From NCBI GenBank assembly GCA_012838545.1, contig DUPC01000023.1, positions 1-38,668 on the forward strand: DNA of 38,668 nt. The letters run 5' to 3'. This document shows positions 1 to 38,668 of the stretch, piece by piece. A program made the translations under genes and the position numbers. Every line of letters begins with the position of its first letter. Positions within the stretch are counted from its first letter, which is position 1. Below the pieces are notes generated by a model. That model made no database searches. It saw nothing but the letters and a program-made list of their open reading frames with translations, and was not told the DNA's origin. The stretch comes from Acholeplasmataceae bacterium (GTDB taxonomy: Bacteria; Bacillota_I; Bacilli_A; ML615J-28; CAG-313).

Positions 1-8
1 GAAAACAC

Positions 9-39
9 TTGACATTGACGTTGCGTAATAGTTTATAAT
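9..39 (+). promoter_or_regulatory. MerR-type promoter with 19-bp spacer
   Basis: TTGACA at 9-14 and TATAAT at 34-39 are separated by 19 bp, the over-long spacing typical of promoters that MerR-family activators untwist. The spacer carries an imperfect dyad (TTgACG-ttg-CGTAA, 16-29). It lies directly upstream of a MerR/TipA-type gene, so autoregulation is the simple inference. Confidence 0.6.
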
Positions 40-58
40 GGTAGTGGAGGTTATGGAT

Positions 59-847
59 ATGACGGAATATACGATTAACCAATTGGCTCGTTTAGCGGGT
101 GTCAGTACCAGAACGCTAAGGTATTATGATCAAATCAATTTATTAAAACCTGCCTACATCAATCAGTCAGGTTATCGGGTGTATCGAACGCAGGAAGTTG
201 ATAAACTTCACACAATTCTTTTATATAAGGAATTGGGGTTTGAATTAAGCCAAATCAAAGCAATAATAAGCGATCCCAAGTTTGATTTGGAACAGGCGCT
301 TTTGATGCATTTGGAACTTCTAAAACAAAGACGCCTGCAAACCGAAAAACTAATCCAAAATGTTCAATTAACCTTACAAAGTTTGAAAGGAGAATTAAAT
401 ATGACCGACAAAGAAAAGTTCCAAGCTTTCCTTAAAGAAAAAGTGGCCGAAAACGAAGCCAAATTCGGGGCGGAAGTGCGGGCAAAATATGGCGATCAAA
501 AGGTCGATGAATCGAATGCTCAACTGTTAAATATGACTTTTGAAGAGTACCAGACTAGTGAAGCCTTAAATAAAGCTTTATTTGCCAAATTAAAAGCAGC
601 ACTTATAACAAATAATCCGCAATCCAAAGAAGGTTTGGAAATTGCTCAAATGCACGCCCAATGGTTAAATTACTATTGGCCAAAAGATCATTATGATCTG
701 GATAAACATGTGGCGCTTGCCCAAATGTATTTAGCTGACGAAAGGTTTAAGGCTTTTTATGACCCAATCGGCGCAGGTGCAATCCAGTACTTACATGATG
801 CAATTTTGTATTATGCAGAAAGCAAAAGAACGCAAAAAAATCGCTAA
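59..847 (+). CDS. MerR-family transcriptional regulator with TipAS-like effector domain
   Basis: One-component regulator of the MerR family. The N-terminus (YTINQLARLAGVSTRTLRYY) is the winged helix-turn-helix of MerR proteins, followed by a coiled-coil dimerisation helix to about residue 110. The C-terminal half has the TipAS-type ligand-binding fold (Mta/TipA/SkgA group), which in known members binds thiopeptides or other drugs. I chose ATG 59 because GGAGG at 46-50 sits 8 nt upstream. An upstream in-frame ATG at 38 overlaps the -10 box and is not credible. An internal in-frame ATG at 401 has its own ribosome site (AAAGGAG, 386-392) exactly at the domain junction, so a free TipAS-like domain is probably also made. 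The inducer is unknown. The gene is monocistronic, with a terminator directly after it. Confidence 0.88.
   Translation: MTEYTINQLARLAGVSTRTLRYYDQINLLKPAYINQSGYRVYRTQEVDKLHTILLYKELGFELSQIKAIISDPKFDLEQALLMHLELLKQRRLQTEKLIQNVQLTLQSLKGELNMTDKEKFQAFLKEKVAENEAKFGAEVRAKYGDQKVDESNAQLLNMTFEEYQTSEALNKALFAKLKAALITNNPQSKEGLEIAQMHAQWLNYYWPKDHYDLDKHVALAQMYLADERFKAFYDPIGAGAIQYLHDAILYYAESKRTQKNR
401..847 (+). other. Probable internal translation start giving a free TipAS-like domain
   Basis: In-frame ATG 401 is preceded by AAAGGAG at 386-392 (8 nt spacing), as good a ribosome site as that of the full gene. The product would be 148 residues starting MTDKEKFQAF, which is the effector domain without the DNA-binding part. 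Streptomyces TipA is known to be translated both as full-length TipAL and as short TipAS. Here the same design is inferred from the sequence. Confidence 0.6.
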
Positions 848-852
848 GAACT

Positions 853-875
853 AACCACCTCTAGGTGGTTTTTCT
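853..875 (+). terminator. Rho-independent terminator after the MerR gene
   Basis: AACCACC (853-859) pairs with GGTGGTT (864-870) across a 4-nt loop and is followed by a T-rich tail. Confidence 0.85.
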
Positions 876-903
876 TTTTATTTTTGAAAATGTTCCAAAT
901 CAA

Positions 904-932
904 TTGTCAGATTTGATGATTTATGTTATATT
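904..932 (+). promoter_or_regulatory. Sigma-A promoter for the DUF438 gene
   Basis: TTGTCA (904-909), 17-bp spacer, TATATT (927-932), about 50 bp before the start codon. Confidence 0.6.
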
Positions 933-984
933 TTGGGTAAGATGGATGATAATAATGAAAAGTCCATCAAAAAAAGGAGGAACA

Positions 985-2208
985 ATGAGCGAACTTATCA
1001 ATAATAGTCAAGAAAGAAAAAGGATTTTGAAAGAATTAATCAAATCCTTGCATGAAGGAAAAACGGTTGATGATGTTAAAGCGGAATTTCAAAAGCACTT
1101 TGGCAGTGTTTCGACCGCCGAAATAACAGCCGTCGAACAAGAACTGGTTAAAGAAGGTTTGCCTGCAGAAGAAATACAACGCTTATGCGATGTGCATGCT
1201 GCGGTGTATGAAGGTAGAGTGGAAGACATCCATCCAACTCGCGATTACTCGAAAGTGGTGGGACACCCTGCATATGTCTTTGATTTGGAAAACCGCGCCA
1301 TTGAGCGCTTAATTGATTCCGAAATTATACCTCATTTACAAGACTATCTTGCCAAACCAAATAACAATTCTTATTTGTTGTTGCGCATTGCGATGGATCA
1401 GCTGGCAACAATCGATATTCATTATAAAAGGAAAGAATATCTCTTTTTCCCGGTGTTGGAAAAGCGCGGCATAACCGCTCCCCCCAAAGTCATGTGGGGT
1501 GTAGACGATGAAATCAGAGCGGATATCAAAAACACGATTGATTTACTAAACAGCATTGACGCAACACCAAAAAGAATTGAAAAGATGGTTACTAACGTTG
1601 TAACGCGCATCAAGGATATGATTTTTAAAGAAGACAATATCTTAATGCCATTACTTGCTGATACCTTCAATTTGCTCGATTGGATTCGCATCGACGAAGC
1701 GACGGAAGAATTTGGTTATACTTTGATTGAAAAACCTGCTTCTTGGAAAGTTCAAAAAGAAGAAGCGAAAAAGGAAACTCAACCCGAAACCGAAAAAAAT
1801 ATTGGCGAAGTGACGTTTGATGCGGGGCATTTATCGCCTTTGGAGCTCAATTCGCTCCTAAATACTTTGCCTTTTGATTTAACTTTTGTGGATGCCAATA
1901 ATCAAGTGAAGTATTTTACTTGTGGCAATGAACGCATTTTTGAACGGCCAAAAACCATCATCGGACGCAATGTCAGTTTGTGCCATCCGCCGCACAGCGT
2001 ACATGTCGTAGAAGGCATTATCGAAGATTTCCGAAGCGGAAAAAAGGACCATGAGGATTTTTGGATTCGCTTTAAGGATCAGTTTGTGATGATTAGGTAT
2101 TTTGCGGTAAGGGATAAAGAGGGTAATTATTTGGGAACTTTGGAAGTTACCCAAAACATCAAACCAATAACCGAATTGCAAGGGGAGAAACGTTTGGTTT
2201 CCGAATAA
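985..2208 (+). CDS. DUF438 / hemerythrin HHE / PAS domain protein
   Basis: A 407-residue protein of the DUF438 family. The N-terminal 90 or so residues carry the family hallmark (LCDVHAAVYEG). The centre is a hemerythrin-like helical bundle with metal-ligand histidines and glutamates (HPAYVFDLE, DIHYKRKEYLFFPVLE, KEDNILMPLL). The C-terminus, from about residue 310, is a PAS domain of the type that follows DUF438 (CHPPHSVHVVEGI). HHE domains bind di-iron centres and PAS domains sense small ligands or redox state, so an oxygen, NO or iron sensing role is an inference; no enzymatic function is established. Start: ATG 985, with AAAGGAGG just upstream; the longer open frame to 865 has no ribosome site. 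The ferritin gene follows on its own promoter. Confidence 0.88.
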   Translation: MSELINNSQERKRILKELIKSLHEGKTVDDVKAEFQKHFGSVSTAEITAVEQELVKEGLPAEEIQRLCDVHAAVYEGRVEDIHPTRDYSKVVGHPAYVFDLENRAIERLIDSEIIPHLQDYLAKPNNNSYLLLRIAMDQLATIDIHYKRKEYLFFPVLEKRGITAPPKVMWGVDDEIRADIKNTIDLLNSIDATPKRIEKMVTNVVTRIKDMIFKEDNILMPLLADTFNLLDWIRIDEATEEFGYTLIEKPASWKVQKEEAKKETQPETEKNIGEVTFDAGHLSPLELNSLLNTLPFDLTFVDANNQVKYFTCGNERIFERPKTIIGRNVSLCHPPHSVHVVEGIIEDFRSGKKDHEDFWIRFKDQFVMIRYFAVRDKEGNYLGTLEVTQNIKPITELQGEKRLVSE

Positions 2209-2226
2209 AAATTTAGTCCATTATAC

Positions 2227-2255
2227 TTGCTTAAAGAAGAAAAATCCGCTATACT
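2227..2255 (+). promoter_or_regulatory. Sigma-A promoter for ferritin
   Basis: TTGCTT (2227-2232), 17-bp spacer, TATACT (2250-2255). No clear Fur-type palindrome was recognised around it. Confidence 0.55.
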
Positions 2256-2297
2256 AATAGTAGAATACTTTAAAAAAAGTATTGAAAGGAGAAAATT

Positions 2298-2786
2298 GTG
2301 TTAAACGAAAAAGTAATTAAATTATTGAATGAACAAGTAAATAAAGAGCTTTATTCCGCTTACCTTTATCTTGATATGGCTAATTTTTATACCAATAAAG
2401 GCTTAAACGGTTTTGCCCATTGGTTTAAACTTCAAGCCAAAGAAGAAGTAACTCATGCGATGATGATTCAAGAATATCTTCAGGACAACGACATTCCGGT
2501 AGAGCTTGAAGGAATTGCCAAACCTCATGGCGTTTTCAATGATGATGTGAAAGCACCGCTTGTTTTGGCTTTGGAGCACGAGAAGTTCGTGACAAACTCC
2601 ATTCACACCATTTATGAAGAAGCTGTGAAATTTAAAGACTATCGCACCATGGAATTCTTGAATTGGTTCGTTAAAGAACAACTTGAAGAAGAAAAGAATG
2701 CGGATGACTTGATTACGCGTTATGAACTATCTAAAAACAGTTTATTAATGCTTGACCACTTCCTTGGAAAACGCGAGGAAGAATAA
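2298..2786 (+). CDS. ftn: Bacterial non-heme ferritin
   Basis: Iron-storage ferritin, 162 residues, the usual length. It oxidises Fe(II) and stores the mineral in a 24-subunit cytoplasmic shell. The di-iron ferroxidase ligands are all present: E17, Y24, E50, H53, E95 and Q128, with an extra glutamate cluster (EQLEEE) matching the third iron site of bacterial FtnA. It starts at GTG 2298 behind AAAGGAGA; this start aligns exactly with the FtnA N-terminus (MLNEKVIKLLNEQ). A small GNAT-like gene follows after 9 nt and probably shares the transcript. The upstream hemerythrin-domain protein gives an iron/oxygen theme to this stretch. Confidence 0.96.
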   Translation: MLNEKVIKLLNEQVNKELYSAYLYLDMANFYTNKGLNGFAHWFKLQAKEEVTHAMMIQEYLQDNDIPVELEGIAKPHGVFNDDVKAPLVLALEHEKFVTNSIHTIYEEAVKFKDYRTMEFLNWFVKEQLEEEKNADDLITRYELSKNSLLMLDHFLGKREEE

Positions 2787-2795
2787 GTTGGAATA

Positions 2796-3089
2796 ATGGA
2801 AATCAAAGCCGGAAAGAATAAATTTTTCTTGGGTGACGATGAACATAATCCGCTTGCGGAAATCTGTTTTACCCCTAACGAAAACAATTGTTATGTGGCA
2901 ACCAAAACCTTTGTTGATCCTGTCCTGCGCGGACAAGGAATTGCCAGAAAATTGGTTATGCATTTGGTAGAACACGCCCGAAAGACTAATCACAAAATAA
3001 TCCCGGTTTGTTCTTATGTGGTAAGAGTCTATCAAGAGGACTCCGCAATAAGAGACACGCTTGCGGAAGAAGCAACCATTATTTTATAA
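2796..3089 (+). CDS. Small GNAT-like N-acetyltransferase (YidJ/YjdJ type)
   Basis: A 97-residue protein of the minimal GCN5-related family with the acetyl-CoA loop motif RGQGIARKLV at about residues 46-55 and a C-terminal VCSYVVRVY segment, both typical of the short YidJ/YjdJ-type group. These proteins retain the cofactor site but lack a full acceptor domain; their substrate is unknown. It begins 9 nt after ferritin with only a weak ribosome site, suggesting translational coupling, and ends at a strong terminator. Function beyond the family is not assignable. Confidence 0.8.
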   Translation: MEIKAGKNKFFLGDDEHNPLAEICFTPNENNCYVATKTFVDPVLRGQGIARKLVMHLVEHARKTNHKIIPVCSYVVRVYQEDSAIRDTLAEEATIIL

Positions 3090-3098
3090 TTAAAAAAA

Positions 3099-3137
3099 TC
3101 CCACTTTTGAGGATATGCTCGAATGTGGGACCTTTTT
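3099..3137 (+). terminator. Terminator of the ferritin operon
   Basis: TCCCAC (3099-3104) pairs with GTGGGA (3125-3130), with an inner GAG/CTC pairing (3109-3111 with 3118-3120), followed by CC and seven T. Confidence 0.8.
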
Positions 3138-3189
3138 TTGAATGCTCGAAAAATTTTTTGTTTATTAAATGGCAAACCTGGGCATGTTA

Positions 3190-3198
3190 TGGTATAAT
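3190..3198 (+). promoter_or_regulatory. Extended -10 promoter for the P-loop kinase
   Basis: TGGTATAAT, a TGn-extended consensus -10. The -35 region (TGGCAA, 3170-3175) is weak. Confidence 0.65.
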
Positions 3199-3229
3199 AC
3201 GAAAGGTTTAAGTTAAAAAGGAGGTTACC

Positions 3230-3793
3230 ATGCCAGATAGTAAGAATGTAGCAGTTGCAGTAGTTGGAATGTGTGGATCAGGTAAATCAGTTTTAGCTAA
3301 CCACTTTGTTAATGACGGTTGGGCTTGTGTCTATTTTGGAGGGGTGACAATGAAAATCCTCGAGAAAAATGGGCTGCCGAAAACCCAACAATATGAAAAG
3401 CAAGTTAGAGAAAACTTGCGTAAAGAGCATGGCATGGAGGCCTATGCAAAACTTTTATATCCTCAGATTGATGACTTGTTAACTCATCAAAATGTTGTAA
3501 TCGATGGATTATATTCCTGGGATGAATATATATACTTAAAGGAGCGTTTAGGCGACAGATTTATTATCGTTGCTGTCATTACTAATCGAGAAATCCGTTA
3601 CAAACGTTTACATTTGCGACCAAGCAGACCTTTAAGTGAAGAAGAAGCAATCATGCGTGACCATCACGAAATTGAAAACCTTGATAAAGGTGGACCAATT
3701 GCGATTGCTGACTATTATATTCAAAACAATTCAACATTAGATGATTTGAAGAGTCGTTATCTAGGCTTTATATCTTGGCTTAATTCGCGTTAA
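3230..3793 (+). CDS. UPF0200/dephospho-CoA-kinase-like P-loop nucleotide kinase
   Basis: A 187-residue P-loop kinase. Walker A is GMCGSGKS at residues 13-20, preceded by a hydrophobic strand. Later features are a strand ending VVIDGLYSWDE (Walker B-like, about 85-95), a basic lid region (RYKRLHLRPSRPLSEEEA) and a terminal IADYYIQNNSTLDDL motif. This order resembles UPF0200 proteins, best known in archaea, and the dephospho-CoA kinase superfamily. The small-molecule substrate cannot be told from sequence. It has its own extended -10 promoter, the ribosome site AAAAAGGAGG, and a terminator whose stem begins inside the stop codon, so it is probably monocistronic. A dedicated coaE elsewhere is expected but not seen here. 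Confidence 0.75.
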   Translation: MPDSKNVAVAVVGMCGSGKSVLANHFVNDGWACVYFGGVTMKILEKNGLPKTQQYEKQVRENLRKEHGMEAYAKLLYPQIDDLLTHQNVVIDGLYSWDEYIYLKERLGDRFIIVAVITNREIRYKRLHLRPSRPLSEEEAIMRDHHEIENLDKGGPIAIADYYIQNNSTLDDLKSRYLGFISWLNSR

Positions 3794-3824
3794 ACGGCAC
3801 TTCTATAGGTGCCGTTCTTTTTTT
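3793..3824 (+). terminator. Terminator between the kinase gene and upp
   Basis: Perfect 8-bp stem AACGGCAC (3793-3800) with GTGCCGTT (3809-3816), then C and a run of T. Only about 30 bp remain before the upp start codon. Confidence 0.9.
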
Positions 3825-3854
3825 AGGGATAAATAATTGCTGGGAGGAAAAAAT

Positions 3855-4484
3855 ATGAAAAGAAAATTAGTTGTTTTTGACCATCCTCTGATTCATCATA
3901 AATTGGCATTAATCAGAAACAAGAATACCGGAACTAAGGAATTCCGCGAAACGGTAAGCGAAATTGCAATGTTAATGGCTTATGAAATAACCAGAGATTT
4001 GCCAACGGTTGATGTTGACGTGGAAACACCGATGGGTATAGCCCATACAAAGATGTTAGCCAAAGAAGTCGTGATTGTCCCGGTCCTAAGAGCAGGACTC
4101 GGCATGGTAGATGGGATTTTAACCCTCATCCCAACCGCAAAAATCGGTCACATCGGCGTTTATCGCAATGAACAAACCTTGCTTCCTCATTTCTATTATG
4201 CCAAAATGCCTGATTGCATTAAAAATTCCACTGTCTTAGTGATTGATCCGATGCTTGCAACCGGCGGCAGCGCTTCATACGCTATTAGTGTATTAAAAGA
4301 ACGGGGTGCAAAAAATATTTCTTATGTGGGAATCGTCGGCAGCAAAACCGGAATCGAAACTCTGCAACACGATCACCCTGATGTTGATATCTTCTTAGCT
4401 GTGGTTGATGAAAAGCTAAACGAAAAGGGTTATATTGTTCCTGGCTTGGGCGATTGCGGGGACCGTTTGTTTGGCACAAAATAG
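3855..4484 (+). CDS. upp: Uracil phosphoribosyltransferase
   Basis: Pyrimidine salvage enzyme that converts uracil and PRPP to UMP. It is 209 residues, the standard length. The PRPP-binding loop is DPMLATGGS at residues 131-139; other family blocks are [10 protein letters not shown] (about 75-84) and the uracil-binding C-terminus [18 protein letters not shown]. Start at ATG 3855 with GGGAGGAAA upstream. No convincing promoter lies between the preceding terminator and the start codon, so expression may depend on read-through or on a non-consensus promoter. The phosphate transporter gene follows 60 bp later. Confidence 0.97.
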
Positions 4485-4545
4485 TTCATTTCCCCTTAAG
4501 CATAAAATGAGTACTTAATTACACACAGAAAAGAGGAAACCCGTG

Positions 4546-5604
4546 ATGAATATAACATTTCCACAAATCGTTGATTTGTTAATCCAAAGCGATTTAATCA
4601 AACTCACCTTTATCCTACTCATTGGCGCTATAATCGTTAACGGTGCTACGGATGCGGCGAACGCGATTGCGGGTGTAGTTTCGACCAGAACATTAAAACC
4701 GAATCACGCAATTATACTAGCTTCCATTTTCAATTTTTTGGGTGTTGTTGTGATGTCTTTGATTAACCACAAAGTCGTTGATACTATTATGAACATGGTT
4801 GACTTTAGCGGAAATAACCATTTTGCCATCATTGCCCTTTGTGCTGGGATGATTGCGGTGGTGATATGGGCAACGGTAGCCTGGATGTTTGGGATACCTA
4901 CCAGCGAAAGCCATGCCTTGATTGCCGGTGTAACCGGAGCCGCTGTGGCTTTGCAAAACGGTTTTAAAGGCATTAACGGCACTGTTTGGGTGAGAGTCAT
5001 TACCGGACTCTTTGTTTCCACCGCTTTGGGTTTTATTTTAGGATACTTATTGTTAAAATTATTGCATTATATTTTCAAACGCATTAAACGGAAAAATGCG
5101 ATAAAGATATTGAAAAATTTGGAGATTGCGGGGAGCAGTTTCATGGCTTTTATGCATGGAGCTCAAGACGGTCAAAAGTTTATCGGTATTTTAATGATTG
5201 CGATAATGCTAGGAATGGGCGTCGATACTTCGGTCGGAGCAGAAGTGCCGCTATTAATCATGCTTATATGTTCTGTTCTCATGGCGATTGGAACCGCAAT
5301 CGGGGGAAAAAAGATTATCAAAGCGGTCGGAATGGAAATGGTGAAAACCAACGATATTCAAGCCGTATCGAGCGATTTTGCCAGTGCAACATCGCTTCTC
5401 ATCTCTTCGACTTTCGGTTTGCCGGTAAGTACCACCCATACCAAAACTACTTCGTTATTGGGCGCAGGGGTTGCCACCAACAAACGTGGGGTAAAATGGT
5501 CAAAAGCCGTAGAAATCATTTATGCTTGGGTATTGACTTTCCCGGGTTGCGGATTATTGGGTTTTTTTATGGCAAAACTATTCTTAAGTATAGCAGGAGG
5601 ATAA
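4546..5604 (+). CDS. pit: Inorganic phosphate transporter, PiT family
   Basis: Low-affinity phosphate (metal-phosphate) symporter of the PiT/PHO4 family, in the cytoplasmic membrane. It carries the two inverted-repeat signatures: VNGATDAANAIAG near residue 30 and HGAQDGQKF near 205. Each is followed by a GIPTSESHA or GLPVSTTHT segment. About ten hydrophobic helices are visible. ATG 4546 is chosen (GAGGA about 9 nt upstream); GTG 4543 is a near-equal alternative. A PhoU-like DUF47 gene starts 2 nt after the stop, a standard pairing in which the small protein modulates the transporter. Confidence 0.94.
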   Translation: MNITFPQIVDLLIQSDLIKLTFILLIGAIIVNGATDAANAIAGVVSTRTLKPNHAIILASIFNFLGVVVMSLINHKVVDTIMNMVDFSGNNHFAIIALCAGMIAVVIWATVAWMFGIPTSESHALIAGVTGAAVALQNGFKGINGTVWVRVITGLFVSTALGFILGYLLLKLLHYIFKRIKRKNAIKILKNLEIAGSSFMAFMHGAQDGQKFIGILMIAIMLGMGVDTSVGAEVPLLIMLICSVLMAIGTAIGGKKIIKAVGMEMVKTNDIQAVSSDFASATSLLISSTFGLPVSTTHTKTTSLLGAGVATNKRGVKWSKAVEIIYAWVLTFPGCGLLGFFMAKLFLSIAGG

Positions 5605-5605
5605 A

Positions 5606-6181
5606 ATGCGGGAAAAGCAAAAAGTGACTTATGAAGAATTATTTGGAGAATTAAGCGAACATTTGCATCAAAGCTTGGTATTATTCAATGAGTTGACCAA
5701 GTTGCCATCGTATTTAAAGCAAGTTAAAGATGAAGAACTTCTCAACCATTATCAAAAAAGCATGGAAATTGAGGCAAAAATTTTCAATAAACTCAATACG
5801 GATTATTTGCCGTTTTTACCACGCGAAGACTTGTTGTTGATTACGATGGATATTATAAAAGTTTCTCAAGAATTGACCAAAGAACATAAACAATTGGTTT
5901 CTTTAATTACCGATTTAAATTACCAAGAAATTGCCGTTGCTTTAGAAATAACCGTTAACCTTGGCACGAAACTTTATCATTATTTAGCTCATATTAATCG
6001 CTTTAAGAAAATTGACGTTCATCATCTGCTTAATCTTATCAATGAAGCACAAACCCAAATGATGATGTGGCAATGGAACACAAAAGTTTCCGACGAATTA
6101 AAATGGTCGCTTGATAAAGTCTTCAACAGCATCGTCAAATCTTATAAATCGTTTATTTTGGTTTGTTTTAAGAATACGTAA
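5606..6181 (+). CDS. PhoU-like DUF47 protein, putative PiT regulator
   Basis: A 191-residue, all-helical protein with no membrane segment. Position, size and helical pattern (EEL/HHL repeats, acidic and hydrophobic heptads) fit the DUF47/PhoU-like partner encoded directly after PiT transporters. Its ribosome site GGAGG (5596-5600) lies in the end of the pit gene, so the two are co-translated. Family members are thought to regulate phosphate uptake. Sequence similarity alone is weak here, so the assignment leans on context. A terminator follows. Confidence 0.72.
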   Translation: MREKQKVTYEELFGELSEHLHQSLVLFNELTKLPSYLKQVKDEELLNHYQKSMEIEAKIFNKLNTDYLPFLPREDLLLITMDIIKVSQELTKEHKQLVSLITDLNYQEIAVALEITVNLGTKLYHYLAHINRFKKIDVHHLLNLINEAQTQMMMWQWNTKVSDELKWSLDKVFNSIVKSYKSFILVCFKNT

Positions 6182-6196
6182 AAACACCATGATTTT

Positions 6197-6227
6197 TCCC
6201 CATAAATACTCTTTTGGGGATTTTTTT
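6197..6227 (+). terminator. Terminator of the pit operon
   Basis: TCCCC (6197-6201) pairs with GGGGA (6216-6220) across a 14-nt loop, followed by seven T. Confidence 0.75.
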
Positions 6228-6256
6228 ATCAAGAAACCACGAAAAAATCCATGATG

Positions 6257-6265
6257 TGATATAAT
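6257..6265 (+). promoter_or_regulatory. Extended -10 promoter for the gmk-like/lit/ygjP-like operon
   Basis: TGATATAAT, a TGn-extended perfect -10; no good -35 is visible. Confidence 0.6.
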
Positions 6266-6327
6266 GACTATGGTTTTAAAGCTTTTTATTTGAAAAATTT
6301 CAAAAATAACTAGATGGAGAAAAGAAA

Positions 6328-6882
6328 ATGTTAATTTTGACGGGACCAAGCGCATCAGGCAAAACAGTAATTGCAAAATCATTAATCAAAAACCATAATA
6401 TGAAAAAACTAGTTACTTATACCACCAGAACTATGCGTGAAGGGGAAGTCGACGGGGTTGATTACCATTTTATCAAGTTACAAGAATTTGAATATTTAAA
6501 ATCCAAGGGTTTCTTTTTTGAAACCGTCCTCTATAACCATAATTACTACGGAACCGCTATTTCCGATATTACTCCTGACAAAGTCGTCATTTTAGAACCC
6601 AATGGTTTAAAACACTATTTGGTCAAGATGCGCGATAAGGTGAAGGTTTGCTTTTTATCCTGCCCAAAAGAGATTCGTTATCGGCGCATGATTAACCGGG
6701 GCGACACTTTAGAGGTTATCGAAAGACGTTTAGCCAACGACGATGCCATTTTTAATGAAGAAATCAGTTTCTTGGCCGATTGGGTTATCCCGGGAGAGTA
6801 TGGCACCGCTGATGAACAAGCACAAATCATCTATAATTTATATACCAATGCGAGGAAGAGGGAACAACATGAAAATCGTTGA
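6328..6882 (+). CDS. Guanylate kinase-like protein
   Basis: A 184-residue protein of the guanylate kinase family, which phosphorylates GMP to GDP. Visible motifs are the P-loop GPSASGKT (6-13), the GMP-binding segment TTRTMREGEVDGVDYHF (33-49) and the acceptor segment FFETVLYNHNYYGT. The usual strand motif ending in D-x-x-G-A is replaced by LEPNGLKHY, a departure from canonical Gmk. It could be the housekeeping enzyme or a divergent second copy; the usual gmk-rpoZ context is not here. Its end overlaps the next gene by 14 nt, indicating an operon. Confidence 0.78.
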   Translation: MLILTGPSASGKTVIAKSLIKNHNMKKLVTYTTRTMREGEVDGVDYHFIKLQEFEYLKSKGFFFETVLYNHNYYGTAISDITPDKVVILEPNGLKHYLVKMRDKVKVCFLSCPKEIRYRRMINRGDTLEVIERRLANDDAIFNEEISFLADWVIPGEYGTADEQAQIIYNLYTNARKREQHENR

Positions 6883-7627
6883 TCGTATTCTTTTGGTTTT
6901 TTGGACAATTTGTTTATTATTGTTGATTTTGGCTTTTTCGGTATTGCCGATTGCCCGAAGCGAACGTTTTTATGTTAATCAATTTGCCAAAAACAATACC
7001 ACAGAGAAGACGGCTTTTACCGAGGAAGAATTGCAAAAAATCGCCCGCCATATCATTGATTACTTATATGGGGCCAAAGACGATTTCCAATACCATTTAG
7101 ACCGAACAGATGAAGACGTTTTTTCCGAACAGGCGGTTCTCCACATGCAAGATGTGAAGGTTTTGTTTACGGTGGGAAGAATCGGCAGTTTAGTCGTTTT
7201 GGGCCTTTTCTTAGGTTTAACCGGCTATTTTATCTATCGCCTCTTTTCTGTCCGTTTGCCAATTTTTAAAATGGCCCTTTGGACAATATGCGGGGTTGGT
7301 GTGGTGATTGTGGGAATTTTCCTTTGGATGCTAATTGCCTATTTAACCGGGGATTATTCGAATTTTTTTGAAGCGGGATTTATTATTTTCCATAAACTCA
7401 TTTTCCCGAATCAAAGCAAATTTGAAATGGCAATTACCTTCCCATATGACGACAATTTAATCCTTATTTTGGAATCCGCCTTTTTCGAATCGATTGCCTT
7501 GGTGATAGTCTTGAGGTTTATCATAGCTTTGCTAGCAATTTATTCCATCTTATATTTACTTCAAAGCTATCTCAACCGTCGCCCGCTTAAACAAGGAAAG
7601 ACCAACAATGCAACTACTTTTGCTTAA
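6869..7627 (+). CDS. lit: Lipoprotein intramolecular transacylase-like membrane protein (Lit/DUF1461)
   Basis: A 252-residue polytopic membrane protein of the TIGR01906/DUF1461 family, now known as Lit. Lit moves an acyl chain from the lipid moiety to the N-terminal cysteine amine, giving lyso-form lipoproteins. Four hydrophobic segments are visible (about 7-29, 102-126, 136-159 and 215-240). The extracytoplasmic loop has the family motif LHMQDVK with H92, and a second conserved histidine (H175) lies in FIIFHKLIFPN; a histidine pair is implicated in catalysis in characterised Lit. Start ATG 6869 has GGAAGAGGGAA upstream. The longer reading frame back to 6743 runs inside the kinase gene and is rejected. 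Biochemical activity is inferred. Confidence 0.8.
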   Translation: MKIVDRILLVFWTICLLLLILAFSVLPIARSERFYVNQFAKNNTTEKTAFTEEELQKIARHIIDYLYGAKDDFQYHLDRTDEDVFSEQAVLHMQDVKVLFTVGRIGSLVVLGLFLGLTGYFIYRLFSVRLPIFKMALWTICGVGVVIVGIFLWMLIAYLTGDYSNFFEAGFIIFHKLIFPNQSKFEMAITFPYDDNLILILESAFFESIALVIVLRFIIALLAIYSILYLLQSYLNRRPLKQGKTNNATTFA

Positions 7628-8318
7628 AAATTTGGGCATCGATTATGTCTTGAAGCCCTCCAAAGCCCAACCGAAAAAGGGATTGAGGATAGCAGTATCG
7701 TTTTTACGGAATGGCAAATTATCCATCCGTTATTCGAAAGGGATCAAACCGGAAGAAATCGAAGCATTTATTGCCAAGAACCTTGTTTGGATTAAGACAG
7801 CCCATCAAAAACAATTGAAACCGGTTCGCCTATTTGTTCAAGGGGAAGATTACTTGTATTTAGGAAAATCGTATGCCCTTATGCCTTACGTTTCCAGACA
7901 TGAAACGGTGATTATTAACGGGGGACAAATGCATTTATATGCCAAAAACGCTTCCGTCGAAGCGAAGAAGAAGGTTGTGGAAGTTTGGAAAACTAAACAA
8001 TGCGAAATGGTGTTTCAGGAGTTGCTATACCAAGGTTTTCAACGCTTGCAAAAAAAAATGACCCAATTTCCCCAGTTACAAATCAAAAATTATAAGTCCC
8101 GGTGGGGATGTTGTTATCCCCAAAAAAACCTAATCATTTTGAATCGCGCATTAATCCATGTGCCGATTGAATTGATTCTCTATGTGATAATGCATGAACT
8201 TGTGCATTTGCTATATCCAAATCACAGTGCTGAATTTCATAATATGCTTGCATCATTAGTACCCGACGAAAGAGCGAAAAAACGCCAACTTTCCCAATTT
8301 CGTCCCGATTATCAATAA
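7608..8318 (+). CDS. YgjP-like zinc metallopeptidase domain protein (DUF45)
   Basis: A 236-residue protein of the YgjP/DUF45 family, a gluzincin-like metallopeptidase group related to the WLM/SprT-type domains. Zinc-binding HELVH is at residues 196-200 with a third ligand in NHSAEFH (205-211). The family-typical KSRWGCCYPQKNLIILN precedes it (163-179). The N-terminal half is an antiparallel sheet region with no signal peptide, so it is cytoplasmic. Substrates of this family are essentially unknown. It overlaps lit by 20 nt and closes the operon at a terminator. Confidence 0.9.
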   Translation: MQLLLLKNLGIDYVLKPSKAQPKKGLRIAVSFLRNGKLSIRYSKGIKPEEIEAFIAKNLVWIKTAHQKQLKPVRLFVQGEDYLYLGKSYALMPYVSRHETVIINGGQMHLYAKNASVEAKKKVVEVWKTKQCEMVFQELLYQGFQRLQKKMTQFPQLQIKNYKSRWGCCYPQKNLIILNRALIHVPIELILYVIMHELVHLLYPNHSAEFHNMLASLVPDERAKKRQLSQFRPDYQ

Positions 8319-8326
8319 GTATAATA

Positions 8327-8360
8327 AACCGAAAAATAACAACTATTTTTTCGGTTTTTT
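8327..8360 (+). terminator. Terminator after the ygjP-like gene
   Basis: AACCGAAAAAT (8327-8337) pairs with ATTTTTTCGGTT (8345-8356, one bulge), followed by T. Confidence 0.85.
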
Positions 8361-8484
8361 ATTGTTGAATTACTAATTTTTCTCAAAAAAAAGTAAAAAA
8401 TATTACCTAATCTTTGTCGAATTTTGTCAAATAGGCGATAAATTATTCAGTTTTGCGAAAATCGCTTTTTTATTGTCACAATGG

Positions 8485-8540
8485 GTAAAGTAATTTCGCA
8501 AATTAAAAGACTTTACAATTTTTCCAAAAAATGGTAAAGT
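8485..8540 (+). promoter_or_regulatory. Promoter and triple heptamer repeat upstream of the XRE-TPR regulator
   Basis: TTTACA (8512-8517), 17-bp spacer, TAAAGT (8535-8540) with an extended TGG. The heptamer GTAAAGT occurs at 8485-8491 and 8534-8540, and its exact inverse ACTTTAC at 8510-8516. The last two cover the -35 and -10. This could be an operator for autoregulation. The rest of the 245-bp gap (8319-8564) holds only the preceding terminator and AT-rich sequence. Confidence 0.5.
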
Positions 8541-8564
8541 ATTAGTATTCAAGGAGGTATTAGA

Positions 8565-9818
8565 ATGAAGAAAAGTAGTCTGCGGACACTAAAAGAACGT
8601 TTTGAAATAAGCCAACTTGAACAAAATAATACCTTTTCGCAGGTATTAAAGAGAAAGCGCTTAGAAAAGAAACGTACTCTTGAAGAATTAGCCCAAGGAA
8701 TATGTTCGCCCAGTTATTTGTCAAAAATTGAAAACGCCATTGTCAAAGTAGATGATTCCTATTATCAATTGCTATTCGAAAAATTAGAAATTCCATTTGA
8801 GGACATGAAAAAAGAACGTGACAAAAATCTCTTTCAAAATCTGATTCGCAATTACTTGCTTAACAACAAAAGCGAAATCGAAACAATTGTCAATAGGACA
8901 ATTAATATGGATTTGTATTGTGAGACAGAAATTGAATTAATTGTCTTATTTAATAATATCATTCAAGGTTCTTACGAGGAAGCTAAGATTCTAATAAATA
9001 AAATTGAAGACATCCGCAAAACTTTAACGAACAAAGAATTAGTGTTTTTTGTTTTTTCAACCACACTCTATTGTTACAAAACCAATCAAAGCAAACGCGC
9101 ATATAATCAAGCGCATGTGTTAATAGAAATTGATTATGATGATAAGATTTTACAAGCGGCTGTCTATGATTTAGCGGCCGATATTTTTTATGTTATAGGG
9201 GATTACCCGTATTTCTATCAGATTTTATTTCTTCTTCAACAATTCAATCCAGCGGTATTCGGAAAGAGATTAGTTCATCACAAACTTCAACAATTAGTCC
9301 TCAAAAGCAAAAAGAATTTCAACAAAGCAATCATCGAATTAGAAAATGAGCTTATTCATTTAAATCCTTACGATGGCGAACAATTGGAAGATTATTATTT
9401 TTACTTAGGGTGTGCTTATTATTATGGCAAAAAGTATGACAAAATCCTTGAGCTAATTTATTTTCAGCCGATGTCGGCTCGCATTATTGCATTAATTACT
9501 TGTGCATTAGATCGCATCAATGATATGAAAAAGGCATTGGAATATTTTGAAATTATTTCAAAATTTACCTTTACCAAATATGATACGGTCTTTTTCAACC
9601 ATGTCGAATACGTTCGACAAAAATATGAACAATATGAATATTCACGTTTAATGGCCTTTACCAAGAATGTTATTTTCCCAGCTCAGAAAAAGTATCGTCA
9701 CGACTTTTTTTTCCAAATTGAACTTCAAAATTTTCTAGATTTAGGTTATAACATGGGTCGTTATAAAGACACTTTAAAAAAATTTAATGATCACTTTGAC
9801 GATGACGAAGGTAATTAA
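8565..9818 (+). CDS. XRE-family regulator with C-terminal TPR-like helical domain
   Basis: A 417-residue protein. Residues about 24-78 form a Cro/C1-type helix-turn-helix (FSQVLKRKRLEKKRTLEELA, then SPSYLSKIENA). The remaining 340 residues are strongly helical, aromatic-rich and tyrosine-rich, with a TPR-like repeat feel (YFYLGCAYYYGKKYDKILEL, ALITCALDRINDMKKALEYF). This XRE-TPR layout is that of the Rgg/PlcR (RRNPP) peptide-responsive regulators, so a peptide or protein ligand is possible. No cognate small pheromone gene was found on either side. Codon use looks like that of its neighbours. The ribosome site AAGGAGG is ideal. Targets are unknown. Confidence 0.82.
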   Translation: MKKSSLRTLKERFEISQLEQNNTFSQVLKRKRLEKKRTLEELAQGICSPSYLSKIENAIVKVDDSYYQLLFEKLEIPFEDMKKERDKNLFQNLIRNYLLNNKSEIETIVNRTINMDLYCETEIELIVLFNNIIQGSYEEAKILINKIEDIRKTLTNKELVFFVFSTTLYCYKTNQSKRAYNQAHVLIEIDYDDKILQAAVYDLAADIFYVIGDYPYFYQILFLLQQFNPAVFGKRLVHHKLQQLVLKSKKNFNKAIIELENELIHLNPYDGEQLEDYYFYLGCAYYYGKKYDKILELIYFQPMSARIIALITCALDRINDMKKALEYFEIISKFTFTKYDTVFFNHVEYVRQKYEQYEYSRLMAFTKNVIFPAQKKYRHDFFFQIELQNFLDLGYNMGRYKDTLKKFNDHFDDDEGN

Positions 9819-9819
9819 G

Positions 9820-9848
9820 TGGAAAAATGTCTTGAATTAGGGTATAAT
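9820..9848 (+). promoter_or_regulatory. Promoter for trmR-trhP1-trhP2
   Basis: TGGAAA (9820-9825), 17-bp spacer, TATAAT (9843-9848). Confidence 0.5.
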
Positions 9849-9864
9849 AATACATGGTGAAAAC

Positions 9865-10482
9865 ATGGATGATTATATCGCTAATTTAAATCAAGAAGAA
9901 CTTTTTCCCGATCTGTATGATTTTGCGATGCAAAACAAAGTACCGATAATTAACCGAGATTCCTTGAATTTAATCAAGACCTATCTCTTTTTATTTCCCA
10001 AACCCCGGGTTTTGGAAATAGGAACCGCAATCGGTTATTCGTCTTTGCATTTTGCCAAGGAAAATCCCTTTTGCCGAATTGATACTTTGGAAAGGGATGC
10101 AGGTATGATTGAAATCGCGAAAAGAAATTTTCAAAAGTATGATATAAATCGCCAAATCAACCTCATTCCTCGCGATGCTTTGGAATGGGATGGTTGGGAA
10201 AAGAATAAATACCATATCATCTTTATCGACGGCGCCAAAGCCCAATATCGAAAGTTTTTTGCCAAATACCAAGAAGCGCTCGTTGAAGGTGGGTTGATAA
10301 TTACCGATAATATCGGTTTTCACAACTTGGTAGGCAATGATTTAACCGAAACCCCGAAACGGATAAAAAACATGGTAGCAAAAGTGGAAAACTATAATCA
10401 ATGGTTAAAAAACAACCCGCAATTTACTACCATGTTTCTCCCAATCGGGGACGGCTTGGCCGTTAGTTGGAAGGTGCGTTAA
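9865..10482 (+). CDS. trmR: tRNA 5-hydroxyuridine methyltransferase TrmR (YrrM-type O-methyltransferase)
   Basis: Class I SAM-dependent O-methyltransferase of the YrrM/CaiE group, 205 residues. SAM motif I is EIGTAIGYS at 51-59, followed by TLERD and the metal/catalytic segment FIDGAKAQY, then ITDNIGFHN. The two genes after it encode U32-family tRNA hydroxylation proteins, the same order as yrrM-yrrN-yrrO in Bacillus subtilis. TrmR there methylates 5-hydroxyuridine to 5-methoxyuridine at position 34 of tRNAs; that context is what separates it from generic catechol-type methyltransferases. Stop and next start are adjacent (TAA then ATG). Confidence 0.9.
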   Translation: MDDYIANLNQEELFPDLYDFAMQNKVPIINRDSLNLIKTYLFLFPKPRVLEIGTAIGYSSLHFAKENPFCRIDTLERDAGMIEIAKRNFQKYDINRQINLIPRDALEWDGWEKNKYHIIFIDGAKAQYRKFFAKYQEALVEGGLIITDNIGFHNLVGNDLTETPKRIKNMVAKVENYNQWLKNNPQFTTMFLPIGDGLAVSWKVR

Positions 10483-11331
10483 ATGAAATTTATCGTGGAA
10501 TTACAACATAAATCACAGATTAAGCCTTATCAAGCAGTCGCCGGTTGGCTTATAGGAGTCGAATCCTTAAGCTCACAAGGCTCTGCTTTTTTTCCCATTT
10601 CGGAGCTTCCGGGAATTATTGTAGAAGCTCAAACCAACAGGCAATTTGTGGCTATCAATGCGAATAAGATTTTTAATGATGCAGAATTGGTTAAAGCAGA
10701 AAAAGTTATCGATGAATTAAAAAAACTTGATATCAAATATTATTTTTATACGGATTTAGGCTTTTTTGAATTGGCTAAAACCAAAAAATTGCCTCTTGTT
10801 TATCAAGCGTCGACTTACCTTACCAACTCGTACGATGTTAATTCTTTCCTAAAGGAAAACGAAAACGTTGTAGTTGCACCGGAAATATCCTTTGATGAGT
10901 TAAGGGCTATCACTAAGCAAGCTCCAAGGGAAGTGATGGTGGAGGCTTTTGGAAGACTTACCATTTTTTATTCCAAAAGAAAACTAATGACCAATTACTT
11001 TCAATATCGTTCTTGGGATAATAATCCAAGAAGCGGCGATTATTCGATTGTGGAAGAAAAACGCACCGAGCATTATCCGATTGAAGAAAACGAAAGCGGA
11101 ACCACGATTTACTCTTCACATTTTTATTATTTGTGGGAGGAAATATGGTCGCTTTCCAATGTCGGTTATTTGCTTATTCGCACCAAGTGGTTGGATCAAG
11201 CGTTTTTTGAACCGTTGATTAAGGTTTATGATGAGTATTTAAGCGAAAAAACAGGCGATATCAAATCCTTGGGAATCGATTTGTTCCAAGGTGCCTTGTA
11301 TCGCCAAAGTTTGCTTACCAAAGTTAGGTGA
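10483..11331 (+). CDS. trhP1: U32-family tRNA hydroxylation protein TrhP1 (YrrN-like)
   Basis: A 282-residue member of the peptidase U32 family, short form, matching B. subtilis YrrN by size and position. It lacks the cysteine-rich iron-sulfur block of the long partner. Visible family features are VYQASTYLTNS (about 106-116) and VMVEAFGRLTIFYSKRKLMTNYF (a degenerate version of the long-form HGGMC region, with no cysteines). It is thought to act with TrhP2 in prephenate-dependent 5-hydroxylation of tRNA uridine 34. It follows trmR without a gap and is followed 4 nt later by trhP2. Confidence 0.85.
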   Translation: MKFIVELQHKSQIKPYQAVAGWLIGVESLSSQGSAFFPISELPGIIVEAQTNRQFVAINANKIFNDAELVKAEKVIDELKKLDIKYYFYTDLGFFELAKTKKLPLVYQASTYLTNSYDVNSFLKENENVVVAPEISFDELRAITKQAPREVMVEAFGRLTIFYSKRKLMTNYFQYRSWDNNPRSGDYSIVEEKRTEHYPIEENESGTTIYSSHFYYLWEEIWSLSNVGYLLIRTKWLDQAFFEPLIKVYDEYLSEKTGDIKSLGIDLFQGALYRQSLLTKVR

Positions 11332-11335
11332 TGTA

Positions 11336-12550
11336 ATGAAAAAAATCGAATTATTGGCACCTGCGGGGAATCTTGAGAAGGCAAAAATCGCTTTATTGTA
11401 TGGTGCGGATGCGGTATTCGTGGGGGGAAAAACCTTCAGTTTGCGCGCCCGAGCCTCTAACTTTGAACGCGATGATTTAAGTGAACTTGTTTCCTTTGCC
11501 CATCAAAGAGGAAAAAAAGTTTATGTGACAACCAACATCATCCCGCACGACGAAGATTTCCAAGCGCTGGGCGATTATTTAAGTTTCTTGGAGAACATTG
11601 GGGTTGATGCCATTATAGCATCCTCGTTGGCTTTAATCGAAATCGCCAAAAAACATGCGCCCAACTTAGCGATTCATATCAGTACGCAAACTTCCACGTA
11701 CAATAGCAGTGCTTTAAAGTATTGGGAGAAAAAAGGGGTGTCCAGGGTTGTTTTGGCTCGGGAACTAACAATAAAAGAATTGAAAGAAATTGTTCCTAAA
11801 ACACCCTTGGAACTTGAAGTCTTCATTCACGGAGGCATGTGTGCCGGTTTTTCCGGAAGATGTGTTTTGAGTAATCACATGACTATGCGGGATGCTAACC
11901 GTGGGGGTTGCGCCCATTCTTGTCGATGGAATTATTACCTTTATCAAAAACAGGATTTGTTACCTGGTTTTTTCAATTTTGGTTCCAAAGACTTAATGGC
12001 AGTACATTTTATCGAAGATTTAATCAAAATGGGAATAGCTTCCTTAAAAATCGAAGGAAGGATGAAGTCCATTTATTATTTGGCAACTGTAGTTAGGGCT
12101 TATCGAACTTTAATCGACTGTTACTACGAAAAGGGGAAAATTTCGGACGAAGATTTGAAAGAAGCAGTTATCGAAATCGCAAAAGCCGAAAACCGGCAAA
12201 CTTCCATCGGTTTCTTTGGGGGGGTGCCTACTGTAAACGAGCAATTGTACGATAATCGCACCGAAACACCGACTAAGGAATTTGTGGGAATGGTAGTGGA
12301 TTACAATTCCGAAACGCAAATGGCCTTAATCGAACAGCGCAATTATTTTTCCGCGGGCGACGAAGTGGAGTTTTTCGGCCCCTTTAAAAAAGCGGTTACT
12401 TTCATAGTTCCGCCCTTTGTCGATTATGAAACACAGGAAGAATTGACGGTGGCGCGTCATCCCCTTCAAAAAATCCACATGTTTGTTCCGATACCTTTGG
12501 CTCCTTACGATATGTTGCGTCTTGTCAAAAAGGAAAATAGGTTTGATTAA
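11336..12550 (+). CDS. trhP2: U32-family tRNA 5-hydroxyuridine synthesis protein TrhP2 (YrrO-like)
   Basis: A 404-residue U32-family protein. It opens with the family start KKIELLAPAGNLEKAKIAL and contains YGADAVFVGGKTFSLRARASNF. The four-cysteine block is intact: HGGMC, GRC, then GGCAHSC followed by RWNYYL (about residues 168-203), which holds an iron-sulfur cluster in characterised members. ASLKIEGRMKS is another signature. The enzyme hydroxylates uridine 34 of tRNA using prephenate as source in known systems. Start ATG 11336 has AGGTG upstream; ATG 11331 is out of frame and an earlier in-frame start would overlap trhP1 deeply. Confidence 0.93.
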   Translation: MKKIELLAPAGNLEKAKIALLYGADAVFVGGKTFSLRARASNFERDDLSELVSFAHQRGKKVYVTTNIIPHDEDFQALGDYLSFLENIGVDAIIASSLALIEIAKKHAPNLAIHISTQTSTYNSSALKYWEKKGVSRVVLARELTIKELKEIVPKTPLELEVFIHGGMCAGFSGRCVLSNHMTMRDANRGGCAHSCRWNYYLYQKQDLLPGFFNFGSKDLMAVHFIEDLIKMGIASLKIEGRMKSIYYLATVVRAYRTLIDCYYEKGKISDEDLKEAVIEIAKAENRQTSIGFFGGVPTVNEQLYDNRTETPTKEFVGMVVDYNSETQMALIEQRNYFSAGDEVEFFGPFKKAVTFIVPPFVDYETQEELTVARHPLQKIHMFVPIPLAPYDMLRLVKKENRFD

Positions 12551-12554
12551 TTGC

Positions 12555-12583
12555 TTGCAATTTGCGAGCATATTTGATATAAT
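12555..12583 (+). promoter_or_regulatory. greA: Promoter for greA-mtnN
   Basis: TTGCAA (12555-12560), 17-bp spacer, TATAAT (12578-12583) with an extended TGA. An imperfect inverted repeat (TGCTTGCAA / TTTGCGAGCA, 12552-12570) covers the -35 and could be either a weak transcript end for trhP2 or an operator. Confidence 0.75.
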
Positions 12584-12635
12584 CAATCAATATTATTAGA
12601 GAAAATAATTTTTATCAAAAAAGGTGAGGGTAATT

Positions 12636-13112
12636 ATGAGTAAGAAATTTCAAATTACGGAAGAAGGCTTAAAAACCTATCAAGAAGAATTGAAGCATTT
12701 AAAAACGGTAGAACGAGAAAAGAACATTATTGCATTACAAGAAGCACGGGCTCAAGGTGATTTGTCGGAAAACGCCGATTACGATGTTGCGCGCGACGAA
12801 CAAGCTAAAATTGCCAGCCGAATCAACGAAATCGAAGAAATTTTGCGCAACTACGAAATTATTAAAGACAATGAAACCAATAATCTCGGCAAATGGGTGC
12901 AATTAGAAATTCTTGATGGCGAAGATGCCGGAATTACGGAAGAATATAAAATTGTCGGTAGTTTGGAAGCGGATCCGATTAGAGGGTTAATTTCCAATGT
13001 TTCCCCTTTGGGCCATGCAATAATCAATCACAAAATTGGGGATGTTGTCGAGGTAAAACCGGAAAACGGTGAAAAGTACCACGTCAGAATCCTAAAAGTT
13101 TTCCAAAAATGA
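12636..13112 (+). CDS. greA: Transcription elongation factor GreA
   Basis: A 158-residue GreA, the normal length. It rescues backtracked RNA polymerase by stimulating transcript cleavage. The N-terminal coiled-coil carries the acidic tip AQGDLSENADYDVARDEQ, with the catalytic aspartate and glutamate in GDLSENADYD. The C-terminal FKBP-like domain contains ISNVSPLGHAIINHKIGD. Start ATG 12636, with AAGGTGAGG upstream; GTG 12624 lies within that ribosome site. It overlaps mtnN as ATGA. greA followed by mtn matches the yrr region of Bacillus, although udk and the pbpI-type gene are missing here. Confidence 0.97.
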   Translation: MSKKFQITEEGLKTYQEELKHLKTVEREKNIIALQEARAQGDLSENADYDVARDEQAKIASRINEIEEILRNYEIIKDNETNNLGKWVQLEILDGEDAGITEEYKIVGSLEADPIRGLISNVSPLGHAIINHKIGDVVEVKPENGEKYHVRILKVFQK

Positions 13113-13804
13113 TTGGCGTAATTTGTGCAATGTCCATTGAAGCCAAATCCTTAATCCAAAGATTAAAGGATTACCGCGAGGAAAAAATCTTTAATATTTC
13201 CTTCTGGGTGGGAAAACTTGAGCAACAAGAAGTTGTCGTTACGGTTTCAGGGGTAGGAAAGGTTTCGTCAGGAATTGCTACGGCCTTAATGATTGAACAC
13301 TACCAACCCGAGCTAATCATCAATAGCGGTGTAGCGGGGGGATTCAATCTTAAGACCCAGCACTTGGATGTTGTTTTAGGGGAGCATATTGCCTATTATG
13401 ATTTCGACATTTCCTTCGACGGCGCTTTTCGCTTCGGCCAAGTGCCGGATTCCCCGGTGTGGTTTCAAAGCGATAATAAAGCTTTAGATATCGCTTCAGA
13501 AGTTAAATTGCCTAACCCAATTCATAAGGGTCGGATTATTACCGCGGATTGTTTCCAAACTAGCCGGAAAGCGGTGGAAGAAGCACTTCAAAAATTGGAA
13601 GCGGATACAGTTCATGCCATCGATATGGAGTCTGCCGCAATCGCTCAAGTAGCATATCGGTTTAAGACCCCGTTCTTGGTAATTCGAAGTATTTCCGATA
13701 TTTTAGGCCAAGAAGCCCAAACAAAAAGTTATTACGATTGGATTTCTAAGGCTTGCGAGAACGCCATTGCTATTTGCGTTCACGTAATAGCCAATTATTA
13801 TTGA
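13109..13804 (+). CDS. mtnN: 5'-methylthioadenosine/S-adenosylhomocysteine nucleosidase
   Basis: A 231-residue MTA/SAH nucleosidase. It cleaves adenine from SAH, MTA and 5'-deoxyadenosine, clearing by-products of SAM use. Catalytic residues fall at the classical positions: E11 (AMSIEAK), E174 (IDMESAA) and D197 (SISDIL). Nucleoside-phosphorylase-fold motifs VSGVGKVSSG and NSGVAGGFN are present. The start codon overlaps the greA stop (ATGA), so it is translationally coupled. With metK at 34 kb and several SAM-dependent RNA methyltransferases in the window, it fits the activated methyl cycle. Confidence 0.95.
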   Translation: MIGVICAMSIEAKSLIQRLKDYREEKIFNISFWVGKLEQQEVVVTVSGVGKVSSGIATALMIEHYQPELIINSGVAGGFNLKTQHLDVVLGEHIAYYDFDISFDGAFRFGQVPDSPVWFQSDNKALDIASEVKLPNPIHKGRIITADCFQTSRKAVEEALQKLEADTVHAIDMESAAIAQVAYRFKTPFLVIRSISDILGQEAQTKSYYDWISKACENAIAICVHVIANYY

Positions 13805-13805
13805 T

Positions 13806-13849
13806 AAAAAAAGACGTTAGAAAACCCGATGTTTCCTATCGTCTTTTTT
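13806..13849. terminator. Bidirectional terminator between mtnN and sigK
   Basis: AAAAAAAGACG (13806-13816) pairs with CGTCTTTTTT (13840-13849), and the inner arms TAGAAAAC/GTTTCCTA extend the stem. A and T runs flank both sides, serving the converging genes. Confidence 0.85.
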
Positions 13850-13851
13850 GT

Positions 13852-14523
13852 TTACCCTTTCAAATATAAGTAAAGTTTGGTTAAAGCCCGCTTTTCGATT
13901 CGTGAAACATAACTGCGACTGATTTTTAGGCTTTTGGCAATTTCCCGTTGAGTTTCAATAAAATGATTATTTAAACCAAAACGCCGACTGATGATTTCCA
14001 ATTCCCGGTCGGTTAAAATTTTTAAAGCTTCTTTAATCCTGGCGTTTTGTTCCTCGGCAATTAATACTTCGCTGGCCAAAGGGCTGGGATCCTCCACGAT
14101 GTCGTTTAAGTGGATTTCATTGCCTTCTCGGTCTTCCCCAATCGGCGCAAATAAACTGGAAGTGTCTTTGCGTTTCTTGTTGCTTCTTAGGTGCATTAAA
14201 ATTTCATTTTCAATACACCTCGCCGCATAAGTCGCAAGCTTTGTATTGGATTTAAAATTATAAGTATCTACAGCTTTGATTAGACCGAAAGCTCCAATAG
14301 ACAGTAAATCGTCACGGTCCTCTCTGGTGTTTTCAAACTTTTTGACTATGTGGGCAACCAAACGCAAATTGTGTTCGATTAAAATGTCGCGCGCTTTTAA
14401 GTCTCTTTGTTCCCAAAGTGCCAAGTATTTTGCTTCCTCCTCGGGAGATAGTACTTCGGGAAAACTTTGTGAGTTAAGAGCCCCTATTAAAGGCAAAATA
14501 AGCAAAGATAATAAATTAAACAT
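13852..14523 (-). CDS. sigK: RNA polymerase sporulation sigma factor SigK (pro-sigma-K)
   Basis: A 223-residue sigma-70-type factor. Region 2 reads IEHNLRLVAHIVKKFENT, ISIG-like LLSIGAFGLIKAVDTY and KLATYAARCIENEILMHLR, closely matching sigma-K. Region 4 has the helix-turn-helix QREIAKSLKISRSYVSRIEK. Before SFPEVLSPEEE there is a hydrophobic leader (MFNLLSLLILPLIGALNSQ), equivalent to the pro-sequence that B. subtilis SpoIVFB removes to activate sigma-K in the mother cell. The gene is continuous, with no skin-type interruption. Start ATG at 14523 (minus), behind AAAAAGGAGG; the longer frame to 14622 overlaps the divergent yqeG promoter. Presence of sigK argues for an endospore-forming ancestry. 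Confidence 0.93.
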   Translation of the reverse strand: MFNLLSLLILPLIGALNSQSFPEVLSPEEEAKYLALWEQRDLKARDILIEHNLRLVAHIVKKFENTREDRDDLLSIGAFGLIKAVDTYNFKSNTKLATYAARCIENEILMHLRSNKKRKDTSSLFAPIGEDREGNEIHLNDIVEDPSPLASEVLIAEEQNARIKEALKILTDRELEIISRRFGLNNHFIETQREIAKSLKISRSYVSRIEKRALTKLYLYLKG

Positions 14524-14539
14524 GGAACCTCCTTTTTGA

Positions 14540-14568
14540 TAGACAAAATCAGGGAAATTATGTATAAT
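14540..14568 (+). promoter_or_regulatory. Promoter for yqeG-yqeH-yqeK-rsfS
   Basis: TAGACA (14540-14545), 17-bp spacer, TATAAT (14563-14568), 28 bp before the yqeG start, in the divergent gap with sigK. Confidence 0.75.
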
Positions 14569-14595
14569 AGTAAATAATGAAAGGATTACAACAAG

Positions 14596-15138
14596 ATGAA
14601 ATATTTCCCAATCGAAGTACACAAAACAATTTTCGACATCAACTTTACTAGATTATATGCAAAGGGCAAAAAAATCATACTATGCGATCTCGATAACACG
14701 CTAATTCCTTACAGCGAATCAATGCCCAGCAAAGAGTTAATCGAATGGGCGGATCGGGTTAAAGCCATAGGTTTTAAACTTTATTTGTTTTCCAACAATA
14801 AAGATACTCGGGTTTTGCCTTTTTCGTTGGTTTTGGGAGCGGACGGTTATTTGGCCAATGCTTTTAAGCCGTTTATGCGTCGGACCAAGAAATTTTTAAA
14901 GCAAATTCATGCGAGTTTTTCGGAAGTGGTGATTATCGGCGATCAATTTGTGACAGATATAATGGTTGCCAAATGTTTAAGGATCGATAGCATCCTTGTC
15001 AAAACCATTGACCCCAAAACGCAAAAATGGTATACGAAAATAAACAGGTTGAGAGAGAAAAGGTATCTAAAGAAACTGGCAAAAGTACGACCTGAACTAT
15101 ATAAATTGTTGAAGGAAAAGGAGATAATACATGAGTAG
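14596..15138 (+). CDS. yqeG: HAD-superfamily phosphatase YqeG
   Basis: A 180-residue HAD phosphatase of the YqeG/GEP4 family. The nucleophile motif DLDNTL has D31 and D33; later motifs are LFSNNKD (motif II) and a lysine before GDQFVTDI (motif IV). The eukaryotic relative GEP4 dephosphorylates phosphatidylglycerophosphate, so a phospholipid role is possible, but the bacterial substrate is not settled. It opens the conserved yqeG-yqeH cluster and overlaps yqeH by 8 nt. Confidence 0.92.
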   Translation: MKYFPIEVHKTIFDINFTRLYAKGKKIILCDLDNTLIPYSESMPSKELIEWADRVKAIGFKLYLFSNNKDTRVLPFSLVLGADGYLANAFKPFMRRTKKFLKQIHASFSEVVIIGDQFVTDIMVAKCLRIDSILVKTIDPKTQKWYTKINRLREKRYLKKLAKVRPELYKLLKEKEIIHE

Positions 15139-16297
15139 ATGTATTGGTTGTGGAATTAAACTTCAAACTGCGGATGAAACGGCTCCTGGTTTTGTAAGCG
15201 AATTGGTATTAATCGAAAAAGGCGAAATGGCTTATTGTAAAAGGTGTTTCTCGCTGCGCCATTATAACCAGGAATTATTTTCCGGGAGTTTGCAGAGTTT
15301 TAATGAACAATACTATCTAAAATTACAAACTGTAAAAGAAAGCGATTGTTTGGTAGTCTTAATCCTCGATGTGCTGGATTTAAACGGCGGTTTTATCCCT
15401 CGTTTAAAGGAATATGTCCAAAACAAAAAAGTTTTGATTTTAATCAACAAAATCGATCTTCTGCCATTAAGCATAAAAGTTCATCATATCGAAAGGTACA
15501 TTCGGCAAAAAGCCAATACATTAAACTTAAATCTTGCCCAAATTTTACCTATTTCCGCTTTAAAAACCAAGGATTTGATTAAAGCCCTAACAAAAATTGA
15601 ACACTATGTTAATCAAAAAAAGAACCTTAATCATGATGTGTTCGTGCTGGGTGCCACAAGCGTCGGCAAATCGACTATCATGAACGGGTTTATTAGATTA
15701 TTGCAGATGGAAAAATATCCCAGCGATTTAATTACCACCAGCAACCGTCCTCAAACCACATTGGATATAATCAAAATTCCGTTTGCCAAAGGGGTAACAA
15801 AAAAATACCGCTATCTAATCGATACGCCGGGGTATTTACATCCCAACAGTATTGCTTCATACTTAAGCTTTGATTCCATCAAAATGATAGCTCCCAAAAA
15901 TAAAATCAAAGTACGAACCTTTCAACTTAAGGGAAAGCAAACCTTGTTTTTAGGGGGATTGGCTAGAATCGATCTAGACAGCACGCAAGCAAGCGTATCA
16001 TGTTTTGTGGCCAATAGTTTGTATGTTCACCGCACCAAGACCGAAGGGGCGAATACTTTTTATCAAGAGCATTTAGGCGAACTCTTGGTTCCTCCCCTTT
16101 CCGCAGAAGAAAAGGCTTGGGCGAGCAAGGTAAAACAACATCAATTTGCCTTAGAAGAGAATCTGTTTTATGACTTAACAATCAGCGGATTAGGCTTTTT
16201 GCATATCAAAGGCCAAAACTTGAAAATAACGGTTACCGTTCCGGAAAGTACGCTCGTGGAATGTCCGGTATCGTTTATCACAGGAGAACCTGAGTGA
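15131..16297 (+). CDS. yqeH: Ribosome biogenesis GTPase YqeH
   Basis: A 388-residue circularly permuted GTPase required for 30S subunit assembly. The N-terminal zinc finger has CIGC (residues 4-7) and CKRC further on. The G motifs run in permuted order: G4 NKID (about residue 110), G5-like ISALKTKD, then G1 GATSVGKST and G3 DTPGY. The C-terminal region beyond about 260 is the RNA/ribosome-binding treble-clef-type domain of the family. The stop overlaps the yqeK start as GTGA. Length agrees with B. subtilis YqeH. Confidence 0.95.
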   Translation: MSRCIGCGIKLQTADETAPGFVSELVLIEKGEMAYCKRCFSLRHYNQELFSGSLQSFNEQYYLKLQTVKESDCLVVLILDVLDLNGGFIPRLKEYVQNKKVLILINKIDLLPLSIKVHHIERYIRQKANTLNLNLAQILPISALKTKDLIKALTKIEHYVNQKKNLNHDVFVLGATSVGKSTIMNGFIRLLQMEKYPSDLITTSNRPQTTLDIIKIPFAKGVTKKYRYLIDTPGYLHPNSIASYLSFDSIKMIAPKNKIKVRTFQLKGKQTLFLGGLARIDLDSTQASVSCFVANSLYVHRTKTEGANTFYQEHLGELLVPPLSAEEKAWASKVKQHQFALEENLFYDLTISGLGFLHIKGQNLKITVTVPESTLVECPVSFITGEPE

Positions 16298-16902
16298 CCT
16301 ATCAAGAATTATACGAAGAAGTAAAAGCCAAATTTAGTCGCAATGAATTTACTCTCAAGCGCTTTTCTCACATCGAAAGAGTAATCAGAAGAGCCGTTAA
16401 ATTAAATGATATCCATAAGCTTGGTTTGCCGGTCGAAGAAGTCAAGATTGCCTGCCTTCTACATGATTACGGAAAACTTTTTTCCAGTAATGAGATTAGC
16501 CTATTTTTGGATTCGGCCAGGGAGGAGGCCCTTCCCAGCGATTATCCGGAACTGTTTATCCATGCGAAAACGATTTGGCACAGTTTCATCGGCGCCCTGT
16601 GGGTTAAGCGGGATTATCCTTTCGTTTCTGATCACATCATTGATGCCATAAAGTACCATACTACCGGTAAACCCAATATGACAACTTTAGGGATGTTGCT
16701 TTATGTCAGCGATGCCACCGAAGAAAGCAGAACTTATGAAAATATCGATTATTATCGCATAATTACCGAGCAAGATTTTTTGCTGGGGTTCAAAGAAGTG
16801 TTGATTGACACAGTGCGCATAATTAAAGAAAGACAATATTATTTGCATCCTTTGACCAAAGATACTTATGAATTTTATATAAAGGAGAAATTGAATGACT
16901 GA
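16294..16902 (+). CDS. yqeK: HD-domain Ap4A hydrolase YqeK
   Basis: A 202-residue HD-domain phosphohydrolase of the YqeK family, which hydrolyses diadenosine tetraphosphate symmetrically to two ADP. Metal ligands are in RFSHIERV (H26), LLHDYGK (H57, D58), the HAKTIWHSF segment and YVSDATEESR, a sequence typical of YqeK. Start is GTG 16294, overlapping the yqeH stop, with CAGGAGA upstream. In Bacillus, yqeI and nadD stand between yqeH and yqeK; here yqeK follows yqeH directly. The 3' end overlaps rsfS by 8 nt. Confidence 0.93.
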   Translation: MTYQELYEEVKAKFSRNEFTLKRFSHIERVIRRAVKLNDIHKLGLPVEEVKIACLLHDYGKLFSSNEISLFLDSAREEALPSDYPELFIHAKTIWHSFIGALWVKRDYPFVSDHIIDAIKYHTTGKPNMTTLGMLLYVSDATEESRTYENIDYYRIITEQDFLLGFKEVLIDTVRIIKERQYYLHPLTKDTYEFYIKEKLND

Positions 16903-17218
16903 TAAAGTAAAAAAGGTAATTGAAATACTTGACAAGGCGGTCGTCTCGAACACGAAAGTATATGATATGACGAGTTTAACCCCTTTCTACGACTTTAGCA
17001 TCATCACCTCGGTAAACAATTCGCGCCAAGGTCATGCAGGGGTGGATTATTTACGCAAAGAGGCTCCGCTTCATGGTTTCACCATAAGAAGCATTAGCGG
17101 CCATGGCGATTCACGGTGGTTTTTAGTCGATTTAAACGAAATCGTAGTACATATTTTCGTTGGGGACGAACGCGAACGCTATAATCTAGACGGTTTATAC
17201 AGCCATAATTTTCGTTGA
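16895..17218 (+). CDS. rsfS: Ribosomal silencing factor RsfS
   Basis: A 107-residue RsfS/YqeL/Iojap protein. It binds L14 of the 50S subunit and prevents subunit joining during starvation. Signatures are VYDMTSLTPFYDFSIIT (about 22-38), a G-x-GDSRWFLVDL motif around 69-79 and IVVHIFVGDERERYNLDGLY (about 83-102). ATG 16895 has AAAGGAG upstream, within the yqeK end. It is the last gene of the yqe operon; the yqeM-type methyltransferase often following it is absent. Confidence 0.96.
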   Translation: MTDKVKKVIEILDKAVVSNTKVYDMTSLTPFYDFSIITSVNNSRQGHAGVDYLRKEAPLHGFTIRSISGHGDSRWFLVDLNEIVVHIFVGDERERYNLDGLYSHNFR

Positions 17219-17257
17219 TTATTGTCACAATTTGGGCGTTTGCACATATAATGGTAT

Positions 17258-17266
17258 TGATATAAT
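17258..17266 (+). promoter_or_regulatory. Extended -10 promoter for the ylmC-like gene
   Basis: TGATATAAT at 17258-17266. A second TATAAT at 17247-17252 with TTGTCA at 17222-17227 has a 19-bp spacer and may be an alternative. Confidence 0.5.
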
Positions 17267-17299
17267 AATTTTTTAAAAAAGAAAGAAGTGATTTGGCAA

Positions 17300-17563
17300 A
17301 TGTTACTTTCCGAGTTGGCGGATAAAGACGTTATCAACGAGAAGGACGGAAGTAAAATCGGAAAAATAACCGATGTCGAAATTGATACCAATACCGGCAA
17401 CATTACAAGCATCAAAGTGCAAGCAGGTATGAAAATCATGCAATTGGTTACCAGAAAAGACGCAACCAGAATTCCGTGGCAAAATATCATCAAAATCGGT
17501 AACGATGTTATAATCGTCGACTATTCTTATCACGGTAAAACCTTAAAACAATCCTCAAACTAA
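17300..17563 (+). CDS. ylmC: PRC-barrel protein of the YlmC/YmxH family
   Basis: An 87-residue PRC-barrel protein. The N-terminus LLSELADKDVINEKDGSKIGKITDVEID matches the YlmC/YmxH sporulation-associated family pattern, with a second half reading IPWQNIIKIGNDVIIVD. Its molecular role is not known; YlmC and YmxH genes are widespread in spore-forming Firmicutes, and YlmC is often induced during sporulation. ATG 17300 is chosen over GTG 17288 because it aligns with family N-termini and has GAAGTGAT upstream. It converges on the GerQ-carboxypeptidase gene across a shared terminator. Confidence 0.85.
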   Translation: MLLSELADKDVINEKDGSKIGKITDVEIDTNTGNITSIKVQAGMKIMQLVTRKDATRIPWQNIIKIGNDVIIVDYSYHGKTLKQSSN

Positions 17564-17586
17564 AAACCCCTTTTAGGGGTTTTTTT
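17563..17586. terminator. Bidirectional terminator between the ylmC-like and gerQ-dac genes
   Basis: AAAACCCC (17563-17570) pairs with GGGGTTTT (17576-17583) around a 5-nt loop. T and A runs on either side make it work both ways. Confidence 0.9.
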
Positions 17587-18682
17587 AGTCACTAGCTCCC
17601 GGAATCGGTTTGGCAAAATCGTTTGGCGTATCGACCGTTATTCCGTATAAATTAAAGGCATATTCCAACAAGTTGACATGGTCTTCCCAATCGTTGGGAT
17701 CGTTTAAGGTAACAACAATAAATTCTTGCCCGTCTTGTTCTGCGGCGGTTACCAAGGTTCTGCCTGCCCGACGCGTAAAACCGGTTTTTCCCCCAATTAC
17801 ATAATAAACATTATGAAGCAAGCGATGTTTATGGATAAAGTTGTATTCATTGCCTAATTGGGAAGTTGTTTGATATGATTTGGTGCCAATGATTTTTCGG
17901 AAATTTGGATTGGTTAATCCATAGCGCATCAAGCGGGCTAAGTCGTAAGAAGGGGAAAGATTGCTAGAAGGGACGTCTAATCCGGAAGGATTGGTAAAAG
18001 TTGTTTGGTTTAGGCCTAAAGCCTTGGCTTTTTGGTTCATAAGATTGACGAATGAGGGCACATTACCCGCCACGTATTCCGCAATCGCCCACGCCGCATC
18101 ATTCCCCGACCTCAACAACAAGCAATATAAAAGGTCGCGCATCGACAGCGTGTCCCCTGCAACCAGCGGACAAGAAGATGGCGTTTGGGCGGCTGCTTCC
18201 GCACTAATTGTAACCAAATCGTTCAAACTACTTGCTTCTAAGGCGACGATAGCGGTCATGAGTTTTGTAAGACTGGCAATCGGGAGTTCGGAAAAAGCGT
18301 TTTGTTCAAAAACGATTGAACCGGTATTGCCGTCTATGACAATCGCGCTTTGGGCGCTGATAGGAGGTTGCCTAAGCGCTTTTTCAAATGGATATGATTG
18401 GCTGGTTCTTTTAAATTTAGGGGCAACAGTGGGGTAATTGATTTTTTCATCAAAAACAATATATTTAAGAAAAATGGAAGGTAATATTATGGTTTTTCCG
18501 GAAACTTTTTCCTCAATGATATAATGATCGGTATTAGCTTGGGTGATAATACCTTTAAATACCTTTTCGCCCTCGTCATAATCCATATGAAAACTTGCTG
18601 CTTTACCTAAATTAAGGCGCAAAATATTCTCGATATACGATTGTTCCGTAATTTTTTCTCCTTTTTTTGAAAAGTTAGTCAT
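17585..18682 (-). CDS. GerQ-domain / D-alanyl-D-alanine carboxypeptidase fusion
   Basis: One continuous 365-residue reading frame with two modules. Residues about 10-83 match the spore-coat protein GerQ: QSYIENILRLNLGKAAS, then EKVFKGIITQANTDHYII, a TIILPSIFLKYIVFDEKINY ending, in the same order and spacing as GerQ. Residues about 108-350 are a complete S11 D,D-carboxypeptidase: S137-L-T-K140, S192-G-N194 and K299-T-G301, plus the DacF-like GKTGFTRRAGRTLV. No signal peptide or membrane anchor is visible, unlike ordinary DacF/PBP5. GerQ in B. subtilis sits in the inner coat and is needed to localise CwlJ for germination. Here a coat-type domain may place a peptidoglycan-trimming enzyme in the mother-cell compartment or coat. 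Start ATG 18682 has AAAGGAATT upstream; ATG 18712 has no ribosome site. Confidence 0.88.
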   Translation of the reverse strand: MTNFSKKGEKITEQSYIENILRLNLGKAASFHMDYDEGEKVFKGIITQANTDHYIIEEKVSGKTIILPSIFLKYIVFDEKINYPTVAPKFKRTSQSYPFEKALRQPPISAQSAIVIDGNTGSIVFEQNAFSELPIASLTKLMTAIVALEASSLNDLVTISAEAAAQTPSSCPLVAGDTLSMRDLLYCLLLRSGNDAAWAIAEYVAGNVPSFVNLMNQKAKALGLNQTTFTNPSGLDVPSSNLSPSYDLARLMRYGLTNPNFRKIIGTKSYQTTSQLGNEYNFIHKHRLLHNVYYVIGGKTGFTRRAGRTLVTAAEQDGQEFIVVTLNDPNDWEDHVNLLEYAFNLYGITVDTPNDFAKPIPGASD

Positions 18683-18714
18683 CAAATTAATTCCTTTCTT
18701 TTTTTCGTTCATTT

Positions 18715-18744
18715 TAATATATGAGAAAAATCCTTGTTTGATAA
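18715..18744 (-). promoter_or_regulatory. Candidate promoter of the gerQ-dac fusion, sigma class ambiguous
   Basis: On the minus strand CATATATTA (18723 down to 18715) fits the mother-cell -10 patterns (sigma-K CATAnnnTA; close to sigma-E). The same bases also give a sigma-A reading: TTATCA (18744-18739), 17-bp spacer, TATATT (18721-18716). No clear sigma-K or sigma-E -35 was found, so the class is open. Confidence 0.4.
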
Positions 18745-18777
18745 CTATCTTGTTATAACCTTCCTTGTTTATCCGGG

Positions 18778-20079
18778 CTAAGAAGGTTCTTTTTTATTCC
18801 AGGGAACCGTAAAGGAAAAAAGCGCCGCCAAATAACCCAAAAAGGCCGAAAAAGCCATTAAGCTTTGATAAAAGACCATAAATGAAATAAATTCGCCAAA
18901 GTTTAACTGAAAAGGTATATTCATCGGCTTTAAGACTTGGGTAGTCGCGATGCGATAGATTAAAAAATAGTTAAATAAAAACAAGGGAATGACATATAGG
19001 GAAATCGGTCCAACCAGATAAAAAAAGCCAAAAAAGGAAAGAATGATACCGGGAAGAAAAAACAACAGATAGCACAAATCGATTAAAGGAATCAACAAAT
19101 CGATGAAAGTAAAGTATAGGGGAAAAAAGTTTCTTTGTTCCCAAGGTTTAACCGCTTTCAAGCCTTCAATCATGCCTTTCGCCCAACGCATACGTTGACT
19201 TAAAAAACTTTTTATGCTTGAAGGAACAATTGTAAAACTGACTGCTCGCGGTTCAAACAAAACGGCTCTTTGGGCTTTTAAGATTTTCCAAGTCAGCACA
19301 ATGTCTTCCCCCTCAACCTCATCCCAGCCGCCCAGTTCCTTAACCAAAGCGGTAACGTAAATACTGAAAGCTCCTTGGGCAACCAGAGTGGAACGATAAT
19401 GGGATTGGAGATGCTTGATGGCATTGATGCTTAAAAAATAATCATAGTATTGCATTTTGGTCAAAAGGGTTTCTTGGTGATTAAGTACAAGGATTCCCCC
19501 CGCTACCGCTCCGGTTTTTTCATCTTGGTTTATCCTATTCGCAATCAAGGAAATCGCTTTTTCGTGCAAAACCGTATCCGCATCCAAACAAACGAAATAT
19601 TTTGTGTTTACCTCTTTTAAACCCTTATTTAAGGCATGGTGTTTGCCTTTCTGGGGCTCGGTTAGGATTTTAATTTTTAAGGCCAAATTCTTTCGCGCTT
19701 TTTCGGCTATTTTTCGGGTGCCATCGTTACTGGCGTTGTCGATTACAATAATTTCCAAAGAGCCTTGATAATCTTGCCAGGCGAGAGCTTGTAAAGTGGC
19801 ATAAAGGTGTTTTTCTTCATTGTGGGCGGGAATCAAAACCGAAAGGGGTTGTTGATAGGAACCGATTGGATAATCGTGTTTGACGAAAAGCAAAGTAATG
19901 AATAGATTAGCGGAAAGGTATCCAGGTAAATAAGCAATTCCGCTGATTATGGTAATTGCGATCGTCTTGTTAAAAAGTTTGGTCAATTCTTCAATCCAGG
20001 CAAGTGATAAATAAACGGAAAAAGATAACCAAAGAACAGAACCGCCTACCATAATTAAAAAGTGGGTTGTTTTTTTCAT
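18778..20079 (-). CDS. Processive family 2 glycosyltransferase, membrane-bound
   Basis: A 433-residue GT2 enzyme with two N-terminal membrane helices (about 6-28 and 42-66), a cytoplasmic catalytic domain and several C-terminal helices after residue 320. Catalytic signature: DNASNDG (114-120), DAD (166-168), EGED (256-259) and QRMRW (295-299), the D,D,D,QxxRW set of processive synthases such as PgaC/IcaA, NodC and cellulose synthase. The product is probably a beta-linked amino-sugar or glucan chain exported through the enzyme itself, but the sugar cannot be read from sequence. Start ATG 20079 follows GGGGGA. The gerQ-dac fusion lies 95 bp downstream on the same strand with no obvious terminator between. 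Confidence 0.88.
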   Translation of the reverse strand: MKKTTHFLIMVGGSVLWLSFSVYLSLAWIEELTKLFNKTIAITIISGIAYLPGYLSANLFITLLFVKHDYPIGSYQQPLSVLIPAHNEEKHLYATLQALAWQDYQGSLEIIVIDNASNDGTRKIAEKARKNLALKIKILTEPQKGKHHALNKGLKEVNTKYFVCLDADTVLHEKAISLIANRINQDEKTGAVAGGILVLNHQETLLTKMQYYDYFLSINAIKHLQSHYRSTLVAQGAFSIYVTALVKELGGWDEVEGEDIVLTWKILKAQRAVLFEPRAVSFTIVPSSIKSFLSQRMRWAKGMIEGLKAVKPWEQRNFFPLYFTFIDLLIPLIDLCYLLFFLPGIILSFFGFFYLVGPISLYVIPLFLFNYFLIYRIATTQVLKPMNIPFQLNFGEFISFMVFYQSLMAFSAFLGYLAALFSFTVPWNKKEPS

Positions 20080-20157
20080 TACTATCCCCCCATTTATTTC
20101 TTTATTATTATGAATCAAGAGAGGGCTTATTATTACTGCTTAAAAAGGATTGTTTAA

Positions 20158-20200
20158 GTGAAACACTTTTTCACCACTTTGACAGGTAATGTGGTATAAT
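20158..20200 (+). promoter_or_regulatory. Promoter with adjacent inverted repeat for the ROK gene
   Basis: TGGTATAAT (20192-20200) is an extended -10. Just upstream, GTGAAA (20158-20163) and TTTCAC (20169-20174) form an inverted repeat with 5-nt spacing, about where a regulator could touch the -35 region. TTGACA at 20179-20184 is only 10 bp from the -10 and cannot be its -35. Confidence 0.45.
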
Positions 20201-20230
20201 TATAGAAAAATGTCTCAAGGAGGAGAGGCT

Positions 20231-21607
20231 ATGGATAAACTAAAAATAATACCACAACTAGATCCTGGTTTTCAACCGATGAGTGTCGTTTTACGGTGGT
20301 TCCGAAAACAAGTAGCACAAGACGAAAAGAAAGAAAAAATGGCTATTTGCGTGGAAAGACAAGGTGGATACCGTTATCGTTATGATCTGGATATCCTTGG
20401 CGTCAATGACCAAACGCTTCAAACCAATGTTGCCATCATCGAACGTCTTATCAAAAGTATTTTATGGGTTGTCGGAGGATTCAAAATCTATTTAGGCGGT
20501 AACCCCTTGGTAACCGAAAAACTAAAAGCTATCTTTAACAAAGATGGCGAACGCAAATTTGACGTTGAATTCATGAGCAGAGTTTATCGTGAACCGTTCG
20601 AAGTGATCGCCACCTCGATTGACAAAGTTCCGACCGAAGTCAAAGCTTCCATTAAAATTGGGGGCAATTTAGACGGCTATCGGATTGGGTTTGATGCAGG
20701 GGGCTCGGACCGAAAGGTAAGCGCCGTTGTCAATGGCGAAGCGATTTACAGCGAAGAAGTCGTTTGGCATCCAAAACTCCAAACCGATCCGGATTACCAT
20801 TATCAAGGCATTCTCGATAGTTTTAAACGGGCTGCTTCCAAAATGCCGCGCGTGGATGCGATTGGCGTAAGTAGTGCCGGTATTTATATCGATAATGAAG
20901 TGCGTGTGGCATCGCTATTCCTTAATGTTCCGGAAGATGTCTTTAATGCCAAGGCACGTGATGTCTACATTCGCGCTGCCAAGGAAATCGGTGATGTGCC
21001 GCTGGAAGTTGCCAATGACGGAGATGTTACCGCTTTAGCCGGAGCAATGGAATTAAAAGACACCAATGTCTTGGGAATTGCCATGGGCACCAGTGAAGCC
21101 GCAGGTTATATTAACGAAGAAGGCAACCTCATGGGTTGGCTTAACGAACTTGCTTTTGTTCCGGTGGACTTTAACAAAGAAGCGATGGTTGACGAATGGA
21201 GCGGAGATTATGGTTGCGGGGTTAAGTATTTCAGTCAAGATTCCGTTATTAAGCTAGCGCCAAGAGCCGGTATTGCTTTTGACGAAACACTGTCGCCGGC
21301 CGAAAAACTAAAAGTCGTTCAAGCTTTGATGAAAAACGGCGATGAAAGAGCCAAAGCAATTTACGAAACCATCGGGATTTATTTGGGATATGCTTTAGCT
21401 TATTACAGCGAGTTTTACCAAATCAAACATCTATTGTTACTAGGAAGGGTAACAAGTGGATGGGGAGGATTAATCATCGTAGAAAAAGCCAAAGAAGTAC
21501 TTGCGAGCGAATTCCCCGAATTCCAAAACATGCAAATTCGCATGCCTGACGAAAAGAGCCGTCGGGTTGGACAAAGTATTGCAGCCGCAAGCCTTCCCAA
21601 AGCCTAG
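20231..21607 (+). CDS. ROK-family sugar kinase-like protein with N-terminal extension
   Basis: A 458-residue ROK-type protein. The first 145 or so residues are an uncharacterised extension. The sugar-kinase/actin fold starts at GYRIGFDAGGSDRKVSAV (phosphate-1-like) and continues with GVSSAGIYIDN, VANDGDVTALAGA (catalytic aspartate region) and AMGTSEAAGYI (phosphate-2-like). The classical ROK zinc motif CxCGxxGCxE is not present; YGCGVKYFS is the nearest remnant. It may be a sugar kinase with altered metal dependence or a non-catalytic sensor. Start ATG 20231 lies behind AAGGAGGAGAG. A metallo-beta-lactamase-fold gene follows 24 nt later. Its substrate is unknown. Confidence 0.78.
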   Translation: MDKLKIIPQLDPGFQPMSVVLRWFRKQVAQDEKKEKMAICVERQGGYRYRYDLDILGVNDQTLQTNVAIIERLIKSILWVVGGFKIYLGGNPLVTEKLKAIFNKDGERKFDVEFMSRVYREPFEVIATSIDKVPTEVKASIKIGGNLDGYRIGFDAGGSDRKVSAVVNGEAIYSEEVVWHPKLQTDPDYHYQGILDSFKRAASKMPRVDAIGVSSAGIYIDNEVRVASLFLNVPEDVFNAKARDVYIRAAKEIGDVPLEVANDGDVTALAGAMELKDTNVLGIAMGTSEAAGYINEEGNLMGWLNELAFVPVDFNKEAMVDEWSGDYGCGVKYFSQDSVIKLAPRAGIAFDETLSPAEKLKVVQALMKNGDERAKAIYETIGIYLGYALAYYSEFYQIKHLLLLGRVTSGWGGLIIVEKAKEVLASEFPEFQNMQIRMPDEKSRRVGQSIAAASLPKA

Positions 21608-21631
21608 AAAGGGTTATATCAGTTTATATTT

Positions 21632-22267
21632 ATGAAAAAAGCCCTTTTGTTAAATGACAATATTTTTATGGGAAATACTTATGTTGTAGGAGATGAAAAA
21701 AGCGCAATTGTAATAGATCCCGCTTGCGAGGTAAGCAAAATCGTTAAAGCCCTAAAAAAACGCCAATTAGTGGGTGTGTTTTTAACCCATGCGCATTTCG
21801 ATCATTTTCGCACTTTAAGGCAACTTTTAGAAAAGTTTCCCGAGGTAAAATGCTATTTGCATAAATTAGCTTATTATAAATTGGATGATCCGAATAAGCA
21901 TCATGGTTTATATTATGGCGGAGCGGCTAAAAACCGTTTTGACCCTGACCGCACACAGTTTATTCAGGACAAGGATTTATTGACTTTAACGGACGGTTTT
22001 GAGGTAGGGGTTTTGGAAACTCCCGGTCATACCGATTGTTCGGTATCCTTGATTATCGACGATATGCTATTCTCTGGCGATACCTTGTTTAAAAATACGG
22101 TTGGTCGCAGCGACCTTCCTACCGGCGATCAATTTCTACTAATAAAAAGCGTAAATCGGTTGCTTTCGTTAGAGGGGGACTTTTGGGTTTTCCCGGGTCA
22201 TGATGAAACGACAACAATAGAAGAAGAGCGAAACGGAAATCCGTTTGCAAAAATTTCCCAAAGATAA
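21632..22267 (+). CDS. Metallo-beta-lactamase-fold hydrolase (glyoxalase II-like)
   Basis: A 211-residue MBL-fold hydrolase of the YcbL/glyoxalase II-like group. The metal ligands are complete: THAHFDH (52-58), ETPGHTDCS (about 132-140), FSGDTLF with the bridging aspartate, and FPGHDE at the end. The short length, without the C-terminal helical domain of classical glyoxalase II, fits the YcbL type. Such enzymes cleave thioesters such as S-lactoylglutathione or related bacillithiol adducts, but the natural substrate is uncertain. The start has a poor ribosome site and probably relies on coupling to the ROK gene. A terminator follows. Confidence 0.9.
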   Translation: MKKALLLNDNIFMGNTYVVGDEKSAIVIDPACEVSKIVKALKKRQLVGVFLTHAHFDHFRTLRQLLEKFPEVKCYLHKLAYYKLDDPNKHHGLYYGGAAKNRFDPDRTQFIQDKDLLTLTDGFEVGVLETPGHTDCSVSLIIDDMLFSGDTLFKNTVGRSDLPTGDQFLLIKSVNRLLSLEGDFWVFPGHDETTTIEEERNGNPFAKISQR

Positions 22268-22283
22268 AATTATCCTTAATTTT

Positions 22284-22316
22284 CAAAGGAAAAGCAGCAA
22301 TGTTTTTCCTTTTTTT
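22284..22316 (+). terminator. Terminator before the chaperone operon
   Basis: AAAGGAAAA (22284-22292) pairs with TTTTCCTTT (22303-22311) and continues into T. Confidence 0.8.
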
Positions 22317-22363
22317 GATGCATAAGTTGGCTGTTAGTTATTATAATAATACTGTCCAAAAAT

Positions 22364-22390
22364 TTAGCACTAATCACTTGACATTGCTAA
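22364..22390 (+). promoter_or_regulatory. CIRCE operator
   Basis: TTAGCACTA-N9-CATTGCTAA compared with the consensus TTAGCACTC-N9-GAGTGCTAA: 8 of 9 match in the left arm and 7 of 9 in the right, with the exact 9-bp gap. It is the binding site of HrcA, the product of the first gene. Confidence 0.92.
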
Positions 22391-22406
22391 CACAAAAATG
22401 TATAAT
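22378..22406 (+). promoter_or_regulatory. Consensus sigma-A promoter of hrcA-grpE-dnaK-dnaJ
   Basis: TTGACA (22378-22383), 17-bp spacer, TATAAT (22401-22406): a perfect vegetative promoter whose -35 lies inside CIRCE, so HrcA binding blocks polymerase. Confidence 0.93.
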
Positions 22407-22448
22407 AAATAACGTATGAAAAAAAATGCCAGGAAGGAGCGATATGAT

Positions 22449-23459
22449 TTGTTGTCAGAACGCCAAATATTGGTTTTGAAAGCCATTGTCGAAGAATATG
22501 TTAGCACTAATGAACCGGTTGGTTCTCGGACGCTTTCGAAACGTCCGGATTTACCGTTTTCTCCCGCGACCATTCGCAATGATATGGCTGATTTGGAAGA
22601 AATGGGTTTTTTGGAAAAGACGCACACTTCCAGCGGGCGGATTCCTTCGGAAACGGGATATCGCTTATATGTTGAGCAAATCATGAAAGAAAAGCAAGAA
22701 CGCGAACTTGCTTTCCCAATGATTGACCAAATCTTTAGTCAGGCCAATATAACTCGTCAAGAAGCGATTACCGAATCGCTTAATTTGGTAGCGGATTTGA
22801 CGAATTATGCAGTGGTGGCACTCGGACAATCCGCAGAACATTCGCGAATCAAGAAGTTGGAGTTTATTTCGCTTCAGGAACGATTCGCTATCATCCTAAT
22901 GGTAACCGACCAAGGTTATGTGGAATCGAAAAAAATCATGCTTCCGGAAGGCATTAGTATTAAAGAAGTGGAACGCGTTGTTAAAGTATTAGACGAATTA
23001 TTGCATGATGTGATGATTACAGAAATTGAACTGCGTTTAAAAGAAGCATCCCAAAACGAAGAAATTTGCGATTTCTTATGTTATCGCGAAGAATTGATTG
23101 CTGCATTCGTTAACGCCTTTGTGGAAATGGCTTCCAATAAGTATCATATTGCGGGGAAGACCAATATTTTAGAACTGCCGGAGTTTCAGGATGTAAAGAA
23201 AGCTCGAGAGTTGTTTGAGGCAATTGATAATAAAGATATTTTCAAAGTCATCAAACTCGATAATTCCGGAATTACTGTTCGTATTGGTCAAGAAAACGAA
23301 ATCAAAGCAATGCAAAACTGTACCGTCATTACGGTACCATATACAAGTGCTTCAGGCGATCGCGGGGCGATATCGGTAATTGGTCCTACTAGGATGCAAT
23401 ATGACAAAGTCATTCCGATATTAGAATACATTGCATCAAACATCAAAAAAATCGTATAA
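22449..23459 (+). CDS. hrcA: Heat-inducible transcription repressor HrcA
   Basis: Repressor of class I heat-shock genes that binds CIRCE and needs GroEL to stay active. The N-terminal winged helix contains VGSRTLSKRPDLPFSPATIR and MADLEEMGFLEKTHTSSGR, nearly invariant in HrcA. The rest is the GAF-like dimerisation domain, ending VTVPYTSASGDRGAISVIGP-like (here ITVPYTSASGDRGA). I place the start at TTG 22449: AAGGAG lies 9 nt upstream and the N-terminus (LLSERQILVLK) then aligns with known HrcA. ATG 22416 would fall within a few bases of the expected transcript start and has no ribosome site. Length is 336 residues. Confidence 0.96.
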   Translation: MLSERQILVLKAIVEEYVSTNEPVGSRTLSKRPDLPFSPATIRNDMADLEEMGFLEKTHTSSGRIPSETGYRLYVEQIMKEKQERELAFPMIDQIFSQANITRQEAITESLNLVADLTNYAVVALGQSAEHSRIKKLEFISLQERFAIILMVTDQGYVESKKIMLPEGISIKEVERVVKVLDELLHDVMITEIELRLKEASQNEEICDFLCYREELIAAFVNAFVEMASNKYHIAGKTNILELPEFQDVKKARELFEAIDNKDIFKVIKLDNSGITVRIGQENEIKAMQNCTVITVPYTSASGDRGAISVIGPTRMQYDKVIPILEYIASNIKKIV

Positions 23460-23487
23460 ACCCAACGTGTAGCTAAAGGAGGTAAGA

Positions 23488-25939
<2,452 letters not shown>

Positions 25940-25976
25940 ATTGTTAAAAACCATATAGAAACGGAGGGGCCGAACG

Positions 25977-27086
25977 ATGGCAACTAAACGTGATTACTAT
26001 GAAATATTAGATGTTCCTAAAAGTGCAAGTGAAGATGAGATAAAAAAAGCGTATCGGACCCTTGCCAAAAAGTATCATCCCGATGTTAGTTCCGATCCAA
26101 ACGCTACGGAAAAATTTAAAGAGATTCAAGAAGCTTATGAAGTTTTAAGCGACCCCGCAAAACGCCAAAATTACGACCGTTACGGTCATGAAGACCCAAC
26201 CATGGGTGGCATGGGCGGTTTTAGCGGTTTCAGTGGCTTTGGAGGCTTTGAAGATATTTTTGCCAATATCTTTGGCGGTGGTCGTCGGAGCGACCCATCC
26301 GGTCCTCGAAAAGGTAAAGATTTAAGCATCAATATTACCATTACGTTTGAAGAAGCAGCTTTTGGCGTAAAGAAACCGATTCACATTACTCGTTTTGAGG
26401 AATGTAGCACTTGTGGCGGAACAGGGGCTTTTTCGCGTCAAGACATATCGACTTGTACCCGCTGTGGTGGGCGCGGTCGGGTAATCATCGAACAAACAAC
26501 CTTCCTTGGTCGTATGCAAACCGAAACCACGTGTTCCGAATGTCGGGGAACCGGTCGCAAAATCAGAAAAGCGTGCGAAACATGCCATGGCGCCGGTCGG
26601 ATGAAAAAAGATGCTACAATCAGCGTCAATATCCCAGCCGGTATCGAAGATGACCAAACAATTCGGTTATCCGGTCAAGGGGAAGCTGGCCACAACGGTG
26701 GACCAAGCGGCGACTTGTATATCAATGTAACCGTAAAGGACCATGAAATTTTTGAGCGCGAAGGCAATGACATCATTCTCCAAATGCCGATTACATTTAG
26801 CCAAGCAGCCTTAGGAACCACTTTGGAAGTCAAAACACTCCATGGTATGGTCGCATTGAAAATACCGCCTGGAACGCAAACAGGCACAAAGTTTAAGTTG
26901 ATAGGAAAAGGAATATCCAGTCAAACCACAGGTAGGACCGGTAATCAATATGTCATTGTTACGGTTGTCACTCCAACTAAATTGACCAGCAATCAAAAGG
27001 AACTATTCCAAAAATTAAGCAAAACCGATGAAACCGCTGGGAACAAGTGGTCTGACCGAATCAAACGTTTCTTTTCCAACAAATAA
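25977..27086 (+). CDS. dnaJ: Chaperone DnaJ (Hsp40)
   Basis: A 369-residue class A Hsp40. The J domain contains the HPD motif (KKYHPDV, about residues 32-38) and [22 protein letters not shown] glycine/phenylalanine-rich linker follows ([12 protein letters not shown]). Four zinc-finger repeats are intact: [24 protein letters not shown] and CETCHGAG. The C-terminal substrate domains complete it. The gap to dnaK is 37 nt with GGAGGGG before the start, so it shares the CIRCE-controlled transcript, which ends at the terminator just downstream. Confidence 0.99.
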
Positions 27087-27099
27087 TATTAATCTCTCA

Positions 27100-27135
27100 G
27101 AGTCTAAAGTTTGCCCTTTAGGCTCTTTTTTTTTT
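27100..27135 (+). terminator. Terminator of the chaperone operon
   Basis: GAGTCTAAAG (27100-27109) pairs with CTTTAGGCTC (27116-27125, one G-T pair), followed by ten T. Confidence 0.92.
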
Positions 27136-27173
27136 GCCGAAAGTGTAAAATAGGTGATAATTATGGCCGAATA

Positions 27174-27182
27174 TGGTACAAT
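27174..27182 (+). promoter_or_regulatory. Extended -10 promoter for rsmE-mtaB
   Basis: TGGTACAAT at 27174-27182, 27 bp before the rsmE start; the -35 is weak. Confidence 0.5.
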
Positions 27183-27208
27183 AATTAAATAAAAGGAAGA
27201 CTGATGTT

Positions 27209-27952
27209 ATGCAACGTTATTTTGTTGAACAAATAAACATTCAAGAAAAAAGAGCTGTATTGCTTCCTAGCGATGCTTATCATGTCCAAAAAGTGATGAG
27301 GATGCAGGTAAAAGATTCCGTCATCGTATGTCATGAAACGGAAGGGACTTTTTTAGGTAAACTTATCAAATTGACCCCAAACGAAGCAATCGTAGAATTG
27401 AACGGAAAAATTGAAGAAAACAATGAACTACCGCTTGATGTTACAATCGCCCACGGATTGGTACGAAGAGAAAAAATGGAATTTGTGATTGAATCATGTG
27501 TTGCCTTAGGGGCCAAAGCTTATATTCCCATTTTTATGAACCGCTCTACCGCAAAATGGCAAGAGGAAAAAGGCGAAAAGAAAGAAGCACGAATCAACAA
27601 AATTATCAAAGAAGCATCCGAACAATCCCATCGAAACCGTTTGATGAAATTTATCAAACCGCTTACTATTCCGGAATTAATCAAAGAAAAAGCCAATTTC
27701 GACTTATGTCTGTTTGCCTATGAAGATTCTCCGACAGACGATGTAAATCTAAAAAAACATTTATCTATTGACAATATGAAAAGCCTACTGGTATTATTTG
27801 GTCCAGAAGGCGGCTTTGACGAAAAAGAAGTGGAGATTTTAACCGAAGCGGGCTTTATCCCTATTACTTTAGGCAAAAGAATCCTTCGGACGGAACTTGC
27901 GCCTTTATTATTATTGAGTGCCATTGTTTATCAGAAAGAGTTAAAAGCATGA
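27209..27952 (+). CDS. rsmE: 16S rRNA m3U1498 methyltransferase RsmE
   Basis: A 247-residue SPOUT-class methyltransferase that makes N3-methyluridine at 16S position 1498. The N-terminal PUA-like domain is followed by the knotted SPOUT domain with LVRREKMEFVIESCVALGA, RINKIIKEASEQSHRN, LLVLFGPEGGFDEKEVE and ITLGKRILRTELAPLL, all RsmE signatures. Its stop overlaps the mtaB start as ATGA. In Bacillus, prmA stands between dnaJ and rsmE; here it is missing and rsmE has its own promoter after the dnaJ terminator. Confidence 0.96.
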   Translation: MQRYFVEQINIQEKRAVLLPSDAYHVQKVMRMQVKDSVIVCHETEGTFLGKLIKLTPNEAIVELNGKIEENNELPLDVTIAHGLVRREKMEFVIESCVALGAKAYIPIFMNRSTAKWQEEKGEKKEARINKIIKEASEQSHRNRLMKFIKPLTIPELIKEKANFDLCLFAYEDSPTDDVNLKKHLSIDNMKSLLVLFGPEGGFDEKEVEILTEAGFIPITLGKRILRTELAPLLLLSAIVYQKELKA

Positions 27953-29298
27953 ATATAGAAAGCGAAAAAAACACAACCATAAAATTTAAAATCCATACCT
28001 TGGGTTGCAAGGTAAATCTATATGAATCGGAAGCGGTTAGTTCCCAATTAGGGGAAGCCGGATGGCAGTGGACCGATAATGACGCAGAAGCTGATGTCCA
28101 AATCATCAATACTTGTACGGTAACGAAGACATCCGATGCCAAAAGCCGAAAGTTGATACGCTCCTTAATCCGCAAGAACCCCGCAGCTATCATGGTGGTT
28201 ATGGGATGCTATTCGCAAATTGCTCCTGAGGAAGTAATCGCTATCGAAGGCGTCGATATTGTGCTGGGCAGTAGCGGAAAAAGCAAAATTATCGATTATG
28301 TAAAAGAGTTTCAAAAAACCAAAATTAAACGCCATTACCAAAAGTCAATTGAAGAGTATCAAACTTTCGAAGAATTAAAAATGGGTCGTCTTCAAAAACA
28401 TACCCGGGGTTTTATAAAAATCCAAGACGGATGTGAAAATTTCTGCAGTTACTGCTTAATCCCTTATGCAAGAGGACCAATCAGGAGCCGCGATATGACA
28501 AGTGTTTTGGAAGAAATAAAGAACCTTGTGGATAGCGGGGTAAAGGAAGTAATCTTATCGGGAATCAATACCGGCACTTACGGAAAAGATTTAGGCAACA
28601 TCACATTGGCGGAATTGGTTGACAGTATTTTGTCGACTTTTCCTCAATTGGCACGCCTTCGTTTATCTTCGATTGAATTGTTGGAAATCACCGATGAATT
28701 GTTGGCGCTTTTCAGAAAATATCCCGAGCGATTGGCAAAGCTTTTGCACATTCCTCTTCAAGCAGGCTCAGACAGCGTTTTAAAACGGATGAACCGTAGG
28801 TATACTACTTTAGAATATGAAAACCGGATAAAGGAAATACGTTCTCTTATTCCCGATATTGCCATTACTACCGATTGTTTAGGGGGCTTTGTGGGCGAAA
28901 CCGAAGCGGAACATCAAGAAGCCATTGACTTTATCAACAGAATCGGGTTTGCGCAAATGCATATTTTCCCTTATTCCCGTCGAAAAGGAACCAAAGCGGA
29001 TACTTTAAACGGCCATCTCGCGCCAGAAATAATTGAAGAAAGAACAAGGACATTGCTTAAACTAAGCAGTGCCTTAAAACAAGAGTATCAAGAACGTTTT
29101 ATCGATTCAACTCAATTGGTGTTGTTCGAAAACCGAAAGCAAGGGTTATGGCGCGGTTATTCCTCAAACTACATTGAAGTATTTGTGGAGGATGAAAAGG
29201 ACTTAACCAATTTGCTATTACCGGTTAAGTTAGAACAAATTATCAATGGGCAAGTCATCGGCAAGTTAATAGGAGGTGTTGATGATGGCATTTACTGA
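27949..29298 (+). CDS. mtaB: tRNA t6A37 methylthiotransferase MtaB
   Basis: A 449-residue radical-SAM methylthiotransferase converting t6A to ms2t6A at tRNA position 37. The N-terminal UPF0004 domain has the three auxiliary-cluster cysteines in HTLGCKVNLYES, INTCTV and MGCYSQ. The radical-SAM triad is CENFCSYC (about 163-170), with CLIPYARGPIRSR after it. The C-terminal TRAM-like region completes it. It follows rsmE with a 4-nt overlap and overlaps the reading frame of cshB by 14 nt, indicating a transcript that continues into the helicase. Confidence 0.96.
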   Translation: MNIESEKNTTIKFKIHTLGCKVNLYESEAVSSQLGEAGWQWTDNDAEADVQIINTCTVTKTSDAKSRKLIRSLIRKNPAAIMVVMGCYSQIAPEEVIAIEGVDIVLGSSGKSKIIDYVKEFQKTKIKRHYQKSIEEYQTFEELKMGRLQKHTRGFIKIQDGCENFCSYCLIPYARGPIRSRDMTSVLEEIKNLVDSGVKEVILSGINTGTYGKDLGNITLAELVDSILSTFPQLARLRLSSIELLEITDELLALFRKYPERLAKLLHIPLQAGSDSVLKRMNRRYTTLEYENRIKEIRSLIPDIAITTDCLGGFVGETEAEHQEAIDFINRIGFAQMHIFPYSRRKGTKADTLNGHLAPEIIEERTRTLLKLSSALKQEYQERFIDSTQLVLFENRKQGLWRGYSSNYIEVFVEDEKDLTNLLLPVKLEQIINGQVIGKLIGGVDDGIY

Positions 29299-30604
29299 TT
29301 ATCGGTTTAAACCCTTTATTAACGAAACACTACAGGATATCGGTTTTGTGGAAGAAACCAAAGTCCAAAAAGCCGTAATTTCCCGAGCTTTAATAGGCGA
29401 AAATTTGGTTGTCGAAAGCGCAACCGGAAGCGGTAAAACACATGCTTTTTTGCTTCCGATTATGCAACAAATCGATGTAACGAAACCGCTTGTGCAAGCT
29501 TTGATTTTATCACCGACCCGGGAACTTGCCATGCAATTATTTGAAGTCGCAAGCAAATTCCCAAAAAACAATAATGATTTAGATATTCGCCTGGCGATTG
29601 GGGGAACTTCTCGCGAACAAGAAATTAAACGCTTTGAAATGTCCCAACCCCATATCGTGATCGGGACAGTTGGCCGTATTCTGGATTTGGCGATTGCCAC
29701 CAATGTCTTGAAAATCTATACTTCCCAAATCGTGGTAATCGATGAAGCGGACATGGTTTTGGATGGCAGAGGTTTAGAAGAAGTCGACCAAGTTTTAGCG
29801 GTAATCCCCAAACCCCAATTCATGTTGTTTAGCGCTACCATCCCTAAGGCGATGCGGCACTTTATGAATCGGTATTTAGAGGGTGTAAAAGAAATTGTCA
29901 TCAGCGAACCGCAGTTGACCAAAGCAACAATCGAACACCTCTTTATCCCAACGAAAGCCAAGAACAAAGAAGAAGTGTTGATTTTGTTGTTAAAAATTAT
30001 TAACCCGTTTTTAGCATTGATTTTTGTCAATAAAGTCGAGGATGTCGATTTCCTTGCTAAGTTTATCGCCACCCACGGATACCAAGTAGGTGTTATCCAC
30101 GGGAATTTGGACGACCGTGTCCGCCGGCAAACCCTAAAAAGAATCAAAGATCTCCGCTATCAATATGTGGTGGCATCCGACATCGCTTCCCGCGGCATCG
30201 ATATTGAAGGGGTAAGCCATGTCATCAACTTTGATTTGCCGCTTGACGTCGAGTTTTATGTTCATCGAACCGGTAGGACAGCGCGGTTTGATATGAGTGG
30301 CCAAGCCATCAGTTTATACGATTACGATGACAAAAAATACGTCAACGAACTCAAGAAGAAAGGCCTAAACCCGGTTTTTGTGAAAATTACTTCCCAAGGG
30401 TTGGAACCTACCATTCTTAAAGAAGGAAAACCTTCTGGAAAGATTAAACAATTTGAAGCCTTGGTTCACGCAAAAACACCGATGCCGAAAAAGGTAAAAC
30501 CAGGTTACAAAAAGAAACGCAAAGAAAAAATCTTAAAAGAAATTCGCACGCTTAAGCGTGAGTATGTAAGCAATATCTATAGGAAGAAAAAGAAATATGA
30601 ATAG
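29285..30604 (+). CDS. cshB: DEAD-box RNA helicase (CshB-like)
   Basis: A 439-residue DEAD-box helicase. Motifs in order: Q-motif-like VQKAVISRAL, Walker A SATGSGKT, PTRELA, the DEAD box DEAD in VVIDEADMV, SAT, and C-terminal ASRGIDIEGV and HRTGRTARFD. A short basic tail (KKRKEKILKEIRTLKREYVS) follows. The cshB-nfo order matches Bacillus yqfR-yqfS. CshB-type helicases act in cold-shock RNA remodelling and ribosome assembly. ATG 29285 is 8 nt after AGGAGG; ATG 29282 just before it is nearly as good. Its end overlaps the nfo start by 8 nt. Confidence 0.93.
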   Translation: MAFTDYRFKPFINETLQDIGFVEETKVQKAVISRALIGENLVVESATGSGKTHAFLLPIMQQIDVTKPLVQALILSPTRELAMQLFEVASKFPKNNNDLDIRLAIGGTSREQEIKRFEMSQPHIVIGTVGRILDLAIATNVLKIYTSQIVVIDEADMVLDGRGLEEVDQVLAVIPKPQFMLFSATIPKAMRHFMNRYLEGVKEIVISEPQLTKATIEHLFIPTKAKNKEEVLILLLKIINPFLALIFVNKVEDVDFLAKFIATHGYQVGVIHGNLDDRVRRQTLKRIKDLRYQYVVASDIASRGIDIEGVSHVINFDLPLDVEFYVHRTGRTARFDMSGQAISLYDYDDKKYVNELKKKGLNPVFVKITSQGLEPTILKEGKPSGKIKQFEALVHAKTPMPKKVKPGYKKKRKEKILKEIRTLKREYVSNIYRKKKKYE

Positions 30605-31514
30605 TACATTGAAAATAGGATCACATGTGGAAAATAGCGGCGCTTGGATGTTACTTGGAAGCGTCAGGGAAACCATTGCTAATGGCGCTAACGCTATGAT
30701 GTTTTATTTGGGTGCTCCCCAAAACACATATCGCAAACCCGCAAGCGAACTAAAGATTGAGGCGATGCATGAAGCGATGAATAAACACGGGTTATCCATG
30801 GATGATGTTGTCGTGCATGCCCCTTATATCGTAAACCTTGCTCAAAGCGATGATGCCAAGTGGCAATTTGCCATCGATTTCTTGACCCGCGAAGTGCGTT
30901 TGGCGACCATTGTCAAAGCAAAGTATCTCGTCATTCACCCCGGCGCCCATGTCGGAATGGGAGTCGAATACGGCTTGAAGCGAATTGCCGAGGGCATTAA
31001 ACAAATTATTGCCAATACTCCTGAATCTGATGTAGTAATTTTGTTGGAAACGATGGCGGGAAAAGGTACGGAATGTGGAAAAACTTTTGAAGAAATCAAA
31101 ACATTGCTGGATTTAATCGATAATCCCAAGCGTAACGGCGTTTGTTTTGATACTTGTCATGTGCATGATGCAGGGTACGATATTGTCAACGATTATGAAG
31201 GGGTTAAACAAATGTTTGATTCCATCGTCGGTTTGGACAAAATTAAAGTAATTCACTTAAATGATTCCAAAAACGTAAGGGGCGCAAAAAAAGACCGTCA
31301 CGAAAATATTGGGTTTGGCATGATAGGTTTTGACGCCTTAATGCGTGTAGTTTATGATGAAACATTCCAGACAATTCCGAAAATATTGGAAACCCCTTAT
31401 ATCGAAACAACCAACGGCACAGAAGTTTCGCCTTATCGGGCAGAAATCGCCATGATTAAAGCCAAAACTTTTAATCCCACATTAATCGAAGAATTAAAAA
31501 AGGAAGCCATCTAA
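30597..31514 (+). CDS. nfo: Endonuclease IV (AP endonuclease)
   Basis: A 305-residue Nfo-type AP endonuclease that cuts abasic sites 5' of the lesion in base-excision repair. The TIM-barrel zinc ligands are in HAPYIVNLA, VIHPGAHVG, LLETMAGKGTE, FDTCHVHDAGYD, VIHLNDSKN and DRHENIGFG, all intact. It overlaps cshB by 8 nt. The gene ends just before a terminator shared with the converging ispG. Confidence 0.98.
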   Translation: MNSTLKIGSHVENSGAWMLLGSVRETIANGANAMMFYLGAPQNTYRKPASELKIEAMHEAMNKHGLSMDDVVVHAPYIVNLAQSDDAKWQFAIDFLTREVRLATIVKAKYLVIHPGAHVGMGVEYGLKRIAEGIKQIIANTPESDVVILLETMAGKGTECGKTFEEIKTLLDLIDNPKRNGVCFDTCHVHDAGYDIVNDYEGVKQMFDSIVGLDKIKVIHLNDSKNVRGAKKDRHENIGFGMIGFDALMRVVYDETFQTIPKILETPYIETTNGTEVSPYRAEIAMIKAKTFNPTLIEELKKEAI

Positions 31515-31519
31515 TAAAA

Positions 31520-31550
31520 AAATGAGGAAAGCGATTTTTCCTCATTTATT
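31520..31550. terminator. Bidirectional terminator between nfo and ispG
   Basis: AAATGAGGAAA (31520-31530) pairs with TTTCCTCATTT (31537-31547); A and T runs on both sides. Confidence 0.88.
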
Positions 31551-32592
31551 ATTTATTTGTTTTTTCCATGGCAAGTTCCAGGATTTCTTGTTTTAAGACA
31601 GGGATAATTTCCTCCTCGGCTAGTTTTCGAACGATTTGTCCTTTTTTAAAGAGCACCGCCGCATTCCTCCCTCCTGCTATCCCAATATCTGCATCCTTAG
31701 CTTCGCCTGGACCGTTGACCACACAGCCCATGATAGCCACTTTTAAAGGGACTTTAATGGTGGCAAGAAACGGTTCGATTTCGGAAACAATATGCATCAT
31801 ATTGTAACTGGTGCGACCGCAGGTCGGACAACTGATAAGCGTTGGTTCGTCAATTTTGCCGAACATTTTTAAGATTCCTTTTGCGACCTCGATTTCCGGA
31901 ACGGGATTGCCTGTTAAAGATATGCGAATCGTATCACCGATTCCTTCTTTTACAAGGGTTCCCAAGGCATAACTGGAACGAATTGCTCCGCTTAAAAGGG
32001 TCCCGGCTTCGGTTAAACCGATATGAAGGGGATAAGAGAAGGTTTGGGAAGCCAAGCGGTTTGCCTCAATCGTAGTTTCAATATTGGTGGTTTTGATGCT
32101 AATGCAGATATCGTAGAAGCCGAGGTTTTCCAAGATATCGACATGCTCTTTGGCGCTTGCCACAAGGTTTTCCGCTGTCACCGAGTCGTATTTGGAATCA
32201 AGGGATCCTCCGTTAATGCCTATCCGTATCGGGATTTGCTTTTCTTGGCAAGAATATACCACTGCTTTGATGTGGTCAATGTTTTTGATATTGCCGGGGT
32301 TTAAACGAAGTTTATCGATGCCGTTTTCGATGGCCATAAGCGCTAAACGATAATCGAAATGGATATCGGCTACCAGCGGAACCGAAACCTTTTGTTTAAT
32401 TTCCGGTATTGCTCGGGCATCTTTTTCGTCGACGATAGCCAGACGCACAATATCGGCTCCCGCTTTTTCCAAAGCTTTGATTTGCTTGACGGTAGCTTGT
32501 ACATCGGCGGTTTTGGTATTGGTCATGCTTTGAATGGCGATTGGTTCGCCACCCCCGATATAGAGATTTCCTATTTTGATTTTTTTGGTCAT
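31549..32592 (-). CDS. ispG: 4-hydroxy-3-methylbut-2-en-1-yl diphosphate synthase IspG
   Basis: A 347-residue IspG, the [4Fe-4S] enzyme of the MEP isoprenoid pathway that converts MEcPP to HMBPP. Signatures are GGGEPIAIQSMTNTKT at the N-terminus, VADIHFDYRLAL, LRLNPGNI, and cluster ligands in CPTCGR and the later GCVVNGPGEAKDAD. It shows that this organism makes isoprenoids by the non-mevalonate route. AAAGGACTG precedes ATG 32592. In B. subtilis ispG (yqfY) is also near cshB-nfo, but the genes in between are absent here and the orientation is opposite. Confidence 0.98.
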   Translation of the reverse strand: MTKKIKIGNLYIGGGEPIAIQSMTNTKTADVQATVKQIKALEKAGADIVRLAIVDEKDARAIPEIKQKVSVPLVADIHFDYRLALMAIENGIDKLRLNPGNIKNIDHIKAVVYSCQEKQIPIRIGINGGSLDSKYDSVTAENLVASAKEHVDILENLGFYDICISIKTTNIETTIEANRLASQTFSYPLHIGLTEAGTLLSGAIRSSYALGTLVKEGIGDTIRISLTGNPVPEIEVAKGILKMFGKIDEPTLISCPTCGRTSYNMMHIVSEIEPFLATIKVPLKVAIMGCVVNGPGEAKDADIGIAGGRNAAVLFKKGQIVRKLAEEEIIPVLKQEILELAMEKTNK

Positions 32593-32620
32593 AAAATCAG
32601 TCCTTTATTAATCTAGAAAT

Positions 32621-32629
32621 AGTATAACA
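32621..32629 (-). promoter_or_regulatory. Extended -10 promoter for ispG
   Basis: On the minus strand TGTTATACT (32629 down to 32621), about 30 bp before the start. Confidence 0.6.
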
Positions 32630-32635
32630 TAAAAA

Positions 32636-32673
32636 TAAAAAATTAAGCATCAAAAGCAATGCTTAATTTTTTT
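32636..32673 (-). terminator. Terminator of the HTH gene, overlapping its stop codon
   Basis: On the minus strand AAAAATTAAGCAT and ATGCTTAATTTTT form a long perfect stem around an 8-nt loop. The stop codon of the HTH gene (32665-32663) lies inside the first arm. Confidence 0.85.
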
Positions 32674-33190
32674 CTTTGCTAGATTTTATATCCTTAGCTG
32701 AAGTTGTAACCATTGTTTTTTTCGTCTTCTTTTTCTTGCGCTGCGGGCTGCGAATTCTGGCTCTTCTTAAAAAATTGTAAATCGTGCTGCGCGAAGCTTC
32801 AATATTGTATTCCTTTTGAACAATGCGGGCGAATTCACTAAAGTTTGTTCCGCGATATTCTTTCCGATATAACTTAACAATAAATTCGCTTATCTCTCCA
32901 TCTATCGCATTGTAGGGTTTATAATATTTGTTTTTATGAATAACACCTTCAGAACCTTGTTCGAGTACTTGGCGTTTTAAATTTCTCACTTGGCGAGTAG
33001 TAATCCCCAACATTTTAGCTGCTTTCGTTCCGTTGATTTCCCCTTCTATAAGGCGAGTAATGACCCGTAATTTTTTGCGTTCAGCTCTCGACATTTTCTT
33101 TTTCGGCTTCGGTGCAACTTCAGTTGTGTTAAGCGGTAAATTGCCTGGTATTGTTTCTTGGGTATTCACCGTACTTTTAACTTCATCCAT
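32663..33190 (-). CDS. Double helix-turn-helix protein resembling a transposase DNA-binding region
   Basis: A 175-residue, strongly basic protein. Residues about 34-75 form a first helix-turn-helix (ITRLIEGEINGTKAAKMLGI, then TTRQVRNLKRQV), and residues about 100-147 a second (YRGTNFSEFARIVQKEYNIE, then ASRSTIYNFLRRARI). This tandem layout, with GSEGVIHKNKYYKP between, is that of the N-terminal end of ISNCY/IS1202-type transposases. The catalytic DDE domain is absent and the protein ends in a lysine-rich tail. No inverted repeats or remnants flank it, and it has its own promoter, ribosome site (AAGAGGT) and terminator. It therefore looks like a domesticated DNA-binding protein rather than a broken element. 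Targets are unknown. Confidence 0.78.
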   Translation of the reverse strand: MDEVKSTVNTQETIPGNLPLNTTEVAPKPKKKMSRAERKKLRVITRLIEGEINGTKAAKMLGITTRQVRNLKRQVLEQGSEGVIHKNKYYKPYNAIDGEISEFIVKLYRKEYRGTNFSEFARIVQKEYNIEASRSTIYNFLRRARIRSPQRKKKKTKKTMVTTSAKDIKSSKEKN

Positions 33191-33229
33191 ATTATTACCT
33201 CTTCAATTTATTTATATTAGTCAATAAAT

Positions 33230-33258
33230 ATCTTAACATATTAGCGCTTTTTTTTCAA
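33230..33258 (-). promoter_or_regulatory. Promoter of the transposase-like HTH gene
   Basis: On the minus strand TTGAAA (33258-33253), 17-bp spacer, TAAGAT (33235-33230) with an extended TGT. Confidence 0.6.
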
Positions 33259-33310
33259 ATTAAATGATTATAAAATAAAAAGTTAATATTCTGAAAAAAT
33301 TACTTAAATT

Positions 33311-33319
33311 TGCTATAAT
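33311..33319 (+). promoter_or_regulatory. Extended -10 promoter for the rluA-like gene
   Basis: TGCTATAAT at 33311-33319, with only a weak -35. Confidence 0.6.
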
Positions 33320-33334
33320 AATAAAGGTGATTTG

Positions 33335-34000
33335 ATGAATCAAATACAGGACTTAATCCTTTATGAGGATAACCATCTCTTGGTAGTGCATAAACCGGCG
33401 GGAATTTTGTCTCAACGCGATGAAACGAACGACCCCGATATGCTTACTATGTTAAAACAATATCTAAAAGTCAAGTATCAGAAACCGGGAAATGTTTATT
33501 TAGGGTTGGTTCATCGCTTGGACCGAATGACCAGAGGGGTGATGGTTTTTGCAAAAACCTCTAAGGCTGCTTCTCGGCTTTTTGCGGTTATTAGAAATCG
33601 CGCTTTCAAAAAGTATTATTATGCCTTGGTGAATGGGGTGCTGCCCGACAGTAGCGGAAAAATGGTTGATTATTTAATTAAGGATGAAAAAGAAGTCAAA
33701 TCCTTTGTAACAAACTATGGACAAGGGAAAATTGCTATTCTAAATTATCAGGTCATAAAACACTTAAAAGGAACAACCCTGGTGGAGGTTTCCTTGGAAA
33801 CGGGGCGTCATCACCAAATCCGTGTGCAATTTGCTTCCCGCGGTTTTCCCCTTCTTGGCGATACGCTTTATGGAAGTTCTGTCAAAATGCCTTTAGCTTT
33901 ATATGCTTTTAAACTTGAATTTCCCCATCCGGTAACCCAAGAGACTTTAACCTTTGAAGTTAAACCCCAAGGGAAGCCTTGGGATGATTATCTCAGGTAA
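33335..34000 (+). CDS. RluA-family pseudouridine synthase, short form
   Basis: A 221-residue RNA pseudouridine synthase of the RluA/RsuA superfamily. The catalytic motif HRLDRMTRGVMVFAKT (about 64-79) contains the active aspartate. VSLETGRHHQIRVQFA (about 152-167) and PLLGDTLYG are the other family blocks. There is no N-terminal S4 domain, so it belongs to the short RluA/TruC-like forms; the target uridine cannot be assigned. Start ATG 33335 follows AAAGGTGA. It has its own promoter and no clear terminator before metK. Confidence 0.93.
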   Translation: MNQIQDLILYEDNHLLVVHKPAGILSQRDETNDPDMLTMLKQYLKVKYQKPGNVYLGLVHRLDRMTRGVMVFAKTSKAASRLFAVIRNRAFKKYYYALVNGVLPDSSGKMVDYLIKDEKEVKSFVTNYGQGKIAILNYQVIKHLKGTTLVEVSLETGRHHQIRVQFASRGFPLLGDTLYGSSVKMPLALYAFKLEFPHPVTQETLTFEVKPQGKPWDDYLR

Positions 34001-34041
34001 AAACGATATTTATTCCCACGCTAATGGTAAAGCAGTAGTTG

Positions 34042-34050
34042 TGGTATAAT
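34042..34050 (+). promoter_or_regulatory. Extended -10 promoter for metK
   Basis: TGGTATAAT at 34042-34050, leaving a leader of about 30 nt. This is too short for a SAM or T-box riboswitch. Confidence 0.65.
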
Positions 34051-34086
34051 ATAAAACAGCGAGTCTAGAAGGAGTATTAAACGAAT

Positions 34087-35241
34087 ATGAAAAAGATTAG
34101 ACATATTTTTACATCAGAATCGGTTACGGAAGGTCATCCGGATAAAATCTGCGATCAAATTTCCGATGCCATTTTAGATGACATATTAAAACAAGACCCA
34201 TATGCCAAAGTAGCTTGCGAAACCTGCGTAACCACTGGGCTTGTCTTAATCATGGGCGAAATTACGACCACGGGTTATTCCGATATTCAAAAAATTGCCC
34301 GACAAACTGTCGAACGGATTGGCTACAACCGCGGAAAATACGGTTTTGACGCCGAAAATTTGGCTGTCCTTGTAGCCATCAACGAACAATCCCTGGATAT
34401 TGCGATGGGAGTTCGCGAAGGCGAGGGAGCAGGCGACCAAGGCATCATATTTGGTTTTGCTTGTGACGAGACCGAGGAATATATGCCAATGCCTATTATG
34501 TTAGCCCATAAGTTGGCGCGACGCTTAGCGGAAGTTAGAAAAAAGGGAATCGTGAAACATTTGCGTCCCGATGGAAAAACGCAAGTGTCCGTGGAATACG
34601 ATGATGAAGGCAACGTGAATCGAGTGGATTCGATTTTGATTTCCACGCAACACGATGAAATGATCACGCAAGAAGAATTGCGGGAAAAGTTAATCGAGCA
34701 CGTTATTAAAGCTGTTATTCCCAGCCATTTAATTGATGAAAACACCAAAATCTATACCAATCCAACCGGACGTTTTGTCATTGGCGGACCCAAGGGCGAT
34801 TCGGGTTTAACCGGACGGAAAATCATCGTCGATACTTATGGCGGATATTCTCGTCATGGCGGCGGAGCGTTCAGCGGAAAGGATGCCACAAAAGTTGACC
34901 GAAGCGCCAGTTACATGGCCCGCTACATTGCCAAGAATTTGGTAGCTGCAGGACTTGCCAAAAAGCTAGAAATCCAAATTTCTTATGCTATCGGTATGTC
35001 TGATCCGATCTCTATAGCTATTGATACTTTCGGAACTTCCCGGTTTACGGAAGCCCAATTAATCGAGATCGTGCAAAAACACTTTAAATTACGTCCGCTT
35101 GATATTATTAATCACTTGGATTTACGCAAACCAATTTATGAACAAACCGCGGTTTACGGACATTTTGGTCGACATGATTTGGATTTACCTTGGGAACGGC
35201 TGGATAAAATTGCCGAATTAAAGCAATACGTGGAGGAATAA
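34087..35241 (+). CDS. metK: S-adenosylmethionine synthetase
   Basis: A 384-residue MetK that makes SAM from methionine and ATP. Motifs include [19 protein letters not shown] at the N-terminus, [14 protein letters not shown] (methionine-loop region), [38 protein letters not shown] and YAIG. The length is standard. No SAM riboswitch precedes it, unlike in Bacillus. Downstream, two carbohydrate genes follow with one-base and three-base gaps, so they probably share its transcript, an unusual partnership. Confidence 0.99.
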
Positions 35242-35242
35242 A

Positions 35243-36514
35243 ATGAAACTTTGTATTATCGGTGCAGGGAGCACTTATACCCCGGAGTTAATTGAAGGCA
35301 TAATTGCCAAACACAAGACTTTACCGGTAACAGAAATTTCTTTGATGGACATTGACGAACGAAAACTCTCAATCGTGGGCGGACTTGCCAAGCGAATGGT
35401 AGATAGTTCGGGCATTGATTGTCAAGTCAAACTTACCATGAGTTACGAAGAAGCGTTAAGGAATGCCCGTTTTGTCATGGTGCAAATCCGGGTGGGAAAA
35501 CTTTTGGCACGCGTTTTGGACGAAAAGATTCCGCTCAAATACAATATGATTGGTCAGGAAACCTGCGGTATTGGAGGAATGTTTAAAGCTTTCCGCACCA
35601 TCCCTGTTATGCTTGAGATTGTAAAAATGATGGAAAAATTATGCCCGGATGCTTGGCTTATTAACTTTACCAACCCTTCAGGATTGGTTGCGCAAGCCTT
35701 GTTGAACCATACCAAGGTAAAGATGATAGGGCTTTGCAATGTTCCGCTCAACATGATTGACAGTATCAAAAAACGGATGGGCTTAGAGGAAGCAGAAGTG
35801 GAATATGTCGGTTTAAACCATTTATCTTATGTTACAAGCATAAAATACCAAGGTAAAGATTACCTTCAAGACGCTCTTTCGCAAGGTGTAAACTCAGAAG
35901 CTATGAAAAACATTCCCGCTTCTGGCTTTACTTCGGAACAAATCCAAGCCATTGGCGCGATTCCTTCGTCATATTTGGAATACTATTATTTCCCGGCTCA
36001 AAAGCTTCAAAAACTCCTAAATACACCAAAAACCCGCGGAGAAGTTTGCATAGAATTGGAAGAAGAACTGTTAGATCTCTATTCTCAACAGGAACTGCAT
36101 GAAAAACCGGTTCAACTATCCAAACGGGGCGGCGCAAGATATTCGGAAGTGGCCATCAACCTAATCAATGCGATTTACAACAATTTGCAAGAAGTGCATG
36201 TAGTTAATGTATTGAATAATGGCGCGCTTGACTTTTTGGCCGATGACGATGTAATAGAAATCAGTGCCATTATCGGCAAAGACGGTGCCAAACCGATAAA
36301 AGCCAATGTCGCCAACCAACATGTTATCGAATATATTCAAATGATTAAAGCTTATGAACGGCATGTCGTGAATGCGGCGCTTTCCGGAGATAAACTGGAA
36401 GCGATGCGCGGAGCCTTAATGAACCCATTAACAAGCGATTTAAAGAACTTCAGCACTTGTTTTGATGAAATGGTACAAGCCCATAAAAAATATTTGCCAC
36501 AGTTTAAGGAGTAA
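35243..36514 (+). CDS. Family 4 glycoside hydrolase, 6-phospho-beta-glucosidase type
   Basis: A 423-residue GH4 enzyme using NAD+ and Mn2+ with a redox elimination mechanism. The dinucleotide-binding start is GAGSTYTPELIEG (7-19). NFTNPSG follows near residue 145. The metal site includes the subfamily motif CNVP (in GLCNVPLN), which marks 6-phospho-beta-glucosidases rather than alpha-glucosidases (CDxP) or galactosidases. GLNHLSYV and KRGGARYSEVA are also conserved. It would release glucose 6-phosphate from PTS-imported beta-glucosides. No PTS gene is in the window. GGAGG in the metK end serves as its ribosome site. Confidence 0.9.
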   Translation: MKLCIIGAGSTYTPELIEGIIAKHKTLPVTEISLMDIDERKLSIVGGLAKRMVDSSGIDCQVKLTMSYEEALRNARFVMVQIRVGKLLARVLDEKIPLKYNMIGQETCGIGGMFKAFRTIPVMLEIVKMMEKLCPDAWLINFTNPSGLVAQALLNHTKVKMIGLCNVPLNMIDSIKKRMGLEEAEVEYVGLNHLSYVTSIKYQGKDYLQDALSQGVNSEAMKNIPASGFTSEQIQAIGAIPSSYLEYYYFPAQKLQKLLNTPKTRGEVCIELEEELLDLYSQQELHEKPVQLSKRGGARYSEVAINLINAIYNNLQEVHVVNVLNNGALDFLADDDVIEISAIIGKDGAKPIKANVANQHVIEYIQMIKAYERHVVNAALSGDKLEAMRGALMNPLTSDLKNFSTCFDEMVQAHKKYLPQFKE

Positions 36515-36517
36515 AAT

Positions 36518-37525
36518 ATGCAACAGGTAGTATTAGGAGTTGACGGAGGCAATACCAAAACCGATTATTTATTGTTTGATTTGGAAGGGAATTTCATTGA
36601 TGGAATTCGCCTAGGCACTTGTAGCCACGAAGGGCTTCCGGATGGTTTTGATGGTGCCTTTCGCGTCATGAAAGAAAGTATCGAAAAACTGCTGAAGCGA
36701 AACAATTTACAGTCTTCCGATGTTAATTACGCGGCCTTTGGACTGGCTGGGGTGGATATGCCGAGTCAAAAGAAACGCTTGGAAGAAATCATTGCCAGAA
36801 TTGGCTTTAAGCATTTTGTGGTCAATAATGATGGCTTTTTAGGCATTAAAGCGACATCTCCAACCGGTGTCGGGGTATGCTCCATTAACGGAACCGGAAC
36901 GGTAACGGTCGGCTTGGATGAAAAGGGAAAAATGCAACAAGTGGGTGGCGTCGGTTATATTTCTGGCGATGAAGCAGGAGGAGCGTATCTTACAAGACGC
37001 GTTTTTCAAGCGGTGTATGATGAATTGTACCGAGTTGGGGATAACACAACATTAACTCCAGCGGTTTTCTCGCTTCTCGATATCTCCGAAAAAGAGGAAT
37101 ATTTACCGGTTTTAATCGATAAATTAAACACCAGGCAGATTGACCGCACGGAAATTATTAAGTTATTGTTTGCGCACGGGAATTCTGGGGACCAAGTGTC
37201 GCAAGAAATCTTGCGTCAAGCTGGACTTTGCATGGCGAGAAGTGTTGTCGGGTGTATTAGGAAGCTTCATTTTGAAAAGACAATTCCTGTGATTTTGGCA
37301 GGTTCGGTTTGGGCGAATGCCACATGTCCTGCCATGTATGAAGCATTTTGCGAATTCGTAGAAACCAACACAAGCGTACCGGTTGAATACCATATTTTAA
37401 CCGCTCCGCCGGTTTGTGGGGCTATTCTTTGGGCTTTGGAAATTGCTCTCCAAGCGGTTCCCAGCGAAGAGTTAAAAAAGAAAGTTTTGACGCAAGTCGA
37501 AAATTATCAAAAAACTTACCGATAA
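36518..37525 (+). CDS. BadF/BcrA-family ATPase, N-acetylglucosamine or muramic acid kinase-like
   Basis: A 335-residue protein of the BadF/BadG/BcrA/BcrD ATPase family, actin/hexokinase fold. Motifs are GVDGGNTKTDYLLFD (phosphate 1), FGLAGVDMPSQ, VVNNDGFLGI (catalytic aspartate region), SINGTGTVTVG (phosphate 2) and SGDEAGGAYL. Relatives of this size include N-acetylglucosamine kinases and the cell-wall salvage kinase MurK. Position 3 bp after a GH4 glucosidase supports a sugar substrate; the alternative, an activator of a radical enzyme, is less likely without the iron-sulfur cysteines. The operon ends at a terminator about 100 bp downstream. Confidence 0.82.
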   Translation: MQQVVLGVDGGNTKTDYLLFDLEGNFIDGIRLGTCSHEGLPDGFDGAFRVMKESIEKLLKRNNLQSSDVNYAAFGLAGVDMPSQKKRLEEIIARIGFKHFVVNNDGFLGIKATSPTGVGVCSINGTGTVTVGLDEKGKMQQVGGVGYISGDEAGGAYLTRRVFQAVYDELYRVGDNTTLTPAVFSLLDISEKEEYLPVLIDKLNTRQIDRTEIIKLLFAHGNSGDQVSQEILRQAGLCMARSVVGCIRKLHFEKTIPVILAGSVWANATCPAMYEAFCEFVETNTSVPVEYHILTAPPVCGAILWALEIALQAVPSEELKKKVLTQVENYQKTYR

Positions 37526-37622
37526 GCAAAAAGTATTATCTTTCCTCATAATGTAACAAGATTCGACAAATTCCCCCCAACTTAACGATTAATTATCATT
37601 TTTATCTAAAAAAACAATGCAT

Positions 37623-37650
37623 CTACTAATTTAATTGATTAGTAGTTTTT
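37623..37650 (+). terminator. Terminator after the metK-GH4-kinase operon
   Basis: CTACTAAT (37623-37630) pairs with ATTAGTAG (37638-37645), followed by five T. The 200-bp gap between the kinase and the Nudix-like gene otherwise holds AT-rich sequence and the next promoter. Confidence 0.8.
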
Positions 37651-37658
37651 ACTTTTGG

Positions 37659-37687
37659 TTGACATCTCTTTCTAAAAGAATTATAAT
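37659..37687 (+). promoter_or_regulatory. Consensus promoter of the Nudix-like gene
   Basis: TTGACA (37659-37664), 17-bp spacer, TATAAT (37682-37687): a perfect vegetative promoter. Confidence 0.9.
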
Positions 37688-37725
37688 CAAGAAAAAAGGG
37701 TTTTTTATTTTTCAGGGGGTTACTC

Positions 37726-38307
37726 GTGATACTCAATCAGTTGTTAAGCTATTGTACCAATGGAGCACAAGAAGACCTTGACAAGATGAGAATGCTAACC
37801 GCACTGCTTTGCCACAAGGATGTTTTAATCAAAAACAAACTTCAATTTTTACATTTCACCATTTCTGCTATAATCTTAAATCGGAAACGCGACCACATTT
37901 TAATGATCTATGATAAGTTAAAAAAAATATGGACTTGGTTTGAAGTCCATATTAACAATGATAGTGAAATAATTCAATCTTTAATTAAGGAAATTAAGAA
38001 TAAAACCGGGTTAAGAAAAGTAACTTTGCTTTGTAATCAAATACTCTCAATCCAAATTGTTTCCGAAGATAATTATCTTCAAATCCACCCTCCCAGTGAT
38101 CTGCAGGTAATTCCTCATTTTCACTACACTTTAACGTTTGCTTTTATGGCCAATATGAATCATTTGACGCCGGGAAAAAGCAGCCAAATTTATACCAAAT
38201 GGATTTCGCTGGAAAGAATTGAACAATATGTTCAATCTGATTCCTTGCTTTGTGCCATCAAGAAAGTAACGGAACGTTGTCGCTTATTGTTTAGCCCTCA
38301 TAAATGA
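37726..38307 (+). CDS. Degenerate Nudix-fold protein
   Basis: A 193-residue protein that follows the pattern of Firmicute Nudix hydrolases: FLHFTISAIILNRKRDHILMIY leads to IWTWFEVHINND and a KWISLERIE-type ending. The Nudix box G-x5-E-x7-REUxEExGU is eroded at residues 74-96: the first glycine is V74, the first glutamate S80, RE is K88-E89, and the metal-binding EE pair is N92-K93; only the final TG-hydrophobic survives. A catalytically dead, ligand-binding role is inferred. Start is GTG 37726, behind CAGGGGGTT. It is expressed from a perfect promoter and ends at its own terminator, so it does not look like a decaying gene. Confidence 0.75.
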   Translation: MILNQLLSYCTNGAQEDLDKMRMLTALLCHKDVLIKNKLQFLHFTISAIILNRKRDHILMIYDKLKKIWTWFEVHINNDSEIIQSLIKEIKNKTGLRKVTLLCNQILSIQIVSEDNYLQIHPPSDLQVIPHFHYTLTFAFMANMNHLTPGKSSQIYTKWISLERIEQYVQSDSLLCAIKKVTERCRLLFSPHK

Positions 38308-38315
38308 GGGTTTTT
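38295..38315 (+). terminator. Terminator of the Nudix-like gene
   Basis: CCCTCA (38295-38300) pairs with TGAGGG (38305-38310) around TAAA, followed by five T. The stop codon is inside the hairpin. Confidence 0.85.
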
Positions 38316-38380
38316 CTTTTGGTAAATTCTTACTTACTATTCATAGTATTATGTAATTTTATGAAAAAAATCGACATTTA

Positions 38381-38389
38381 TGGTATACT
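38381..38389 (+). promoter_or_regulatory. Extended -10 promoter for the pseudopilin gene
   Basis: TGGTATACT at 38381-38389, about 45 bp before the start codon; no good -35. Confidence 0.5.
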
Positions 38390-38432
38390 ATTGATAATAA
38401 TTGTCATATAATCGGTGATTAGGGGGGACGAA

Positions 38433-38668
38433 ATGCAAAAAAAGCATGGTTGGACATTACTTGAGGTAATCGTAACATTAGCCGTTACTTCCATCTTTTT
38501 TACTATGGTGTTTTCGGTAATTTCATCGCTTATTTCCAATTATAAAACTACGGAACGCTTAAACAAGGCGGATAGTGAAATGTCCCTTTTGATGTTGGTT
38601 TTTCAATCAACGATTGATAGTTATAATGTAGATGGTTTACAAATAACATTGGTTAAAGATGAGGGAAA
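38433..38668 (+). CDS. Type IV pilin-like (pseudopilin) protein, 5' part only
   Basis: The gene runs off the window end; 78 codons are visible. The N-terminus MQKKHGWTLLEVIVTLAVTS is a class III (prepilin) signal: a short basic leader, glycine at -1, E at +5, then a hydrophobic helix of about 20 residues. The residue after the cleavage glycine is W, where F or M is usual. Such proteins are cleaved and methylated by a PilD/ComC-type peptidase and serve in type IV pili, type II-like secretion or competence (ComG). Start ATG 38433 follows AGGGGGGA. Which system it belongs to depends on the genes beyond the window. Confidence 0.85.
   Translation, partial: MQKKHGWTLLEVIVTLAVTSIFFTMVFSVISSLISNYKTTERLNKADSEMSLLMLVFQSTIDSYNVDGLQITLVKDEG

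Follow-up and report, generated by a model that had tools for sequence, protein, structure and literature searches.

GerQ (YwdL) of Bacillus subtilis is made only in the mother cell, lies in the inner coat of the spore and is required for the localisation of CwlJ; it is the core of the protein that is needed rather than its N-terminus (PMC11405398; PMC3161080). GerQ forms rings by itself, its ring contacts fall into two groups in the cryo-EM structure, and the published contact between GerQ and CwlJ has been modelled only (PMC11405398). CwlJ acts on the cortex from the coat side, and SwsB is thought to modify the cortex (PMC11841064). It is an unsettled question by what means GerQ keeps a cortex-lytic enzyme in the coat.

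Here we describe a gene that bears on this question. In the window, by which we mean the whole stretch of 38,668 nucleotides analysed, from the draft genome of an Acholeplasmataceae bacterium, one frame joins a GerQ domain to a peptidase of the S11 family. The fusion has the domain, the fold, the N-terminal helix motif and most contact residues of one ring face in common with GerQ/YwdL (PF09671, TIGR02728; 8ZRA), but it is without the Q/P-rich N-terminal extension, carries a C-terminal peptidase, has its other ring face altered and scores below the equivalog cut-off. CwlJ provides a working analogy, being a peptidoglycan enzyme without a signal peptide that is brought to the coat with the help of GerQ; however, CwlJ is a separate protein that cuts glycan strands, whereas the enzyme described here, a member of a peptide-cutting family, is linked covalently to GerQ. 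On the enzyme side, the nearest solved structure is that of B. subtilis DacB (PBP5*; 3MFD), a sporulation DD-carboxypeptidase of the same S11 family, which differs from the fusion in being exported, in having a C-terminal domain and in the placement of its gene in dacB-spmA-spmB. Short S11 enzymes of the Haloplasmataceae (loci L152-L159) share the catalytic domain, the clade and the absence of a C-terminal domain with the fusion, but have a signal peptide and no GerQ. The best NCBIfam score is that of the PBP7-type DD-endopeptidases (PRK11669), which likewise have no C-terminal domain, but at 114.5 bits against a cut-off of 294 the fusion is not a member of that group. With this score and the missing C-terminal domain, the activity may be that of an endopeptidase as well as that of a carboxypeptidase.

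Results

One Frame Encodes a GerQ Domain and an S11 Peptidase

The positions of the gene, its parts and its neighbours are collected in Table 1. An earlier note on this DNA had proposed a GerQ-S11 fusion here, leaving the strand unstated. We find the uninterrupted frame on the minus strand, and in the Pfam profile search Spore_GerQ (E=4e-23, 81.6 bits against a cut-off of 25) and Peptidase_S11 (E=1.2e-59, 202.2 bits against a cut-off of 27.6) each matched their own half of the protein. Both halves are far above chance level, and these scores rule out a chance domain match. The active-site residues named beforehand, S137xxK140, S192GN194 and K299TG301, are exact, and the three intact motifs are invariant across an alignment of 11 S11 sequences (the fusion and ten relatives). 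The start was placed at the ATG at 18682; with the alternative in-frame ATG, at 18712, the protein would be ten residues longer.

Table 1. Features of the GerQ-S11 fusion locus (positions in the window).
Feature	Position	Strand	Basis and remarks
sigK-type sporulation sigma factor gene	13852..14571	-	NF004471 SigK subfamily over cut-off, 290 bits
YlmC/YmxH-family sporulation protein gene	17288..17563	+	TIGR02888 over cut-off; convergent neighbour
GerQ-S11 fusion gene	17585..18682	-	Single frame, 365 codons and stop
Peptidase_S11 domain, residues 102-329	17696..18379	-	Pfam PF00768; PDB 3MFD DacB, E=7.5e-62
KTG motif, residues 299-301	17780..17788	-	S11 alignment
SGN motif, residues 192-194	18101..18109	-	S11 alignment
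SxxK motif (SLTK), S137-K140	18263..18274	-	S11 alignment
Linker, residues 84-107	18362..18433	-	Alignment and frame check; position of the signal peptide of relatives
Spore_GerQ domain, residues 13-83	18434..18646	-	Pfam PF09671; genome profile match at the same bases; model matches 8ZRA
Ribosome-binding-site-like AAAGGA	18692..18697	-	Sequence; 9 nt ahead of the fusion ATG
Upstream element ACAAGGATTTTTCTCATA	18720..18737	-	Resembles the cwlJ upstream region
Family-2 glycosyltransferase gene	18778..20079	-	Pfam; top NCBIfam model PgaC-like, under its cut-off; immediately upstream of the fusion

Residues 1-90 were modelled with AlphaFold2 together with 12 standalone GerQ sequences, the two domains being modelled apart. 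The model has one helix and five strands (mean pLDDT 84), and its best match in the PDB is the cryo-EM structure of GerQ, 8ZRA (E=3.6e-7, TM 0.82 by target length), so that the comparison suggested in the earlier note came out in favour of GerQ. A model of the full-length protein is confident across the S11 part and has DacB (3MFD) as its top match; the low confidence of its GerQ part is due to the absence of other GerQ rows from that alignment. After 8ZRA, the GerQ-domain model matches mostly ring proteins of the Sm/Hfq fold, for example 6gwk (TM 0.82 by target length, E about 6e-3). Neither Hfq nor Sm is mentioned in the GerQ cryo-EM paper (PMC11405398); judging from the model, the spore coat may have in GerQ a ring protein of the Sm fold.

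GerQ Stands in the Place of a Signal Peptide

No signal-peptide-like stretch was found in residues 1-120 of the fusion. The highest 15-residue Kyte-Doolittle mean is 1.57, reached within a GerQ strand, whereas the signal peptides present in all eight Haloplasmataceae S11 relatives have values of 2.4-3.4; this bears out the lack of a signal peptide claimed beforehand. A signal peptide is also absent from both other frames across the junction. It is therefore very unlikely that one indel fused gerQ with an S11 gene complete with its signal peptide, and the joining of two genes in this way was rejected. In the alignment the junction coincides with the start of the mature part of the relatives (RQPPISAQSAIV in the fusion, AQIDVSAQSAML in genome G107), so that GerQ and the linker occupy the place of the signal peptide. 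The earlier note had held that a standalone gerQ together with a signal-bearing enzyme in relatives would speak against the fusion; both do occur, but as separate genes, and the fusion stands.

The Enzyme Half Belongs to a Short S11 Subfamily

Among 395 genomes of the class, the S11 sequences nearest to the fusion are those of short secreted enzymes found in eight of eight Haloplasmataceae genomes (57-65% identity); these genomes also encode a DacB of their own (47-51%) as well as DacF-like copies (about 31-35%, one of them partial). In a maximum-likelihood tree the S11 half of the fusion falls inside the Haloplasmataceae clade (100/100), as sister to the copy of G107 (97/79) and apart from every DacB and DacF; the other members of this clade were seen solely in Haloplasmataceae. 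An identity as DacB is ruled out by the separate clade and by the location of spmA-spmB next to another gene, and an identity as DacF by the tree position and the lack of linkage to the sigF operon. The DacF-type label used in the earlier note thus has to be replaced: the enzyme groups with the short Haloplasmataceae subfamily, and among solved structures DacB is its nearest relative. The branch of the S11 half is of normal length, which indicates that this half is under constraint. The GC content of this part is 46%, compared with 27-32% at the Haloplasmataceae loci, and this base composition speaks against a recent transfer from Haloplasmataceae; if any transfer took place, it was not recent. 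The S11 half would have come either by an older transfer or by inheritance accompanied by many losses.

Short secreted S11 enzymes without a C-terminal domain, distinct from DacB and DacF, occur once per genome in the eight Haloplasmataceae. In several of these the gene is found upstream of omt-U32-udk-greA-mtnN and close to sigK-yqeG-yqeH. Genes of both groups are also near in the window, where, however, the place of the fusion is between ylmC and a ROK-like gene.

The GerQ Half Is Strongly Diverged but Keeps Most Contacts of One Ring Face

In the GerQ tree the terminal branch of the fusion is 2.6, compared with a median of 0.05, so this half did not arise by recent duplication of the gerQ that the genome carries. 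Its score with the TIGR02728 equivalog is 70.2 bits, below the cut-off of 88.95, whereas the genome's own gerQ reaches 105.6. Because of the strong divergence and the score below the equivalog cut-off, the GerQ half need not act like ordinary GerQ.

The N-terminal GerQ helix EQSYIENILRLN is retained. At the ring contacts (GerQ numbering), six of the seven residues of group B (I99, I102, Y114, L158, Y160, F163, I167) are identical in the fusion, Y114 being lost, as against two of the six of group A (F117, W123, F128, I141, L152, L154), where W123 is deleted and L154 is changed to proline; this contrast is small in number, and we offer it as a lead and not as a result. The same positions hardly vary in 14 standalone GerQ proteins from the fusion's family and the Haloplasmataceae. 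With proline at L154, a neighbouring subunit on that side should find it harder to pair its strand, and the fusion could attach to normal GerQ by one side without building rings.

The Fusion Is Seen in a Single Genome

GerQ scores over the profile cut-off in 105 of 395 class genomes and in 51 of 392 genomes of an overlapping phylum sample. The earlier note had suggested looking for the same fusion in related genomes, but none of these genomes holds a second GerQ-S11 fusion, and the gene described here is the only one in them that joins an over-cut-off GerQ match to a long frame with another domain. Three weak GerQ matches in long frames were set aside as unrelated and below the cut-off; from our reading of the sequences, the frames encode a Fic-like protein (G208), a membrane protein with a glycosyltransferase next to it (G332) and a transporter (G308). 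GerQ was found in none of 77 S11 loci from a scan of GTDB contigs, a scan that is insensitive to diverged GerQ, and among 222 loci GerQ and S11 co-occur only in copies of the fusion locus. The fusion is known from one draft assembly, and its genus is represented by one genome. A GerQ-peptidase fusion was not found in the open literature. Within the searches and literature covered, the fusion is a new architecture of known parts.

Gene Neighbourhood and Canonical Sporulation Genes

The glycosyltransferase gene lies on the same strand as the fusion, and the two could be co-transcribed. Within the family its only homologue is in G006 (50%), where it is cut by the contig end and its neighbour is out of view. 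The S11 and glycosyltransferase genes are absent at the ylmC-ROK stretch in the family members having that stretch (G001, G003, G006 and G010).

The regions upstream of the fusion and of cwlJ are alike at 18 of 22 bases, at a near-equal distance to the start, which was reached in 2 of 3000 shuffles for a pair picked after inspecting several genes. This is weak evidence for ACAAGGATTTTTCTCATA as a possible promoter. A full sigma-E or sigma-K consensus was not found upstream of the fusion. The motif was also considered as the mark of a wider regulon, for which no support was found: it has one further site (one mismatch), not placed as the promoter of a recognisable spore gene.

The flanks of the fusion are native to the genome. 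The single-copy YqeH of the window is generally closest to its own family (39-43%, compared with 35-39% in the Haloplasmataceae), with the best E-values in the family, and rsfS, ROK, hrcA and dnaK follow the gene order of the family on both sides of the fusion. These two observations rule out a mis-binned contig, and for the fusion to be an assembly artefact a native contig would have to contain two breakpoints.

The genome (G000; 1.71 Mb, 96.4% complete, 0% contamination reported, a draft of 65 contigs) has the sporulating background that had been supposed, including the separate gerQ, cwlJ and dacF that the earlier note asked about. A standalone gerQ directly follows a CwlJ-type gene (contig C3, L145), dacB is followed by putative spmA and spmB (L146), dacF lies upstream of a sigF-type gene (L147), and spoIVA scores over the cut-off; sigK-type and YlmC/YmxH genes are in the window. 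We assigned the names dacB, dacF, spmA, spmB, sigF and cwlJ from sequence, position and partial profiles, not from equivalog cut-offs. With standalone gerQ, cwlJ, dacB and dacF present, the fusion is an extra protein, an addition and not a replacement. It is not adjacent to cwlJ, which adjoins the other gerQ. The only PF07486 (CwlJ/SleB-type) match in the genome is at G000:C3:37919-38236; SleB was not found in this profile search, and the cortex may therefore be lysed by CwlJ or by other enzymes.

Discussion

The domain scores, the active-site motifs, the S11 tree, the normal branch length of the S11 half, the replacement of the signal peptide by GerQ, the canonical sporulation genes, the largely retained group B face and the cwlJ-like upstream region speak for one reading, to which we give a probability of roughly one half: the fusion would be a DD-peptidase that is made in the mother cell, is not exported, docks in the coat via GerQ and acts on the cortex. 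A short S11 enzyme of the Haloplasmataceae kind would have gained GerQ where the signal peptide stands, and the fusion protein would be made in the mother cell and kept in its cytoplasm. Docking on canonical GerQ would then carry it to the inner coat. An ordinary GerQ subunit would bind there to the kept face (I99, I102, L158, Y160, F163, I167), whereas the damage to the other face (W123 deleted, proline for L154) would leave the fusion as a side-branch or cap that does not build rings. Working from the coat side, much as CwlJ does on glycan strands, the enzyme would trim or cut cortex stem peptides that contain D-Ala, either late in sporulation or during germination. Here we infer location, timing and substrate of the fusion protein; coat tethering and cortex action agree with the known roles of GerQ and CwlJ. 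Against this reading, the fusion is present in one assembly and in no relative, so that the joined form shows no conservation; the long GerQ branch and the changes at near-invariant residues could mean loss of function; and a full sigma-E or sigma-K promoter match is absent. The outer forespore membrane would also part a coat enzyme from the cortex during sporulation, as it would CwlJ.

The strongest competitor, which we think unlikely though still to be taken seriously, is an accidental or failing fusion, in which a rearrangement placed a stray GerQ copy before the peptidase and so trapped the enzyme in the cytoplasm, out of reach of its substrate and with no useful role, and GerQ is decaying. 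The fusion is found in one genome only, the canonical genes are all present, making it dispensable in principle, and W123, L154 and Y114 are lost from a domain whose branch is 2.6 against a median of 0.05. However, a GerQ divergence this large implies long persistence in an open frame, and that frame runs for 365 codons without a stop; the catalytic half is intact with a normal branch length, and the N-terminal helix has been retained.

GerQ could, in a more improbable scheme, be an oligomerisation or binding module outside the coat, giving a multimeric S11 enzyme or penicillin-binding protein, cytoplasmic or membrane-associated, that has no part in sporulation. GerQ does form rings by itself (PMC11405398), and its fold is near that of Sm/Hfq ring proteins, but the one damaged ring face speaks against self-assembled rings. 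The fusion has no proven sporulation promoter and the glycosyltransferase gene beside it is not among the known spore genes; on the other hand, every studied GerQ protein is a spore protein, and mature peptidoglycan is absent from the cytoplasm.

We give little credence to an enzyme moonlighting in the mother cell cytoplasm, where it would act on muropeptides or cell-wall precursors, removing terminal D-Ala from soluble precursors or recycled fragments late in sporulation, GerQ only bringing it near the forespore. The missing export signal and the intact active-site motifs would allow this, but S11 enzymes are known for extracytoplasmic work, the closest relatives are secreted, and trimming of cytoplasmic precursors would block cortex cross-linking. 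Least credible of all is an assembly artefact joining two organisms or two genes: the source is a single 65-contig draft and the nearest kin of the S11 half are in another order, but both flanks are native (YqeH; the rsfS, ROK, hrcA, dnaK order), the alternative junction frames are without a signal peptide, the 46% GC of the S11 part is unlike the 27-32% of Haloplasmataceae, and the reported contamination is 0.

A natural fusion of GerQ with a peptidoglycan enzyme suggests that GerQ itself is a targeting module, and the residues kept and lost point to the ring face that matters. A bolder extension, which we hold only tentatively, is that GerQ is a modular coat-targeting domain, and that the fusion is a one-faced subunit capping or decorating GerQ rings, displaying a DD-peptidase at the coat-cortex boundary as the peptide-cutting partner to the glycan-cutting CwlJ. 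In that case the S11 enzyme would gain access to spore peptidoglycan with no need of export and would be, to our knowledge, the first natural covalent cargo of GerQ.

Elsewhere in the window, a three-domain protein with DUF438, hemerythrin and PAS domains is encoded at 865-2208 and adjoins a ferritin-like gene (2298-2786).
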